Counted from the first letter of the stretch, positions 1-64,000 are shown. The stretch: 64,000 bases of DNA from Homoserinimonas sp. OAct 916 (GCF_003260275.1 NZ_QJHB01000003.1:1-64000); one strand, 5' to 3'. Numbers and translations are program-made. The notes: generated by a model not told the origin, from the sequence alone.

Positions 1-84
1 AGTCGACGCCGGCACTCGGCGCTCGGCTACCGGCGCCCCAACGAAGTGCACTACGATTACCAAAAGCCAGCCACGGCAGCGTAA
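1..84 (+). CDS. IS3-family transposase OrfB, C-terminal fragment (partial)
   Basis: Frame 1 reads 27 codons to a TAA at 82-84. The peptide contains RRHSALGYRRPNEVHYDY, the typical C-terminal signature of IS3-family OrfB integrases (rve domain), where HSALGY precedes the P-x-E motif. The catalytic DDE residues lie upstream, outside the window. Only the 3' end is visible, so whether the element is intact or active cannot be judged. Confidence 0.85.
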   Translation, partial: SRRRHSALGYRRPNEVHYDYQKPATAA

Positions 85-127
85 GAATTCAATCGAATCC
101 GCTGTCCGAAATCACCGCAGCAGCCCA
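1..127 (+). mobile_element. Right end of an IS3-family insertion sequence
   Basis: The window opens inside an IS3-type element. The last 27 codons of its transposase are followed by about 43 non-coding bases ending near base 127 in a segment (TGTCCGAAATC at 105-115, then CAGCCCA at 121-127) that resembles terminal inverted repeats of this family; that resemblance is from memory. To the right, the minus strand immediately resumes a DUF222 reading frame, which supports a boundary around 126-128. The left part of the element lies outside the window, so target duplication and the matching left repeat cannot be checked. Confidence 0.7.
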
Positions 128-989
128 GGTCGTACCGTTGCTGAAAGGTCACCCCGCCGCACGTCGCGGCCGCCCGTTGCGCGTACCGGCCGAGCCTGCC
201 CGGGGTGGTGTCGGCCGCTTTGTCCAACACCGCCTGTTCGTAGACGGACCGGGCGGTGTCGTCCTGGATGGGCAGGCCGTGGTCGGCGATCACCCGGATA
301 TGGCCCAGGTCGATGCGGCCGTCGTTGAGAGCGGCAACCGCTGCCGGGTAGTCGGTGACGAACCGTTCCGCGTCAGCGAGGCGGCGACCCATGGCGCGGT
401 CAGAGACCCGGTGGGCCGCGGCGAGGTCGGCGACCAGGGACCGGTGCGCGATCGCCGTGTCACAACCGTACAGTTCGGTGTTACCGGCCCGCACCCACAC
501 CGCCAGGGTCGCCAACTCGTGCAACTCCTGGGCCTGCAGGGCACCCATCTGCTGCCGGATCGCCACCGTGCGGGCGATCGCCGCCGCCGCCTTCTCATCA
601 CCGGCACCAACCAGGACAGCGTTCCCAACTACAGCAGACTCGTCGGCACTCGACTCATCAGCCCCGGAGCTGTCAGCTTCGCGTCCACCGGTACCGGGTG
701 CACCCGCACAGGCCCCATCAGCGTCGGGCCGGGCGGTGTCGAGTCGGGCGGTGTCGAGTTCGTCGGCACAGGGTGCGTCCGCACCGAGCCCATCCGCACC
801 GAGCCCATCCGTACAGAGTCCATCCGCGCGGAGCCCGTCTGGGCCGGCGAGTGCGCGATCTTCCCCAGTGGTCTCGTCGAACCCGGGCGGGTTGGTTGGG
901 ATGTTCGACTGAACCGGTAACCGGTAGTCGGCCGGAGCCCCGGCCAAGCGAGGCTCTTCATTCTCGCGAGAATCGAACATATGTTCCAT
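57..989 (-). pseudogene. DUF222/HNH endonuclease (13E12-type), interrupted by IS3
   Basis: The minus-strand frame starts at ATG 989 (a second ATG lies at 980, and a TTG is possible at 1001). It encodes an acidic, low-complexity N-terminus of Ala-Asp-Gly-Leu-like repeats, then the helical start of a DUF222 domain (QQMGALQAQELHELATLAVW onward, with the RRLADAERFV and DDGRIDLGHIRVIA-like segments). Family members normally run 400-500 residues and end in an HNH nuclease. Here the native sequence stops after TFQQRYD, and the last ~23 codons to the stop at 57 are read from the inserted IS3 end. The rest of DUF222 and the HNH domain are missing from this side, so it is almost certainly non-functional. 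These genes are multicopy in actinobacteria and often associated with mobile DNA. Confidence 0.75.
731..840 (-). repeat. 15-bp coding minisatellites in the DUF222 gene
   Basis: Two adjacent 15-bp arrays lie in frame in the N-terminus of the DUF222 gene: GGGCGGTGTCGAGTC at 731-745 and 746-760 (one mismatch), and GCACCGAGCCCATCC at 781-795 and 796-810 with diverged copies at 811-825 and 826-840. The period is a multiple of three, so length changes keep the frame. They produce the DTARL and ADGLG-like peptide repeats. Confidence 0.85.
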
Positions 990-1272
990 ATAAGAATTCA
1001 ATCATGACCGACCGACATCCGCCGCAGTAGAGAGACGAGCTGTGGATAACTCCAATTTCTTCAGCCTGGGCGGCACACCAATGGGCTCAACTCACGAAGA
1101 CGGCACCACGCGATCTGGATGGACAGTGCTCCCCGCGTGGAGTAGGCAGGAGGCCTCCGAACTGCGGCAGGGCCAGGGGCGCGAACCTCGTGGGCGCGCG
1201 AGTATTGGATGTTCCAGCGGCAGAGCGCCCCGGGGGGAGAGGGGACCCGATCAGGGGCATCAGCGTCACGGG

Positions 1273-1352
1273 TTACCAGAGCCAGTAATTACCAGAGCCA
1301 GTGATTACCAGAGCCAGTGATTACCAAAGCCAGTGATCAGGAGAGCCTGTGA
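1273..1352. repeat. 16-bp tandem array between the DUF222 gene and phoU
   Basis: Five adjacent 16-bp units: TTACCAGAGCCAGTAA at 1273-1288, TTACCAGAGCCAGTGA at 1289-1304 and 1305-1320, TTACCAAAGCCAGTGA at 1321-1336, and a decayed copy at 1337-1352. The array is 30 bp past the phoU stop, in its 3' flank. The rest of the 990-1381 gap holds no convincing gene on either strand; the small frames there have no family resemblance and no ribosome site. Confidence 0.9.
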
Positions 1353-1381
1353 CTACCAGGGCCCCTCCGCACCGAGAGCCC

Positions 1382-2041
1382 CTAGTCCTCGCCTGGCCCA
1401 CCCAGCCAGTCACCGGTCGCGAGATACTGAACCTTTTTTGCGATGGAGACCGCGTGATCGGCAAAGCGCTCGTGGTAACGGCTCGCAAGCGTGGCGTCGA
1501 CGGTGACGACGGTGCCGCCCTTCCACGCCTCACCCAGCATCTTGTCGAACACGCTCAGGTGCAGGTCGTCGATCTGGTCGTCGTCATTGCGAATCTCTTC
1601 GGCCAGACGGATGTCCTCGGTCACCAACAACTCGGTGAGCTTCTCCGAGATGGCGACATCGAGACGGCCCATCTCCAAAAACGTGCTGCGCAGCGCCTTG
1701 GGGACAACTTTGTCCGGAAACCGGTAGCGGGCGAGCTGAGCGATGTGTTCGGCCATGTCTCCCATGCGCTCGAGCGAGGAACTGATTCGCAGCGCACTGA
1801 CCACCATCCGCAGGTCGCGGGCGACCGGCTGCTGACGGGCGAGGATCTGGATCGACAACTCATCCAGACTGACGACCAACTCGTCGATCTGGTTGTCGTC
1901 CTCGATCACGGTCTCGGCCAAGGCCACATCCGACTCGTTGAATGCGCGCGTGGCCCGTTCGATCGAGCGGGTGACCAGACGGGAGATCTCGACCAGTCTC
2001 TCCTGTACTTCTTGAAGTTCCTGCTGGAAGACTGCGCGCAT
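1382..2041 (-). CDS. phoU: Phosphate-signalling regulator PhoU
   Basis: This 219-aa protein begins MRAVFQQELQEVQERLVEIS and consists of two homologous three-helix PhoU domains (about 10-100 and 115-205). The metal-binding type motifs are visible in degenerate form (IEDDNQIDELV, RMGDMAEHIAQLA, RNDDDQIDDLH, ERFADHAVSIAKKV). PhoU is a cytoplasmic negative regulator that links the Pst phosphate transporter to the SenX3/PhoR-type kinase. The start at 2041 is preferred over an upstream codon because it matches the family N-terminus. It is divergent from senX3 across 189 bp, the usual actinobacterial arrangement. The pst transporter genes are not in the window. Confidence 0.95.
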   Translation of the reverse strand: MRAVFQQELQEVQERLVEISRLVTRSIERATRAFNESDVALAETVIEDDNQIDELVVSLDELSIQILARQQPVARDLRMVVSALRISSSLERMGDMAEHIAQLARYRFPDKVVPKALRSTFLEMGRLDVAISEKLTELLVTEDIRLAEEIRNDDDQIDDLHLSVFDKMLGEAWKGGTVVTVDATLASRYHERFADHAVSIAKKVQYLATGDWLGGPGED

Positions 2042-2217
2042 ACGTGTCTGATTCCTTACTCTTGGCTGCCGGTCAAGTCTAGCGATCCGGTCGGCGGACA
2101 CCCCGTCATTGCCCATCCTGCGGGAATGGCGTGAACGAGCGGTGCCGCCCAGATGAACACTGGGCTAACGATCCGTGGTTCCACATGACATCGCGCCCCG
2201 GGACTATCAGAAGTCAG

Positions 2218-2231
2218 TAACCTGAACATTA
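2218..2231 (+). promoter_or_regulatory. Probable leaderless promoter of senX3
   Basis: TAACCT (2218-2223) lies 7 nt before the ATG at 2231 and no Shine-Dalgarno sequence is visible, the geometry expected of an actinobacterial -10 box serving a leaderless mRNA. No convincing -35 or PHO box was identified by eye. Confidence 0.45.
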
Positions 2232-3364
2232 TGGATCCTGGCTGGTTGGTGCTCGTAGCCCTCGCGCTCGGCATCGGGGTTGGCGCGGGTTTCGTGCTGC
2301 TGATGCACCACGCCGCCGGTACGGGAGCGCGTGCCGCGGAGGTCGTGAACCCCAACGTTCCTGACGGTATCGACCAGGTGCTCGACGTTCTCGAATCGGC
2401 CGGGATCGTGCTTGACCCGAGCAACAATGTGGTCAAGGTCTCGCCCGGGGCACTGGCGCTCGGGCTCATCTGGAACCGCACATTGGCGCATCCGGAGTTG
2501 ATCGAAATCGTTGACGAGGTGCGGGATTCCGGAGATCCGGTCACCCGCGAGATCGAGGTGAGCCGCGGGCCGCTGGGGGAGGCGAGCCTGTTCCTCTCGG
2601 TTCGCGTGGCACGACTCGGCACCCGGTACGTGATTCTGTTCGCCGATGACCGTACCGAACTGCATCGGCTCGATGATGTTCGCCGCGACTTCGTGGCCAA
2701 CATCAGCCACGAGCTGAAAACCCCGATCGGGGCGGTGAGCCTGCTGGCCGAGGCCTTGAGCGAGGCTTCCCGCGACCCCGCGCGCGTGAAGAAATTCGCC
2801 AAGCGACTCACGACGGAATCGGCGAGGTTGGGGAGGATCACCCAGGAACTCATCCAACTGTCGCGCCTGCAGGCGGCGGATGCACTGGGCAGCCGCCATC
2901 TGGTGAACGTCGACGACGTGATCAGCCAGGCGTTGGATCTGAACGATGTGGCAACCGAGGTGCGACGGGTGGATGTCGTTGTTGGCGGCACCACGGGCGC
3001 CCACGTGTACGGTGACATGCCGTTGCTCGTGATCGCGGTGCAGAACCTGATCTCCAACGCGATCGTCTACTCGGCGAAAGGGTCGCGCGTGGGGATCGGG
3101 GTGCGAGTTGTCGACGGGATTGTCGAGATCGCCGTCACTGACCAGGGATCAGGGATAGACCCGGATGACCTGGAGCGGATCTTCGAACGATTCTTTCGGG
3201 TGGACCAGGCTCGGTCCCGCCATACCGGTGGCACCGGGTTGGGCCTCAGCATCGTCAAACACACCGTCGAGAACCACGGCGGCGAGGTGCTGGCCTGGTC
3301 TCAACTGGGACGCGGCTCGACATTCACCATCCGGATCCCGCTCGCCGACGAGGAACTCGCATGA
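2231..3364 (+). CDS. senX3: SenX3-type phosphate sensor histidine kinase
   Basis: This 377-aa membrane kinase has one N-terminal transmembrane segment (about 5-25), a PAS-like region (about 43-145), a HisKA domain with FVANISHELKTPIGA (phospho-acceptor His160), and a HATPase_c domain with N-box NLISNAIVYS, the DQGSGI G1 box and the GTGLGLSIVKH G2 box. The single membrane helix plus PAS layout matches SenX3 rather than PhoR kinases with a large extracytoplasmic loop. Its stop overlaps the regX3 start by 4 bp (ATGA), so the two are translationally coupled. It is expected to control the phosphate-starvation regulon with PhoU as inhibitor. Confidence 0.93.
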   Translation: MDPGWLVLVALALGIGVGAGFVLLMHHAAGTGARAAEVVNPNVPDGIDQVLDVLESAGIVLDPSNNVVKVSPGALALGLIWNRTLAHPELIEIVDEVRDSGDPVTREIEVSRGPLGEASLFLSVRVARLGTRYVILFADDRTELHRLDDVRRDFVANISHELKTPIGAVSLLAEALSEASRDPARVKKFAKRLTTESARLGRITQELIQLSRLQAADALGSRHLVNVDDVISQALDLNDVATEVRRVDVVVGGTTGAHVYGDMPLLVIAVQNLISNAIVYSAKGSRVGIGVRVVDGIVEIAVTDQGSGIDPDDLERIFERFFRVDQARSRHTGGTGLGLSIVKHTVENHGGEVLAWSQLGRGSTFTIRIPLADEELA

Positions 3365-4038
3365 CCCGCATCCTGCTCGTGGAGGACGAGCCCTCGCTGA
3401 GCGAACCGCTCATCTATCTGCTCGAGAGGGAGGGCTACACGGTCAAGCTAGCCGAGGATGGCCCGACCGCACTGGAGAAATTCGCACGCAAGCGATTCGA
3501 CCTGGTGCTGCTCGACCTGATGTTGCCGGGCATAGCCGGCACCGAGGTCTGCCGGCGCATTCGGGCAACGTCTGCCGTGCCGATCATCATGCTCACTGCG
3601 AAGGATTCCGAGATTGACATCGTGGTCGGTCTGGAGCTGGGGGCAGATGACTACGTCACCAAGCCCTACAAGAGCCGCGAGCTGCTCGCGCGTATCAAGG
3701 CGGTGAGCCGGCGTCGGGATGAGGTCGCCGATGACCTCGAAGTGCTTGAAGCCGGAGCGGTCCGAATGCATCTGGAACGTCACCAGGTCGAGGTCGACGG
3801 GGCTCCCGTTGCCATGCCGCTGAAGGAATACGAGTTGCTCGAGTACTTGATGCGCAATGCCGGCAGGGTGCTCACTCGGGGCCAATTGATCGACCGGGTC
3901 TGGGGCAGCGACTATGTCGGCGACACCAAGACGCTCGATGTGCATGTGAAGCGTCTGCGTTCAAAGATCGAAACAGAACCATCGAGCCCGGTGAGACTGG
4001 TCACCGTGCGCGGCCTCGGCTACCGCTTCGAGCGGTGA
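3361..4038 (+). CDS. regX3: RegX3-type OmpR-family response regulator
   Basis: The 225-aa protein has a receiver domain (MTRILLVEDEP start, phospho-acceptor Asp52 in LLDLMLPG, conserved Lys in DDYVTKPYKSREL) followed by a winged-helix Trans_reg_C domain (LKEYELLEYLMRNAGRVLTR, then TKTLDVHVKRLRSKIE and VRGLGYRFE). It is the cognate partner of the overlapping SenX3 kinase and a phosphate-responsive transcription factor. In many actinobacteria regX3 is followed by carD and ispD/ispF before cysS; here only a repeat array and a lipoprotein gene intervene. Confidence 0.93.
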   Translation: MTRILLVEDEPSLSEPLIYLLEREGYTVKLAEDGPTALEKFARKRFDLVLLDLMLPGIAGTEVCRRIRATSAVPIIMLTAKDSEIDIVVGLELGADDYVTKPYKSRELLARIKAVSRRRDEVADDLEVLEAGAVRMHLERHQVEVDGAPVAMPLKEYELLEYLMRNAGRVLTRGQLIDRVWGSDYVGDTKTLDVHVKRLRSKIETEPSSPVRLVTVRGLGYRFER

Positions 4039-4127
4039 CAGGCGGGGCTACAAGCCGCAGGAACAGCTGACGGTCGGAACATCTGCCGACCAGAACTGCA
4101 AATAGCCAGTACCACTCGCGACCTGCA

Positions 4128-4238
4128 CCACTCGCAAACGGTGCCACTCGCAAACGGTGCTACTCACAAACAGCGTTATTTGCAAACCCTGCTATTCGCA
4201 GACGTGTTATTTGCAAACCCTGCTACCCGCGAACAGTG
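4128..4238. repeat. 16-bp tandem array in the regX3/lipoprotein convergent gap
   Basis: Seven units of about 16 bp: CCACTCGCAAACGGTG at 4128-4143 and 4144-4159, CTACTCACAAACAGCG at 4160-4175, TTATTTGCAAACCCTG at 4176-4191, a 15-bp unit at 4192-4206, TTATTTGCAAACCCTG at 4207-4222 and CTACCCGCGAACAGTG at 4223-4238. The array ends exactly at the lipoprotein gene's stop codon (4239-4241). No classical terminator hairpin was seen in this gap. Confidence 0.9.
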
Positions 4239-4712
4239 CTACTTGACTGGCTCGAGGCCCTTGTACGGCCCCAACGCGCTGGTCAGTACCGGCACCAGGA
4301 GTTGTTGACCCTCGGCGTCACCGTACTGGAAGTAGACCGGGGCCAGCGCGCCGGCCTGAACGCCCACGTTGCTGAAAGTCAGCTGGGGGGCCTGGTCGGA
4401 GCCGAACACGTTCAGTGTGGTGTTGTTGACCGGCACCGCGTTCTTCACCGATGTGCTGGGGCCTTCGACCTCGATGTTCAGCAACTGGTTGGCGTCAGAG
4501 TTGTTCGCAACCGTCACCACAAGGTTTGCGTTCTGGTTGTCGTCGGTGATCAGGATCGCATTCAGGATGCGCATCTCGCCCACGGCCACGTTCGCCCCGT
4601 CGCCGGCGTCATATTGGATGGTGGTCGCCTGGGGCACGAGAAGGTTGCAGGCGCTCGTTCCGAGTAGCACGCCGACTGCCAATACGACGGATGCCGCGAT
4701 ACGGACCTTCAC
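4239..4712 (-). CDS. Secreted lipoprotein, LpqE-like
   Basis: The 157-aa protein has a signal peptide ending in LGTSAC, with the lipidation cysteine at residue 22, followed by an all-beta-looking domain (VAVGEMRILNAILITDDN, VVTVANNSDANQLLNIEVEG). Start GTG 4712 has a GGAGG Shine-Dalgarno 5 nt upstream. The position between regX3 and cysS and the sequence character match the mycobacterial LpqE lipoprotein family, which some classifications relate to copper chaperones of the PCu(A)C type. No Met/His copper motif is obvious here, so no function is assigned. Expected to be anchored to the outer face of the membrane. Confidence 0.7.
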   Translation of the reverse strand: MKVRIAASVVLAVGVLLGTSACNLLVPQATTIQYDAGDGANVAVGEMRILNAILITDDNQNANLVVTVANNSDANQLLNIEVEGPSTSVKNAVPVNNTTLNVFGSDQAPQLTFSNVGVQAGALAPVYFQYGDAEGQQLLVPVLTSALGPYKGLEPVK

Positions 4713-4958
4713 TCAAGCCTCCAGGATTGTTTTGGTGCAAATCAAGTTCTGTGCCACCGTTTCGCAGGCCAATCTGCGCGGTACAGGGGTCAATCGAGCT
4801 TAGTTTATTATCTGCGACCTCACCAGCGCACTTCGGCAGGCCCACAAGTCGCCGATTCAGTGAAGCGTTGGCCGGCAACCGAGGCGATCGAGCACTGGTC
4901 CGCAACCACTGATCGTGTAACACAACAGACACACGGGACCGGGGCCGCCCGGGGCAGA

Positions 4959-4971
4959 TAAGATTTGGGCG
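4959..4971 (+). promoter_or_regulatory. Probable leaderless promoter of cysS
   Basis: TAAGAT (4959-4964) is followed by 6 nt and then the GTG start at 4971. No Shine-Dalgarno is evident, so a leaderless transcript is likely. This also favours GTG 4971 over the in-frame TTG at 4965. Confidence 0.5.
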
Positions 4972-6407
4972 TGGCACTCCAACTCTATGACTCTCGAACG
5001 CAGACCCTCGCCGATTTCACGCCGATCACTCCCGGCGCCGTCAGCATCTATGTCTGCGGGCCCACAGTGCAGTCGTCGCCGCACATCGGGCACTTGCGGT
5101 CAGCGCTGGTCTACGACCAGTTGCGTCGCTGGCTGACGTATTCCGGCTTCAACGTGACACTGGTGCGCAACGTCACCGACATCGACGACAAGATCCTGAT
5201 GAGCGCCCGGGAGGCGCAACAGGGCGGCAGCGACGAACAGTGGTGGGCGCTCGCCTACAGGGTCGAGCGTGAGTTCACCGCGGGTTACGACGCACTCGGC
5301 ATCCTGCCGCCCACGTATGAGCCGCGTGCCACCGGGAACATCCCCGAAATGATCGAGCTGATCGAGCGTCTGATTGAACGCGGTCACGCGTATGCCGCGC
5401 CCGACGACTCCGGCGACGTCTACTTCGACACTCTCAGTTGGCCCTCCTATGGAGAGCTCACTCACCAGAAGGTCGAGAACATGGACGCTGCGCCGGATGC
5501 CGATCCGCGTGGCAAGCGCGACGCACGCGACTTCGCACTGTGGAAGGGACACAAAACCGACGAGCCCGACTCGGCGTCTTGGCACGCCCCGTGGGGGCTC
5601 GGGCGCCCGGGTTGGCACATCGAATGCTCGGCGATGAGCACCAAGTTCTTGGGCTCCTCGTTCGATATCCACGGTGGTGGTCTCGACCTGCGGTTCCCCC
5701 ACCACGAGAACGAACTGGCCCAATCGAGGGCTGCGGGCGACGGTTTCGCCACCTACTGGTTGCACAACGGACTCGTTTCGATCGGCACCCAGAAAATGAG
5801 CAAGTCGTTGGGCAACTCCATCTATGCCGCTGAACTGCTGCACGAGGCACGCCCCCAAGTGGTTCGCTACTACCTCGGAGCGGCGCACTATCGGTCGAAC
5901 CTTGACTTCCATGACGGCGCCCTGGCCGAGGCCGAGGCCGCACTGGACCGCATCGAGGGCTTCTTGGAGCGCGCCAACCGCAGGTTGACCGACACCCGCT
6001 TCACCGGATCGGGTGTGGAGACCGTGCCCGATGAATTTCGCCAGGCGATGGACGACGACCTGGCGATGCCGCAGGCGCTCGCCGTTCTGCATGAGGCGGT
6101 GCGGGCCGGAAACGCCGCTCTCGACTCGGAAGATTTGGGCGCAGCGGCCACTATGCGGGGCGAGGTCTACGCGATGACCGAGGTGCTCGGCATCAACCCA
6201 CTCTCACCGCAGTGGCGGGCGAAAGCCGACTCGGCACCCCGGCAGGCCCTCGCCACACTGATTGAACGGTTGCTTGACGACCGCGCATCGGCCAGAGCCG
6301 GCCAGGACTGGGCCACGGCCGATCGGATTCGTGATGAACTGACAGAAGCCGGCGTCGAGATCGAAGACACCCCGACCGGCGCACATTGGAGTTTGACAAG
6401 TGAGTAG
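4971..6407 (+). CDS. cysS: Cysteinyl-tRNA synthetase
   Basis: The 478-aa class I synthetase charges tRNA-Cys. Visible signatures are the zinc-ligand cysteine in YVCGPTVQ (Cys29), the HIGH motif at 38-41 ([10 protein letters not shown]), WHIECSAMS with a second zinc-site cysteine, the [14 protein letters not shown] segment, and KMSKS at 275-279, followed by the DALR-type C-terminal helices. Length and order match the family (about 460-480 aa). The gene is 9 bp upstream of rlmB, the common actinobacterial cysS-rlmB pair. ispD/ispF, often just upstream, are not here. Confidence 0.97.
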
Positions 6408-6416
6408 GCAGCGCGC

Positions 6417-7469
6417 GTGAAAAGTACAGGATCGAAGAAGCCAGGCCGCCCCGGCGCGGTGCGCAAGACCAACAAGGGGCCGCAAGTCGGCTCCGGAGGG
6501 CAGGGACGGCAGGCGTTGGAGGGCCGTGGAGCGACCCCCAAGGCAGAAGACCGCCCGTATCATCCCGCGGGGAAGGCCAAGGCTGCCAAAGAGCGCTACG
6601 CCGCCGCCGGTGGCAAGCCGGGCGCCAGTCGTGGCCAGTCCGGGCGGGGTCAGGGTGCCAAACCGGACACCCGCGGGCAGACACGCGGAAACCCGCAACG
6701 CCGCGGTGCCAAAGCCGACGACACCGAGGTGGTGACCGGTCGCAACTCCGTTCTCGAGGCGATCAGAGCCCGCATTCCCGCCACGGCGCTCTACGTGGCC
6801 ACCCGCATCGACATGGACGACCGGGTGAAGGAGGCGATGACTCTGGCAACGAAGTACGGCATCCCGATTCTTGAGGTGATGCGCCCCGAGCTCGATCGCA
6901 TGGGCGGGCACGACACCGTACACCAGGGGGTCGCGCTGAAGGTGCCCCCGTACGAGTACGCCGACCCGGAGACACTGCTGCAGAAGACGATCTCGCGCGC
7001 CCAGAAGCCGCTCTTCGTCGCCTTGGACGGAATCACCGACCCGCGCAACCTCGGCGCGATCATCCGATCGGTGGCCGCGTTCGGCGGCCACGGGGTGATC
7101 GTTCCGCAGAGGCGCTCGGTCGGCGTGACCGCCGCAGCCTGGAAGACCTCTGCGGGTGCCGCAGCCCGGTTGCCGGTGGCCATGGCAGCCAACCTCACCC
7201 AGACGCTCAAAGCGTTCAAGAAGGCCGGAGTCTTCGTGATCGGCCTCGACGGGGGCGGGGACACCGCGCTGCCGTCGCTCGAACTGGCAGACCGGCCGAT
7301 CGTCGTCGTGGTCGGCAGCGAGGGCAAAGGGCTCTCCCGCCTTGTCACCGAGACCTGCGACGCCATCGTGTCGATCCCGATCAGCGAGGCAACCGAGTCA
7401 CTGAACGCCGGTATCGCTGCGAGCGTCACACTGTACGAGATCTCCCGGCTGCGTGCCGGCGGCAAGTAG
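6417..7469 (+). CDS. rlmB: 23S rRNA 2'-O-ribose methyltransferase RlmB (SpoU/TrmH family)
   Basis: The 350-aa protein has a basic, Gly/Arg/Lys-rich unstructured N-terminus (about 1-100), a SpoU substrate-binding domain ([11 protein letters not shown] onward), and a SPOUT catalytic domain with the three family motifs: [34 protein letters not shown] and [19 protein letters not shown]. Known members modify G2251 of 23S rRNA. Start is GTG 6417, 9 bp after cysS, implying co-transcription. The long basic extension is common in actinobacterial members and may bind rRNA (inference). Confidence 0.93.
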
Positions 7470-7475
7470 CCGGCG

Positions 7476-8825
7476 GTGACTGTCGACGAGACGCCAGAAC
7501 TGAACGATCGGACCGCGGACCACTTCGACCCGGATGACCGCCATCCGCCGACGGCTCCCACCGGCGGCGTGCATATCTCGTCGGAACTCAAAGAGTTCTC
7601 ACCGGAACATCACGGCGCCTCCCGGGCTGACTATCGCGAGGCGTTCGCCACTCCGGGTATGGCGTGGCCGATTGTGGCCTCCCTGCTCGCACGCCTCCCG
7701 ATCGCCATGGGAAGTATCTCGATCCTGTTCTACATCCAGCGAACGACCGACACCTTCGCCAGTGCCGGATTCGTGGCCGGCGGGGAACTGCTGGGATTGG
7801 CCGCCGGGTCGGTCATTCAAGGCAAACTGATCGACCGGTTCGGGCCGACTCGCACCCTCGGCAGCGTTCTCGTCATCTTCCTGGGCCTGGCAGTAGCGCT
7901 GTTCGCCGCGATCGAGGCACACGCGCCACTCGCCGCATTGATCGGAATCGCTTTTCTGTTCGGCTCGGCTCAGCCGGCATTACCGCCCGCCTCGCGCGGG
8001 CTGTGGGGGCGGATGCTGCCTCCCGGGCGCGTTCGGGAGGCCGCCTACACCTACGAGGCGATCAGCTTGGAGACGTTCTTCATCCTTGGCCCAGCACTGG
8101 CTGGCATTCTGGCGACCTCAGCGTGGGCGGGCCTCGGACTTGCGGTGACGGTCATTCTCTTCACGGTCGGAACCGTGGCATTCATCACCAGCCCGCTCGT
8201 GCGTGCGTGGCGCCCGACGCGGGTGACCTCGGGTGCAGGCTCGGAGCCTGCGCGGCAGCTGATCAGGCAGCCGGGGATGCAGACCATGCTGCTGTTGGTT
8301 TTCGGCTTCGGCGTCGTGATCGGCTTCGCAGAGGTGGCGATCCCGGCAGCGGCCACCAAGGCTGGCCACCCCGCTCTCGGAGGTATCCTTCTCGGAGCCT
8401 GGTCGATCACATCTGTGATCTTCGGAATTTTCTACGCCGCAAAGCCGTGGCCCAAAGCCCTGCACATCCGTGGGCCCGTCCTGCTCGCCGGATTCACGGT
8501 CATGGTCGGCCTGATTGGCTTCACCGAGGGTCTCATCTGGTTGACGGTGGTGTTGATGATCTCCGGGATGCTGTCCACACCACAGGCGACTCTGCATTCG
8601 CTCCTGGTCGACCGCGTTGCGCCTGACCGGCTGTCGGGTGAGGCCTTCGCCTGGGTGACAACAGCAGTGACGATCGGAATCGGGCTCGGCCAGGCGATCT
8701 CCGGGCAACTGGTCGAGTCGCTCGGCTACCAGAGCGCCTTCCTGGTCGCCGTCGTGCCCGGCGTCGCCGCCGCCGGCTGGGCGTGGCTGAGGCGCGACAC
8801 GCTCACGCGCGAACGCAACCGCTGA
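7476..8825 (+). CDS. MFS transporter
   Basis: The 449-aa protein has a hydrophilic N-terminus of about 60 residues followed by around twelve hydrophobic segments, the pattern of a major facilitator permease. An A-motif-like GKLIDRFGPTR loop lies between helices 2 and 3. Start GTG 7476 is 6 bp after the rlmB stop, so it probably closes the cysS-rlmB transcript. Substrate cannot be deduced; drug or small-metabolite efflux is the usual guess for this subgroup. A perfect 7-bp hairpin follows the stop. Confidence 0.85.
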   Translation: MTVDETPELNDRTADHFDPDDRHPPTAPTGGVHISSELKEFSPEHHGASRADYREAFATPGMAWPIVASLLARLPIAMGSISILFYIQRTTDTFASAGFVAGGELLGLAAGSVIQGKLIDRFGPTRTLGSVLVIFLGLAVALFAAIEAHAPLAALIGIAFLFGSAQPALPPASRGLWGRMLPPGRVREAAYTYEAISLETFFILGPALAGILATSAWAGLGLAVTVILFTVGTVAFITSPLVRAWRPTRVTSGAGSEPARQLIRQPGMQTMLLLVFGFGVVIGFAEVAIPAAATKAGHPALGGILLGAWSITSVIFGIFYAAKPWPKALHIRGPVLLAGFTVMVGLIGFTEGLIWLTVVLMISGMLSTPQATLHSLLVDRVAPDRLSGEAFAWVTTAVTIGIGLGQAISGQLVESLGYQSAFLVAVVPGVAAAGWAWLRRDTLTRERNR

Positions 8826-8831
8826 TGGACG

Positions 8832-8848
8832 CCGGAGTGCGACTCCGG
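8832..8848. terminator. Hairpin after the MFS gene
   Basis: Perfect inverted repeat CCGGAGT-GCG-ACTCCGG begins 7 bp after the MFS stop. There is no U-tract, so it is at best a weak or factor-assisted terminator. Confidence 0.4.
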
Positions 8849-9043
8849 TGACCAAGTGAGGCAGGCGCGGGAGATGGCAATGGTGGCGACGGTGTCGAGG
8901 ACTGGTGCACCACTTCCCTGACATTCGCGTGATGGATCTTCCTGGACGGCCTGCGCTTGACCTGCCGTTACCATGTTCTTGAGGCGAAGGGGCAGGCCCC
9001 TGCGTCCAGGTTCGGTACCGAGGTTCGCCAGGGAGAGTGCGTG

Positions 9044-10180
9044 ATGACGGAAGACGGCTGGTCCGATGAAGAGTTCCGCCAGAAATGGCAGGAGGAGGCG
9101 AACAGGATTGGCCGCTTCAATCTCGCGATCTTCGGGAAGACGGGGGTCGGTAAGTCCACGCTGATCAACGCAGTGTTCGGGGAGGACGTCGCGCCCACCG
9201 GCATCGGTGAGCCGGTCACAAGGGAGGAACACCTCTATCTGCACCGCGCCGGGTTTCTCGGCGTGTTCGACACGCGGGGCATTGAGATCGGCAAAGACAC
9301 CGACACCCTCATCGGCGAGCTCGGTGAGTACGTCAACAGCAAGCGCGAAAACCCGTTGTCCGAGCAGATCCACGTGGCCTGGTACTGCGTGCGCGCGACC
9401 GACCGCCGGTTCGAGGACACCGAGGCGGAGTTCATCCGCCGGCTGCATGAGCTCGGTCTGCCCGTCATCGTCGTTCTCACGCAGGTTCCGTCGCGAGGCG
9501 GCGAGTATCACGGAGACGCCGTGGCTCTTGCGGATCACATCATCAGACTCAACCTGCCGATCGCCGGTGGCCGTCCGATCTTCGTGATGGCCACCGGTGA
9601 CGATTTCACCGGCCAAGTGCAACATGGTCTGAAGGATCTTGTGGATGCCACCTTTCGTGTTGCTCCCGAGGGCGTAGAACTCGCCTTCACGGCGGCTCAG
9701 AAGATCGATCTGAGCCGAAAGCGCAAAAAGGCCAAGAGTGTTGTCCGCGGGGCCGCGGGGCTGGCCGGAACCGTCGGCGCGGTTCCAATCCCTTTCGCCG
9801 ACGCCGCCGTACTGGTTCCGATCCAGCTCGGCATGATGGCAACCGTCGCAGCGATCTATGGCGTCAAGGTGGAGACAGCAACGCTGGCGGCGACAGTCGC
9901 GACGACAGCGGCGGTGGCGGCCGGCAGAAGCGCCGTGGTGGGCCTGTTGAAGCTGGTTCCCGGGGCCGGGTGGATTGCCGGCGGCGCGATCTCCGCAGGG
10001 GTGGCGAGTACGTTCACCATGGCCGTCGGATACGCGTGGGCTGTCGTGTGCGGCGAGCTCACTCAGGGCAGGCTCAAGGGAGTCGACGGGGGAGTCGACA
10101 ACAAGCTGGTGCGTGAGCTGTTCCAAACGCAATTCGCTGTCTGGTTCAAAAAAGTGCGAAAGAAAGTATCCGCCTCGTGA
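9044..10180 (+). CDS. Era/YcjF-like GTPase with DUF697-type membrane region
   Basis: The 378-aa protein carries a TRAFAC-class G domain: P-loop FGKTGVGKST (30-39), a switch region, G3 DTRG, and a G4 element that reads TQVP rather than the canonical N/TKxD. After residue ~230 comes a basic stretch (SRKRKKAKSVV) and a Gly/Ala-rich hydrophobic region with several amphipathic or membrane-like helices (VRGAAGLAGTVGAVPIPFAD), typical of DUF697/YcjF-type proteins. The start is placed at ATG 9044 after a GGGAGA Shine-Dalgarno; the longer upstream frame lacks support. It stands alone with no partner gene. Cellular role unknown; membrane-associated stress or envelope function is inference. Confidence 0.8.
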   Translation: MTEDGWSDEEFRQKWQEEANRIGRFNLAIFGKTGVGKSTLINAVFGEDVAPTGIGEPVTREEHLYLHRAGFLGVFDTRGIEIGKDTDTLIGELGEYVNSKRENPLSEQIHVAWYCVRATDRRFEDTEAEFIRRLHELGLPVIVVLTQVPSRGGEYHGDAVALADHIIRLNLPIAGGRPIFVMATGDDFTGQVQHGLKDLVDATFRVAPEGVELAFTAAQKIDLSRKRKKAKSVVRGAAGLAGTVGAVPIPFADAAVLVPIQLGMMATVAAIYGVKVETATLAATVATTAAVAAGRSAVVGLLKLVPGAGWIAGGAISAGVASTFTMAVGYAWAVVCGELTQGRLKGVDGGVDNKLVRELFQTQFAVWFKKVRKKVSAS

Positions 10181-10245
10181 CTTTGCGGCCAGAGGAGCCC
10201 CGCCCGCGGCCCGCGTCACGCGGCTCACGCCGGGAGGGCGAGCCG

Positions 10246-11577
10246 CTAGACGCGATCGCGCCAGTCGTCGGCGGCATCCGCAGTGCTGTCCGAGCCTGCG
10301 GGCTGCACAGCACTCCCCGGCTCGTCGACCACCGGCAGGGGCATGGTCAGGGTTCCGGTGGGCGGGTTGAACAAGGCCGCTTCGTCACGACGAAACCGCA
10401 ACACGTGCTGGATATACGACGAGAGCGCCTCGGCGAGGGGCACGTCACGCATCTCGTTCTGCGAGAGGAACCAACGGTGTTCCAGCAGTTGGTGGAACAC
10501 CTCGGCCGGTTCCAGCTTTCCCTTCAGCTCGCGGGGGATCGCATTGACAATCGGTTCGAACACGCGCATCACCCACTCGTGAGCCACCATCTCCTCGTCG
10601 AGTTGTTGCTTGTCAAAGGCGAGCGTGTATGAATCGAGATCGTTCAGCAACCGCCTGGCCTGATTCTCTTCGACGTCGAGCCCGGTCAGCCGCAGCAGTC
10701 GCCGCTGGTGGTGCCCGGCATCCACCACCTTCGGTTGGATGCGCACCCTGCGCCCAGACTCGTCGGTGGTGATCGCCAGCTCGCCTATATCGAAGCCCAG
10801 TTCATTCAATCGGCCCACGCGTTCATTGATGCGCCAGCGTTCGGAGGTGGAGAATGATTCGGAGCCGGTCAACTCTCCCCAGAGTGACCGGTACGCCGCA
10901 ATGATGCCCTCACTGACGGCGACCGGGTCGAGGCTCGCGTCGATGCGACCACCCGCCTCCAGGTCCATCAGCTCGCCCGCGATGTTCACCCGGGCTATCT
11001 CCAGATCGTGTTCGCGCTGCCCGTTCGACAGACCACCAGGATGCAGGCGTCCGGTCTCTGCGTCGACGAGGTAGGCGGCGAACGAGCCGGCATCGCGACG
11101 GAACAACGTGTTCGACAGGGAGACATCGCCCCAGAAGAAACCGATCGTGTGGAGTCGCACCAGAAGCACCGCCAGGGCGTCGACCAACCGGGTCGCCGTC
11201 TCCGGCCGCAAAGCCTGCGAGTAGAGCGCGCGGTACGGAAGTGAGAACTTGAGGTGCCGGGTGACGAGCACCGAGTCCAACGGTTCACCAGACCCATCGG
11301 TGCGATTGGTGATCACCGCGAGTGGTTCCACGCACGGCACGTCGAGCTTCTGCAACGTTCGCAGCATTTCGTACTCACTGCGGGCGAACTCCTCCGATGT
11401 CTCTTTGATCGCGATGACATGGCCGGAGAGGTGTGCGAACCTCACCAGGTGCCTGGAGAGTCCTTTGGGTAGTGCGGCGATGTACCGCGCGGGCCACTCG
11501 GCCAGTGGTTCGCGCCACGGCAGGTCGAGCAACGCCGGGTCGGGGCTGGCCGCGGTGATGCTGAGGGAGCCGGTCAT
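10246..11577 (-). CDS. DUF4032 protein with kinase-like N-terminus
   Basis: The 443-aa protein combines an N-terminal region resembling small aminoglycoside/lipopolysaccharide kinases with a C-terminal DUF4032 domain. Kinase-like landmarks are HVIAIKETSEEFARSEYEML (candidate Lys and alpha-C Glu), the catalytic-loop equivalent FFWGDVSLSNTLF and the metal-loop equivalent YLVDAETG, which replaces DFG. The C-terminal half contains LTGLDVEENQARRLLNDLDS and HRWFLSQNEMRDVPLAEA. It lies 33 bp downstream of, and on the same strand as, the sugar-type ABC ATPase, suggesting co-transcription. The substrate of any phosphotransfer is unknown. Confidence 0.85.
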   Translation of the reverse strand: MTGSLSITAASPDPALLDLPWREPLAEWPARYIAALPKGLSRHLVRFAHLSGHVIAIKETSEEFARSEYEMLRTLQKLDVPCVEPLAVITNRTDGSGEPLDSVLVTRHLKFSLPYRALYSQALRPETATRLVDALAVLLVRLHTIGFFWGDVSLSNTLFRRDAGSFAAYLVDAETGRLHPGGLSNGQREHDLEIARVNIAGELMDLEAGGRIDASLDPVAVSEGIIAAYRSLWGELTGSESFSTSERWRINERVGRLNELGFDIGELAITTDESGRRVRIQPKVVDAGHHQRRLLRLTGLDVEENQARRLLNDLDSYTLAFDKQQLDEEMVAHEWVMRVFEPIVNAIPRELKGKLEPAEVFHQLLEHRWFLSQNEMRDVPLAEALSSYIQHVLRFRRDEAALFNPPTGTLTMPLPVVDEPGSAVQPAGSDSTADAADDWRDRV

Positions 11578-11610
11578 GGCCGCACGCCGCTCGCCCCAAC
11601 AGCCTGCCTG

Positions 11611-12708
11611 CTAGTCAACGATTGCGTGTACCAGTCGAAGGCCGCTCTCGGTGTCAAAGGCGTGCACATGGCCCAATTTCGGAGTCAGGTGAACCCGGTC
11701 TCCGGCGTTCGGGTGTGAGCGTCCGTCCACGCGTGCGACGATGTCGGTGCGCTGGCCGTTGATCTCGGTGTGCCCGTACAGGTAGCCGTCGGCGCCGAGC
11801 TCTTCGACAAGGTCGACCTCGACCGGCAGACCCTCGGTGCCGGTTGTCGAGACGATAACATCTTCCGGACGCACCCCGACGGTGACTGCGGTTCCCGATG
11901 CCGCGTCAAGGGCTGCCCGTTCGAGTGGAATGATGGTGTTGCCGAAGCGGATGCCCCCGTCGGCCTTGTCGGCATGGAACAGGTTCATCGCAGGGCTGCC
12001 GATGAAGCCGGCGACGAAGACGTTCTCCGGATTCGCGTACAGGTCGCGTGGCGTGCCGACCTGCTGCAGCACACCGTCTTTGAGCACGGCAATGCGGTCG
12101 CCCATGGTCAGTGCCTCGACCTGGTCATGTGTCACGTAAACGGTGGTGACCCCCAGCCGCCGGGTGAGCGACGAGATTTGGGTGCGCGTCTGCACGCGCA
12201 GCTTCGCATCGAGGTTGGAGAGCGGCTCATCCATCAGGAACACCTGGGGGCTGCGCACGATCGCGCGACCCATTGCCACCCGCTGGCGCTGGCCACCGGA
12301 GAGCGCTTTGGGCTTGCGAGCGAGGTACGGTTCGAGATCGAGCAGCTTGGCGGCCTCGAGCACACGGGCGGCGCGCTCGTCCTTGTTCACGCCGGCGATC
12401 TTCAGGGCGAAGCCCATGTTCTCAGCCACCGTCATATGGGGGTACAGGGCGTAGTTCTGGAAGACCATAGCGATGTCGCGGTCTTTCGGCGGCATGTCGG
12501 TGACGTCGCGGTCGCCGATCAGGATGCGACCCTCAGTGACTTCTTCCAGGCCGGCGAGCATGCGCAGCGACGTGGACTTTCCGCAACCGGACGGGCCGAC
12601 CAGAACCAAGAACTCACCGTCTTCGACATCGAGGTCGAGTGCGTCGACGGCGGGACGGGTGGAGCCGGGATACAGGCGAGTCGCCTTCTCGAATGTGACA
12701 GTGGCCAT
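11611..12708 (-). CDS. MsmK/UgpC-type ABC transporter ATP-binding protein
   Basis: The 365-aa protein has an N-terminal ABC ATPase with Walker A GPSGCGKST, Q-loop VFQNYALYPHMTV, signature LSGGQRQRVAMGRA, Walker B VFLMDEPLSNLDAKLR and H-loop VYVTHDQ, then a C-terminal OB-fold/TOBE regulatory domain (from about 240), as in MalK, UgpC and MsmK. Such proteins energise carbohydrate importers (CUT1 class). No permease or binding-protein genes lie nearby, so this looks like an orphan, shared ATPase serving several sugar transporters, as MsmK/MsiK do in Gram-positives. Start ATG 12708 has an AAGGAGA site 6 nt upstream. Confidence 0.93.
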   Translation of the reverse strand: MATVTFEKATRLYPGSTRPAVDALDLDVEDGEFLVLVGPSGCGKSTSLRMLAGLEEVTEGRILIGDRDVTDMPPKDRDIAMVFQNYALYPHMTVAENMGFALKIAGVNKDERAARVLEAAKLLDLEPYLARKPKALSGGQRQRVAMGRAIVRSPQVFLMDEPLSNLDAKLRVQTRTQISSLTRRLGVTTVYVTHDQVEALTMGDRIAVLKDGVLQQVGTPRDLYANPENVFVAGFIGSPAMNLFHADKADGGIRFGNTIIPLERAALDAASGTAVTVGVRPEDVIVSTTGTEGLPVEVDLVEELGADGYLYGHTEINGQRTDIVARVDGRSHPNAGDRVHLTPKLGHVHAFDTESGLRLVHAIVD

Positions 12709-13047
12709 GATGCTTCTCCTTCACCGGCAGGTACGTGCCGGACGATCCGTAGTGAATGGATGATATTCAGTTGTGGCGAAACCGCTGACGAACCAGACCG
12801 GCCGGGCAGGCGGGGCATCGCTGGTTTTAGTATGTCACGACCACTCCGAGGGGTCAGCACGAGGCGCTCCAGGGCCACTTCGGCAGCGGTCGCACGGTTC
12901 TACCTTTGAAACAGCCTGTGAATGGAGCCCCCGTGTTTGGAACACTCAGATCGTGGCTCTAGGATCGGGGTTGCGTTTGCATAGACTTGGCTGCGTGTGT
13001 CCGACAGGACCAGCAGCGCTTCCCACCTACCAAGAGGTTGAGACTCA
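12709..13047. other. Intergenic region between divergent ABC ATPase and DsbA-like genes
   Basis: These 339 bp contain no frame with family resemblance. They should hold two divergent promoters. A perfect small hairpin, CCGGCA-N6-TGCCGG at 12724-12741, lies in the presumed 5' leader of the ABC ATPase. A TAGACT at about 12981 could be a -10 for the rightward gene. No repeat array was noticed. Confidence 0.5.
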
Positions 13048-13983
13048 ATGACCATTTCCGGTTCGGCTGACAATCGTCCGACGAAGAACGAAAGGCGCGA
13101 AGCGGCGCGCGAAAAGGCACGCGAACTGCGCGAGGCGCAGAAGAAGCGGGAGCGCCGCAACAAGATTCTGGTCCAGGGTGGCGTGGTCATCGGGATCATC
13201 GCAATCGTTGCGGTGGTCGCGCTCATCCTTGTGAACACGCTGAAGCCAGCCGGACCCGGGCCCAAGAACATGGCCAGTGACGGCATCGTGATCGGTGAGG
13301 GCCTGGTCGCCCAGACCACTCCGGCGCTCGCCATGGGTGACGCCCCGATTCCAACCACGCCCAACACCACCGGCGATGTGGTGCAGATCAGGGTTTACCT
13401 CGACTACCTCTGCCCGGCGTGTGGCATGTTCGAGGCGACCAACAACGCTCAGATCAGGGAATGGTTGAACAGCGGCGCTGCGACTCTCGAGGTACACCCG
13501 CTCGCCATGCTGGTCAACCAGTCTTCCGGAACGAAGTATTCACTCCGGGCCACGAACGCCGCGGCCTGTGTGGCGAACTATTCGCCCAACCAGTTCTTCG
13601 ATTTCAACGAGCTGATGTTCAAGAGCCAGCCGAAAGAAGGCTCGACCGGACTGACCGACGAGGAGATCCAGAAAATCACGGCCGATTCGAAGGTGGAGAA
13701 TCAGTCGGCGATCAACAGCTGCATCGTCGACCAGCAGTTCAAGCCGTGGGCGAACGCAGCCACCGACCGCGCACTCGGACAGCCCATCCCGAACTCCAAC
13801 GTCGACGAGTTGAAGGGCACCCCGACGGTGGTCGTCAACGGCAAGTACTACCAGGGCAGCATCCAGGATCCGAAGGAGTTCGCGCAGTTCATCCAGGAAG
13901 CCGCGGGCGCCGCCTACGAGTCGTCGACGCCGTCTGAGGCGCCATCCGACGCGCCGTCACCGTCGCCGAGTCCAGCCGGTTAG
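13048..13983 (+). CDS. Membrane-anchored DsbA/thioredoxin-like protein
   Basis: The 311-aa protein has a highly charged cytoplasmic N-terminus (1-40, coiled-coil-like), one transmembrane helix (about 42-64) and an extracytoplasmic DsbA-type thioredoxin domain. Its active-site motif is CPAC at 122-125 within DYLCPACGMFE, and the cis-Pro loop is likely KGTPTVVVNGK. Two further cysteines (AAACVANY, NSCIVD) lie in the helical insert. The tail is Ser/Pro-rich. It probably catalyses or maintains disulfides in exported proteins. Start ATG 13048 is preceded by an AGAGG-like site. tRNA-Thr follows 50 bp downstream. Confidence 0.88.
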   Translation: MTISGSADNRPTKNERREAAREKARELREAQKKRERRNKILVQGGVVIGIIAIVAVVALILVNTLKPAGPGPKNMASDGIVIGEGLVAQTTPALAMGDAPIPTTPNTTGDVVQIRVYLDYLCPACGMFEATNNAQIREWLNSGAATLEVHPLAMLVNQSSGTKYSLRATNAAACVANYSPNQFFDFNELMFKSQPKEGSTGLTDEEIQKITADSKVENQSAINSCIVDQQFKPWANAATDRALGQPIPNSNVDELKGTPTVVVNGKYYQGSIQDPKEFAQFIQEAAGAAYESSTPSEAPSDAPSPSPSPAG

Positions 13984-14033
13984 GATAATGCTGGCACCTT
14001 GTCGGCGCGCACGTCGTGCCACCTCGGTGTCCT

Positions 14034-14106
14034 GCCGGCCTGGCGCAATTGGTAGCGCACCGCTCTTGTAAAGCGAAGGTTACGGGTTCGAGTCCCGTGG
14101 CCGGCC
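14034..14106 (+). tRNA. tRNA-Thr (anticodon TGT)
   Basis: Cloverleaf: acceptor GCCGGCC/GGCCGGC (14034-14040 with 14099-14105), D-stem GCGC/GCGC, anticodon loop CTTGTAA giving TGT, and T-arm ACGGG-TTCGAGT-CCCGT. The 27-43 pair at the base of the anticodon stem is a C-A mismatch. CCA is not encoded. Confidence 0.96.
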
Positions 14107-14112
14107 CCGACA

Positions 14113-14143
14113 GAAGCCCCAGAACCACGTGTTCTGGGGCTTC
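14113..14143 (+). terminator. Terminator hairpin after tRNA-Thr
   Basis: A 13-bp perfect stem (14113-14125 with 14131-14143, arms GAAGCCCCAGAAC and its complement) around a 5-nt loop, starting 7 bp after the tRNA and followed by GTCGTTT. Good candidate intrinsic terminator for the tRNA transcript. Confidence 0.75.
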
Positions 14144-14214
14144 GTCGTTTGTGCCCACAGTGCGCATCGCGCGGGTGCTCTTTCCCGGCGCGGGCGCCGC
14201 CGAAATGTGCGACC

Positions 14215-15285
14215 ATGTCCCACGTGCCAGAGACTACAGATGAGATCGCCGCGGTCGGCGAGGACTCCGCAGACGCTACCGGTCCCGCAGGCGCCGCTCG
14301 TGCGGCAGGCGCTGCCCACGCTGCTGGCGCGGGCAGCCCCACCGTCAGGGCCCGGCGCCCTGCCCCGGTTGCGCTGGCGCTCGCCGTCGCGCTGGGGATC
14401 GGCGCGATTTCAGCCACCCAATCTCGGGTCAACGGCGAGCTCGGCCGTCGGCTCGACGATGGTTTCATCGCGGCCGCACTGTCATTCGGTTCGGGGCTGC
14501 TCATCCTGGCTGTGGCGCTGGCACTATCACCGGTGGGTCGGCGCGGCATCGGCCGGGTGAGAACGGCGCTCCGGGAACAGCGGTTGCCGTTCAGCTATCT
14601 ACTCGGCGGCTGTGCGGGAGCACTATTCGCACTCTCGCAGACGTTGACGGCCGCCGTTCTCGGCATCGCCTCGTTCACGATCGCAGGCGTCGCCGGCCAG
14701 ATGCTCGCCGGCCTGCTGATCGACCGAACCGGCTACGCGGCCGACTTCAAACGCACCCTCAGTGGGCAACGCGTCCTGGGGGCGACGCTGGTGCTGGCCG
14801 CCGTGGTCTGGGCAGTGTCGTCGCAGGTTCGCACCGAGATCCCGGAGTGGATGCTCATCCTCCCGTTCCTCGCCGGGCTGGGCACCGGCTGGCAGCAGGC
14901 GGTCAACGGTCGGGTGCGGGTCGTGGCCGACAGCGCTCTCACAGCCACGTTCACCAGCTTTGCCGCCGGCACGATCGTGCTGGTGGCGGCTGTGCTCATT
15001 CGGGCACTGTTCGCGGACTGGCCGAGCGGCTTTCCGGCCGAGCCGTGGTTGTACAGCGGGGGCTTGCTCGGCTGCATTCTGATCGGCGCGTCTGCGGCTC
15101 TGGTGCGCACCACCGGGGTGCTCCTGATGGGCCTCGGCATCATCAGCGGACAGTTGGTCTCGGCCCTCGTGATCGACCTGTTCTGGCCGACAGAGGGCAG
15201 TCAATTGAGCGTCATCACCGTGCTCGCTGTGGGAGTGTCCCTCATCGGGGTCACCGTGGCGAGTCTGCGCCGCCGAACGTTGTGA
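14215..15285 (+). CDS. YdcZ-type DMT-family transporter (DUF606)
   Basis: The 356-aa integral membrane protein has an Ala/Gly-rich N-terminal tail (about 1-45) followed by about ten hydrophobic helices arranged as two homologous halves. In each, an invariant-looking N-x-x-L/V segment occurs early (SATQSRVNGELGRRL and GWQQAVNGRVRVVA), the hallmark of the duplicated DUF606/YdcZ fold in the drug/metabolite transporter superfamily. Start ATG 14215 is chosen because upstream codons run into the tRNA terminator. Substrate unknown. Confidence 0.85.
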   Translation: MSHVPETTDEIAAVGEDSADATGPAGAARAAGAAHAAGAGSPTVRARRPAPVALALAVALGIGAISATQSRVNGELGRRLDDGFIAAALSFGSGLLILAVALALSPVGRRGIGRVRTALREQRLPFSYLLGGCAGALFALSQTLTAAVLGIASFTIAGVAGQMLAGLLIDRTGYAADFKRTLSGQRVLGATLVLAAVVWAVSSQVRTEIPEWMLILPFLAGLGTGWQQAVNGRVRVVADSALTATFTSFAAGTIVLVAAVLIRALFADWPSGFPAEPWLYSGGLLGCILIGASAALVRTTGVLLMGLGIISGQLVSALVIDLFWPTEGSQLSVITVLAVGVSLIGVTVASLRRRTL

Positions 15286-15315
15286 CCCCGAGTGCGACCG
15301 CGAACCGGTCCGCGG

Positions 15316-15882
15316 TCACAAGGCCGAAAGGAACTGTTCGGGGTCGACGGGTCTCTTGCCGCCGCCGGTCTGCGGCTGCGCGATGCCGCCGACGTAGAGC
15401 CAACCGAGCAGGCGCTCATTCGATGCCAAACCGTGCACCTTGGCGACGGCCTTCGAACGGGTGTGGCTTCCTGTTCGCCACATCACACCCCAGCCGGATT
15501 CGTGCAGCAGCAGACTGAGCAGGTGCGCCACACCCGCTGCGGTCGCATCCTGCTCCCACTTCGGAACCTTCTCACTCGGGCGACGCACCGCAATCACCGC
15601 GATCAGCAGGGGCGCCCGCAGGGGCTTCGCCGCCAGTTTGTCGGCGGCGTGCCCGGTCAGCTTCGCGTCCTTGGCGAACGCCCGACCCAACTGCTCACGT
15701 GCCTGGCCGCGGAGCTCGACCAGACGCCACGGATTGAGGTTGCTGTGGTCGGCGACCCGGCTGACGGCGGCCACCAGCGGGAGGAGTTCGTCTCGACTGG
15801 GCGCGTCGTCGGTCACCTTCGAGTAGGAGCGGCGCGCAAGGACCGCCTCGTATGCGGATGTCGCGGGCCCGACGGTGCTCAC
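15316..15882 (-). CDS. Nitroreductase-family FMN protein
   Basis: This 188-aa protein is a compact nitroreductase-fold enzyme. The N-terminal [17 protein letters not shown] corresponds to the FMN-binding R-R-S segment, followed by [13 protein letters not shown] (the substrate/FMN loop NxxPW), a central helix [20 protein letters not shown] and a C-terminal GWLYVGG. Members reduce nitroaromatics, quinones or flavins with NAD(P)H. Its start overlaps the msrB stop by 4 bp, so the two are co-transcribed and translationally coupled, consistent with an oxidative-damage role. Physiological substrate unknown. Confidence 0.85.
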
Positions 15883-16295
15883 TCGGTCTCGTCTGCCGGC
15901 GTGAACCCCAGCGAAACGGAGTTCATGCAGTAGCGGTCGCCGGTGGGCGTGCCGAATCCGTCATCGAAGACATGCCCGAGGTGGGAGTCGCAGGCCGCGC
16001 AGCGCACCTCGGTGCGCTTCATTCCGAGCGTGTTGTCCTCGAGCAGGGTGACTGCCTCGGGGCGCACCGACTCGTAGAAGCTCGGCCAACCGCAGCCGGC
16101 GTCGAACTTCGTGCCGCTCTGGAAGAGTTCGGCACCGCAGGCGGCGCAGGTGTAGGTTCCGGCACGGGATTCGTCGAGCAATTCACCCGTCCACGGGCGC
16201 TCGGTGCCGGCCTTGCGCAAGACGGCGTACTGCTCGGTGCTCAGCAGCTCGCGCCACTCGGAATCAGTTCGTTCAATCCTTGTCATGGTTCTCAT
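15879..16295 (-). CDS. msrB: Peptide methionine-R-sulfoxide reductase
   Basis: The 138-aa MsrB reduces the R-epimer of methionine sulfoxide in proteins. It has both zinc CxxC pairs ([10 protein letters not shown] and [13 protein letters not shown]), the GCGWPSFYE motif and the catalytic-cysteine segment [11 protein letters not shown] near the C-terminus. Length is normal. It is the promoter-proximal gene of a pair with the nitroreductase. A partial 16-bp duplication lies in its upstream region (16309-16340). Confidence 0.97.
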
Positions 16296-16308
16296 TCTCT
16301 CCCGGATT

Positions 16309-16340
16309 GGGTATCACTGTGCTTGGGTGTCACTGTGAAG
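16309..16340. repeat. 16-bp duplication upstream of msrB
   Basis: GGGTATCACTGTGCTT (16309-16324) is followed directly by GGGTGTCACTGTGAAG (16325-16340), matching at 13 of 16 positions. It lies 14 bp upstream of the msrB start and contains CACTG, the complement of the CAGTG core seen in other arrays. Confidence 0.7.
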
Positions 16341-16526
16341 GCGCGTCGACGTGACGGGATGCCGACTCTGTAGACAACAGGGCGCGAGTGTCGGACATTC
16401 CTGATCATTCCGGCGAGTTGCGGCTCCGGGCACGGCACCGGCCGTGCGCCTGACGCGGCAGCCGCACGCGCGCAATTAGGATTGGTCGGGATGTGGGCGC
16501 CCAGCAGCCCATCCGCGACCGACGAT

Positions 16527-16582
16527 CCCACGGTGTCGATCCCACGGTGTCGATCTCACAGTGTCGATCTCACAGTGTCGAG
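16527..16582. repeat. 14-bp tandem array upstream of the DUF3263 gene
   Basis: Four adjacent 14-bp units: CCCACGGTGTCGAT at 16527-16540 and 16541-16554, CTCACAGTGTCGAT at 16555-16568 and CTCACAGTGTCGAG at 16569-16582. The array ends 2 bp before the AAGGAGG ribosome site of the next gene, so it lies in or next to the 5' leader and could affect expression. Confidence 0.9.
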
Positions 16583-16594
16583 CGAAGGAGGACG

Positions 16595-16885
16595 ATGAGC
16601 ACCGCACGCATGAAGGACTCCGAGTCGGCGCCTCCGCCCGCGCTCTCCGACCGCGACAAGCGGATTCTGGACTTCGAACGCCAGTGGTGGAAACACGGTG
16701 GTGCCAAAGAAGAAGCCATCCGCCGGGAGTTCGACCTCTCTGCGGCCCGGTATTATCAGTTGCTGCGCTCTTTGATCCAGTCGCAGGCAGCACTCGTGCA
16801 TGATCCGATGCTCGTCAAACGACTCCAACGGGTGCGCGATGCCCGTGCAAATGCCCGGAACCACAGCGAAGGACAGCACGACTAG
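16595..16885 (+). CDS. DUF3263 protein
   Basis: This 96-aa protein belongs to the small actinobacterial DUF3263 family. The core LSDRDKRILDFERQWWKHGG followed by KEEAIRREFDLSAARYYQLL looks like a helix-turn-helix (the FDLSAARYYQ helix). Start ATG 16595 has a strong AAGGAGG site at 16585-16591. The gene is 5 bp upstream of a LytR_C protein, a pairing common in actinobacteria, which suggests an operon related to the cell envelope. DNA binding is inference. Confidence 0.88.
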   Translation: MSTARMKDSESAPPPALSDRDKRILDFERQWWKHGGAKEEAIRREFDLSAARYYQLLRSLIQSQAALVHDPMLVKRLQRVRDARANARNHSEGQHD

Positions 16886-16890
16886 ACATC

Positions 16891-17433
16891 ATGGCCACCT
16901 CATACCCACCTGATCGATTCGACGAGATTCCCGACGGGCTGAAAAGGGTCGGAGCGCATCGCGCCCCGCCCAAACGGGGCTCGGCGTGGAAGCGGTTCGC
17001 ATGGGCAGCGATCATCGTCATCGTGCTGGTCGCGGTGGGGGTGGCTGGCCTGTTCATCGCAAGTGGGCGCATCAACCTGGGGGCCGGTTCCGGAACGGGG
17101 TCGGAGCCCGTGGCCTCGGCCTCCTCCAAGCCTGCGGCGGAGATCGCAATCAACCGGGATCTCACCGTGACCGTGCTGAACGGGAGCGAGACCGACGGTA
17201 TCGCCGACCAGGTCGGAGACACGTTGTCCGCGAGCGGCTGGAAGATCGGAACACGCAACAACGCCAGTGATCGCTCGATCCAGGAAACCATTGTCTACTA
17301 TGCCTACTCGGACGATCTGGGCGCGGCGCTGGCCCTCGCACAGGAGGTCGGCGATGCGCCGACCGCGCTCTCGCCGAGCATCGCAGAGACCGGGGCACAG
17401 TTGATGGTCGTGCTGGGCGCCGACTTCCGGTGA
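16891..17433 (+). CDS. LytR C-terminal domain membrane protein
   Basis: The 180-aa protein has a basic cytoplasmic N-terminus, one transmembrane helix (about 32-58), a Ser/Ala-rich linker and a LytR_C domain (about 85-180: LTVTVLNGSETDGIADQVGDT, then APTALSPS and QLMVVLGADF). LytR_C domains occur at the end of LCP cell-wall ligases and also alone; this one lacks the LCP catalytic domain, so a structural or regulatory envelope role is likely. It is co-transcribed with the DUF3263 gene. Confidence 0.88.
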   Translation: MATSYPPDRFDEIPDGLKRVGAHRAPPKRGSAWKRFAWAAIIVIVLVAVGVAGLFIASGRINLGAGSGTGSEPVASASSKPAAEIAINRDLTVTVLNGSETDGIADQVGDTLSASGWKIGTRNNASDRSIQETIVYYAYSDDLGAALALAQEVGDAPTALSPSIAETGAQLMVVLGADFR

Positions 17434-17477
17434 CCGGCAGAGCACGCGGTGACAGGGAGATTGGCAAGTTCGCGTAT

Positions 17478-17491
17478 TAGTCTGTCGGACG
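17478..17491 (+). promoter_or_regulatory. Probable leaderless promoter of the DUF3048 gene
   Basis: TAGTCT (17478-17483), 7 nt, then GTG 17491. No Shine-Dalgarno. This supports the shorter start that gives a proper lipoprotein signal peptide. Confidence 0.45.
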
Positions 17492-18570
17492 TGACTATTC
17501 TCCAGCCGCTCGCCCGCCTGCGCACACCAGCCATCGCCCTGATCGTGGGGTCATTGGTGTTCGCGATGGCCGGGTGCAGCCCCGATGAACCACAACCAGC
17601 GGCGTCTGCGTCAGCCACTCCGGCTCCAAGCCCGAGTTTCAGCTCCACCTATGTCACGCCCGACCCGACCGCGATTGCCCCGCTGACTGGTGTGACAGTG
17701 CCCGCCGGAAGTCTGGCGAACCCGGCGCTGAGTGTGAAGATCGACAACCACGAGGCCGCCCGGCCGCAGATCGGCCTGAACCAGGCCGACCTCGTCTTCG
17801 AAATCCTCGTCGAGGGCGGATTGACGCGCTATCTGGCTGTCTGGCAGTCGGATATTCCGAAGCTGATCGGACCGGTGCGGTCGATCCGACCGGTTGACCC
17901 TCAGATCGCCTCAGCCTTCAACGGAATCATCGCGTACTCCGGTGGACAGCAGATGTTTGTTGACAAGATGCTGAACACCCCCGTTTTCAACGCAATACAT
18001 GGTCAGGCATCCACAGACAGCGTCTTTTATCGTGCCGACGATCGATCGGCGCCGCACGACGTGATCCTGCGTGCCCAGGATCTGGTGGCCCAACATGCCG
18101 ACCTTGCCGCACCCCCGGTCCAATTCGCGTTCTCTCTCGACGGCCCATCATCGACTGCGGCGAAGGACGGCGAGCCCACAGCCAAGATCACCGACGTCAT
18201 GAGTGACATCCGCACGGTGGCATGGGCATGGAGCGAGAAGAGTGGCACCTGGTTGCGCAGCACTCGTGACGGTAAAGACCTCGACGCCAGCGGCAAACAG
18301 TTGCACGCGACCAACGTCATCAGCATGGTCGTCGACACCGATTGGCGCTACGGCTACATTCCGTGGCCGACGGTGGTCGGCAAGGGCACCGCTTTCGTAT
18401 CGAGCGAGGGCAAGTCGATCAGGGTGACCTGGAGCAAGAAGTCGGCCGAGGCTCCGATCCGCCTGGTGGACGGGCAGGGGGCCACTGTGCGGCTTGCGCC
18501 CGGAAACTCCTGGTTTCAGTTGGTGCCCAACGGCAGCGGATCGGTGTCTCTGACGCCGCCAACCTCCTGA
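17491..18570 (+). CDS. DUF3048 lipoprotein
   Basis: With start GTG 17491 the protein is 359 aa and begins with a signal peptide ending in AMAGC (lipidation Cys29). A Pro/Ser/Ala-rich spacer precedes the two-part DUF3048/YerB-like domain: NPALSVKIDNHEAARPQIGL, ADLVFEILVEGGLTRYLAVW, IGPVRSIRPVD and the C-terminal DLDASGKQLHATNVISM region. The family is widespread in Gram-positives and extracytoplasmic, with no established activity. Two CIRCE-like operators start about 70 bp after its stop. Confidence 0.88.
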   Translation: MTILQPLARLRTPAIALIVGSLVFAMAGCSPDEPQPAASASATPAPSPSFSSTYVTPDPTAIAPLTGVTVPAGSLANPALSVKIDNHEAARPQIGLNQADLVFEILVEGGLTRYLAVWQSDIPKLIGPVRSIRPVDPQIASAFNGIIAYSGGQQMFVDKMLNTPVFNAIHGQASTDSVFYRADDRSAPHDVILRAQDLVAQHADLAAPPVQFAFSLDGPSSTAAKDGEPTAKITDVMSDIRTVAWAWSEKSGTWLRSTRDGKDLDASGKQLHATNVISMVVDTDWRYGYIPWPTVVGKGTAFVSSEGKSIRVTWSKKSAEAPIRLVDGQGATVRLAPGNSWFQLVPNGSGSVSLTPPTS

Positions 18571-18637
18571 GCACTCGGTTCAACGGCCCCGTCGGCGCCC
18601 CCGATGCTGGCAGAATGTCGGGTTCGATTCGTCTCTA

Positions 18638-18664
18638 CTTGCACTCGGCGGTGTCGAGTGCCAA
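18638..18664. promoter_or_regulatory. Degenerate CIRCE-like operator upstream of groEL
   Basis: CTTGCACTC-N9-GAGTGCCAA has the arm length and 9-bp spacer of CIRCE, with two changes in the left arm and one in the right arm against TTAGCACTC/GAGTGCTAA. It lies 7 bp upstream of the perfect copy. Confidence 0.6.
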
Positions 18665-18671
18665 TATTGTG

Positions 18672-20364
<1,693 letters not shown>

Positions 20365-20395
20365 GTCTGAACTGCACCGCAGCTGAATGATTGAA

Positions 20396-20429
20396 TGGCC
20401 GGGCGTCTCCTTCGGGAGGCGCCCGGCCA
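20396..20429 (+). terminator. groEL terminator
   Basis: A 15-bp stem (20396-20410 with 20415-20429, one wobble) closed by a stable TTCG tetraloop, 31 bp after the groEL stop, followed by TCGTT. Strong intrinsic terminator candidate despite the short U-tract. Confidence 0.85.
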
Positions 20430-20512
20430 TCGTTAACGGCGCGATCGTCCCTGGCCGATGGAGCAGTGTGGGCCGCTGATCGGGCCCCTGAGCAGGCCGC
20501 TGAGCGTACCGA

Positions 20513-20797
20513 CTATGCGAAGAGGCGGGCGTTGGCCTGTTCGATGTCTGCGTACTGTCGGCCGGCATGGGTCAATGCGCCCGCGATGGAGCCGAGGTCT
20601 TCCTCCATGCGCTGGTGGGTCACGTACCACGACGCTGCGATCGCCTGGAACGCGGTGGCCGCCTGACCGCTCCATGCGGATTCCAATTGGGTCAACTGGT
20701 TCTTCAGATTGTTGCTCTCTGCCTCCAGTCGCCCCATGGTGGCCCTGATCGCTGCAGCCTGGCCGTCTACGACCTCGCTATCGACGTGATACCGCAC
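20513..20797 (-). CDS. WXG100-family (ESAT-6-like) protein
   Basis: The 94-aa helical hairpin protein has the W-x-G turn at 42-44 (SAWSGQAATAF) between two long helices. Two GTG codons are possible; the second (20797) is chosen because AAGGAG ends 5 nt before it, whereas the first (20803) overlaps that ribosome site. WXG100 proteins are exported by ESX/type VII systems, usually as dimers. No second WXG gene, EccC ATPase or LXG toxin is nearby, so it may homodimerise and use a secretion system elsewhere. Confidence 0.88.
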   Translation of the reverse strand: MRYHVDSEVVDGQAAAIRATMGRLEAESNNLKNQLTQLESAWSGQAATAFQAIAASWYVTHQRMEEDLGSIAGALTHAGRQYADIEQANARLFA

Positions 20798-20943
20798 GGT
20801 CACTCCTTCGGTTCGATCTATCCGGCTCGTTCCACCCGGCTCGCTGTCTCCGGTTCGGTGCGGCCCACAACGGGCCTGCACGACCCACAGTACGAAGACA
20901 GACGCGGGGACTCACTCTGAAGGGCGGGTTCGGGGGAGAGGTG

Positions 20944-22695
20944 CTAGTTCTCGTCGTCGACGAGGAGGGGAAGGGTGACCCGGAATGTGGCGCCGCCACC
21001 GGGGGTCTCCAGCGCCTCCACGACCCCGCCGTGGGAGGAAACGATCGACGAGACGATGGCCAGTCCCAGGCCGCTGCCCCCGGTCTCCCTCGTGCGCGAC
21101 GAGTCGGCCCGCCAGAATCGCTGAAAGATCTTCTGTCGAATCTGTTCGGGGATGCCTTCGCCGTGGTCGATGACCTCCAGCGTCGCCCGGCGGTTCGCCT
21201 CATCCACGGCCACAGCGATCTCGATGGGGGTGTCGATGTTCGTGAATCGGGCGGCGTTGCCCATCAGATTCGTCACAACTTGGCGCAACTTGTTCTCCTC
21301 GCCGAGCACGATCGCTGATGCCGGGGCCGTGGGGTGAGCCTGCGGCCGAGGTTCCGGCGGCTGCACTGGTGCCCCAGCCCGTTGTGCTGGCGGTTTTCGA
21401 ACGCGACGCCCCCGAAGACGGGCGATGGTGGCGCCGGCAAGTGCGATCGGGCCGGTGCTCGGGGCGGGATCATCTTTGGCGACGGGGGCGGAATGCGTCG
21501 AAAGTGGGGCGGTGGCCGCGGTCGCCCCCGACGCCTCCGGCAAATCGCCTGAAGGGCTCTCCCCCTGCTTCGTCAGGGTCATCAGGGGGGTGTCGGTCAC
21601 AGCCAGATTGTTGGTCACCACGGTGACCACCCTGCCCGGAGCACTCGCCATGGCATCCAGTGCGGCATCGCGCGCGATGGGCACCAGGTCGACCGGACCC
21701 ACTTCCCTCGGCCGGGTCTCGTCGAGCCGGGCGAGCTCCAACAGGTCCTCGACCAGGCCGCCCATGCGGATGGCCTCCTTCTCGATGCGGTCCATCGCCT
21801 GGGCGACTTCCTCGGGCGACTGCAGGGCGCCCATCCGGTAGAGCTCGGCGTAACCGCGCACAGAGACGAGCGGGGTGCGTAGTTCGTGACTGGCGTCACC
21901 GACAAAGCGGCGCATCTGGTCGATCGTGCGTGCCCGGTCGAGGAACGCTCGGTCGATACGGCTGAGCATGGTGTTGAGCGAACGATTGAGGCGGCCGACC
22001 TCGGTGTTTGGCGTCGGGCCGGGCAATCGTTGACTGAAGTCGCCTTCGGCGATCGCGGCCGCGGTCTGCTCCACCTCGCGCAGGGGAGCAAAGGTGCTGG
22101 TCACCATCACTCGGGTCAGCAGGGCGCCGAAAGCGACCACGGCGATGCCGAAGCCGAGAAATATCGCCAGGTACGTGGCCATCACCGCGTCGACCGAGGA
22201 CGTGGCGACCGCGATGATGGCTGTGCCCCGGGCGCCATTGGGAACCTGGAAGGCGATCTCGCGCGCCACGGCGTGGAAGTCGGTGCGACGGTCGAGGCTG
22301 TGAAGCTCGAGGATCGACTGCTTGGTCAATATCTGGCCGGTCTCCAGCGTGAGGTTGGTGGGCAATACCGGGAGCTTTGCGCTCGGAGTGTCCATCCAGT
22401 TGCGGTTGACCAGGTTGCCGTAGGCGTCGAAAAGCGCGACGAAATACTCGGAGTCACCGCTTTCAGATTTCACGATATTGGGGCTCTCCACCGCCTGCGG
22501 CAAAAAGGAGTTCAGGTTGCCGGACGCGGTGGATTCCAATTGTGCGTCGAGTTGGTCGACGAGTTTCGGCTTGATCATGGCCATGGTGCCGATGCCTGAG
22601 ACCAGAAGGCCGAAAGTCAGGACCAGAACCGTGACGCCCGTGATCTTGGAGCGCAGGGAAACCGCATTCCACCGTTCCGACAGGGTTGGGTGCAT
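20944..22695 (-). CDS. Sensor histidine kinase (TrcS/MprB-like) with unusual insert
   Basis: The 583-aa membrane kinase has TM1 at about 20-40, an extracytoplasmic sensor loop (about 42-172), TM2 at about 173-195, HAMP (about 196-250), HisKA with FVGDASHELRTPLVS (His270) and HATPase_c with N-box QVVTNLMGNAARF (about 472-484), DHGEGIP and GGSGLGLAIVSSIV. Between HisKA and the N-box there is an extra low-complexity segment (about 368-460), rich in Ala/Pro/Ser with an Arg cluster RLRGRRVRKPP, which most relatives lack. It follows its response regulator by 42 bp on the same strand. Signal unknown. Confidence 0.9.
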   Translation of the reverse strand: MHPTLSERWNAVSLRSKITGVTVLVLTFGLLVSGIGTMAMIKPKLVDQLDAQLESTASGNLNSFLPQAVESPNIVKSESGDSEYFVALFDAYGNLVNRNWMDTPSAKLPVLPTNLTLETGQILTKQSILELHSLDRRTDFHAVAREIAFQVPNGARGTAIIAVATSSVDAVMATYLAIFLGFGIAVVAFGALLTRVMVTSTFAPLREVEQTAAAIAEGDFSQRLPGPTPNTEVGRLNRSLNTMLSRIDRAFLDRARTIDQMRRFVGDASHELRTPLVSVRGYAELYRMGALQSPEEVAQAMDRIEKEAIRMGGLVEDLLELARLDETRPREVGPVDLVPIARDAALDAMASAPGRVVTVVTNNLAVTDTPLMTLTKQGESPSGDLPEASGATAATAPLSTHSAPVAKDDPAPSTGPIALAGATIARLRGRRVRKPPAQRAGAPVQPPEPRPQAHPTAPASAIVLGEENKLRQVVTNLMGNAARFTNIDTPIEIAVAVDEANRRATLEVIDHGEGIPEQIRQKIFQRFWRADSSRTRETGGSGLGLAIVSSIVSSHGGVVEALETPGGGATFRVTLPLLVDDEN

Positions 22696-22737
22696 GGGCA
22701 GGGCAGTCTCCTCAGGGCATCGTGAGTGGTGCCTTGA

Positions 22738-23427
22738 TTATGCCTTGGCAGCCTTGAGCATGTATCCGAATCCACGCTTGGTCTGGATCAGCGGCTCGAC
22801 CGAGTGCACATCGAGCTTGCGACGGAGGTACGAGATGTAGGACTCGACGATGCCGGCGTCGCCGTTGAAATCGTATTCCCAGACGTGGTCGAGGATCTGA
22901 GCCTTGCTGAGTACCCGGTTCGGGTTGAGCATGAGATAGCGCAGCAGCTTGAACTCGGTGGGGCTGAGCTCGATCGACTCCTCGCCGACCAATACCTCAT
23001 GGGTGTCCTGGTCCATGGTCAATTCGCCGGTACGAATGATCGCGTCTTCTTCGGCGTGCATGGTGCGTCTGAGGATCGCCTTGATGCGGGCGACGATCTC
23101 ATCGAGGCTGAACGGCTTGGTGACGTAGTCGTCGCCGCCCACGGTCAGCCCGGTGATCTTGTCCTCGGTGTCGTCCTTCGCGGTGAGAAAGAGAATCGGG
23201 GCGGTGTAGCCTGCCGAGCGCAGGCGCTTGGTCACGCTGAAACCGTTCATGTCGGGGAGCATCACGTCGAGGATGATCAAATCAGGTTCCTCTTCGAGTA
23301 CTGCCGAAATCGTCTGAGCACCATTTCCCACTGCGCGAACTGCGAAGCCGGCGAAGCGAAGGCTTGTCGTCAGGAGATCGCGAATGTTGGGCTCGTCGTC
23401 AACTATGAGTATGCGTGGTCCGTCCAT
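22738..23427 (-). CDS. OmpR-family response regulator (TrcR/MprA-like)
   Basis: The 229-aa regulator has a receiver domain (RILIVDDEPNIRDLLTTSLR, Asp54 in LIILDVMLPDMNG, GGDDYVTKPFSLDEIVARI) and a winged-helix DNA-binding domain ending KRGFGYMLKAAKA. It is promoter-proximal to the histidine kinase. The receiver sequence most resembles the TrcR/MprA group of actinobacterial envelope-stress regulators; targets cannot be inferred. A GATACT element 6 nt before the ATG could be a leaderless -10. Confidence 0.92.
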   Translation of the reverse strand: MDGPRILIVDDEPNIRDLLTTSLRFAGFAVRAVGNGAQTISAVLEEEPDLIILDVMLPDMNGFSVTKRLRSAGYTAPILFLTAKDDTEDKITGLTVGGDDYVTKPFSLDEIVARIKAILRRTMHAEEDAIIRTGELTMDQDTHEVLVGEESIELSPTEFKLLRYLMLNPNRVLSKAQILDHVWEYDFNGDAGIVESYISYLRRKLDVHSVEPLIQTKRGFGYMLKAAKA

Positions 23428-23517
23428 GACCCAAGTATCTGCGTGTTAGCTGAAAGCAGTCTGGGAGTTCGTTCGAGGGGTTCCCGGGCCCTCCTGTTCG
23501 ACACCTGATCGTTTGGT

Positions 23518-24198
23518 TCACGGATCGGCCACAGCGGCGGCGGTCACTGCCCGAACGCAGCATCGCCCGGCCCCGGGCTCGCTCCTGATGCTGCATTCGC
23601 AGCCCGTGGCGCCTTCAGCGATCCCGGATACCAGCTCGAAATTGAGCGAACAGACGGTATCGCGATGATTCTCTGAGAGGCGATGGAAGGGGCAGTTGCC
23701 CATCACGAGTCCACCGGCGGGATCCTCCCTGGGTTCGTAGCCGCCCTGTTCCAGTGCCGTGACGAAGTCACCGGCCGATGCTCCCATCGCCCGGCCCCGG
23801 TCGCGGGCGATTCGAGCCAACGCCTGCGCTACCTGCTCGCCTGTGTTATTGGACTCGTCGATGGCCTCGGCCATGAGGTCGCCGGCCAACTCGTACTGAC
23901 GAGACGGAACGGATACCGTCACCTCGGTGTCGGCGCGGCGGTACAGCTTGGCGGGACGTCCCGACCCGGGACCGGTCTTCCCCGTCAGGCGACGGAACTC
24001 GACGTTGAGCAGGCCGTCATCGGCCAGTCGATCCAGCTGGAAGGCTGCGGTGCTGCGGGTGAGCCCGAGGGCGGAGGCCGCCTCGTCGCGGGATGTCGGC
24101 TCGTCGCGGCCGGCGACGAACTCGTACAGGGCGAGCCGGGAGGGGTCATCGAGCGCGGTGACGGCGGCGAGGGAGGCGCGGAAGTCGGGGGAGTTCAT
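23518..24198 (-). CDS. ArsR-like HTH regulator with cysteine-rich C-terminus
   Basis: The 226-aa protein has an N-terminal winged helix (LDDPSRLALYEFVAG, then SRDEAASALGLTRSTAAFQL as the recognition helix) and a C-terminal sensor region. Six cysteines cluster in the last 60 residues: Cys169 in MGNCPFH, Cys183, Cys200, Cys202 and Cys213-214. The CPFHxLxxxHxxxVC pattern resembles SufR-type (COG2345) repressors that bind an Fe-S cluster. TAGAAT 6 nt before ATG 24198 suggests a leaderless transcript overlapping the divergent promoter of the DoxX-folE run, so it probably represses that operon in response to redox or iron status (inference). Confidence 0.82.
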   Translation of the reverse strand: MNSPDFRASLAAVTALDDPSRLALYEFVAGRDEPTSRDEAASALGLTRSTAAFQLDRLADDGLLNVEFRRLTGKTGPGSGRPAKLYRRADTEVTVSVPSRQYELAGDLMAEAIDESNNTGEQVAQALARIARDRGRAMGASAGDFVTALEQGGYEPREDPAGGLVMGNCPFHRLSENHRDTVCSLNFELVSGIAEGATGCECSIRSEPGAGRCCVRAVTAAAVADP

Positions 24199-24204
24199 GG
24201 CATC

Positions 24205-24282
24205 ATTCTAACTCTAAAAGTGAAAATGCTTGACAGAAGAAGCGCGGAGAATCTAAAGTTCAAATGTACGGCTTTAGAGATT
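24205..24282. promoter_or_regulatory. Divergent promoter/operator between the HTH and DoxX genes
   Basis: Rightward: TTGACA (24230-24235), 18-bp spacer, TAAAGT (24254-24259). Leftward: TAGAAT as reverse complement of 24205-24210. A TCTAAA motif occurs near 24213 and 24252 in the same orientation and as TTTAGA near 24274, flanking and overlapping the -10 boxes. The repeated hexamer is a plausible operator for the divergent regulator. Confidence 0.55.
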
Positions 24283-24302
24283 TGTGTCAGAAGGGAACCA
24301 TC

Positions 24303-24752
24303 ATGACCAGTCAGACCACCGAGAGCGCCGCGCGCGTGGAGCCGCTGAGGAAGGTCGGGTGGGCGGACCCGTCAAAGCAGGCCTTCGGCCTGTTGCGCAC
24401 CGTCTTCACCATCGCCCCGATCATCTTCGGCCTGGACAAGTTCTTCAACCTGCTCACGTATTGGCCGCAGTACCTGCCACATCTGGTGACCGACGTGGTG
24501 CCGATGACGGCTCAACAATTCATGTTCGTGGTCGGCGTGATCGAAATCATCGCCGGTATCCTGGTCGCCGTTCGTCCGCGGCTCGGCTCCCTGGTTGTCG
24601 CCCTCTGGCTCGCGGGGATCATCGTCAACCTGCTCATCCTGCCCGGCTTCTTCGATGTCGCGCTTCGCGACTTCGGCCTGTTGATCGCCGCACTGGCGCT
24701 GTACCGCCTCTCCTTCGCACATGACGGACGCACCTCGAGATTCTTCATCTGA
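24303..24752 (+). CDS. DoxX-like membrane protein
   Basis: The 149-aa protein has four hydrophobic helices in the DoxX layout: FGLLRTVFTIAPIIFGLDKF, the QQFMFVVGVIEIIAGILVAV helix, a third helix (VVALWLAGIIVNLLIL) and a C-terminal FGLLIAALALYRL. The start at ATG 24303 has AAGGGA 8 nt upstream. Its stop overlaps the folE start (TGATG), so they are translationally coupled. DoxX-like proteins are linked to thiol/oxidative-stress defence in mycobacteria; the role here is unknown. Confidence 0.82.
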   Translation: MTSQTTESAARVEPLRKVGWADPSKQAFGLLRTVFTIAPIIFGLDKFFNLLTYWPQYLPHLVTDVVPMTAQQFMFVVGVIEIIAGILVAVRPRLGSLVVALWLAGIIVNLLILPGFFDVALRDFGLLIAALALYRLSFAHDGRTSRFFI

Positions 24753-25378
24753 TGTCTGTGATCACGCTGATCAACCGCCCGGCGCGCACCGGAGCAGGCC
24801 TCCACGTGGTGCAGAACTCGGCACCGATCGATGAGGAGGCTGCTCGACGTGCTATCAGCGACCTGCTGCGAGCACTCGGGAAGGATGTCACCAACCCGCA
24901 CCTGGCCGAGACACCGCGTCGCGTCGCCCAGGCCTTCGCCGAGATGCTCACTCCGCGAGAGTTCGACCTGACGACGTTCGAGAACGAGGAGGGCTACGAC
25001 GAGTTGGTTCTGGTGCGGGACATTCCCTTCCATTCACTCTGTGAACACCACTTGTTGCCATTCTCGGGTGTGGCCCATATCGGTTATCTCCCGGGGGATC
25101 GCATCATCGGCCTGTCCAAACTGGCCCGCGTGCTGGAGTTGTTTGCATTGGATCTTCAGGTGCAGGAGCGACTCACCAAGAACGTGGCCGACTGGTTGGA
25201 GGAGAACCTGCAGCCTCGCGGCGTCGGGGTGGTCCTCGAGGCGGAACACCAATGCATGTCGTTGCGCGGGGTGAAGGTGCACGGATCACACACGGTCACC
25301 AGCGCGCTTCACGGGTGCTTGCGGGAGGACTCGCGTTCCCGGCAGGAGTTCTTCACTCTCGTCGGGCTGCGCTCCTGA
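24752..25378 (+). CDS. folE: GTP cyclohydrolase I
   Basis: The 208-aa enzyme converts GTP to 7,8-dihydroneopterin triphosphate, the first step of folate/pterin synthesis. Zinc ligands are visible in SLCEHHLLPF and EHQCMSLRGV, with the VQERLTKNVADWL and GSHTVTSAL signatures. It is not in the usual folE-folP-folB-folK cluster: it follows a DoxX gene and precedes a divergent folP homologue and a RibD_C protein. The actinobacterial ftsH-folE cluster is not seen, so this may be a second, specialised FolE. Confidence 0.95.
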   Translation: MSVITLINRPARTGAGLHVVQNSAPIDEEAARRAISDLLRALGKDVTNPHLAETPRRVAQAFAEMLTPREFDLTTFENEEGYDELVLVRDIPFHSLCEHHLLPFSGVAHIGYLPGDRIIGLSKLARVLELFALDLQVQERLTKNVADWLEENLQPRGVGVVLEAEHQCMSLRGVKVHGSHTVTSALHGCLREDSRSRQEFFTLVGLRS

Positions 25379-25442
25379 CCGACGGGGTGCACACGGGTCG
25401 GGCGCCGGAGCCGGTCAGGCGTGGGAACGCGTCAATGAGAGG

Positions 25443-26411
25443 ATGAATATTGACGTGCTGGCCCATCACCGGGAGACTCAATCCATGGACACCGCCCGAA
25501 CCGCGACGAATTGGTGCTCGTCCGGTATCTTCGTGCCTGAACTTGCAACCCCCAGGCGCCAGATCGCGGGCAGGGAGTTTGATTTCGACCGGCAGGTCGC
25601 GGTGATGGCGATTGTGAACCGCACCCCCGACTCGTTCTATGACAAGGGCCGCACCTTCGCGCTGGATGCAGCGATCGATGCGGGCCGCCGGGCGTGGGAG
25701 GCGGGAGCGGACTGGGTCGACATCGGCGGAGTGAAGTTCGCGCCGGGGCCTCCCGTGCCGGTCGCTGACGAGCTTGAACGGATCGTGCCGGTGGTCGAGG
25801 CGTTGCGCCAGATCGATGGCCTGGTGATCTCGATCGACACGTTCCAACCCGCGGTCGCGGCGGCCAGCATCCGGGCCGGCGCCAATGTGATCAATGACAC
25901 CACCGGTCTGGCTGATCCCGAAATGGCCCGTGTGATCGCCGACAGCAACGCGCAGGTGATTATCACGCACAGTCTGGCCGAGGCGCGCAGACCCTACCCG
26001 AAGCCGATCTACCACGATGTGGTCGCCGAGGTGGTGGCTCATCTGGGCGAGCGCGTGCAACGGGCGAGGGCGGCGGGCATCCCCGATGATCGCATCATCG
26101 TCGACCCCGGCCACGACCTGAACAAGAACACCCTGCACTCGCTGGAGCTGACCAGACGGTTCGCCGAACTCACCCGACTCGGTTTTCCGGTTCTGGCTGC
26201 CGTGTCGAACAAGGACTTCATCGGTGAGAGCCTCGACCGCGCGCAGGGAGACCGGTTGGAGGGATCACTGGCGGCCGCGGTGATCTGCATGATGAATGGT
26301 GCACGGATCGTTCGCATGCACGATGTGGAGGCCGCTGTGGCCGCCGTGCGCATGACTGAAACCGTGCTGGGCTTTCGTGAGCCCGCGTACCTGCGCCACA
26401 ACAGGGAGTGA
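25443..26411 (+). CDS. folP2: Dihydropteroate synthase homologue, FolP2 type
   Basis: The 322-aa TIM-barrel protein keeps the pterin-binding hallmarks of DHPS: NRTPDSFYDKG, ISIDTFQPAVA, NVINDTTGL, VDPGHDLNKNT, SNKDFIGESL and IVRMHDV. It departs at loop 2, where the usual DIGGESTRPGA is DIGGVKFAPGP, and at the MHMRGTP position, replaced by THSLAEARRPYP. Mycobacterial FolP2, which lacks classical DHPS activity, carries a similar GGVK-type loop (recall). The pABA/sulfonamide site is therefore altered and the true second substrate is uncertain. It is 64 bp after folE and overlaps or abuts the RibD_C gene. Confidence 0.85.
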   Translation: MNIDVLAHHRETQSMDTARTATNWCSSGIFVPELATPRRQIAGREFDFDRQVAVMAIVNRTPDSFYDKGRTFALDAAIDAGRRAWEAGADWVDIGGVKFAPGPPVPVADELERIVPVVEALRQIDGLVISIDTFQPAVAAASIRAGANVINDTTGLADPEMARVIADSNAQVIITHSLAEARRPYPKPIYHDVVAEVVAHLGERVQRARAAGIPDDRIIVDPGHDLNKNTLHSLELTRRFAELTRLGFPVLAAVSNKDFIGESLDRAQGDRLEGSLAAAVICMMNGARIVRMHDVEAAVAAVRMTETVLGFREPAYLRHNRE

Positions 26412-26413
26412 TC

Positions 26414-27151
26414 ATGCCCACGCAACAGACGATTCATGAAATGGCCGCACTCGATCTGGCCGAGCTGATCGGGCACTACGCGCTCGACGACCGCACCGTG
26501 CCGCACCTCCGACTGAACTTCGTGTCGAGCCTTGACGGGGCGGCGACCCTCGATGGCCGTTCGGGAGGTCTGGGCAACGAGCAGGACCAACGGGTCATGA
26601 ATGCTTTGCGCACCTTCAGTGACGTGGTGCTGGTGGGCGCGGGCACAGTCCGCGCCGAAGGGTACGGCGGTCTGGATCTCGGCCACGACTCGGTCCGATG
26701 GCGGGTGGAGAACGGACTGCCGGCCGAGCCGGTGTTCGCGATCGTCTCCGGACATCTTGATCTGGACCCGGAATCGGGACCGTTCGTCGACCCTCCTGTT
26801 CGGCCGCTGATCTTCACCCACGACGGCGCCCCGGCGCACCGCAGACGCGCGCTGTCCCGAGTGGCCGACGTGATCACCTGCGGCACCAACACCGTTGATC
26901 TACGTCAGATGCGTGCTGAATTGAACGCGAGGGCGTTGCCCCAGGTGCTCTGTGAAGGCGGGCCGTCGCTGCTCGGATCGATGTTGGAAGCTGATGTCGT
27001 CGATGAGCTATGCCTCTCGCTCGGCGCGACGATGGTCGGTGGCGAATCGAGGCGAATCGCGGTGAGCGACCACGAGACCGTCCGGCATATGCGCTTTGCC
27101 GGGGTGCTTCGTGCAGACGACATGCTGCTGCTGCGCTACCTGCGCCGGTAA
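26414..27151 (+). CDS. RibD C-terminal/dihydrofolate-reductase-like pyrimidine reductase family protein
   Basis: The 245-aa protein is a stand-alone RibD_C domain: LRLNFVSSLDGAATLDGRSG, FSDVVLVGAGTVRAEGY, then LCEGGPSLLGSMLEADVVDE, all landmarks of the NADPH-dependent reductase half of RibD. The RibD deaminase domain is absent. ATG 26414 is preferred because AGGGAG lies 6 nt upstream, although an upstream GTG (26408) overlaps the folP2 stop. Following a FolE and a FolP homologue, it could act as a pterin reductase rather than in riboflavin synthesis (inference). Confidence 0.85.
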   Translation: MPTQQTIHEMAALDLAELIGHYALDDRTVPHLRLNFVSSLDGAATLDGRSGGLGNEQDQRVMNALRTFSDVVLVGAGTVRAEGYGGLDLGHDSVRWRVENGLPAEPVFAIVSGHLDLDPESGPFVDPPVRPLIFTHDGAPAHRRRALSRVADVITCGTNTVDLRQMRAELNARALPQVLCEGGPSLLGSMLEADVVDELCLSLGATMVGGESRRIAVSDHETVRHMRFAGVLRADDMLLLRYLRR

Positions 27152-27160
27152 CGTGGGGGC

Positions 27161-27943
27161 ATGACAGAAGTCACCGGGTTCCGCAGTTACGTCGCAATTG
27201 GCGACAGCTTCACCGAAGGGGTCGGCGACGAGCGCGATGACGGCCGTGTACGGGGCTGGGCCGACCTGGTGGCGCTCGGGTTCGCGCTGGCCAGCGATGA
27301 GCCGGTGCTCTATGCCAACCTGGCCATCCGTGGGCGCAAGCTGAAACCATTGCTGGACGAGCAACTGCAACCGGCAATCCAGCTTCGACCAGAACTCATC
27401 AGCATCAACGGTGGCGGGAACGATATCCTGCGCCCCCGCGTTCAGGTGGAGTCGATTGCACGGCTGTTGCTCGACTCCGCGGCCGAGGCTGTGGCGGCCG
27501 GCAGTCACGTTCTGCTGCTGAGCGGGGCCAACCCGTCGCGGAACATGCCGTTGGGATCGGTTTTCTCTCGGCGTGGGACCGAACTCGACGACGCCGTGCG
27601 CGCCGGAGTGCCGGCCGATGGCGTCACGTTTGTGGACAACTGGGTGGATGAGGCGCTCGGTGACATCCGATACTGGTCCGCTGACAAACTGCACCTGAAC
27701 CCGCTCGGCCACGCGCGTGTGGCCAGTAACGTCCTGACCGAGCTGCAGGTGCCGGTTCCCGCCGAGTGGGGGATTGCCGAGGTGGAAACCGCCCCCGCCG
27801 GTGAACGCGGGAGGGGCACCTTCGAGTATTATCGACGTTTCGTTCTGCCCTGGGTCGGGCGCCGGCTCACCGGCCGTTCTTCAGGAGACGGGCGCACCGC
27901 CAAGATCGCAGAGCTGATACCGGTCGATCCGACTCAGGCCTAG
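27161..27943 (+). CDS. SGNH/GDSL-family hydrolase
   Basis: The 260-aa esterase-fold protein has block I AIGDSFTEGVGDE (nucleophile Ser16), block III SINGGGNDIL and the catalytic DKLHLNPLGHARVA (Asp-x-x-His) block V. No signal peptide is seen, so it is predicted cytoplasmic. TAACGT at 27149-27154 lies 6 nt before the ATG, so it may have its own leaderless promoter even though it is only 9 bp after the preceding gene. Substrate unknown. Confidence 0.9.
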   Translation: MTEVTGFRSYVAIGDSFTEGVGDERDDGRVRGWADLVALGFALASDEPVLYANLAIRGRKLKPLLDEQLQPAIQLRPELISINGGGNDILRPRVQVESIARLLLDSAAEAVAAGSHVLLLSGANPSRNMPLGSVFSRRGTELDDAVRAGVPADGVTFVDNWVDEALGDIRYWSADKLHLNPLGHARVASNVLTELQVPVPAEWGIAEVETAPAGERGRGTFEYYRRFVLPWVGRRLTGRSSGDGRTAKIAELIPVDPTQA

Positions 27944-27985
27944 CCGCGCACCGTGCCCATCTGCCCCAGCGGTGCAGGGAGCACG

Positions 27986-28255
27986 TTAGCGGGGAGATCG
28001 CGTCTGACGGCGGCGTTTGACGCCGCTGGTGACAATGAGCAACAGGATCAACAGGAATCCGACAGGCAGGCCGACCCGCGGGAAGAATGCCAGAATCAGC
28101 CAGAACCCGGAGGCAAACGTGTCGCCACTGACGCCCATGGCACCGGCGAGCAGCACGGCAAACAGGGCGATGATCGACAGCACGATCAGTCCGGCTCCGG
28201 TGTATGCAAGCACGGTGTCGAGGCGGCTGGTTGAGTTCTTGTTGTCATCGGTCAC
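27986..28255 (-). CDS. Small two-helix membrane protein
   Basis: The 89-aa protein has a short polar N-terminus, two hydrophobic segments (about 14-38 and 50-75) and a basic tail (KRRRQTRSPR), consistent with an integral membrane hairpin with both ends inside. Start GTG 28255 has TATCCT 6 nt upstream and no ribosome site, suggesting leaderless expression. It is divergent from the cold-shock gene. No family was recognised. Confidence 0.65.
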   Translation of the reverse strand: MTDDNKNSTSRLDTVLAYTGAGLIVLSIIALFAVLLAGAMGVSGDTFASGFWLILAFFPRVGLPVGFLLILLLIVTSGVKRRRQTRSPR

Positions 28256-28324
28256 GTATCAAGGATAGGCGGGCATCCGCCACGGCCTAAACTAGAGGTT
28301 GCCCAATACAGGAGGATCACACAC

Positions 28325-28691
28325 ATGCCCACCGGCAAAGTCAAGTTCTACGACGAAGACAAAGGTTTTGGCTTCATCACCTCCGATGACGGCCAACAGG
28401 TCTTCCTCCACGCCTCGGCGCTCCCGGCAGGGACCACCTCCGTCAAACCGGGCACCAAGCTCGAGTTCGGGATCGCCGACGGTAAGCGTGGTGCCCAGGC
28501 GCTCTCGGTGCGCATCCTCGAGGCTCCGCCGACAATGGCGCGGCTGAATCGCAAGGCGGCGGACGACATGGTGGTCATCGTCGAGGATCTGGTGAAGGTT
28601 CTCGACGGAATCGGTACCGACCTTCGGCGCGGGCGGTACCCGGAGAATGCGCACAGCCGAAAGATTGCCTCCCTGCTGCGAAAGGTCGCTG

Positions 28692-28708
<17 letters not shown>
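28325..28708 (+). CDS. Cold-shock-domain protein with C-terminal extension
   Basis: The 127-aa protein has an N-terminal cold-shock OB fold (1-65) with RNP1 KGFGFI and RNP2 VFLHAS. After residue 68 comes a helical extension (MARLNRKAADDMVVIVEDLV, then DGIGTDLRRGRYPENAHSRK) absent from canonical 67-aa Csp proteins but usual in the actinobacterial form that precedes DUF3027 genes. It likely acts as an RNA chaperone. Its last codons overlap the start of the DUF3027 gene. An AGGAGGATCACACAC-type Shine-Dalgarno region precedes the ATG. Confidence 0.92.
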
Positions 28709-29657
<949 letters not shown>

Positions 29658-29776
29658 TTGACAAAGCGCCAGGGGCGGGGCATCCGCGCGGGTGTGCCCT
29701 CCCGTCCTCCGCGCCACTGAGCCGGTGGCCTGATCGCCACTAGGCTGGGGCGAAGTATTTCTGACTGGAGTATGAG

Positions 29777-30469
29777 ATGACCGATCTGATTGACACGACA
29801 GAGATGTATCTTCGTACGATCCTGGAACTCGAAGAAGAGAACATCGTGCCGTTGCGTGCCCGCATCTCTGAGCGTCTTCGCCATTCGGGGCCGACGGTGT
29901 CGCAGACGATCGGGCGCATGGAACGTGACGGGCTCGTCGTGGTCACCGGTGACCGTCACCTGGAACTCACCGCCCGTGGCCGCCAGAAGGCGGTCCATGT
30001 GATGCGTAAGCACCGGCTCGCCGAGCGACTGCTGAGTGACGTGATCGGGCTCGAGTGGGAATACGTGCACGAGGAGGCATGCCGCTGGGAGCACGTGATG
30101 AGCGAGCGCGTTGAACTGAAGATCCTCGAATTGCTGGGCAGCCCGACCGAGTCACCGTACGGCAACCCGATCCCTGGTCTGGAGGAGTTGGGGGCAGCGC
30201 CCGCGAAGTCGTTCGCGCAAGGTGTGAGTAACATCGTCGACGTCGTGGCCGAAGCGGCCGGGCCGGTGGAGACTGTCATTCGCCGGCTGGGGGAGCCGGC
30301 ACAGATCGAGCCGGAACTGCTGCTGCAGCTGAAACAGGCAGGGATCATTCCCGGGGCGCGGGTGACGATCTCGCCGGCCGGAAGCCACACTCGCGTCGCT
30401 GCGACGGGTTTCGGCGACGGTTTGGAGTTGCCGGCCGACATCGCCAACCACATCTTCGTTTCCGTTTAG
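29777..30469 (+). CDS. DtxR/IdeR-type iron-dependent repressor
   Basis: The 230-aa regulator has an N-terminal winged helix (TTEMYLRTILELEEENIVPL, SERLRHSGPTVSQTIGRMER), a dimerisation domain and a C-terminal SH3-like FeoA domain. All DtxR metal ligands occur at identical numbering: Met10, His79, Glu83, His98, Cys102, Glu105 and His106 (HEEACRWEHV). The Cys102 identity argues for the Fe(II)-responsive DtxR/IdeR class rather than MntR. It should repress iron-uptake genes elsewhere. ATG 29777 has a GGAG site 8 nt upstream. A 19-bp tandem array begins inside its stop codon. Confidence 0.95.
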   Translation: MTDLIDTTEMYLRTILELEEENIVPLRARISERLRHSGPTVSQTIGRMERDGLVVVTGDRHLELTARGRQKAVHVMRKHRLAERLLSDVIGLEWEYVHEEACRWEHVMSERVELKILELLGSPTESPYGNPIPGLEELGAAPAKSFAQGVSNIVDVVAEAAGPVETVIRRLGEPAQIEPELLLQLKQAGIIPGARVTISPAGSHTRVAATGFGDGLELPADIANHIFVSV

Positions 30470-30543
30470 ACACATTCCTGCCGTTCAGACACATTCCCGC
30501 CGTTCAGGCGATTTCCTGCCGGTCACGCGAATCCCTGCCGTTC
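30468..30543. repeat. 19-bp tandem array starting in the dtxR-type stop codon
   Basis: Four 19-bp units: AGACACATTCCTGCCGTTC (30468-30486), AGACACATTCCCGCCGTTC (30487-30505), AGGCGATTTCCTGCCGGTC (30506-30524) and ACGCGAATCCCTGCCGTTC (30525-30543). The first unit includes the last two bases of the TAG stop. The remaining gap to 30838 has a TTGACG at about 30572 that may be a -35 but no supported gene. Confidence 0.9.
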
Positions 30544-30838
30544 AGACTCACGAGAATGGGTTACTCTATTTTCTTGACGACGCGCGAGCCGAGGAGCCAG
30601 ATGACATCGCAGGCCGTGAGGAGTGCCACCCCGACCAGGGGTGAGCGGTCCAGGCTGCCCGCGAACGGATTCGGCTGTCAGCTGAGCACTCAGGTCACAC
30701 AGGTCAGAGCGGGTTCTGTCGTCCAGACAGAGCCCCTTTCTCGTGTGGGCGCCTGAAAAACAACCCCATCGGGATCCTTCGTTCGCTGACGTCTCTACCG
30801 GTAGATCTGGAAGCCGTCCAGAGCAGTACGGAGGAAGA

Positions 30839-31339
30839 ATGCGCACATTGGTCCTGAACGCGGGCTACGAACCGCTCGCCGTCGTCTCGTTCAAGCGAGC
30901 CGTCGTGCTCGTGCTGAACAGCAAGGCCACCGTGATCCTCAGTGATATCGATCACCCCGTACACAGCGCATCGGGCACGTACGAGCGGCCATCGGTGATT
31001 GTGTTGACGCGTTACGTGAAGATCCCCAGGGCCCGGCTCGTGCCCGTCAGTCGGCGCGGGATCCTCAGGCGTGACGGGCAGCGATGCTGCTATTGCGGTC
31101 ACACGGCGACCACGATCGACCACGTGCTGCCGAAGTCGCGCGGCGGAGACGAGAGCTGGGAGAATCTGGTCGCCTGCTGCCTTGGCTGCAACAACAAGAA
31201 GAGTGACCGTACACCCGGTGAGATGGGCTGGTCGATGCGATTCAACCCCCGCATACCGCACCACACAGCGTGGATGGCACGCGGGCTCGAGAGCGCCGAG
31301 CCGCAGTGGGGGGAGTACCTGGCCCCTCTCGCCGCGTGA
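30839..31339 (+). CDS. HNH endonuclease-family protein
   Basis: The 166-aa protein belongs to the conserved actinobacterial stand-alone HNH family that starts MRTLVLNAGYEPLAVVSFKR. The C-terminal half has the ββα-metal core: zinc pairs CCYCG and CLGCNNKK around TIDHVLPKSRGGDESWENL, supplying the D-H and N residues. The N-terminal ~70 residues are a family-specific domain. Start ATG 30839 has GGAGGA 5 nt upstream. Function undefined; presence in core genomes suggests a housekeeping DNA role rather than a mobile nuclease. Confidence 0.9.
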   Translation: MRTLVLNAGYEPLAVVSFKRAVVLVLNSKATVILSDIDHPVHSASGTYERPSVIVLTRYVKIPRARLVPVSRRGILRRDGQRCCYCGHTATTIDHVLPKSRGGDESWENLVACCLGCNNKKSDRTPGEMGWSMRFNPRIPHHTAWMARGLESAEPQWGEYLAPLAA

Positions 31340-31436
31340 TGCCGGTGTTCCGCACACCCACAATGTGCGCTGCCGCGCCGCAGCCGAATGGGTCGAGATG
31401 AACCCGGTCGGCGTCTCCGCTAAACTCGATGGGTCA

Positions 31437-31508
31437 GCCTCTGTAGCTCAATGGAAGAGCAGGTCCGTCCTAAGGATAAGGTTGGGGGTTCGAGTCCCTC
31501 CAGGGGCA
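31437..31508 (+). tRNA. tRNA-Arg (anticodon CCT)
   Basis: Acceptor GCCTCTG/CAGGGGC (31437-31443 with 31501-31507), D-stem GCTC/GAGC, anticodon loop GTCCTAA giving CCT, T-arm GGGGG-TTCGAGT-CCCTC. The anticodon stem GGTCC/GGATA is weak, with a G-A at 27-43 and a G-U at 28-42. CCA is not encoded. It reads AGG codons. Confidence 0.93.
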
Positions 31509-31825
31509 CTTCCGGCTTGATTCGTGGCTCGAACACCGCACCACCCGGTTCGGGGTTGCCTTTTCGGTTCTCGGTGGGCGCCGCCAGAGATCATGCTGCG
31601 GCGTCGGATACGTTCGCGGAGGCGATCCTCCGGCTGGCTATCAGGGATGGGGCATGTCCGTGCGCTGACGACGGCCTATGCCGGTGATTCCGATGATGCC
31701 GACGAGGTCCCGGAAAGTGCCGAAGCCAAACCCGACGTCACCTGCAGCTGTGATAACCGCGGGCCGAAGCCGAAGCCGAAGCCGAAGCCGAAGCCGAAGC
31801 CGAAGCCGAAGCCGAAGCCGAAGCC
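31509..31825. other. Gap between tRNA-Arg and argG with hexanucleotide array
   Basis: 317 bp with no supported gene. Its right end holds ten perfect copies of GCCGAA; the rest is unique sequence. No clear terminator hairpin was found for the tRNA or for argG. Confidence 0.6.
31763..31822. repeat. (GCCGAA)10 microsatellite at the argG 3' end
   Basis: Ten perfect hexamers from 31763 to 31822, ending 3 bp from the argG stop codon (31826-31828). On the argG sense strand it reads (TTCGGC)10 in the 3' untranslated region. Confidence 0.97.
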
Positions 31826-33403
<1,578 letters not shown>

Positions 33404-33448
33404 TTAGGGTCTATTAACTCAAATTCGACCGTACTCGTAGGGGTTACC

Positions 33449-34615
33449 GTGGACTTCTCTGAAACACCCGAGCATGCTGAACTGAAATCAGCCGTCGCTT
33501 CGATCGTCGCACCGTTCGGTCGCGACTACTACGTGCAACACGCAAAGGATCGCGAACCCTGCGATGAGGTGTGGAGCGCCCTGGGCGACGCCGGCTTCAT
33601 CGGAGTGAACATCCCCGAGGAATACGGTGGTGGCGGCGGAGGCATGCTCGAACTCGCGCTGGTGTGCGAGGAGGGTGCCGCTCAGGGGGTGCCGCTCCTG
33701 TTGATGCTCGTCTCGGCTGCGATCTCTGCCGAGGTCATCACCGAGTACGGCACCGACGACCAGAAGTCGCGCTGGCTGCCGGGGTTGGCCGACGGCACAT
33801 CGAAGGTCGTCTTCGCCATCACCGAACCGGATGCCGGCAGCAACTCGCACCGCATATCCACCACGGCCACCAGGGACGGCGACGAATGGGTGCTGTCTGG
33901 CTCCAAGTACTACATCTCCGGCGTCGACGAGGCAGACGCCCTGCTCGTGGTCGCCCGCACCGGGCAGCGAGATGAGGGCACCGGCGGCCAAGGACGCGCA
34001 AAACTGTCCCTGTTCATCGTGCCGATCGATGCGCCGGGCATGGAGAAAACACCCATCGACATGGATGTGATGCTGCCGGAGAAGCAGTACACGCTCTTCT
34101 TCGACGGTGTTCGGCTCGGCGCCGATGCCCTCGTCGGGGAGGTGGACAAGGGGTTCCAGCAGGTCTTCCACGGCCTCAACCCGGAGCGCATCACGGGTGC
34201 GGCGCTGTGTATCGGCATCGCCAGGCACGCCCTGAACCAGGCCGCCCAGTACGCCAACGAGCGCGAGGTGTGGGGCGTTCCGATCGGTGCCCACCAAGGG
34301 GTGGCGCATCCGTTGGCGATCGCCAGCATGGAGACCGAACTGGCGGCACTGATGATGCGCAAGGCAGCCTGGCTGCACGACAACGGTCTGCCGGCGGGGG
34401 AGGCGTCCAACACCGCGAAGTACGCGGCAGCCGAAGCAGCGCTGTCCGCAATCGACGCGGCCGTGCAGACCCACGGCGGCAACGGCCTTACCCGCGAATA
34501 CGGGCTGATTCCCTATTGGGGACTGGCCCGCCTCCTCCGAATCGCCCCGGTCAGCCGGGAGATGATCATCAACTACATCGCCCAGCACAACCTTGGGCTG
34601 CCCCGTTCCTACTGA
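33449..34615 (+). CDS. Acyl-CoA dehydrogenase family protein
   Basis: The 388-aa FAD enzyme has the ACAD signatures FAITEPDAGSNSHR, DEWVLSGSKYYISGVDEAD and ERITGAALCIGIARHAL, ending THGGNGLTREYGL. The C-terminal position usually occupied by the catalytic Glu (YEGT motif) is absent (RIAPVSREM), but a Glu lies in LNPERI at residue 246, where isovaleryl-CoA and long-chain dehydrogenases carry their base. Start GTG 33449 has a GTAGGGG site. It stands alone without thiolase or CoA-ligase neighbours, so the substrate is unknown. Confidence 0.9.
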   Translation: MDFSETPEHAELKSAVASIVAPFGRDYYVQHAKDREPCDEVWSALGDAGFIGVNIPEEYGGGGGGMLELALVCEEGAAQGVPLLLMLVSAAISAEVITEYGTDDQKSRWLPGLADGTSKVVFAITEPDAGSNSHRISTTATRDGDEWVLSGSKYYISGVDEADALLVVARTGQRDEGTGGQGRAKLSLFIVPIDAPGMEKTPIDMDVMLPEKQYTLFFDGVRLGADALVGEVDKGFQQVFHGLNPERITGAALCIGIARHALNQAAQYANEREVWGVPIGAHQGVAHPLAIASMETELAALMMRKAAWLHDNGLPAGEASNTAKYAAAEAALSAIDAAVQTHGGNGLTREYGLIPYWGLARLLRIAPVSREMIINYIAQHNLGLPRSY

Positions 34616-34724
34616 GTGAACACAGGGAGAACCGTGCCGGTACTGCCCAAAACAGGCACAGTTGGTGCTGTGGTACGTATTTTGCCTGTTTCCGCCGACG
34701 GGTGCGCGTCGCACGCCAGCAGGT

Positions 34725-35963
34725 TCAGGCGAGTTCGCCCGCCACCAGGCGCCTGGTCACGTCGGTGAACAGCGTCAACCCGGCCACGCAGTCCTCGTCC
34801 GACGTGTGCTCGCGCTCGTTGTGCGAGATACCGTCGGCGCTCGGAACGAACAGCATGATCGACGGTACGACATCCTTCATATTGGTCGAATCGTGGCCGG
34901 CGAGTGTCATGATCGTGCGGCTGCTGAGCCCCAACTCGTTGGCAGCGGCCTCGGCCAGCGCCACACCCTCCGGCTGGTAGGCGAGTAGGCCCCAGCGGTG
35001 CTTCAGGTTCAACTCGATGCGCACGCGCGCCTTGGTCTCGGCCTCTGCGGCCGCCTTCTCCAGCAGGGCGATCGCCTCGTCGAGCACGGTCTCGTCTGCT
35101 GAGCGCAGATCCATGTTGAACGTGGTCTCCCGGGCGACAGTCACGGGGGAGTTCGGCAGAACCTCCAAATACGATACGGCGGTGTGCAGGATGCCGGGGG
35201 TGAAGTTGTCGACCACCTCGCGTGCGGCGGTGATCATCATGGCGGCGCCGTAGAGCGCGTCCTGCCGGTCTTCCATTGCGGTGGCACCCGTGTGCGACTG
35301 TTCGCCATGCACCGTCACCAGGAACTTGCGTGCGCCCCACGTCTTGTCGACCAGGCCAATCGTGATTCCGTCGCGCTCCAACAGGCGACCCTGCTCGATG
35401 TGGATCTCGCCGTAGCAGGCGACCGCGGGCCCGGCATAGCCGTCCCTGGCGATCACGTCGTTCATTGACTCGCGCACGCTCACCCCGGCCACATCGAGGG
35501 TGTCCAGTGCCTCGTCGAGGTTGAGCTTGCCGGTGTACACGCCGCTGCCCATCATGCTCGGTGTGAAGCGGCAGCCCTCCTCGTTGAACCAGTTCACAAC
35601 CGCGACGTTGTGCTTTGCCGTGAGCTCACCGGAAGCCAGCATCTCGGCGATGCGTGCGGCGGCGAACGCCGCAGCGAAGACGCCATATGCCCCGTCGAAC
35701 TTGCCGCCCTTCGGCTGGGAGTCCAGGTGCGACCCGAGCAACACATAGGGCGCCCCGGGAATGTGTTCAAACAGTCCGAACTGGTTGCCGATGCCGTCGA
35801 ATCGGATGGTGAACCCACGCTGGGTCAACCACGCAGCCAACCATTCTCGGGTCTCGTGGTCGGCCGCAGTTCCCGCCTGGCGCTCCACTCCGCCGCGATC
35901 CGTCGCTCCGATCGCGGACAGTTGGGCGAAGTCGCGCAGAAAGGATTCATTGGTGAGGGGCAT
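34725..35963 (-). CDS. M20-family amidohydrolase (N-carbamoyl amino acid hydrolase/allantoate amidohydrolase type)
   Basis: The 412-aa Zn peptidase-fold hydrolase has the metal-binding GSHLDSQPKGGKFDGAYGV and NEEGCRF, the bridging region GEIHIEQGRLLE, the lid-domain ARKFLVTVHGEQSHTGATAM and the C-terminal metal loop NEREHTSDEDC. These fit the HyuC/AllC/AtzE-like group, which cleaves N-carbamoyl groups in purine or pyrimidine/hydantoin breakdown. No allantoinase, ureidoglycolate or hydantoinase gene is adjacent, so the substrate is open. Convergent with the acyl-CoA dehydrogenase. Confidence 0.88.
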   Translation of the reverse strand: MPLTNESFLRDFAQLSAIGATDRGGVERQAGTAADHETREWLAAWLTQRGFTIRFDGIGNQFGLFEHIPGAPYVLLGSHLDSQPKGGKFDGAYGVFAAAFAAARIAEMLASGELTAKHNVAVVNWFNEEGCRFTPSMMGSGVYTGKLNLDEALDTLDVAGVSVRESMNDVIARDGYAGPAVACYGEIHIEQGRLLERDGITIGLVDKTWGARKFLVTVHGEQSHTGATAMEDRQDALYGAAMMITAAREVVDNFTPGILHTAVSYLEVLPNSPVTVARETTFNMDLRSADETVLDEAIALLEKAAAEAETKARVRIELNLKHRWGLLAYQPEGVALAEAAANELGLSSRTIMTLAGHDSTNMKDVVPSIMLFVPSADGISHNEREHTSDEDCVAGLTLFTDVTRRLVAGELA

Positions 35964-36133
35964 CGATCTTCCTTCGTTCCTGGAGGTTCTGAACCTGGAA
36001 GCTCAGACCCTGAACCTTATGACTCGTCGTAGACGTTGTACCGCAACTCGCAACGGTGCGAGGGCCGTTTCCGGCTTTGTGTCGCCGGAGCGGTTGCCGG
36101 CAGTGTCGTGCTGGAGCCGTTTCCGGCACCGGG

Positions 36134-36164
36134 CACAGTTTAGTCAGAGCACAGTTTAGTCAGT
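36134..36164. repeat. 15-bp duplication upstream of the DUF6541 gene
   Basis: GCACAGTTTAGTCAG occurs at 36134-36148 and again at 36150-36164, separated by one base. Intergenic, about 90 bp before the DUF6541 start. Confidence 0.8.
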
Positions 36165-36254
36165 CTTCACCGTTCGTTCGCCGTGTGCACGCGGCGGCCC
36201 GGTCGCTTTGTGATAATGGGCACTGGCGACAATCGGCGGCTGGAAGGAACTTCT

Positions 36255-38282
36255 GTGACATCCTGGCTCGAAGCCGTGCCCGCGCTGCTCGTCGCACTGG
36301 TGGTGCTGGCCGTGCCCGGCACCCTCATCGTGCTGCTGCTGCGACTCAGGGGACTCCTGGCGGTGGCCGCCATTCCCGCCGTCTCGATCTCGATCATCGC
36401 CGTCAGCGCCATCGTCGGTCCGTGGCTCGGGCTCCGTTGGGGATGGTGGTTGCCCGCGCTCGGCACAGCGGTTGTCGCCGGTGCCGTGCTGGTGATTCGT
36501 AAACTGGTCCCGCAGCTGCGGCGGGCCGCACAGCGCGGAAGTAGTGCGACCGGGCGCCTCGGAGTCGAACGCCGTGTTCTCGGGTGGGGTCTCACGGGGG
36601 CTGCGCTCGCCGCCGTTGTCATCATGGGTCGACTGGTCGTAGCGGTGAAGAATCCGGAGCAGATCTCCCAGAACTACGACACCGTGTTCCACCTGAACGC
36701 GGTGCGATCCATCCTCGACACCGGCAACGGATCTTCGTTCGCCATCTCGTGGTTCATGCGCACCAACAACGATCCGGTCTTCTACCCGGCGGCCTGGCAC
36801 GATCTGGTCAGCCTGCTGATCAGCCTCACCGGAGCCAGCATTCCGGCCGCGACCAACGTGATGTGGGTGGCTGTGGCTGCCTTCGTCTGGCCGGTCGGCT
36901 GCGTCGTGCTCACCCGTACCCTGGTCGGGCCCAACGTGCCGATCGTCGCGGCAGCCGGCGTACTTTCCGCCTCATTCGCCTCATTCCCGTTCCTGCTGCT
37001 GTTCTATGGGACGGCCTACCCGAACACCGTGGCGAACAGCCTCGTTCCTCTCGGCATCGCCCTCGTTGTGATGATGCTGAAGGCCGGTCCACAGCCGTTG
37101 GCGGGGCCAACTGTCGCGTCCATGCTCCTGGTGCTCGTGCTGCCGGGAATTCTGCTGGCGCAGCCGAACGGTGTGTTCTCGATCGCGTTCATCCTCACTC
37201 CGCTTTTGGCGATGGTCGTCTGGGCGTGGTTGCGGCGCGGGTTCCTGCACCATTCGGTACGCGGGTTGGTGCGCGCGGCAGTACTGCTGGTCGCGGCGGC
37301 GGTCATCGCCGTGGCCCTGTTCAGCGTGCCCAGCTTCAGAAGGCTGTTCGCCTTTGCCAACGCCCAGCAGGTTCCATTCCTGGATGCCATCTGGCGGGGA
37401 ATCTGGAACATGCCACTGCCGACCGATGCACCCGCGATACTGGTCACCGGCCTCGTGGTGTTCGGGCTGGTCGTCGCCTGGCGCCGTCACCGGCTGGGAT
37501 GGCTGTTCTTCAGTGTGCTGCTTGCACTTGTCGCCTACGCGTTCGCCGTCGGCAGCAACTGGGGGATCGGCAACCTGTTAATCGCCCCGTGGTGGGGTAA
37601 CCCGGAGCGGATCGCCGCAATTCTTCCCCTGGCGTCGATCCCGCTCGCCGCGATCGGGCTCGGCACGCTGGCCGGGATGCTGGCCCGGCCACTCGGCACA
37701 CCGGCGCGCTGGTTGGTGCCGACGGCCACGCTGGTGGTCGGAGTTCTTATGATCACGGTGTCGCCACCGCTGAGACAGATCGAGGCGGCGATCACCGATG
37801 TCTTCCGCGTACCAGCGGTACCCAACCCGTTGAAACAACTCGACGCCGACGAACTGGAGATGCTCGGCAGGCTCGACGACCTGGTGCCTGCCGACCAGAT
37901 GATGGCGAACAACCCGTGGAACGGATCGGCGCTGGCGATGGCGCTCGCGGATCGGCGGGTGCTTGTGCCGTACATGTCGATCTTCACGCTCGACGACGAC
38001 CAGCAGATCTTGAGCACCTCGTTGGACCAGATTGCCGACTCGGTGCCGGTCTGTGATGCCGCCCGCAACAAGAACCTGCGCTTCCTGCTCGACTTCGGCA
38101 CCGACTTCATCGCTGCGCAACAGTACGGCCGCGTTCAGTACCCGGGGATCGACGCGGCTGCGACATCGGGCGCGTTTAGACTGGTCAGCGAGGTTGGCCA
38201 CGCCAGATTGTACGAGCTCACCCGGTGTGCCTCCGGGTTGCCCGGCGAGCCGCGTTCACTGGCACCGGTGCCTGCTGGCTGA
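36255..38282 (+). CDS. DUF6541-type polytopic membrane protein
   Basis: The 675-aa protein has about 12-14 hydrophobic helices and a C-terminal extracytoplasmic domain (from about 520). The sequence NPEQISQNYDTVFHLNAVRS after the first helices contains the acidic loop typical of GT-C-fold transferases, and DPVFYPAAWHDLVSLLISLT follows. The C-terminal part includes NNPWNGSALAMALADRRVLV. DUF6541 proteins are abundant in actinobacteria and are thought to be glycosyltransferase-like envelope proteins. GTG 36255 has a clear GGAAGGA site 6 nt upstream. Function not established. Confidence 0.85.
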   Translation: MTSWLEAVPALLVALVVLAVPGTLIVLLLRLRGLLAVAAIPAVSISIIAVSAIVGPWLGLRWGWWLPALGTAVVAGAVLVIRKLVPQLRRAAQRGSSATGRLGVERRVLGWGLTGAALAAVVIMGRLVVAVKNPEQISQNYDTVFHLNAVRSILDTGNGSSFAISWFMRTNNDPVFYPAAWHDLVSLLISLTGASIPAATNVMWVAVAAFVWPVGCVVLTRTLVGPNVPIVAAAGVLSASFASFPFLLLFYGTAYPNTVANSLVPLGIALVVMMLKAGPQPLAGPTVASMLLVLVLPGILLAQPNGVFSIAFILTPLLAMVVWAWLRRGFLHHSVRGLVRAAVLLVAAAVIAVALFSVPSFRRLFAFANAQQVPFLDAIWRGIWNMPLPTDAPAILVTGLVVFGLVVAWRRHRLGWLFFSVLLALVAYAFAVGSNWGIGNLLIAPWWGNPERIAAILPLASIPLAAIGLGTLAGMLARPLGTPARWLVPTATLVVGVLMITVSPPLRQIEAAITDVFRVPAVPNPLKQLDADELEMLGRLDDLVPADQMMANNPWNGSALAMALADRRVLVPYMSIFTLDDDQQILSTSLDQIADSVPVCDAARNKNLRFLLDFGTDFIAAQQYGRVQYPGIDAAATSGAFRLVSEVGHARLYELTRCASGLPGEPRSLAPVPAG

Positions 38283-38338
38283 CCCGAGTGGCCCCGCAGG
38301 AGGCGCTCACACCACTTCATGGGAAGAGGCAATCCGCA

Positions 38339-39430
38339 ATGACTCAGAAACTACCACCCGGGTGGAGAACCACCCGGATCACACGGGCGCTCGGAATCGA
38401 TCTGCCCATCGTGCTGGGGCCCTTCGGCGGTGCCTCGTCGACGGCCCTGGTGGCACGAGTCAGCAGCGCTGGCGGCCTCGGCTCGTTCGGCGCCTACAGC
38501 CTTTCGGGCCAGCGCATCGTCCAAGTGGCCGCGGAGATCCGTGCGCTGACAGACCGTCCGTTCGCCTTCAACCTGTGGGTGCCGCACGATGGCAGTGACG
38601 AATACCGGCCCACCGCCGACGAGTTCGCTCGGCACCTGGCGCCGCTCCAGCCGTACTTCTCCGAACTCGGCGTCGAGGTTCCTGAGCGTCCGGATCGATT
38701 CTTTCCCGACTTCACCGAGCAGTTCGAAGCCGTGCTCGAAGCCCGCCCCGCCGCGTTGAGCTTCGTCTACGGCGCCCCGCCGCCCACCCTCGTCGAGCGG
38801 GCGAAGGAACAGGGGATCACCCTGGTCGGAACGGCCTCCACGGTGGCCGAGGCCGTCTTTCTGGAGCGTGCGGGAATGGATGTGGTGGTGGCTTCCGGTT
38901 TCGAGGCGGCTGGCCACCGGGTGTCGTTCCTGGCGGCCGCCGAGGACTCGTTGATCGGTTCACTCGCATTGGTGCCCCAAGTGGTGGATTCCGTTCGGGT
39001 GCCTGTGGTCGCGGCTGGCGGAATAGCGAGCGGGCGGCAGTTGGCCGCCGTTCTTGTTCTGGGCGCGGACGCAGCCCAGGTCGGTACCGCGTTCCTGGCC
39101 ACCGACGAATCGGCGATCAGCGACCCGCACCGCGCGGCATTGTTCAGCGAACGTGCCACACACACCGCCCTGACTCGGGCGTTCAGCGGCCGCTTGGCGC
39201 GCGGAATCCCCAACGAGTTCAGCCAACAGGTGGCCACAGGCAGCCAGCCAGTGGCGCCGTTCCCGCTGCAGAGTTGGCTGATGGGGCGGCTCAAGCAAGC
39301 CGCCATCGCCCAGGGCAGAAGCGAGCTGATCTCGCTCTGGGCCGGACAGTCAGCGGGAATGATCCGGTTCCGAAACGCAGCCGAAGTGATCGATGACCTG
39401 GTCGCCGAGGCCGACCGCCTGTTGGGGTGA
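38339..39430 (+). CDS. Nitronate monooxygenase-like (2-nitropropane dioxygenase family) flavoprotein
   Basis: The 363-aa TIM-barrel flavoprotein starts with TRALGIDLPIVLGPFGGASS and contains GGLGSFGAYSLSG, ASGFEAAGHRVSFL (the G/S-x-E-A-G-G/H-H-like FMN loop), PVVAAGGIASGRQLAAVLVL and GADAAQVGTAFLAT. These are the nitronate monooxygenase landmarks; the family also includes FabK-like enoyl reductases. It likely oxidises alkyl nitronates such as propionate-3-nitronate. Start ATG 38339 is chosen over an upstream codon inside the preceding gene. The two genes are 56 bp apart. Confidence 0.88.
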   Translation: MTQKLPPGWRTTRITRALGIDLPIVLGPFGGASSTALVARVSSAGGLGSFGAYSLSGQRIVQVAAEIRALTDRPFAFNLWVPHDGSDEYRPTADEFARHLAPLQPYFSELGVEVPERPDRFFPDFTEQFEAVLEARPAALSFVYGAPPPTLVERAKEQGITLVGTASTVAEAVFLERAGMDVVVASGFEAAGHRVSFLAAAEDSLIGSLALVPQVVDSVRVPVVAAGGIASGRQLAAVLVLGADAAQVGTAFLATDESAISDPHRAALFSERATHTALTRAFSGRLARGIPNEFSQQVATGSQPVAPFPLQSWLMGRLKQAAIAQGRSELISLWAGQSAGMIRFRNAAEVIDDLVAEADRLLG

Positions 39431-39445
39431 ATACCGCGCTTCAGA

Positions 39446-39481
39446 GCTCAGTGCCGGGTTCAGTGCCGGGCCCAGTCAGCG
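39446..39481. repeat. 12-bp tandem repeat after the nitronate monooxygenase-like gene
   Basis: GCTCAGTGCCGG (39446-39457), GTTCAGTGCCGG (39458-39469) and a decayed GCCCAGTCAGCG (39470-39481), beginning 16 bp after the stop codon. Confidence 0.75.
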
Positions 39482-39526
39482 CCTCGGTGCGCAGCAGTGA
39501 GAACAGGAGCCGTGCGAGAATGAACC

Positions 39527-40552
39527 ATGACCTATAAGGGCGACCCAGCACGTTATGACTCGATGCAATACCGCAGGTCGGGGGCCAGCGGGCTGAAACT
39601 CCCTGCCGTCTCGCTCGGACTGTGGCAGAACTTCGGCGACACCTCCTCGTTCGACACGCAGCGGGAGATTCTGCGGCGTGCGTTCGACTCCGGTGTGACC
39701 CATTTCGACCTGGCCAACAACTACGGGCCGCCGTACGGCAGCGCCGAAACGAATTTCGGCCGCCACCTCAAAGACGACTTCCGCCCCTATCGGGACGAGA
39801 TGATCATCTCGTCGAAGGCCGGCTATGACATGTGGCCGGGCCCGTACGGAGATTTCGGATCGCGCAAGTACCTGCTCGCCAGCCTGGACCAGTCGCTCGA
39901 GCGGATGGGCCTCGACTATGTCGACATCTTCTACTCGCACCGGGCCGATCCCGACACACCCCTCGAGGAGACAATGGGGGCGTTGCACACCGCGGTGACC
40001 AGTGGCCGCGCCCTGTACGCGGGTATCTCCTCCTACTCGCCCGAACGCACCCGCGAGGCTGCGGCCATCCTGGCCGACCTGGGCACCCCCCTCACCATCC
40101 ACCAACCGTCGTATTCGATGTTCAACCGCTGGGTCGAAGGGGGACTGCTCGAAACCCTGGCCGACACGGGCAGTGGCTGCATCGTCTTCTCCCCGCTGGC
40201 CCAAGGCATGCTGACAGACCGCTACCTGAACGGCATCCCCGAAGGTTCGCGGGCGTCCCGCCCCGGGTCCCTCGCGCAGGAGTTGATCACCGACGACGCG
40301 CTCGATCGTATTCGGGCGCTCAACCAGATCGCCGCAGGCCGTGGACAGACGCTCGCGCAGCTCGCGCTCAGTTGGGCGCTGCGGCACGATCAGATCACCT
40401 CTGTACTGGTCGGTGCCAGTTCGGTGCAGCAGCTCGACGACAATATTGCGGCCACCCAGAACCTGAATTTCACCGACAGTGAATTGGCCGAGATCGACGA
40501 ATACGCAGTGGAAGCCGGAATCAACCTCTGGGAACCGTCCAGCACCGTATGA
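39527..40552 (+). CDS. Aldo/keto reductase, YghZ/glyceraldehyde-3-phosphate reductase type
   Basis: The 341-aa NADPH-dependent reductase has the AKR tetrad: Asp in HFDLANNYGPPYG with the catalytic Tyr, Lys in ISSKAGYDMWPGPYGDFGS and His in IFYSHRADPDTPLEE. NADPH-binding TSVLVGASSVQQLDDNI closes the barrel. The MWPGPYG insertion and the MQYRRSGASGLKLPAVSLGL start are characteristic of the AKR14 (YghZ) subgroup, which reduces L-glyceraldehyde 3-phosphate and methylglyoxal. It probably serves aldehyde detoxification. Confidence 0.92.
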   Translation: MTYKGDPARYDSMQYRRSGASGLKLPAVSLGLWQNFGDTSSFDTQREILRRAFDSGVTHFDLANNYGPPYGSAETNFGRHLKDDFRPYRDEMIISSKAGYDMWPGPYGDFGSRKYLLASLDQSLERMGLDYVDIFYSHRADPDTPLEETMGALHTAVTSGRALYAGISSYSPERTREAAAILADLGTPLTIHQPSYSMFNRWVEGGLLETLADTGSGCIVFSPLAQGMLTDRYLNGIPEGSRASRPGSLAQELITDDALDRIRALNQIAAGRGQTLAQLALSWALRHDQITSVLVGASSVQQLDDNIAATQNLNFTDSELAEIDEYAVEAGINLWEPSSTV

Positions 40553-40667
40553 TCTGCCCCAGGCTGCCGCGGCGGCCGAGTATTGCCGTGCTGGGCGCAC
40601 GCTGGGAAATGGAACATGCCCGGCCCCGTTGACCGAGATTGGGGGCATGCGCATTTAGGGTGGCCAT

Positions 40668-43600
40668 GTGTGGAGACTCGACAAGAAACACGCAGGAGGC
40701 GACATCCTTACCGAACGCACGGATGATGCTGACCCCGAACTGCAGACAGAAGGCGGCCTGGCGCTGCATCCTTCAGCGAGCCCTCACGCCGTGAGCACCG
40801 GCGATCCCGGGGTGCCCGCGGGAAACATCGCGGAGCCCGAATGGCAGCGGTGGCGCGAGGAACTCCAGTCGCTGGGCGGCCGTTCGCCGCTGCTGCACTT
40901 CTCCGACGCACCGCGCACCCGCATCGAACTCAGCACCACGCACCCGGGGGGACTGCCACAGTTCATCACCGGCCATTCGGTGCTGCTGTCGAACCTGATC
41001 CGTGATGATCTCGCGCTCAGGAACGCTCGGGTCGCTGCCAGCGCCATCACGGCCAAAGGTGTCGAACTGCGCACCGTTCGTGGGATCGAAGCAGTGCACC
41101 TCGCGATCGGTCTGGCCCACTGGCGACACGAGGGTGAAGAGTTCACGGCACCGGTACTGCTCCGCCCGCTCGCGATCAGGCGCTACGGTCGTGACTTCGA
41201 ACTCAAACTCAAGGGCCAGCCGTTCCTCAACCCAGAACTCGCGCGGGCGCTGAGCGAACAGTTCCAGATCACTCTCGACGCCAACGCCTTCGTCGCCCTC
41301 GCTCTGACGAACGGAGAATTCAAACCGCAGCCGGTGATCGACCGCCTGCGCGGACTGACCTCCCACTTGCAGTGGTTCAACGTCGAGCCCCGGTTGGTGG
41401 TCTCCAGTTTTGCCTCGGTGAGCGCCGACCTGTTGGCCGATGCGCGGGACCTCGACCATCCGATTCTCGACGCTGTCGCCGGAAACCCGACCGCGCGGCA
41501 GGTTGTGGCCTCCGCCGGACTGAACGCAACAGTGACCGGGCAGGACGAGCGTTCTCCGTCGCTGGACACGCTGCTGCTCGACGCAGACACCGAGCAGGAA
41601 CAAGCGATCGCCCACATCGCAGCCGGCTCCTCGCTGGTCGTGAAGACGCTGCCCGGAACGGGTGGAACCCAGACGATCGTCAATGCGATCGGTGCCCTGG
41701 TCTCGCAACATAAGCGCGTATTGGTGGTCAGCCCGCGCAAGTCCAGCCTCGACGGTATCCGCCATCGGTTGGCGCAGGCGCAACTCACGGGAATGGCCGT
41801 GTCGGTCAAAACGCTCCGGCGTGACCTGATCCACTCGATCGCGCGCAACGAGAAGGCTACCGAGCCCGCGATCTCCGAGGTGGACGACGCCCTGGTACGC
41901 CTGCGCAAGGTGCTGCTCGATTACCGCGGGGCGCTGCAACGCACAGATCGGGTTCTGGGAGTCTCCGTGCTCCAGGCGTTGGACCAACTGACGCGGTTGG
42001 CCCAGTTGCCGGTCGCCCCCACCACCAGGGCACGGCTCGACCGGCAATCGATCCAGGCGCTCGCCCGTGGGCGCGAGGAGATTGCGGCACTGTTGGTGAA
42101 GGCCGCTGCGTTGGGGGAGTTCCGTTACGGTCCCGACGATTCGCCCTGGTACGGTGCCTCATTCTCGACCACCGAGGAAGCCACCGAGGCCCACGAACTC
42201 GCCAAGCGGCTCAATGAGATCCAGCTGCCTCGACTCCTGGCCCGGGCCTACGACGTGATCGGGCAGACCCGGATGCGCCCCTTCGAGTCGATCGCCGAAC
42301 TCGGCATCTACCTGCGCCTGCTCATGGACATTCGAGAGACACTGGATCGCTTCAGGCCGGCAGTGTTCGACCGTCCGCTGACCGAGTTGATCGCCGCCAC
42401 TTCCTCGAAGCGGGAATCTCCCCAGATGTCGGGGGCGAATCGACGGCGCCTGCGCAAACTGTCCAGGGAATACCTGCGGCCGGGGGTGCATGTCACCGAT
42501 ATGAACGCGAGCCTGAGGAAGATCCAGCAGCAGCGCACGCTGTGGCAGCGGTATGTCGCCGCCGGCACCACGCCGCAGTTGCCGACCGGCATCGCTGACG
42601 TGCAGGTCGCCTACCAGCGGGTTTCGGGAGACCTGGCTCAGCTCGATACCCCACTGGGCACTCTCGGAACCGCGTCTGAACTTGCGGGCCTGCCCATCGG
42701 CGAACTCGTGAACAAGATCGCTGGGCTCTCCGCAGAGTCTGAGGTGCTCGCGAACCTTCAGGAGCGCACCGCGATTCTCAGTCGACTGCATGCGCTCAAC
42801 CTCGAGCCATTGCTCGAAGACCTCGCCCACCGCCACGTCGCCGAGGAGAACGTTGCCGACGAGTTGGAGAACGCCTGGTGGCAGTCGGTCCTCGAATCGA
42901 TGCTCGCCGACGAACGTGCCCTGTTGAACGCGAACACCAAGGTCGTCGATCGCCTGGAGGCAGACTTCCGGCTGGTCGACGAGGCCCATGCCAAGGCGAA
43001 CGGCCCACTGCTGGCATGGAAGCTCTCCGAGACCTGGAAGATCGCGATGGTCGACTTCCCGCAGGAGACCGAACGCATCCGCGCACTTCTCAAGTCGGGA
43101 GCAACCACCCCAGCGAGTCTGGAGGGCCAGGCGCCCAACCTGGCGCGTATCCTTGCCCCGGTCTGGCTGGCCTCACCCTATGAGACACACACGATTCCGA
43201 CCGGTGCTAACTTCGATGCCGTCTTCCTTGTCGACGCCGGTGCCACCACGTTTGCTGAGAACATCGGCGCCATCCGGCGTGCCCGCCAGGTGGTGGCGTT
43301 CGGAGACCTCGTCACGCAGACGCCGTCGGCATTCAACATTGGCGTGGTCGAGGGCCAGGACGGCCAGCCGGAGGCCGACGTGGACGAGATCCACGCCGAT
43401 TCCGCGCTCTCGCGGCTGGGTGCACTGCTGCCGTCGCTCACACTCACCCGCAGCTACCGCGCGGGAGGTGAAGACCTGGCCGAATTGGTGAACCGTCGCT
43501 TTTACGGTGGCCGCATCGAGTCACTGCCGTGGGCGGGGACCTATCTCGGGCACGACAGCCTCAAGCTGCACCACGTGGCCGACGGTCGGGGTATGCCCGA

Positions 43601-44447
43601 CCCGGAAACCGGAACCGTCGAGAGCGTCGACGCCGAAGTGGCCCGGGTGGTCGAGTTGGTGCTCGACCACGCCACCAATCGGCCCAAGGAATCTCTGATG
43701 GTCATCACCGCGAGTGCTCGCCATGCGGTGCGCGTGCACCAGGCAGTACTCGCTGCGTTCTCCCGTCGTACTGAGCTGAGCGAATTCATCCTGTCCGACC
43801 GTGCCGAATCGTTCACTGTTGCCACGTTGCAGGAGTCTGTCGGGCAGAGCCGGGACCGAGTGATCTTCTCGATCGGTTACGGTCGCACCCCACATGGGCG
43901 GTTGCTCAGCGACTTCGGGGCGCTGGCCGAGCCGGGCGGGGAGAGGTTGCTCGCCGTCGGAATGACCTGTGCTCGCCGTTCGATGGCCATCGTCTCCTGT
44001 TTCACCCCTGAGGACATTGACGTGTCGCGGATGAGGCACGGTATCGCAGCACTTGCCCGTGTGCTTGCCGAGACGGCAGCACTCGATACCGCAGATCAGC
44101 CCGAATCAGAGGCCGAACCGCTTTTGGTCGACCTGGTGGCGCGCCTTTCCCGAATGGGAATCACAGCCAAGCTCGGGCACCGCGGAAAGCTCTCGTTGGT
44201 GGCCACGCACGCCGGTCGCGCGGTGGTGGTCGAGACCGACACGGTGGTTGGCGCCCGTAGCCTGCGCGAGTCCCTGCGGCTGCGACCAGTGGTGTTGCGG
44301 CGACTGGGCTGGCACTATTTGAGGGTGCACAACTTCGAACTCTTCGCCGATCCGCAAGCCGTGGCGTCTCGGATCGCCGCCCTGATCGGTGTGCGCGACG
44401 TCTCGACAGCCACGGGGCCGATCCCGGTTCAGCCGGACGGCCAATAG
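40668..44447 (+). CDS. DUF4011/SF1-helicase-like protein with degenerate ATPase motifs
   Basis: This 1259-aa protein has an N-terminal DUF4011-like domain (about 60-240: HLAIGLAHWRHEGEE, APVLLRPLAIRRYG), a split DNA2/UvrD-like helicase core and a C-terminal region (about 1150-1240) resembling REase_MTES_1575. Motif I reads LPGTGGTQ with Gly333 instead of the essential Lys, and motif II reads FLVDAGAT with Asp856-Ala857 instead of DE. Motif IV-like TRSYRAGGEDLAELV, V-like VATLQESVGQSRDRVIFSIG and VI-like GMTCARRSM remain. TAGGGT at 40656 and GTG 40668 suggest a leaderless start. Likely a non-hydrolysing scaffold or DNA-binding protein (inference). A 78-aa gene follows 19 bp later. Confidence 0.8.
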   Translation: MWRLDKKHAGGDILTERTDDADPELQTEGGLALHPSASPHAVSTGDPGVPAGNIAEPEWQRWREELQSLGGRSPLLHFSDAPRTRIELSTTHPGGLPQFITGHSVLLSNLIRDDLALRNARVAASAITAKGVELRTVRGIEAVHLAIGLAHWRHEGEEFTAPVLLRPLAIRRYGRDFELKLKGQPFLNPELARALSEQFQITLDANAFVALALTNGEFKPQPVIDRLRGLTSHLQWFNVEPRLVVSSFASVSADLLADARDLDHPILDAVAGNPTARQVVASAGLNATVTGQDERSPSLDTLLLDADTEQEQAIAHIAAGSSLVVKTLPGTGGTQTIVNAIGALVSQHKRVLVVSPRKSSLDGIRHRLAQAQLTGMAVSVKTLRRDLIHSIARNEKATEPAISEVDDALVRLRKVLLDYRGALQRTDRVLGVSVLQALDQLTRLAQLPVAPTTRARLDRQSIQALARGREEIAALLVKAAALGEFRYGPDDSPWYGASFSTTEEATEAHELAKRLNEIQLPRLLARAYDVIGQTRMRPFESIAELGIYLRLLMDIRETLDRFRPAVFDRPLTELIAATSSKRESPQMSGANRRRLRKLSREYLRPGVHVTDMNASLRKIQQQRTLWQRYVAAGTTPQLPTGIADVQVAYQRVSGDLAQLDTPLGTLGTASELAGLPIGELVNKIAGLSAESEVLANLQERTAILSRLHALNLEPLLEDLAHRHVAEENVADELENAWWQSVLESMLADERALLNANTKVVDRLEADFRLVDEAHAKANGPLLAWKLSETWKIAMVDFPQETERIRALLKSGATTPASLEGQAPNLARILAPVWLASPYETHTIPTGANFDAVFLVDAGATTFAENIGAIRRARQVVAFGDLVTQTPSAFNIGVVEGQDGQPEADVDEIHADSALSRLGALLPSLTLTRSYRAGGEDLAELVNRRFYGGRIESLPWAGTYLGHDSLKLHHVADGRGMPDPETGTVESVDAEVARVVELVLDHATNRPKESLMVITASARHAVRVHQAVLAAFSRRTELSEFILSDRAESFTVATLQESVGQSRDRVIFSIGYGRTPHGRLLSDFGALAEPGGERLLAVGMTCARRSMAIVSCFTPEDIDVSRMRHGIAALARVLAETAALDTADQPESEAEPLLVDLVARLSRMGITAKLGHRGKLSLVATHAGRAVVVETDTVVGARSLRESLRLRPVVLRRLGWHYLRVHNFELFADPQAVASRIAALIGVRDVSTATGPIPVQPDGQ

Positions 44448-44466
44448 CAGCGACAGAGAACTGGTC

Positions 44467-44703
44467 ATGACTGAGTCTGAGCCCGCCGGTGAGGCGGTAA
44501 GCGAGCCTCGCATCCAGAGGGTTCCGGGCACGAGCAGACGTGTGCGCTATTCTGCCGATTCGATCGAGGCTGTGGCGCAGAATGTGTCACTTAACACACA
44601 GCCGCCCGAACCGTCAGCAGACAGCACGAACCAGGCGTGGCACGACCCTGACGACAACAATGACGACCGCCTGAGGCGCGACAAGCCTCCGCACTGGAGT
44701 TGA
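44467..44703 (+). CDS. Small acidic protein of unknown function
   Basis: The 78-aa hydrophilic protein (MTESEPAGEAVSEPR start, RLRRDKPPHWS end) lies 19 bp after the DUF4011-like gene and probably shares its transcript. The RRDKPPHW ending looks like a conserved motif of short actinobacterial proteins, but no family name is known to me. It is predicted largely disordered, with no membrane segment or signal peptide. Confidence 0.65.
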   Translation: MTESEPAGEAVSEPRIQRVPGTSRRVRYSADSIEAVAQNVSLNTQPPEPSADSTNQAWHDPDDNNDDRLRRDKPPHWS

Positions 44704-44715
44704 GCGGAAATTCGG

Positions 44716-45123
44716 TCAGGGAGTGTGTTTGCCGTCGCTCGTTATCGCCGGCGTTGCCAGCAGATCGCGAATGTCGGCCAGAAGTTCCAGCTCGGTCGCC
44801 TCCGCGGGAGTTGCTTCCTTCTCCTTGGCGAACTTCGTCATGAAATGGTTCAGCGGCACGACGAACAGGAAATAAACGGCCGCGGCGATGATGACGAAGT
44901 TGATCACAGCACCGAGGAAGGCCCCGAACAGGATCTGGCTGTTTCCGATGGTCACGACCATCGCCTTGTCTAAGCTGTCTGCTTTGAAGATGGAACTGAT
45001 CAGCGGGTTGATCACGTTGTCGACCAACGCGGCCACGACCGCAGCGAAGGCTACACCAATGACGAACGCCACCGCGAGGTCCACGACATTTCCGCGCAGT
45101 AAGAACTCTTTGAAGCCTTTCAC
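44716..45123 (-). CDS. mscL: Large-conductance mechanosensitive channel
   Basis: The 135-aa MscL begins MKGFKEFLLRGNVVDLAVAF (N-terminal amphipathic helix and TM1, with the glycine/alanine packing face), a periplasmic loop (about 45-70), TM2 (FGAFLGAVINFVIIAAAVYF) and a C-terminal helix bundle. It opens under extreme turgor to release solutes. Convergent with the 78-aa gene and downstream of FmdB on the same strand. Confidence 0.96.
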   Translation of the reverse strand: MKGFKEFLLRGNVVDLAVAFVIGVAFAAVVAALVDNVINPLISSIFKADSLDKAMVVTIGNSQILFGAFLGAVINFVIIAAAVYFLFVVPLNHFMTKFAKEKEATPAEATELELLADIRDLLATPAITSDGKHTP

Positions 45124-45210
45124 GGGGTTCTCCTTTGTGAAGGTGAGAGAAATTGAACAGTTTCCTGATTTTAGCTGATGCAGCCCCGTTTTGCGGCGTG
45201 TGGACGTCGC

Positions 45211-45609
45211 TTATTTCTGGGCGTTCGAGGTCGAACTCGTCGCGGAGCGCCCGGCCTTCGAGCCGGATCCTGAATCCTTGCTGCCGGACCCACTGCTGCC
45301 GGATCCGCTGCCGCCGGGGTTCGCCGACGGCTTTGGTATCTTCGACTGGCCGGACGAGTCCTTACCGGTCGAGCTCTCTTTTCCGCTTGGCTTCTCAGAA
45401 CTCTTGTGTACCGGCAGTTTGCCCGATGGCTGGTCGCGAGAGTCGGTGCGGTAGAAACCAGACCCGACGAAGGCTACCCCGACGGGGCTGAAGACCTTGC
45501 GCAGCACTCCGCCACAGGCGGGGCAGACCGTGAGCGACTCATCGGCGAAAGATTGTTGGATATCAAACTCATGGGCGCAGTCTGTGCACAGGTATGAGTA
45601 AGTGGGCAC
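45211..45609 (-). CDS. FmdB-family zinc-ribbon protein
   Basis: The 132-aa protein has an N-terminal FmdB/CxxC_CXXC_SSSS zinc ribbon (MPTYSYLCTDCAHEFDIQQS, then TVCPACGGVLRKVFSPVGVA) with the two Cys pairs, followed by a long Ser/Gly/Lys-rich low-complexity tail ending TSSTSNAQK. FmdB proteins are putative regulators; function unproven. The tail sequence SSGSGSKDSGSGSK is coded by short internal repeats. It is upstream of mscL with an 87-bp gap, a frequent actinobacterial pairing. Confidence 0.88.
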   Translation of the reverse strand: MPTYSYLCTDCAHEFDIQQSFADESLTVCPACGGVLRKVFSPVGVAFVGSGFYRTDSRDQPSGKLPVHKSSEKPSGKESSTGKDSSGQSKIPKPSANPGGSGSGSSGSGSKDSGSGSKAGRSATSSTSNAQK

Positions 45610-45632
45610 GTGTGGTTCCTTACAGTCGATGT

Positions 45633-45736
45633 GGCCAGTCGATGCGGCCAGTCAGTGTGGTCAGTCAGTGTGGTCAGCCTGTGTGGCCAGTCAGTGTAGC
45701 CAGTCAGTGTGGCCAGCCTGTGTGGCCAGCCAATGC
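45633..45736. repeat. 13-bp tandem array between 5-FTHF cyclo-ligase and fmdB
   Basis: Eight 13-bp units with consensus GGCCAGTCAGTGT: 45633-45645, 45646-45658, 45659-45671, 45672-45684, 45685-45697, 45698-45710, 45711-45723 and 45724-45736, each with 0-4 changes. It is downstream of the cyclo-ligase gene and just upstream of the FmdB gene, so it may lie in the fmdB 5' region. Confidence 0.9.
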
Positions 45737-45783
45737 GGTGACGCAAAGCGGCCTACCGGTCATTCACCAGAATACCGGCTCGC

Positions 45784-46362
45784 TCAGAACGGGATGACCC
45801 CGCCCGGTGTGACGACGCCGTCGACCGGTTGGTCGTGCAACTCCCTCGGCACACTGTCGACCAGCTCGTGGTCAAAGATCACCGCGAACACGGGCGGCCT
45901 GCGATCCATCGAACCGAGTGTCTTGTCGAAATAGCCTCGCCCCCATCCCATCCGCAGGCCATCACGCCCCACCGACGCGGCCGGCACGATGATCAGGTCG
46001 ACGTCATTGATCGCTATCGGGCCCAGCAGGTCTCCCCGGGGTTCTGGGGTGCCGAAGAGCCCATCGGTCTCGGCCCCGGGGCCACCGACCGTCCAATCCA
46101 ACAAGCCGTCCTCCCTGGAGATCGGGAACAGGACGCGGATGTCATGATCCTGCGCCCAGTTGAGGAACGGCCGGGTGTTGGGCTCATTCGGAGTGGGCAG
46201 GTAGCAGGAGATCGACCGGGCGTTCAGACCGCTCACGAGTTCGATCAAGTGGCCGGTGAGCCCGTCGGTCGCAACGTCCTTCTCCAGTGCGGTCATGTTT
46301 CTCCGACGCTCGCGCAACTCGGCGCGCAGGGCCCGTTTTTGATGACTCGGGTCGCTGTTCAT
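45784..46362 (-). CDS. 5-formyltetrahydrofolate cyclo-ligase
   Basis: The 192-aa enzyme converts 5-formyl-THF to 5,10-methenyl-THF with ATP. It contains KRALRAELRERRRNM (N-terminal basic helix), the ISCYLPTPNEPNTRPF strand region and the C-terminal GRDGLRMGWGRGYFDKTL, the glycine-rich ATP/folate loop. Start ATG 46362 has TAGAGT 7 nt upstream (leaderless). It is divergent from galU, an arrangement widely conserved in actinobacteria, where the next genes are GNAT and SepX. Confidence 0.93.
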   Translation of the reverse strand: MNSDPSHQKRALRAELRERRRNMTALEKDVATDGLTGHLIELVSGLNARSISCYLPTPNEPNTRPFLNWAQDHDIRVLFPISREDGLLDWTVGGPGAETDGLFGTPEPRGDLLGPIAINDVDLIIVPAASVGRDGLRMGWGRGYFDKTLGSMDRRPPVFAVIFDHELVDSVPRELHDQPVDGVVTPGGVIPF

Positions 46363-46369
46363 GCAACAC

Positions 46370-46455
46370 ACTCTAGTTGAACGGGTCTGACGAGACCGAG
46401 CGGGCACGGCTCGGGCGATGACAGCGACACCGATTGCCCGATACGCTCAGAAGCA
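46370..46455. promoter_or_regulatory. Divergent leaderless promoters for the cyclo-ligase gene and galU
   Basis: Leftward: TAGAGT (complement of 46370-46375), 7 nt, ATG 46362. Rightward: TACGCT (46442-46447), 7 nt, ATG 46455. Neither start has a Shine-Dalgarno. Confidence 0.5.
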
Positions 46456-47348
46456 TGCAGAAGAAAATCACCAAGGCAGTCATCCCCGCAGCGGGCCTCG
46501 GCACTCGTTTTCTCCCGGCCACAAAGGCGCTCCCGAAGGAGATGCTGCCCGTCGTCGACAAACCGGCCATCCAATACGTTGTCGAAGAGGCGGTCGAGGC
46601 CGGGCTCGAAGACGTGCTGATGATCGTCGGCCGTGGCAAAGACGCCCTGACCAACCATTTCGACCGAGTGCTCGAACTCGAGGACACCCTTGAGCGCAAG
46701 GGGGATCTCGCGCGGCTGAAGCGAGTGAATGCGTCCAGCGACCTCGCCGATGTGCACTTCGTGCGTCAGGGCGATCCGAAGGGCTTGGGGCATGCGGTGC
46801 TGCGCGCGAAGAATCACGTCGGTGACCAACCATTCGCTGTGCTGCTCGGAGACGACCTGATCGACGAACGTGACCCTCTCCTGAGTCTGATGTTGGACGA
46901 GCAGGTAGCCCGACAGGCGACGATCATCGCTCTGATGGAAGTTCCGCCCGAGAGCATTCATATGTACGGGGCGGCCGCGGTGGAGGCGACCGACAATCCC
47001 GATGTGGTGCGTGTCACCGGTCTGGTCGAGAAGCCGGATGCTGCTGATGCGCCGTCCAACCTGGCACTGATCGGACGCTACGTGTTGCGTCCCGAGGTCT
47101 TCGCGGTGCTGGAGAAGACCCCTCCCGGTAAGGGTGGCGAGATCCAGCTGACCGATGCGCTCCAGGTGCTCGCGGCCGATCCGAGCATTGCCGGCGGCGT
47201 CTACGGAGTCGTTTTTCGGGGCCGACGCTACGACACCGGTGATCGCGCCGACTACATCAAGGCGATCGTGCAGCTGGCGGTCGAGCGGGAAGACCTTGGG
47301 TTGGAACTGCGCCCGTGGTTGAAGGACTTCGTCCACACGCTTGAGTGA
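46455..47348 (+). CDS. galU: UTP-glucose-1-phosphate uridylyltransferase
   Basis: The 297-aa enzyme makes UDP-glucose from glucose-1-phosphate and UTP for cell-wall glycans. It carries the nucleotidyl-transferase signature AAGLGTRFLPATKALPKEML, VVDKPAIQYVVEEAVEAG, LLGDDLIDE, GLVEKPDAADAPSN and GRYDTGDR-like RGRRYDTGDRADY. Length is normal. It heads a rightward run with the GNAT gene (33 bp downstream); the moeA gene found between them in mycobacteria is missing here. Confidence 0.95.
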   Translation: MQKKITKAVIPAAGLGTRFLPATKALPKEMLPVVDKPAIQYVVEEAVEAGLEDVLMIVGRGKDALTNHFDRVLELEDTLERKGDLARLKRVNASSDLADVHFVRQGDPKGLGHAVLRAKNHVGDQPFAVLLGDDLIDERDPLLSLMLDEQVARQATIIALMEVPPESIHMYGAAAVEATDNPDVVRVTGLVEKPDAADAPSNLALIGRYVLRPEVFAVLEKTPPGKGGEIQLTDALQVLAADPSIAGGVYGVVFRGRRYDTGDRADYIKAIVQLAVEREDLGLELRPWLKDFVHTLE

Positions 47349-47381
47349 TCGACGAGGCAGATTCGAGGCGGGTGGCTTTTC

Positions 47382-48059
47382 ATGGCGCTGACCATACCGA
47401 CGCTGAGGGAGGGCTCTCTCACCCTTCGCCCCATTCGCGCCCGTGACGCCCGTGCGCTCGAGCGGGAACTGATTGATAATCGTTCCTGGTTACGCCCCTG
47501 GGAGGCCACCAACCCGCGCGGGGCGCTTGTCTTCGACGTGCGCGCGAGCATCCGGTCGTTGCTGAACAACGCCAAAGACGGCGGCGGGCTGCCCTTCATC
47601 ATCGAGTGCGATGGGGAGTTGGCCGGGCAGCTCAACGTGTCGTCGATCACGTACGGCTCGTTGTCTTCGGCTTCGATCGGCTATTGGGTGTCTCAGCGTT
47701 TCGCGGGCCGCGGATTGACTCCGGGTTCCGTGGCGCTGGCGACGGACCACTGTTTCCGTGAGCTGGGGCTGCACCGGATGGAGATCTGTATACGCCCGGA
47801 GAACCGGGCATCCCTGCGGGTGGTGGCGAAGTTGGGTTTCCGGTTTGAGGGGCTCAGACGGCGTTACATCCACATCGATGGTGACTGGCGCGACCACTTC
47901 TGTTTCGCGCTGGTGGCCGAGGAGCTGCCACAGGGCGTGCTGCACCGGTGGCGCAACGGTCAGGTGCCCCCCGGGCTGGGAGAGCCAGACGCTGCCGCAT
48001 GGGCTGCGGCTGAAACCCCCGGTCTTTCCGGAGATTCGACCGGACACACCGTGCCTTAA
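47382..48059 (+). CDS. GNAT-family (RimJ-like) N-acetyltransferase
   Basis: The 225-aa acetyltransferase has the RimJ/RimL pattern: LTLRPIRARDARALERELID at the N-terminus, GQLNVSSITYGSLSSASIGY, motif A GYWVSQRFAGRGLTPGSVAL, and motif B NRASLRVVAKLGFRFEGLRR. The substrate is presumably a protein N-terminus or small amine. Its placement between galU and the SepX-like gene is a conserved actinobacterial order. Confidence 0.9.
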   Translation: MALTIPTLREGSLTLRPIRARDARALERELIDNRSWLRPWEATNPRGALVFDVRASIRSLLNNAKDGGGLPFIIECDGELAGQLNVSSITYGSLSSASIGYWVSQRFAGRGLTPGSVALATDHCFRELGLHRMEICIRPENRASLRVVAKLGFRFEGLRRRYIHIDGDWRDHFCFALVAEELPQGVLHRWRNGQVPPGLGEPDAAAWAAAETPGLSGDSTGHTVP

Positions 48060-48098
48060 TCCCGGCTGGCCGGCCACCCGACTCGTACCGTTGAGTCC

Positions 48099-49046
48099 AT
48101 GGGTGCAGACGTGCTGGGCGGCGGGGTGATGTTTGCGATCGCCGCTGCCCTGTGGCTGGTCTACCTTGTGCCCACCTGGCTTCGCCGACGTGAATACTTG
48201 GCGACCGAACGAAACGCCGTGCGGCTGCAGCAGACCCTGCGGATTCTTGCCGAGACTGCCGAAGTGCCCCGGCAGGTAGAGGTCGAGGCCACGGCCAAGA
48301 CCGTGTCGGTGCAGAAGCAGCTCCTGCGCGAAGCCGAGTCGCAGGCCAAAGCGGAGTCTCGGGCCGCAGCAGAAGCGGTGAGCAGGTTGCGACGAGCGGA
48401 GTCGGCGAGGCGAATCCAAGCCGCCCGCCAATTGGGCAACACCACGTTTGGTCCCGCGGCGCAACGGCCGGCGCTCCGTCGCCGTCGCCTGCTGGTGACC
48501 GGTCTCATCGTTTTCTCACTGGCCGGACTGGCCGTGGGAGGCGTGCTGGCCACCACCGGACTGTGGGGAGTGCTCGTCGCCGCAGCGGCCACCACGATTA
48601 TTGGCTTGGCGGCGCAAGTGCGTCTGGCCCGCAAGCCCACGACTGGTCCCGAGCCCGTCGCAACGATCCATAAGCATTCTGATGACGTGTTCGACCGTGC
48701 AGAGTTCGCCGATCCCGTCATCGAGCGCCCGGTCGTTCCGTGGACCCCGGTGCCGTTGCCCCAGCCGCTGCACCTGACCCGCGGCACCCTTGCCGCCGAA
48801 GCCATGGCCTCACGTGTTGCCGGTGCAGAGCTGGAGCAGGCCGCGAAGAAGGCCGAAGTGGAACGACGGGCCTCCGAACTGCAGCCGAAGCCCCCACGAA
48901 TTCCGGTCGCGGCCCCAGAGTCAGTGATCCCGACTCCGGCCGAGAGCCGACCCGCGAGCAGATTCGCTCGCATGGGAATCGTCGACGGCGACGGGTCGCG
49001 TGCACTCGACCTGGATGCCGTGCTGTCCAGGCGTCGCGCCGGCTGA
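48099..49046 (+). CDS. SepX/GlpR-type divisome membrane protein
   Basis: The 315-aa protein starts with a TM segment (about 8-26) ending YLVPTWLRRREYLATERNAVRLQQTLRILAE (first 20 residues as motif), a charged coiled-coil (60-130), two further TM helices (about 133-180) and a Pro/Ala-rich C-terminus with RASRFARMGIVDGDGS-like and ALDLDAVLSRRR endings. This matches SepX/GlpR, a Streptomyces and corynebacterial divisome factor that binds Glp. Leaderless TACCGT lies 7 nt before ATG 48099. The synteny galU-GNAT-sepX supports the call. Confidence 0.78.
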   Translation: MGADVLGGGVMFAIAAALWLVYLVPTWLRRREYLATERNAVRLQQTLRILAETAEVPRQVEVEATAKTVSVQKQLLREAESQAKAESRAAAEAVSRLRRAESARRIQAARQLGNTTFGPAAQRPALRRRRLLVTGLIVFSLAGLAVGGVLATTGLWGVLVAAAATTIIGLAAQVRLARKPTTGPEPVATIHKHSDDVFDRAEFADPVIERPVVPWTPVPLPQPLHLTRGTLAAEAMASRVAGAELEQAAKKAEVERRASELQPKPPRIPVAAPESVIPTPAESRPASRFARMGIVDGDGSRALDLDAVLSRRRAG

Positions 49047-49092
49047 CCTGCCGCTGGCCACACACTCGATCAGGCTCTGATCGGCTTTCTGA

Positions 49093-49575
49093 TCAGCCCG
49101 CCGGCATCGGAAACGGAGCACACCAAGATGTGTCGGGCGGATCGTTGGGGTCCAGCTTCTTCGAACTACGCGGCTCGGACCAGTTGTAGTAGACGTCGTT
49201 GCTCGCGCTTCTCACGGTGATGACGAAGCATTTGTCGCCGAGCGCGACTTTGACGTCGTCGACCGTGGGGGCGGTGGCGCCGGCCGCCGGGGCTTTCAGG
49301 AAGCCGCCGCTGATGAGCCCGCTGACACTCTGGTACTCCCCGGTTGCGTTCAGGGATACGGTCTGGGCCGTCTTCACATCGTTGAGGGCAGTGACCGCGG
49401 TGAAGTCGGCATCGGAGTTCGCGGTGGTGCGGATGCCGATCGACGTGACCACCCAGAATGCGATGGCGATGACTGCGGCGACGCCGACCACCCGAATCAG
49501 GATCGACAGCACAGGGACACTGTCTGGATTCCGGCGGGCGCGGCGCTTCTTCTCGGGTTCGGAAGAGTGAGCCAT
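49093..49575 (-). CDS. Single-pass membrane protein of unknown function
   Basis: The 160-aa protein has a basic N-terminus (KKRRARRNP), one TM segment (about 23-47) and an extracytoplasmic domain (48-160) with cysteines in DKCFVITVR and DTSWCAPF that could form a disulfide. The layout resembles minor pseudopilins, but no prepilin peptidase site is visible. Leaderless TAGGAT lies 7 nt before ATG 49575. No family recognised. Confidence 0.7.
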   Translation of the reverse strand: MAHSSEPEKKRRARRNPDSVPVLSILIRVVGVAAVIAIAFWVVTSIGIRTTANSDADFTAVTALNDVKTAQTVSLNATGEYQSVSGLISGGFLKAPAAGATAPTVDDVKVALGDKCFVITVRSASNDVYYNWSEPRSSKKLDPNDPPDTSWCAPFPMPAG

Positions 49576-49686
49576 GCCTGTAATCCTAAGACCCGCACCT
49601 CGTCGTTGACGTCCGATGTGAGCCGTTCGGTGGCGGGGTGTGCACGTGCGATGCCTCCTGAGGTGATATTGTGGCTAGGCAGTCTG

Positions 49687-49762
49687 GGGCTATGGCGCAG
49701 TTGGTAGCGCGCTTCGTTCGCATCGAAGAGGTCAGGAGTTCGAATCTCCTTAGCTCCACCAG
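49687..49762 (+). tRNA. tRNA-Ala (anticodon CGC)
   Basis: Acceptor GGGGCTA/TAGCTCC, D-arm GCGC/GCGC, anticodon stem CTTCG/CGAAG with loop TTCGCAT giving CGC, T-arm AGGAG-TTCGAAT-CTCCT, and an encoded CCA at 49760-49762. Reads GCG codons. Confidence 0.97.
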
Positions 49763-50053
49763 TTCTCACACCGGGCCTTGGCCGATCTCGCCAGGTCATT
49801 CCTTCTCGTCGGTGGCTCAGAGTCGTCCGGCTGCTCCCGCTTGTCGGCGATTTTGTGAGCTGTTGACCGCCGATCTTTCCAGAAGCGACTGAGCGCTCGT
49901 TTGGGTCGGTGACGGCGCAAAGCAGTCGGGTGAGCGGCTCACTTCCCGCCGGGCCTGGGATCGCCCCACGAACAGGGGGCGTTGAGGGTGAATTCGAGGG
50001 TGAAAAACAGAGAAATCCTCAACCGGTGCGAGCCCATCTCCTAGCGTGGGCTG
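49763..50053. other. Gap upstream of the giant surface protein
   Basis: 291 bp without a supported gene. Near its right end TAGCGT (50042-50047) sits 6 nt before the ATG at 50054, a probable leaderless -10. No terminator was evident after tRNA-Ala. Confidence 0.5.
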
Positions 50054-53000
50054 ATGGGGGAGCCGATTGCGGCGTTAGACCCCCGCCCAGAATCAAATCC
50101 GGCGAACGAGCAGGGGGATTCTGAGAATCCCGAATCATCTGTCGTTTCACTTTCCCTTGGAGATAGTCCCTTGTCGCGTGCCTCCGCCCGTGTTTTCCTG
50201 TCTGCCCCTTTGAAGAAGAACTCTCGCACCCGCACCGTCTGGCGTGCCGCGTGGGCGATGGTTCTCTCTGTCGCCCTTGCCGGGCCAATGGCCGGTTCCT
50301 TCGCCAACGTGGCGTTCGCCGCTGAGGGCGCCCCGGAGTATCTCACCGTCGAGAAGCACGTCGACAACCATGAACTCGCGCCTGGGGAACCGTTCACCTA
50401 CGAGATAGACGTGCGCTGCTCCGAACAGTCCTGTATCGCAGCGAACCTCACCGATGCGCTGCCGCCGCAACTCGCCGGCTATGCGATTCAAAGTGTGGAC
50501 ATGGTGCCGGGCGATTCTGTTGTTCCCCGCAACGTGAGGTGGATCGTCGGCGGTGAGACCAGCGCGAACCACCCCGCGATCGCGACGGCAGACACCGTGC
50601 TGAGTGTCGACTTCACCGGTGTCACGTCCGCCCCGACCGGGGTGGGCATGCAGAGCGGCCAGAACCTCACAGTGTCGATCACCCTGCAGGTTCCAGACAC
50701 TGTCGAGCCTGGCTCGATCGAGATCACGAACACCGCCACAACCTCAGCAACCAACTCCGCCCCCGACTCGTCGAGCGCTGTCATCACCGTGACCAACCCG
50801 ATCCTGATCGGCGTCGGCGCCACCAAGAACTGGTCGCCAAGCACACAATCGTTTGATGAGGGTGCGGCATCGACAATCGGCTTACAGGTCACGAACACAT
50901 CAAACGTGCCAGTGAAGACGCTCGTGCTGCAGGAGCCGAAGGCCGCCGAAAACGGCGACACTCAGCTGGATGCCAGCAACCCCTTCACGATCACCGATTT
51001 CGCCGGCTTCGCGAACGCCACTTTGCCTGCCGGTGCCGAATCTGTGCAGGTTGACCACTTTCTGAAGCAGGCCGACGGCACCTGGGAGTGGGTGGAAGGT
51101 ACCCCTGACACCGCTTTGGAGTTCCCTTCAGGTATTGACCCGGCCACCGGCGGTATTCGCATCACCTACGCCGGTGAGGCAATTGCCCCCGGCGCCGCCG
51201 GCTCGGTCGACCTCGGCCTCGCGTTGCGTGCCCGGCACCGCAACACCGATGCAGACCTTTCCCTAGGCACACACGAAGTGAAAAACATTGTCCAAGGAAC
51301 CGCAGTGCCTGGCGACGACCGCGACCCGGTTTCCGAAATCGCGACCGCCGACTACAAGGTCACGCCGGTCGCCATCGACACGTCGATCACCAAGAACATC
51401 GCACCCGACCGAATCTCTGCCGGAGAAAGCTCCATTGCGTCGATCACCGCCACCAATGAGTCTGCGGGCGGGGTCAAAGAACTCACCATCTCCGACCTCG
51501 GGTACTTCACCGAGGAGATCACCTTCGGCGGATTCACGGCAGCCCCGAGTTGGCCCACAGGTGCGACCGGTGCGGTCGTGACCTACCACGCCCTCGACGG
51601 CACTCCCTCAGGGACAGTCACCTTCGCAGAGAACGAGGTTCCCGCTGCTCCTGGAACCAAGATCTCCGGTTTCGAGATTGTCTACACGGCAGCAGTTGGC
51701 CACATTTCGTCGGCATCCAGCTCGACGGTCACATTCACGATCGACACCACCGAAGCTGCGGTGCTCGCACCCGCGACCTCACTGGTCACCACGAACACCG
51801 CAACATCGAAAGTGACCGCATCCAACGACCAGACCGCAACGGCCACTGACTCAGATGTGCTCACCCTGTTGCAGCCCGCGATCGCTGTGACCCTCACCAA
51901 GTCGGTGCGTCCGTCAATTCCCGTTCAAGCCGGTGACCCGGTGATCTCCAAGCTCGAGGCCAAGCTGACCACCAGCTCGGACTATGTCACCACGACCCAG
52001 ATCGTGGTGGAGGACTCCTTGGTCAACCCGGAGTCGACCAGCGAGTTCTGGAATGCGTTCAACCTGTCCGCCGTCGCACCGACTCAGGTGCCGGCCCAAA
52101 CGGCACTCACCATCCAGGTGCAGAGCTCGGACGGTTCCTGGCAGACACTTGAGGTGTTCCCCTCAACGCCCGCAGCATTCATCGCACAGATGACGAAGAC
52201 AGAGATTGAGGCCGCGCTCCCATCTGGAGTCAACATCACCGACCTGACCGGCATCAGATTCACCTTCGACAACGCGGCTGGTTTCTCTGCCGACACCAAT
52301 GTCACACCGTATGTCGTGTCCGAGGCGCGTGGTGCACTGCGCGCCGGAGGAGGGGTGACTGCAGTCGCAGCAGTGAACCCGATGCCGGTCGAATACACGA
52401 ACACGGCCACCACCACCGGAACCGGCGCCACCGATATCGGTACGCCGCTCGAAGACACTGACACCGACACCGGCACGGCGCAGATCATCGCCTACCCAGG
52501 TGGCCCTGGGGGACCCGGCACCGCGAACATCGAGAAGAGCTGGGACAAGAACTCTGTGTCGGCACAGTCGGGTGAGCGGGCTTCGACGACGCTCGACTGG
52601 CGCGTCGGCCGGGGCTTCGAGACGGTGACAATCGCAGACCCGAGCACAGACCCGATCAACCCTCCTGACCCGGCAAACTCCGTGTTCGCGGCGTTCGATC
52701 TGGTGGGAGTGAACGCGATCGCGGCCTCCAACACCGAGTTCAGCAACGGTTGGTTCCTCAAGTACGACACCATCACGGCGGTCGAGCTCTGGAGCACCAG
52801 CGCTGGCGCCTGGCAGGCAGCCGCAACAACCCCGCACAACGGATGGGTTCACAATGGGGCATTTGCCGGCTACAACTTGACCGAGGCGGAGCGCGCCGAC
52901 ACCACAGGTGTACGCCTCGTGCTCGCAGAGAACTCCGATGCACGCCACGCTGCTGCTGAGATCGGCTCCGCCTTCGACCCCTACGCTCCTGCCCCGGGAA

Positions 53001-56000
53001 CCGGAGTGGCCGCGAGTAGCGCTGACCGACAGTTCACCCTGTCGTGGCAGATTCGCAACATTCAACGACCTGCCACGCCCGACGTCGCGTTCGTGACCAG
53101 CACGGCGGTCTATAACTCGGCCGATGCGGGTGTCGTCGACAACACGGTGTCCATCGATGCGAAACCGAGTACCGGGGATTCCGTCCGCGATACCGCGAAT
53201 GACACGATCTTCATCATCGACCCACCCACGGGCGTCTCGGTGACCAAGACGGTCACACCCACCACGCCAATCTTCGTGCCGTTCGCCGGCACTGATGCCG
53301 AGGACTACCCGAACGCGACGTTCACCCTGACCGCGAAGAACGACTCCATCGCGGCGGCCTCATACGTGCGGGTCACCGATCCTGCGACGTGTGAAGACAC
53401 CGTGCCCGTCGAGCAGTGCCAGACCCCGGGCACGGCCACTGGCGCGGTCCAGAACCCGTTCAGCGCTGTCGTCGACAATAATGTTTCGACCGTCGCCGGG
53501 TTCGGCAGCCCGTTCCAGCAGTTCGACCTGAAGAACGTCACTATCGCCGCGAGCATTTCGAACCAGGTTGACCTTTCTGCATCAACTGTGTGGTTGCTGC
53601 GATACAGCGGGGGAGAATTCTCCGAACAAGAATCGACCGCCACCGCCGTCAACGCGATGAGCGCAGCCGATCTCGCCACCGTTGTCGGAATCAGTGTCAC
53701 CTTCCAGGGCGCCGACCCGGCGACAACTGCCGGAACGATCACCCAGGCGAACAATCTGACGGTCGTGCTCGACACACAACTGCGCAAGACGCTTCGCTCT
53801 ACTGGCGCGCCGCAGGTTCTGGCCGCCGGAAAGTCCGTCGATGTGCTGAACCGTGTGTTCGCCCAATCGTACGATCCGGTCTTGTTCCCCGGACCCGACG
53901 GTCAGACGAACGGCGCACGCGCGAATGCGACCGCGCGGCTCACCGGCGGCGACCTCAACGTCGGCCCCAGCAAATCGGTCACACCGACCTCTCTCACCGA
54001 ACCGACTCGCGGCACCGAAATCACGGTGACCCTGGGCGCCAACCAGGGGGTGGCACCAGTGAGCACTCTGGCTCCCGCCGAGGTTCGGCTGCAGGACGAC
54101 AGCGTCTCCTCTCCGGAGTTCTGGAACCAGTTCGACTTCACTGGGCTCGGTACGATCGTGGCGCCGGCAGGGGCCGACCGGGTACAAGTTGACGTGTTCG
54201 GGCCGTTCGGCACCGACGACGTACTGGAATGGGCGACGGGATCTCCGGCCGCGGTTGCTGACGCCGAGGTGTCGATCGACGCGAGCGAATACTCCGATGT
54301 GCAGGGAATCCGATTCACCTTCACGAGATCTGACGGCGGCTACTTCTCCGATTCGTTGCCTGCACCGACCTGGTCGAGCACTGCCCGGTTCACCGTGCAA
54401 CTGCGCGATGTCTACCGCGAATCGAACGAGGCTGTCGTTCTCGCCGGCTCCGTCGACAACACGGTTGTGGTTCAGAGCCTGCGCAAGGACGGCGAAGAAT
54501 CTGAGGAACGTGCGGCCACGGCCCGCGTGAACCTCAGCCCGGGTACGTTCCAACTGCAGGTGAACAAGCTCACCAACAACGGCAACCGGGTCGCGAACGT
54601 CGGAGACCTGGTGCCCTGGGATCTCACCTTCCGAAACAACGGAACCGGGTTCCTCACCATTGCCGAGTTACGGGACTTTCTCCCAGCAGAGTTGCTCTAC
54701 ACGGGGGTTGAACCGGTCTACAGTGGCCCGGCCGGTGGTCTCTCCACCGACGTGACGCTGGTCCAGGACGGCCAGAAGCTTGTGTTCACCTGGCCGGAGG
54801 AGGGCCGACGGATGGCTCCTGGAGAATCCTTCTCCATCAGAGTCGCGCTGGAACTCCAGCCGGGGCTGGCCTCGGGTGGTCACGCCGTCAACGAGATGAC
54901 GGTCACCACCGACCAGGTGTTGCAGTCGTGCTCGAACACGGTGCCGACCGGCGCCACCACCGACGCGTGGACGAACGACAAGACCACCTGTGGCACAACC
55001 GATTATGTTGCCCCGAAGAGCGGCCCGAACCTGTTCACCGTCAAGGGAGTGAGCGGCTCATTGCCCGGTGCCTACAACCCGGGCAATGCCAACCAGACGT
55101 GCGCCGCGACCCTGAGCGCAACCGACGGGGACTACTTCCGCGCCCCCTGCGTGGCACACAGCAAGATCGGTGGGACCGACGATTGGGTTCTGCGGGCGAT
55201 CAATGCTGGAACCGTCACGGTCGACAGCGTGACAATCTTCGACCAGCTCCCTGTTGCCGGCGACCAGTTCTTGATCTCCGGTGCAGATCGCAGCTCGGCC
55301 TACCGTCCGCAGATGATCGCGGGCACCCTCAAGGTCACGGCGCCCTCGGGGACCAACTCCACGATCGAGGTTGCCACATCAAGCGGCGTCTGCGCCGGAA
55401 CCTGGGGCAACCTGCTCAACCACGAGCCATGTGCCCAGAACGGCGAGAACTGGGCTCCGGTCGACTCGTCGACCGACTGGTCGGCAGTATCCGGCTTGCG
55501 CGTTACCCTGGACTTCAGCGAAACAGCTGCGCGAGTGTTGGCGGCCGGTGAGTTCGTCGATGTCACCTTCAGCACCATCAATGTGCCCGCATCGGAAGCA
55601 GATCCCACGGGCGCGCCGTCAGCTGTTCCCGGCACCGATTCGCTCGCCTGGAACCAGTTCGGGGCGAAGTATCAGCACACGGGCCGCACGGAGGCCAGCA
55701 AGTTGTCACCTGGCCGAGTGGGCGTGCATCTGCTGTTCGGTGCTATCGAGATCGTGAAGGACGTCTCCGGGCCAGCTGCCGGCTACGCGCCGGATGAGTT
55801 CCTGGCCGATGTGCAGTGCAGCATTGAAGACGTCGATCTGGACATGAGTTCGTTCGAAACGATCACGCTGTCGAGCGAGAATGAGTTCACACAGCGCATC
55901 GATGGAATCCCCTTTGGAGCATCGTGCACGGTCACCGAGCAGGGCGAGGTCGGCGAGTTCGGCGAGACTTCGCGTACCGGAACCCCGGTGACGCTGCTGG

Positions 56001-57631
56001 TCAACAACGTGACCACGGCTGATGATGCCGTTCCGGCCGGGCAAATCGCCACGATCGGCAACGTCTACGAGTTCTCTGGCCTGTCGGTCACGAAACTCGT
56101 TGAGACTGAAGCCGATCTGGGCGAGTTCGGCCCGTTTAACTTCACGTTGAGCTGCGAGTCCTCCCTGGGCTCGCCGGTCACGTTCGATGAGAACGGATCG
56201 ACACTCCTCGAGTTCGCGCTCGCCGGCGGTGACACGTTCACCGCGCCGGAGAACACGATCCCCGTGGGCTCCACCTGTTCGCTGGCCGAGGTGGGAACAT
56301 CCGCCGCCGATGACATCGTCATCGTCGGCACAGATGTGACCGACGGCGGCGACGGCAGCGCGACGATCGGGGTGGGCGCCGTGCACGCCGAGGTGACCGT
56401 CACGAACGGCTATGACTCGGGCATCCTCACCGTGACCAAGGTTGTCGACGGTGACGGCGCGCAGCTGTACGGCGCCGGACCGTTCGAGTTCAACGTGCTG
56501 TGCACCTACCAGGGCCAGAAGTTGCTCTCGGCGACATTCGAGCTGGACGCGAATTCATCGCGCACGTTCGGCACCTTCCCGGCGGGCACATCATGTGCCG
56601 TTGAAGAGACGGCCACCGGGGGCGCCAACCTCACAGTGCTCGACCCGGCTGATGGCATCGTCGTCATCCCTTCAACGGCCGAGGGCGACGATTCGGTTGC
56701 TGAGGTTGCGATGACCGCCACGAACACCTTCCAGCTGGGCTCGCTGCAGCTGGAGAAGGTTGTTGACGGCGCCGGCGCCAAACTCTACGGAGCCGGACCG
56801 TTCACCGCCGATGTGAGTTGCACCTGGGAGAAGGACGGCGAGACGCTGGCGATCCCACTCGCGAACGACGGGATGGTGCAATTGTCTGAGGCGAACGATT
56901 ACACCAGTGTGATCGGCAACCTCATCGTCGGTGCGACGTGCGCTGTCGAGGAGACGGCCACCGGTGGGGCGACCCACAGCGCGCTCAGCCCGGCAGACGG
57001 GGTCGTCACGATCACCGACTCGATTGAAGCGCCTGTGACCGTCACCCTGACAAACACGTTCGATGTCACAGCACTTCAGGTGACCAAGGTGGTCGAGGGC
57101 AACCTCGCGGCCGAGGGCGCTGACGGTCCGTTCACGGTTTCGCTGCAGTGCACCTGGCCTGTTGACGGAGTCGATGAGCCGGTCGCCATTCCCGGTGGCG
57201 CAGAGCGCCTGCTGCAAGCGCCCGACACCCTGGTCGTCAGCTACGACGACCTGCCGGTCGGTGCCACGTGCGACCTGACGGAGACCGAGACCCAGGGCGC
57301 CGACGGCACCTCGATCACGGTTCAAGTCGCCGGATCAGACACTGTCAAGACCGAGGGGGTGACCGCCACCATCGAGCTTGCGGGCACGGGGGATGCGGAG
57401 AACGCCCAGGCCACGATCACCAACACGTTCGACGCCGACCTCTCCGATGACGGAGATGAGGGCCCACCCGGTGACGGAGGTGATGGCCCTCTCGGTGACG
57501 GGATCGCCACAACCGGCGCGAACATCGGGCTGCTGCCGCTGATCTCGGGAATCCTCATTCTGGGCGGTGGACTGATTGTGGGCGCGATGTACCTGATCCG
57601 TCGCAGGCGCGAGCAGGTCGGTCAGAACTGA
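50054..57631 (+). CDS. Giant cell-surface protein with DUF5979 repeats and sortase-like tail
   Basis: The 2525-aa protein has a 50-residue extended leader, a signal peptide (cleavage likely after AFA at about residue 90), a large central region of six to seven diverged ~200-residue beta-rich repeats (each with a VTKTVTP/ITKNIAP-type start and an FWNxFxL and GIRFTF signature), and five C-terminal DUF5979 domains (about 1898-2470) that start with VTKVVDG-type strands and carry paired cysteines. The tail has an Asp/Gly linker, IATTG at 2484-2488, a hydrophobic helix and RRRREQ. IATTG resembles the LAxTG signal of class E sortases, so wall anchoring is likely. Probable adhesin or S-layer-like stalk. 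Confidence 0.85.
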   Translation: MGEPIAALDPRPESNPANEQGDSENPESSVVSLSLGDSPLSRASARVFLSAPLKKNSRTRTVWRAAWAMVLSVALAGPMAGSFANVAFAAEGAPEYLTVEKHVDNHELAPGEPFTYEIDVRCSEQSCIAANLTDALPPQLAGYAIQSVDMVPGDSVVPRNVRWIVGGETSANHPAIATADTVLSVDFTGVTSAPTGVGMQSGQNLTVSITLQVPDTVEPGSIEITNTATTSATNSAPDSSSAVITVTNPILIGVGATKNWSPSTQSFDEGAASTIGLQVTNTSNVPVKTLVLQEPKAAENGDTQLDASNPFTITDFAGFANATLPAGAESVQVDHFLKQADGTWEWVEGTPDTALEFPSGIDPATGGIRITYAGEAIAPGAAGSVDLGLALRARHRNTDADLSLGTHEVKNIVQGTAVPGDDRDPVSEIATADYKVTPVAIDTSITKNIAPDRISAGESSIASITATNESAGGVKELTISDLGYFTEEITFGGFTAAPSWPTGATGAVVTYHALDGTPSGTVTFAENEVPAAPGTKISGFEIVYTAAVGHISSASSSTVTFTIDTTEAAVLAPATSLVTTNTATSKVTASNDQTATATDSDVLTLLQPAIAVTLTKSVRPSIPVQAGDPVISKLEAKLTTSSDYVTTTQIVVEDSLVNPESTSEFWNAFNLSAVAPTQVPAQTALTIQVQSSDGSWQTLEVFPSTPAAFIAQMTKTEIEAALPSGVNITDLTGIRFTFDNAAGFSADTNVTPYVVSEARGALRAGGGVTAVAAVNPMPVEYTNTATTTGTGATDIGTPLEDTDTDTGTAQIIAYPGGPGGPGTANIEKSWDKNSVSAQSGERASTTLDWRVGRGFETVTIADPSTDPINPPDPANSVFAAFDLVGVNAIAASNTEFSNGWFLKYDTITAVELWSTSAGAWQAAATTPHNGWVHNGAFAGYNLTEAERADTTGVRLVLAENSDARHAAAEIGSAFDPYAPAPGTGVAASSADRQFTLSWQIRNIQRPATPDVAFVTSTAVYNSADAGVVDNTVSIDAKPSTGDSVRDTANDTIFIIDPPTGVSVTKTVTPTTPIFVPFAGTDAEDYPNATFTLTAKNDSIAAASYVRVTDPATCEDTVPVEQCQTPGTATGAVQNPFSAVVDNNVSTVAGFGSPFQQFDLKNVTIAASISNQVDLSASTVWLLRYSGGEFSEQESTATAVNAMSAADLATVVGISVTFQGADPATTAGTITQANNLTVVLDTQLRKTLRSTGAPQVLAAGKSVDVLNRVFAQSYDPVLFPGPDGQTNGARANATARLTGGDLNVGPSKSVTPTSLTEPTRGTEITVTLGANQGVAPVSTLAPAEVRLQDDSVSSPEFWNQFDFTGLGTIVAPAGADRVQVDVFGPFGTDDVLEWATGSPAAVADAEVSIDASEYSDVQGIRFTFTRSDGGYFSDSLPAPTWSSTARFTVQLRDVYRESNEAVVLAGSVDNTVVVQSLRKDGEESEERAATARVNLSPGTFQLQVNKLTNNGNRVANVGDLVPWDLTFRNNGTGFLTIAELRDFLPAELLYTGVEPVYSGPAGGLSTDVTLVQDGQKLVFTWPEEGRRMAPGESFSIRVALELQPGLASGGHAVNEMTVTTDQVLQSCSNTVPTGATTDAWTNDKTTCGTTDYVAPKSGPNLFTVKGVSGSLPGAYNPGNANQTCAATLSATDGDYFRAPCVAHSKIGGTDDWVLRAINAGTVTVDSVTIFDQLPVAGDQFLISGADRSSAYRPQMIAGTLKVTAPSGTNSTIEVATSSGVCAGTWGNLLNHEPCAQNGENWAPVDSSTDWSAVSGLRVTLDFSETAARVLAAGEFVDVTFSTINVPASEADPTGAPSAVPGTDSLAWNQFGAKYQHTGRTEASKLSPGRVGVHLLFGAIEIVKDVSGPAAGYAPDEFLADVQCSIEDVDLDMSSFETITLSSENEFTQRIDGIPFGASCTVTEQGEVGEFGETSRTGTPVTLLVNNVTTADDAVPAGQIATIGNVYEFSGLSVTKLVETEADLGEFGPFNFTLSCESSLGSPVTFDENGSTLLEFALAGGDTFTAPENTIPVGSTCSLAEVGTSAADDIVIVGTDVTDGGDGSATIGVGAVHAEVTVTNGYDSGILTVTKVVDGDGAQLYGAGPFEFNVLCTYQGQKLLSATFELDANSSRTFGTFPAGTSCAVEETATGGANLTVLDPADGIVVIPSTAEGDDSVAEVAMTATNTFQLGSLQLEKVVDGAGAKLYGAGPFTADVSCTWEKDGETLAIPLANDGMVQLSEANDYTSVIGNLIVGATCAVEETATGGATHSALSPADGVVTITDSIEAPVTVTLTNTFDVTALQVTKVVEGNLAAEGADGPFTVSLQCTWPVDGVDEPVAIPGGAERLLQAPDTLVVSYDDLPVGATCDLTETETQGADGTSITVQVAGSDTVKTEGVTATIELAGTGDAENAQATITNTFDADLSDDGDEGPPGDGGDGPLGDGIATTGANIGLLPLISGILILGGGLIVGAMYLIRRRREQVGQN

Positions 57632-57639
57632 TCCCCGCG

Positions 57640-57668
57640 GTGCGGAAGCCCGGGCCGGGCTTCCGCAC
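57640..57668 (+). terminator. Terminator after the giant surface protein gene
   Basis: A perfect 12-bp stem (57640-57651 with 57657-57668, arms GTGCGGAAGCCC) and a 5-nt loop, 8 bp after the stop codon. No U-tract, but very stable. Confidence 0.75.
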
Positions 57669-57728
57669 GCCTGTGGGCGACCCCCAGCCGAAGACCCGTA
57701 TGATGGCCTCATCAAATGGGAGGTGTGC

Positions 57729-60053
57729 GTGCTGGCCGAATCGGGAGCAGCGGCATGGGTTCAACGCCAGCCACTGCAGCAACATCCGGCCTGGCAGCGG
57801 TTCAGAAGCAAGAACGACGGACGGCGGCAGGTGCTGCTCATCCACGCGCCGCCCGGGACGGGCCGGCGCTTGTTTGCCCGGTCATGGGCCGCCGAGGAAC
57901 GCGTGCACGACTGCTCGACACTTTCCGACGACGATATCGTCGCCATTGCGACGAAGGCGCATGATTCGGGCGAGGCGCACGCGATCATCACCCCTTCCAG
58001 GGCAACAGTGTGGGCGGTGGCAGAGGTTGTGCCCTGCCTGTTCGCCGACGCAGCTGACCTGATGCTCTCACGCGATGAAATCTTCTCCTGCCGCCCGGCG
58101 GCCACGATCTCAGGCCATGCGATGGCAGACACGATATATCGGGTATGCGGGGGTTGGTACGAGGCCGTTCGCCGTTTCCACCTCGATCCCGACGACACCG
58201 AGGGGGCCTACGCCGTTCTCGCCGGTTCGCTGATCCCATGGTTGCGCATGCACGGTGACGCCCTGGACTGGTATCAGATCGCGTTGTTGCCGGTCATCGA
58301 CGAGGATGTTCTTGATGCGCTGAAGCGCGAGTCGAGCGGGAGCGGCCTCACTCTGCGCGAGCTTCGTAGCAGCGGCATAGCCCGACCAGATCCAGAGGGC
58401 GCCTGGTTCGTGCCCGCTCTCGTTCGGCAGGCGATTGAGGATTGGGCGGGTGCCCGACATCCGGGGGAGGTGGGGCGACGCGGCGATGTTGTGGTCGCTG
58501 CCCTGGCTGAGTCGGGAGAAATGGACCATGCGATCGGTGCGGCGTTCCACACTCGCGCGTGGGGATCGCTTCGAACGCTGATGTTTGACCGGTGGGCCGA
58601 AATGTTCACTTCGAACCCGCAACAGCTCTTTCGCGTCGCAGCTCGGTTTCCCCGGAGGCTCAAAGACCGCACCGATGGTTTCGCGGTGGCCCTGCGCGTG
58701 CTTGGCGCTGCGGGCCGCGAACGCATGAACCTGCCGCTGCCGAGCTTCAGGCCGGACTATGACAACGACGCGACCGCTCACCAGCTGCGCGCTCGCGTGG
58801 AATACCTCAACCGTCGTCCCAACAGTCATGCGCTGACTGTCGGCCTGATCGAGCTCGGACATTTGCGCCTCTCCGCCCACTTCTCAGAATCCGCCGACGC
58901 GGCCAGGCGGCTTCGAGTGACGTTGGACCGTGCGCTTGGTGCGCACCAGATTCGCCCTTCGTTGGCTGCGCTGACCGAAATACAAGCGGGGATCTCGCTC
59001 CACCTCGCCGATCACGCAACCGAGGCACAGCACGCGTACGAATCTGCGCGACACTGGGCAGTGTCTGCTGATCACCCGTTCCTGCAGGCGAACGCGACCG
59101 CGAACCTGGCGTCGCTCGCGGGACACCGCGGTGACACCGAGTCGCTTCGGCACTGGCTGGGCGAGCACGACCTCGTTGCCCAGCGTGTGGGCTGGGGGCG
59201 GCGAATGGTCGGCCGCACCGCGGATCTCGCACGCGGGCAACTCGCCGTTGCCGAGCTCGATTCGGCAACGCTGAACCAGGTTCTTGCCGATTTGCCGACG
59301 CAGTTGGACAACGATGAATTCTGGCCCGTGCACCTGTCACTCATCGGCATGGCCCAGATTCTGAACGGAGACGCCGAAGGCGCCCGTGCGTGCGTTGAAG
59401 CGACTCGGGCTGAAAGAACACACGCAGCGTGCTCTGACCTTGCCCGCCGATTGTTCGACACGACAACGCACTTCGCGAAGCTGGTCACGAGTTCTTCCGA
59501 CAGAGATGAGTCGCGGGCCCAGTGGCCCGAATTCGTGGCGATCGATGCGGTGAAACACCTTCGGGATGGGCATCCGGATCTGGCGCTGGCCCTGATCGGC
59601 CCGCTCATGTCGACCGCGATCCAGCCGCGCCAGAGGAACCCGCTGCTTCATCTCAGTGTGCTCGCGCGCAACGGGGGAGCGCTCGATGGCCCGGCGACGT
59701 CTGAGATCAGGCAGACTCACCAGAGCTCGGGCGAACTGATTGACCTTGTGCCACTTCACCTCCTCGGTCATTCCGAGGCCCTCGCCCTGGCAGGACTGAT
59801 TTCCCCGGAACACTGTGAGCGGCTGAACGTGATTCGAGTGCCGCCGCGGGGTGGGGCGAACAGAGCGCGATTGACGGAGCGAGAACTCGACGTTCTGCAC
59901 CGGCTGCGGCAAGGACTGAACCGCCGTGAGATCGCTGAGACCAGTCATCGGTCGGAGAACACGGTGAAATCGCAGATCCGTACGCTCTTCCGCAAGCTCG
60001 ACGCGGGTTCGACTGCAGAAGCACTCGAAATCGCGCGTCGCCACGGTTACTAG
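57729..60053 (+). CDS. LuxR/MalT-like transcriptional regulator with broken P-loop
   Basis: The 774-aa regulator follows the giant surface gene by 97 bp. Start GTG 57729 is preferred because GGGAGG lies 5 nt upstream; GTG 57723 has no room for it. An N-terminal ATPase-like region has LLIHAPPGTGRRLFARSW, a P-loop lacking the GK[T/S] lysine, then a TPR-like helical middle (about 250-690) and a C-terminal LuxR HTH (LTERELDVLHRLRQGLNRRE, SHRSENTVKSQIRTLFRKLD). MalT/LAL proteins are ATP-dependent activators; this one may be ATP-independent. It may control the adjacent surface gene (inference). Confidence 0.88.
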   Translation: MLAESGAAAWVQRQPLQQHPAWQRFRSKNDGRRQVLLIHAPPGTGRRLFARSWAAEERVHDCSTLSDDDIVAIATKAHDSGEAHAIITPSRATVWAVAEVVPCLFADAADLMLSRDEIFSCRPAATISGHAMADTIYRVCGGWYEAVRRFHLDPDDTEGAYAVLAGSLIPWLRMHGDALDWYQIALLPVIDEDVLDALKRESSGSGLTLRELRSSGIARPDPEGAWFVPALVRQAIEDWAGARHPGEVGRRGDVVVAALAESGEMDHAIGAAFHTRAWGSLRTLMFDRWAEMFTSNPQQLFRVAARFPRRLKDRTDGFAVALRVLGAAGRERMNLPLPSFRPDYDNDATAHQLRARVEYLNRRPNSHALTVGLIELGHLRLSAHFSESADAARRLRVTLDRALGAHQIRPSLAALTEIQAGISLHLADHATEAQHAYESARHWAVSADHPFLQANATANLASLAGHRGDTESLRHWLGEHDLVAQRVGWGRRMVGRTADLARGQLAVAELDSATLNQVLADLPTQLDNDEFWPVHLSLIGMAQILNGDAEGARACVEATRAERTHAACSDLARRLFDTTTHFAKLVTSSSDRDESRAQWPEFVAIDAVKHLRDGHPDLALALIGPLMSTAIQPRQRNPLLHLSVLARNGGALDGPATSEIRQTHQSSGELIDLVPLHLLGHSEALALAGLISPEHCERLNVIRVPPRGGANRARLTERELDVLHRLRQGLNRREIAETSHRSENTVKSQIRTLFRKLDAGSTAEALEIARRHGY

Positions 60054-60076
60054 AATCCAGTCAGTTCACCGTATCG

Positions 60077-60553
60077 TCAGTTCACAACCTCGGCGCCGTG
60101 GCAGACCCAGCCGTCGGGCATCCGGCCCGCGCCAAGAAACACAGTCAGGGCCGCACTCGCCTCGGCAGACAGGGTGGCATCGGCTTGGGAGTAGATGATC
60201 GGCTCCTCCTTGGCGTTGTGCTTGTCGAGCATTGCCAGCAGCTCGTGGCAGGCATTCGATACTTTTGTCTGGGCGGTGCCGTCGGCGAGCATCCGGTCGA
60301 TCTCGTCGAGGGCGCGCCACAGTTCACCGTGCTCACGCAGCATCACGAAGATGGGCATCATCATGCCCGCCGCGCGCAGGGGAGGGAACAGAAACTCCTC
60401 CTCGAGGTAGATGTGGCGGCGCAAGCCAGCCGTCGCTCGGGTCAGCGATGTGACCGGATGCCCCTCTGCGGCTGAACCGGCCAGATACTCTTCGATCCCG
60501 CCGTCGATCTCGTGATGCTCCCGCTCCAACGCGGTGGCCAGAGTTTCGGTCAT
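60077..60553 (-). CDS. Hemerythrin HHE-domain protein
   Basis: The 158-aa protein is a four-helix hemerythrin: EREHHEIDGGIEEYL, LRRHIYLEEEFLFPPL, LREHGELWRALDEID and CHELLAMLDKHNAKEEPIIY supply the His/Glu/Asp di-iron ligands. Start ATG 60553 has AGGAG 9 nt upstream. It probably senses or scavenges O2, NO or iron. Convergent with the LuxR gene across a 23-bp gap. Confidence 0.92.
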   Translation of the reverse strand: MTETLATALEREHHEIDGGIEEYLAGSAAEGHPVTSLTRATAGLRRHIYLEEEFLFPPLRAAGMMMPIFVMLREHGELWRALDEIDRMLADGTAQTKVSNACHELLAMLDKHNAKEEPIIYSQADATLSAEASAALTVFLGAGRMPDGWVCHGAEVVN

Positions 60554-60643
60554 GCCTGCTCCTGACCTTTGTCGGCGGTTGTGACACAGCGCCGTGCCTC
60601 CGACACTACTCCGGCCGGATTGCACGAACCGGAGTCCGGCCGC

Positions 60644-61261
60644 CTACGCGGTGTTCCAGACGCCAGAGGTGCCTCGGCGGTGACTGTCGACCAGGTGCGT
60701 GTCGATCATGCCGATCGCCTCCATCAGCGCGAACATGGTCGTCGGCCCGACGAAGGCGAAACCCTTTGCCCGCAGCGCTTTCGACAAGGCGATCGATGCT
60801 TCTGACGTGGTGGGGACCTCCTCGGGGGTGCGCGGTGCCGGGGTTTCGGTCGGCCGGAACGACCAGACGAAGTCGGCCAGTCCGCCGTGTTCGCGCAGGG
60901 AGATCGTCGCCTTGGCATTCGTGATCGTGGCTTCGATCTTTCGGCGGTTGCGCACGATCGACGCATCCGCCATCAACCGCTCAACGTCGGATTCATCAAA
61001 GGTTTGCACCAGCTCGGGGTTGAAGTCTGCGAAGGCCGCCCGAAACGCGAGGCGCTTCTTCAAGATGGTCGCCCAGCTCAGCCCCGCTTGGAATCCCTCC
61101 AGGCAGATCCGCTCGTACAAGCCGTGTTCGTCGCGAACGGGCATTCCCCATTCTCGGTCGTAGTAGTCCTTGAGAACCGGGTCCGTGGCTGCCCAGGAGG
61201 GGCGGGCCAACCCGTCGTCGCCGACGATCACGCCCCTGAGACTGTCGGCAGTGTCGGTCAT
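60644..61261 (-). CDS. tag: DNA-3-methyladenine glycosylase I (Tag)
   Basis: The 205-aa glycosylase excises 3-methyladenine. It shows DREWGMPVRDEHGLYERICL, FQAGLSWATILKKRLAFRAA and GFAFVGPTTMFALMEAIGMI, all Tag landmarks. In E. coli Tag a zinc snap uses Cys4, His17, His175 and Cys179; here the N-terminal Cys is replaced (ARPSWAATDPV) and the C-terminal Cys is absent (THLVDSHRRG), so the zinc site is probably lost. The start overlaps the alkB stop (ATGA), giving an alkylation-repair pair. Confidence 0.93.
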   Translation of the reverse strand: MTDTADSLRGVIVGDDGLARPSWAATDPVLKDYYDREWGMPVRDEHGLYERICLEGFQAGLSWATILKKRLAFRAAFADFNPELVQTFDESDVERLMADASIVRNRRKIEATITNAKATISLREHGGLADFVWSFRPTETPAPRTPEEVPTTSEASIALSKALRAKGFAFVGPTTMFALMEAIGMIDTHLVDSHRRGTSGVWNTA

Positions 61262-61944
61262 TCGAGGCCCGTGACGCGCATGGTGATGTTGATCCGGCCG
61301 CGTTCCAGGCCGCAGTGGGCCGGTGCGCTGCCCGGGAGCACGCGGGTCACCCCGTGATACGCGAACCGGGATGGGCCGCCGAAAACGAACAGGTCACCGG
61401 AATCCAGCCGCACATCGGTGTACGGCTTCGTGCGCGTCTGGGGGTTTCCGAAGCGGAAGATGCAGCTGTCTCCGATACTGAGCGACACCACGGGCTGGTT
61501 CCCCCGCTCCTCGCGGTCCTGGTGCATGCCCATCTTCGCCTCGGCGTCGTAGTAGTTCGCGAGGGCGGCATCCGGCCAATAGTCATCCCCCGCTCTCGGG
61601 TCCCGGTACGCGTCGGCCAGGGCGCGCCGTCCGACGTCGGCCAGCCATTCGGGAAATTCCAGCACGCGCTCACCGTTCACGTCGCCGGCTTCGCGTGTGT
61701 AGGAATACGGCTGCCAGTGCCAGCCCAGGCACACGGTGCGCACCGACATCGGATGGCCACCCGGCAGCACAGCCGACCGGGCGGGTACCGGTCCCGCCGC
61801 CCACGAGCGGAACTGGTCGGCCAGAAACCGCTGCTGCTTCTGGTTCAGCCAGTCGGGCAGGTGCACAGCACCGGGGGCGATCTCCTGGCGCCGCCGCGGC
61901 TCCCGGTCATCGAACAGCAGGTCGTCGGAGAACAAGGTGTCCAC
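61258..61944 (-). CDS. alkB: AlkB-type 2-oxoglutarate/Fe(II) DNA dealkylase
   Basis: The 228-aa dioxygenase repairs 1-methyladenine and 3-methylcytosine. The iron triad is His141 and Asp143 (GMHQDREER) plus His197 (FAYHGVTRV); RINITMR at 217-223 holds the 2OG-binding and substrate arginines. PDAALANYYDAEAKMGMHQD is the family core. Start GTG 61944 is chosen for its GAGGAG site 7 nt upstream. It is promoter-proximal to tag and translationally coupled by a 4-bp overlap. Confidence 0.94.
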   Translation of the reverse strand: MDTLFSDDLLFDDREPRRRQEIAPGAVHLPDWLNQKQQRFLADQFRSWAAGPVPARSAVLPGGHPMSVRTVCLGWHWQPYSYTREAGDVNGERVLEFPEWLADVGRRALADAYRDPRAGDDYWPDAALANYYDAEAKMGMHQDREERGNQPVVSLSIGDSCIFRFGNPQTRTKPYTDVRLDSGDLFVFGGPSRFAYHGVTRVLPGSAPAHCGLERGRINITMRVTGLE

Positions 61945-62148
61945 CGGGTTACTCCTCACATGGGTCGGATTGCGGGTGATTTCAGACTAGACGGTCCGGA
62001 CGTGGGGAACCTCGGTCTGCGGGGCTCCCAGGCGGTTCCAGTTTTCCGAACCGTCAATGGGAGAAGACACGGCGGCACTCGGGATAAGTTGGTCGAGCGG
62101 GCGTGATCTTAAATGTCTTTCGGAGCGGGATGAGTCAGGATGGGTGCC

Positions 62149-62688
62149 ATGCAACAGGAGACCACGCCGCCGATGCGCACCCTCACTCCGGAGCTGATCA
62201 CAACCGAGGACCAGGAGTTCTACCAGGCGCTCAGCGCCACGGTGGCCAAGGGCGTCGCTGTGGTTTCCTCCCGGTATCGCGGCCGCGACATGGCCACCAC
62301 CGTTACCGACTACCTCTCGATCTCCTACGACCCGCCCACCATGCTGGCCAGCCTGTACGCGCTCTCGCGCACGGTCGACGCGATCGAGGACAGCGGCCGG
62401 TTCGCGGTGAGCGTGCTCGCCGCCGACCAGCGCGGCACGGCAGACTGGCTGGGAGAGTTGGGCTCGCCATTGATCGGCCTGCTGGACAACGTGCCCCACT
62501 TCCGGGCGGAGCCGGAGGCTCCTGCGGTGATCCGGGATTGCCTGGCCTGGTTCGAATTGCGCACCGTGGCCAGCCATCGCGCCGGCACCCATACGCTTTT
62601 CGTCGGTGAGGTGGTGCGGATGGGCGAGTCCTCGGACCAGTCACGGGGTCCGCTCATCCGCTACCAGTCCGGTTACCGCCGCCTCTAG
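62149..62688 (+). CDS. Flavin reductase-like domain protein
   Basis: The 179-aa protein has the split-barrel FMN-binding domain of the flavin reductase/HpaC family: FYQALSATVAKGVAVVSSRY, MATTVTDYLSISYDPPTML, SGRFAVSVLAADQ and HTLFVGEVVRMG. Such proteins supply FMNH2 to monooxygenases or reduce flavins alone. Start 62149 (ATG) is uncertain; an in-frame ATG at 62140 is possible. No partner monooxygenase is adjacent. Confidence 0.88.
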   Translation: MQQETTPPMRTLTPELITTEDQEFYQALSATVAKGVAVVSSRYRGRDMATTVTDYLSISYDPPTMLASLYALSRTVDAIEDSGRFAVSVLAADQRGTADWLGELGSPLIGLLDNVPHFRAEPEAPAVIRDCLAWFELRTVASHRAGTHTLFVGEVVRMGESSDQSRGPLIRYQSGYRRL

Positions 62689-62823
62689 CGATGGCGTGCT
62701 CTCCCGCCACCACGATAATCACGCGAGGGCTGCCAGAGTGCTCGTCGTGATGACCACGGACGAGATTCTGGCGCATCTCACCAGCGTGCAGGGGCTGGTC
62801 AGGGAAGGCCCTGCGACGTAAAG

Positions 62824-62837
62824 TTGATTGACATCAA
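62824..62837. promoter_or_regulatory. Candidate MarR operator
   Basis: TTGAT-TGAC-ATCAA, containing the perfect palindrome TTGACATCAA (62828-62837). TTGA-N2-TCAA is the common core of MarR-family operators. It lies 82 bp upstream of the MarR start, suggesting autoregulation. Confidence 0.6.
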
Positions 62838-62918
62838 GCAAGCAGGTGTTCCCTGTCTGCGCGGGGTTCACCCCCGGCCCACATGAATACCAGAACGTCA
62901 ATCGATGAGGAGCTGACG

Positions 62919-63482
62919 ATGAACGACAGTGTCAACCGAGACGACAGTGTGGCCCCGAACGACAGTGTGGCCCCGAACGACAGTGTGGCCCCGAACGACG
63001 ATGAGAGTCAGGAGACCGAGACGGCTGGCCGGCTGGCACTTGCGATCGGCCGGTTGAACCGTCGAATGATCACCGGCGGAACCGGATTGAGCCATGGGTT
63101 GCTCTCGGCCCTTTCAAGCCTGGTGAAGCTCGGGCCGCTGAGGCTGGGTGATCTGGCCGCGCAGGAGCGGGTCGCCGCCGCAACCGTCACCCGCATCGTC
63201 GCCTCCTTGGAGGGCAAGGGGCTGGCCACTCGCACCGCCGACCCCACCGATGGGCGTTCCTTCGTGATCGATGCCACCGTTGCCGGAACCGAATTGATCC
63301 TGAGGGCACGCAGCGCTCGAGCTGAATTGATCGCGCACCTGATGCAGAGCCTGGATGCGAGCGACGCCGATGTTCTGCGTGACGCGTTGCCGGTGCTCGA
63401 GAAGTTGGTCACAGCAGAACTGGGTGCCGGCGGTAATCCGGCCGAACACTCTCACGTGCAGGTCGGCGGCGACCTTCGGTGA
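62919..63482 (+). CDS. MarR-family transcriptional regulator
   Basis: The 187-aa regulator has an N-terminal acidic tail containing three perfect DSVAPN repeats (coded by an 18-bp DNA repeat), then a winged-helix MarR domain: ALSSLVKLGPLRLGDLAAQE, RVAAATVTRIVASLEGKGLA and the wing RTADPTDGRSFVIDATVAG. Start ATG 62919 follows GAGGAG. It overlaps the DUF3054 start (GTGA), so the two are co-expressed. A MarR palindrome lies upstream. Ligand unknown. Confidence 0.9.
   Translation: MNDSVNRDDSVAPNDSVAPNDSVAPNDDESQETETAGRLALAIGRLNRRMITGGTGLSHGLLSALSSLVKLGPLRLGDLAAQERVAAATVTRIVASLEGKGLATRTADPTDGRSFVIDATVAGTELILRARSARAELIAHLMQSLDASDADVLRDALPVLEKLVTAELGAGGNPAEHSHVQVGGDLR
62937..63000 (+). repeat. 18-bp in-frame repeat in the MarR N-terminus
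   Basis: GACAGTGTGGCCCCGAAC occurs three times in tandem between about 62944 and 62997, preceded by a partial copy at 62928, encoding DSVAPN repeats. The unit shares CAGTGTGGCC with the 13-bp array near 45.7 kb. Confidence 0.85.
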
Positions 63483-63898
63483 ACGGGGCAGGTCAGGAGC
63501 ACGCCGAGGCCACGGTGCGGCAACCCGTGCGGCTGCGGCATGTGGGCGGCGCAATCGGGCTGGATGCCGCACTGACCCTCGTCTTCGTGATCATCGGCCG
63601 AGACACCCACACCGAGGCCCTGGACGCGTGGGGAGTGCTGGAGACCTGGTGGCCGTTCCTGATCGGCGTCGCGGTCGGTTGGATGCTTACCCGGGCGTGG
63701 CGCAAACCGCACGGACTGCTCTGGCAGGGCGTGGGCATCTGGGTCTCGACGGTGGTGGTCGGCATGCTCATCCGCTGGGTCGCGGGGCAGGGCACGGCGC
63801 TCCCGTTCGTGATCGTGGCCACGGTCGTCCTCGCCGTCTTCCTGCTCGGCTGGCGACTGATTGCCGTTCTGGTGATACGTCGCCGCGCGAAGGCCTGA
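63479..63898 (+). CDS. DUF3054 membrane protein
   Basis: The 139-aa protein has four predicted TM helices with the DUF3054 core DAALTLVFVIIGRDTHTEAL, TWWPFLIGVAVGWMLTRAW and WVSTVVVGMLIRWVAGQGTA. It is probably involved in membrane or small-molecule handling; no function is known. Start GTG 63479 overlaps the MarR stop by 4 bp. Confidence 0.85.
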   Translation: MNGAGQEHAEATVRQPVRLRHVGGAIGLDAALTLVFVIIGRDTHTEALDAWGVLETWWPFLIGVAVGWMLTRAWRKPHGLLWQGVGIWVSTVVVGMLIRWVAGQGTALPFVIVATVVLAVFLLGWRLIAVLVIRRRAKA

Positions 63899-63909
63899 AA
63901 CGGCGAACG

Positions 63910-64000
63910 CTACGCCGAGGACGCGTCGTTCTGCGCCTGCTGTGCGGCGAGCTTCTGCTGTGCCTCTTCGAGCAGTCGTGCCTTTGAGGGGACCAGAGCG
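63910..64000 (-). CDS. C-terminal fragment of an unidentified coiled-coil protein (partial)
   Basis: The minus strand reads 29 codons into the window edge, ending at TAG 63910-63912, as ALVPSKARLLEEAQQKLAAQ followed by QAQNDASSA. The heptad-like Leu/Ala/Gln pattern suggests a coiled coil. Too short to assign; the gene continues outside the window. Confidence 0.6.
   Translation of the reverse strand, partial: ALVPSKARLLEEAQQKLAAQQAQNDASSA

Follow-up and report, generated by a model that had tools for sequence, protein, structure and literature searches.

Introduction

A helicase fold can outlive its own catalysis. In RecC, a subunit of RecBCD, both the helicase-like and the nuclease-like fold are inactive, as we predict for the protein described here, and serve in nucleic-acid recognition, but RecC is of UvrD-like ancestry and works as part of a known complex. 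PriA of Deinococcus radiodurans is likewise the product of a single core gene that has kept the helicase fold while losing the ATPase motifs across its lineage, and it has been shown experimentally to retain binding to DNA and to DnaB without ATPase activity (PMC4504706). In contrast to the protein described here, D. radiodurans PriA belongs to a different helicase family, has an established partner (DnaB) and process, and has no nuclease-like domain.

Several described proteins combine an SF1 motor with a Vsr-like domain. The giant MTES_1575-type proteins are presented as HEPN-transglutaminase-SF1-Vsr-wHTH (PMC3710099). These giants, and three relatives of 2,000-2,140 aa identified in this study (L062-L064; rare, in three family genera), are distant homologues of our protein that, unlike it, are longer and have intact ATPase motifs. 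The ProA, Hhe and PDC-S37 models share with it a DUF4011/SF1/Vsr-like architecture and clear homology. A literature search covering few subscription papers returned no description of the protein group examined here. We analysed a window of 64,000 nucleotides from Homoserinimonas sp. OAct 916 (NZ_QJHB01000003.1:1-64000), in which a DUF4011-SF1 helicase-nuclease protein with both Walker motifs destroyed had been predicted from the DNA sequence. Below, "family" refers to Microbacteriaceae (f1 in our family codes), and other families are given by code (f5, f18, f38 and so on).

Results

The predicted 1259-aa frame at 40668-44447 on the plus strand is real: it opens with GTG, translates without an internal stop, and is matched by orthologues as a core pseudo-helicase/pseudo-nuclease gene. 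Six nucleotides 5' of the GTG lies a -10-like box, TAGGGT (40656-40661, plus strand), a probable leaderless promoter. Among family loci whose 'VWR' start can be recognised, 49 of 49 have a TANNNT box 4-9 nt ahead of the GTG, where shuffled sequences would give 1.8. This conservation implies that the start codon is probably correct and suggests an mRNA that is probably leaderless. A promoter and terminator consensus scan found nothing clearly exceeding chance.

The expected architecture was supported, with most domains falling below formal thresholds. In an hmmscan against Pfam, DUF4011 (PF13195) passed its cut-off marginally (22.5 versus 22.2 bits) at residues 136-193 (41073-41246), inside an N-terminal domain of about residues 50-300, and AAA_11, AAA_12 and REase_MTES_1575 all matched below their cut-offs. 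The REase_MTES_1575-like nuclease domain, placed at about residues 1160-1240 (44145-44387) by Pfam and a residue table, scored 22.2 bits against the 38.2 required for PF18741 and has no first catalytic Asp, so that it falls short of an active nuclease on both counts. The sequence profile of the protein matches Upf1/SMUBP-2/Dna2. An AF2 model of residues 60-1259, built from a 47-row alignment (mean pLDDT 77.7, pTM only 0.59), was compared with the PDB by VIA-align, and the matches included IGHMBP2 (Z 20.0), Dna2 (19.4), Upf1 (18.8), Senataxin (17.7) and Aquarius (17.2), with the nuclease-like end barely spanned. These matches point to an SF1B-type motor accompanied by an N-terminal domain, a helical insert and a C-terminal nuclease-like domain, and in the model the helicase fold expected of a pseudohelicase is present. 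The insert, which is large and mostly helical in the AF2 secondary structure (about residues 401-830; 41868-43157), splits the motor between motifs I/Ia and II.

Alignment with intact orthologues bore out the replacement of Lys by Gly at residue 333 (41664-41666) in motif I (Walker A; PGTGGTQT, residues 329-336, 41652-41675), the rest of which is well kept. The prediction for motif II (Walker B), Asp-Ala in place of Asp-Glu at residues 856-857, proved to be one residue out of register. The window sequence FDAVFLVDA (residues 849-857, 43212-43238) aligns without gaps to FDVVVFDEA of intact orthologues and, over the longer stretch, 'FDAVFLVDAGAT' to 'FDVVVFDEASQV', with VDAG opposite DEAS, so that the true changes are Asp to Val855 and Glu to Asp856. 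In addition, motif V has changed from QGDE to VGQS, and in the motif VI region (LLAVGMTCARRSM, residues 1094-1106, 43947-43985) the TRAR arginine position is Cys. The window protein thus lacks both the Walker A Lys and the Walker B Asp-Glu of active SF1B helicases. The C-terminal region had been described as devoid of an obvious catalytic pattern; the first metal-binding Asp is indeed gone, but a later E-x-D is retained.

The loss of ATPase residues is lineage-wide, as expected of a pseudohelicase. The Walker A Lys is present in none of 48 aligned family sequences (Gly in 37, Ala in 3, Ser and Tyr in 2 each, others in the remainder) and is also absent from all 80 named family loci, which include Leifsonia, Cryobacterium, Agromyces, Clavibacter and Rathayibacter; in that named set plus the window, 76 of 81 have Gly. 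Neither the Walker B Asp (replaced by Val, Leu or Ala) nor the motif V Glu occurs in any of the 48, and the Walker B Glu position is Asp in 47. Retained are the motif III Gly (47/48) and Asp (48/48) and, in every one of the 48 sequences, the motif IV Arg, the second motif VI Arg and the last nuclease Asp; the TRAR arginine is kept in 44/48. Across 14 intact sequences 235 columns are invariant; at least 85% of the family shares the residue at 114 of these, and at 90 most of the family has a different one, the ATP-site residues being among those changed. With about half of the positions fixed in active orthologues not retained in the family, function may have shifted.

The gene was found in 59 of 59 genomes (that of the window and 58 relatives) covering all 36 family genera, nearly always at full length; one draft has it split across two contigs. 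An order-wide profile search gave a match in 391 of 396 genomes, including 377 of the 379 that are near-complete, and in 109 of 110 genera; some of the weaker matches may come from giant paralogues and not from orthologues. The gene is retained in genomes of 0.8-1.1 Mb, including that of Tropheryma whipplei (0.93 Mb). As judged by these searches, this is a near-universal single-copy core gene of its order. Outside the order, full-length relatives were found in some families, for example in many f38 genomes, and none in most others sampled.

The conserved surroundings lie on the downstream side. The order-wide series, with losses in some families, runs from the gene through a small gene, mscL, fmdB and a 5-formyltetrahydrofolate (FTHF) cyclo-ligase gene, these last three on the opposite strand, to galU and rimJ; the upstream side is not conserved across the order. 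In the window, mscL (44716-45123, minus strand, convergent; Pfam MscL 1.9e-33) is followed by genes that, from family knowledge, we take to be fmdB-like (45211-45609, minus strand) and FTHF cyclo-ligase-like (45784-46407, minus strand), all three being conserved neighbours by synteny. The mscL-fmdB pair adjoins the orthologue in nearly all sampled Microbacteriaceae genera.

Barring scattered single substitutions, the motifs are intact in f5, in 11 of 14 sequences from f18, and in the one relative each from f36 and f45. The intact f5 and f18 copies occupy the same locus (L087, L088) and are therefore positional orthologues. They resemble the window protein (e.g. L043, L044) in having the order DUF4011 - SF1B motor - REase_MTES_1575 with mscL and fmdB adjacent, and differ from it in the intact GTGKSQT, DEAS, QGDERD and TRAR motifs, in the intact D..ExD nuclease triad, and in AAA_11, AAA_12 and MTES_1575 matches that exceed the Pfam cut-offs. 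In other families the lost Lys is replaced by Gln (f6), Ala (f7, f8, f15, f19), Arg (f38) or Leu/His (f16), among others. Among sequences that could be scored for the two features, Lys and nuclease triad are both intact in 15, Lys is lost with an intact triad in 14 (f6, f7, some f12, f15, f16, f18), both are lost in 88, and three keep the Lys with an altered triad, as do the three giant relatives. From these counts, loss of the ATPase seems to have preceded loss of the nuclease.

On a tree of 124 rows, built with motif columns removed, 24 family labels require 23 changes, which is the minimum and indicates vertical descent. The intact f5 and f18 sequences form a clade whose sister group (support 100/99) unites the remaining sampled families of the order, each of which has lost the ATPase residues. 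Loss is also seen within f18 (L227, L231, L238) and in f38/f25. Parsimony requires three changes and well supported branches force two; strictly three independent losses were set aside, as one 'lost' clade was compatible with an AU test (p 0.144) on half the columns and 43 rows. The intact outgroup relatives, with the intact f5 and f18 copies at the same locus, indicate that the ancestor was probably active.

Selection was measured as NG86 dN/dS on close pairs with dN < 0.1 (158 pairs for this gene, 124-137 for its neighbours); because this estimator saturates when genomes are GC-rich, we rely solely on how genes compare over the same pairs. The pseudohelicase gene, at 0.132, is under purifying selection similar to that on galU (0.120), with FTHF cyclo-ligase at 0.121, fmdB at 0.138, rimJ at 0.139 and mscL at 0.284. 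Within the protein, values are lowest in the two motor halves (0.092 and 0.086) and the nuclease-like part (0.098), and the helical insert is at 0.129. Together with an ATPase loss that is family-wide and common to most families of the order, this strongly supports the proposal of selection for a non-catalytic function. The original prediction had named intact orthologues in sister strains, with relaxed selection here, as the sign of a decaying gene; instead, intact orthologues occur only in other families, and selection is not relaxed.

The pseudohelicase gene is followed 19 bp past its end by a small gene of 78 aa (44467-44703, plus strand) whose tail, '..DDRLRRDKPPHWS', is recognised by a profile match at 44599-44700. 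With this PPHW tail profile, 38 of 40 relatives and 76 of 118 class genomes gave a match, at about one copy per genome, and in the window's genome the sole copy is at this locus. Several families have the tail joined in frame to the helicase protein, whose C-terminus it forms (25 of 124 rows), and its fusion state changes 13 times on the tree; neighbouring same-strand genes fuse easily. The PPHW gene precedes mscL across the class, including genomes where no helicase was matched, and in those genomes the nameable genes upstream of it are unrelated to each other. It is thus an old resident of the locus, which weakens the idea of a dedicated partner. The 'tiny partner' of the prediction is present at the stated spacing, conserved and repeatedly fused, but is older and occurs also without a helicase match; a functional tie between the two proteins is no more than plausible.

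Discussion

The near-universal retention of this gene in single copy, even in very small genomes, makes it very probable that its product has an important non-enzymatic job, and from this retention the gene may be essential. We consider, with reasonable confidence, that this pseudohelicase is an ATP-independent nucleic-acid-binding scaffold of housekeeping nucleic-acid metabolism. The absence of ATPase and nuclease activity, the binding of nucleic acid and the scaffold role are what we infer from the altered residues and from the analogy with PriA and RecC. Its ancestor would have been an active DUF4011 - SF1B (Upf1/IGHMBP2/Dna2-like) helicase - Vsr-like nuclease at the mscL-fmdB locus. The ATPase centre would have been lost in the ancestor shared by most families of the order, and the nuclease residues later in several branches, Microbacteriaceae included. 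Selection would still act on the motor-like fold with its two lobes, on the N-terminal domain and the helical insert, and on the nuclease-like fold. Most likely, nucleic acid is bound without ATP in the groove of the dead motor, the protein serving as a clamp or scaffold that would recognise some structure in DNA or RNA and bring in partners. The step served would be a housekeeping one, in replication or repair, or possibly in transcription or RNA turnover.

The motif record leaves some room for a nucleotide-gated switch, in which ATP or another nucleotide would be bound or slowly hydrolysed by way of the replaced residues. Around the lost Lys the family strongly conserves GTGxTQT, nearly every member has the Asp of residue 856 in place of the Glu, the Gly-Asp of motif III and the Arg of motif IV are almost always kept, and the motor parts are the most constrained. 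Some nucleotide binding may persist, since the arginines of motifs IV and VI, like the Thr following the lost Lys, are mostly kept in the family. We nevertheless regard such a switch as unlikely, since the Walker A Lys, Walker B Asp and motif V Glu are each missing from 48 of 48 sequences, the same positions hold unrelated residues in other families, and the window protein also lacks the motif VI Arg.

A role in defence, which the original prediction had linked to related forms, fares poorly. Defence genes are normally patchy and mobile, and the vertical descent, near-universality, single copy and housekeeping neighbours of this gene make such a role unlikely; universality, single copy, synteny and the tree all speak against a mobile defence gene. 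ProA, Hhe and PDC-S37 are homologues but belong to a different family. Their models are about 1550-1900 aa long, against the 1259 aa, vertical core inheritance and dead motifs of the window protein, which scores 295.8 bits with ProA (NF058533; NCBIfam cut-off 1500), 142.8 bits with Hhe (NF042953; cut-off 2000) and 324 bits with the PADLOC candidate PDC-S37. A variant, a core-genome surveillance protein that would detect invading DNA independently of ATP and set off some other process, could draw on this shared anti-phage architecture, yet it too seems rather improbable for a vertical, near-universal, single-copy gene with housekeeping neighbours, kept in genomes of 0.8-0.9 Mb and scoring far under the curated cut-offs. 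Nor is the suggestion of an inhibitor of active relatives supported, as a search of the window's genome found no paralogue and, of the 35 other family genera, just 3 showed giant active relatives.

The fold matches bear on a further proposal, in which the protein would be a factor associated with RNA polymerase or the ribosome, similar to HelD or to Upf1/Sen1, and not a scaffold for DNA repair. The nearest folds are RNA/DNA SF1B helicases (IGHMBP2, Upf1, Senataxin, Sen1), HelD-RNAP complexes appear lower in the match list, and a large helical insert divides the motor. The HelD matches, however, are weak (E about 2e-6) and common to any SF1 motor, and gene linkage to transcription is absent, so that we give this proposal little weight. 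That the gene was once active and is now decaying or relaxed in this strain, as the additional motif VI Arg to Cys change, found in few relatives, might have suggested, is refuted by a gene intact in all sampled family genera, 80 named loci without an internal stop, and a dN/dS of 0.13, near that of galU.

A wider and more tentative possibility is that the protein is a core, possibly essential part of a nucleic-acid machine of the order that is as yet undescribed. Its ATPase would have been abandoned in the ancestor shared by most families, with enzyme and pseudoenzyme versions both kept by the order at one locus, and the PPHW-tail protein, separate or fused, would be its partner. A pseudoenzyme of ~1200 residues in nearly all of an order, minimal genomes included, points to an unrecognised core process. 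The occurrence at one syntenic locus of ATPase-intact, ATPase-dead but nuclease-intact, and doubly dead forms offers a natural series for the passage from helicase-nuclease to scaffold, and automatic labels of 'helicase' or 'defence' would mislead for these proteins.

The small gene at window positions 44467-44703, which adjoins mscL and for which no Pfam family was found, carries as a separate copy the class-wide actinobacterial tail '..GWGE..DDRLLRxRPPHW' that in several families is joined to the helicase protein. A repetitive segment (~45600-45780) separates fmdB from the FTHF cyclo-ligase gene, and ORFs inside it translate as 'WPHRLATLT...' and 'CGQPVWPVSVAS...'. Elsewhere in the window, the ORF at 28647-29657 ends C-terminally in a very long Asp run, and a repeat-rich, surface-protein-like ORF of 2525 aa (50054-57631) is followed by a LuxR-type regulator-like ORF (57723-60053).

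Among the relatives, three giants of 2,000-2,140 aa from three Microbacteriaceae genera (L062, L063 and L064) are ATPase-intact, and are likely to be accessory MTES_1575-type proteins. Members of families f6 and f7 (L038-L040, L251-L254, L257 and L280) have lost the ATPase motifs and retain the full D..E.D nuclease triad; they are possible ATP-independent nucleases and may represent an intermediate state.
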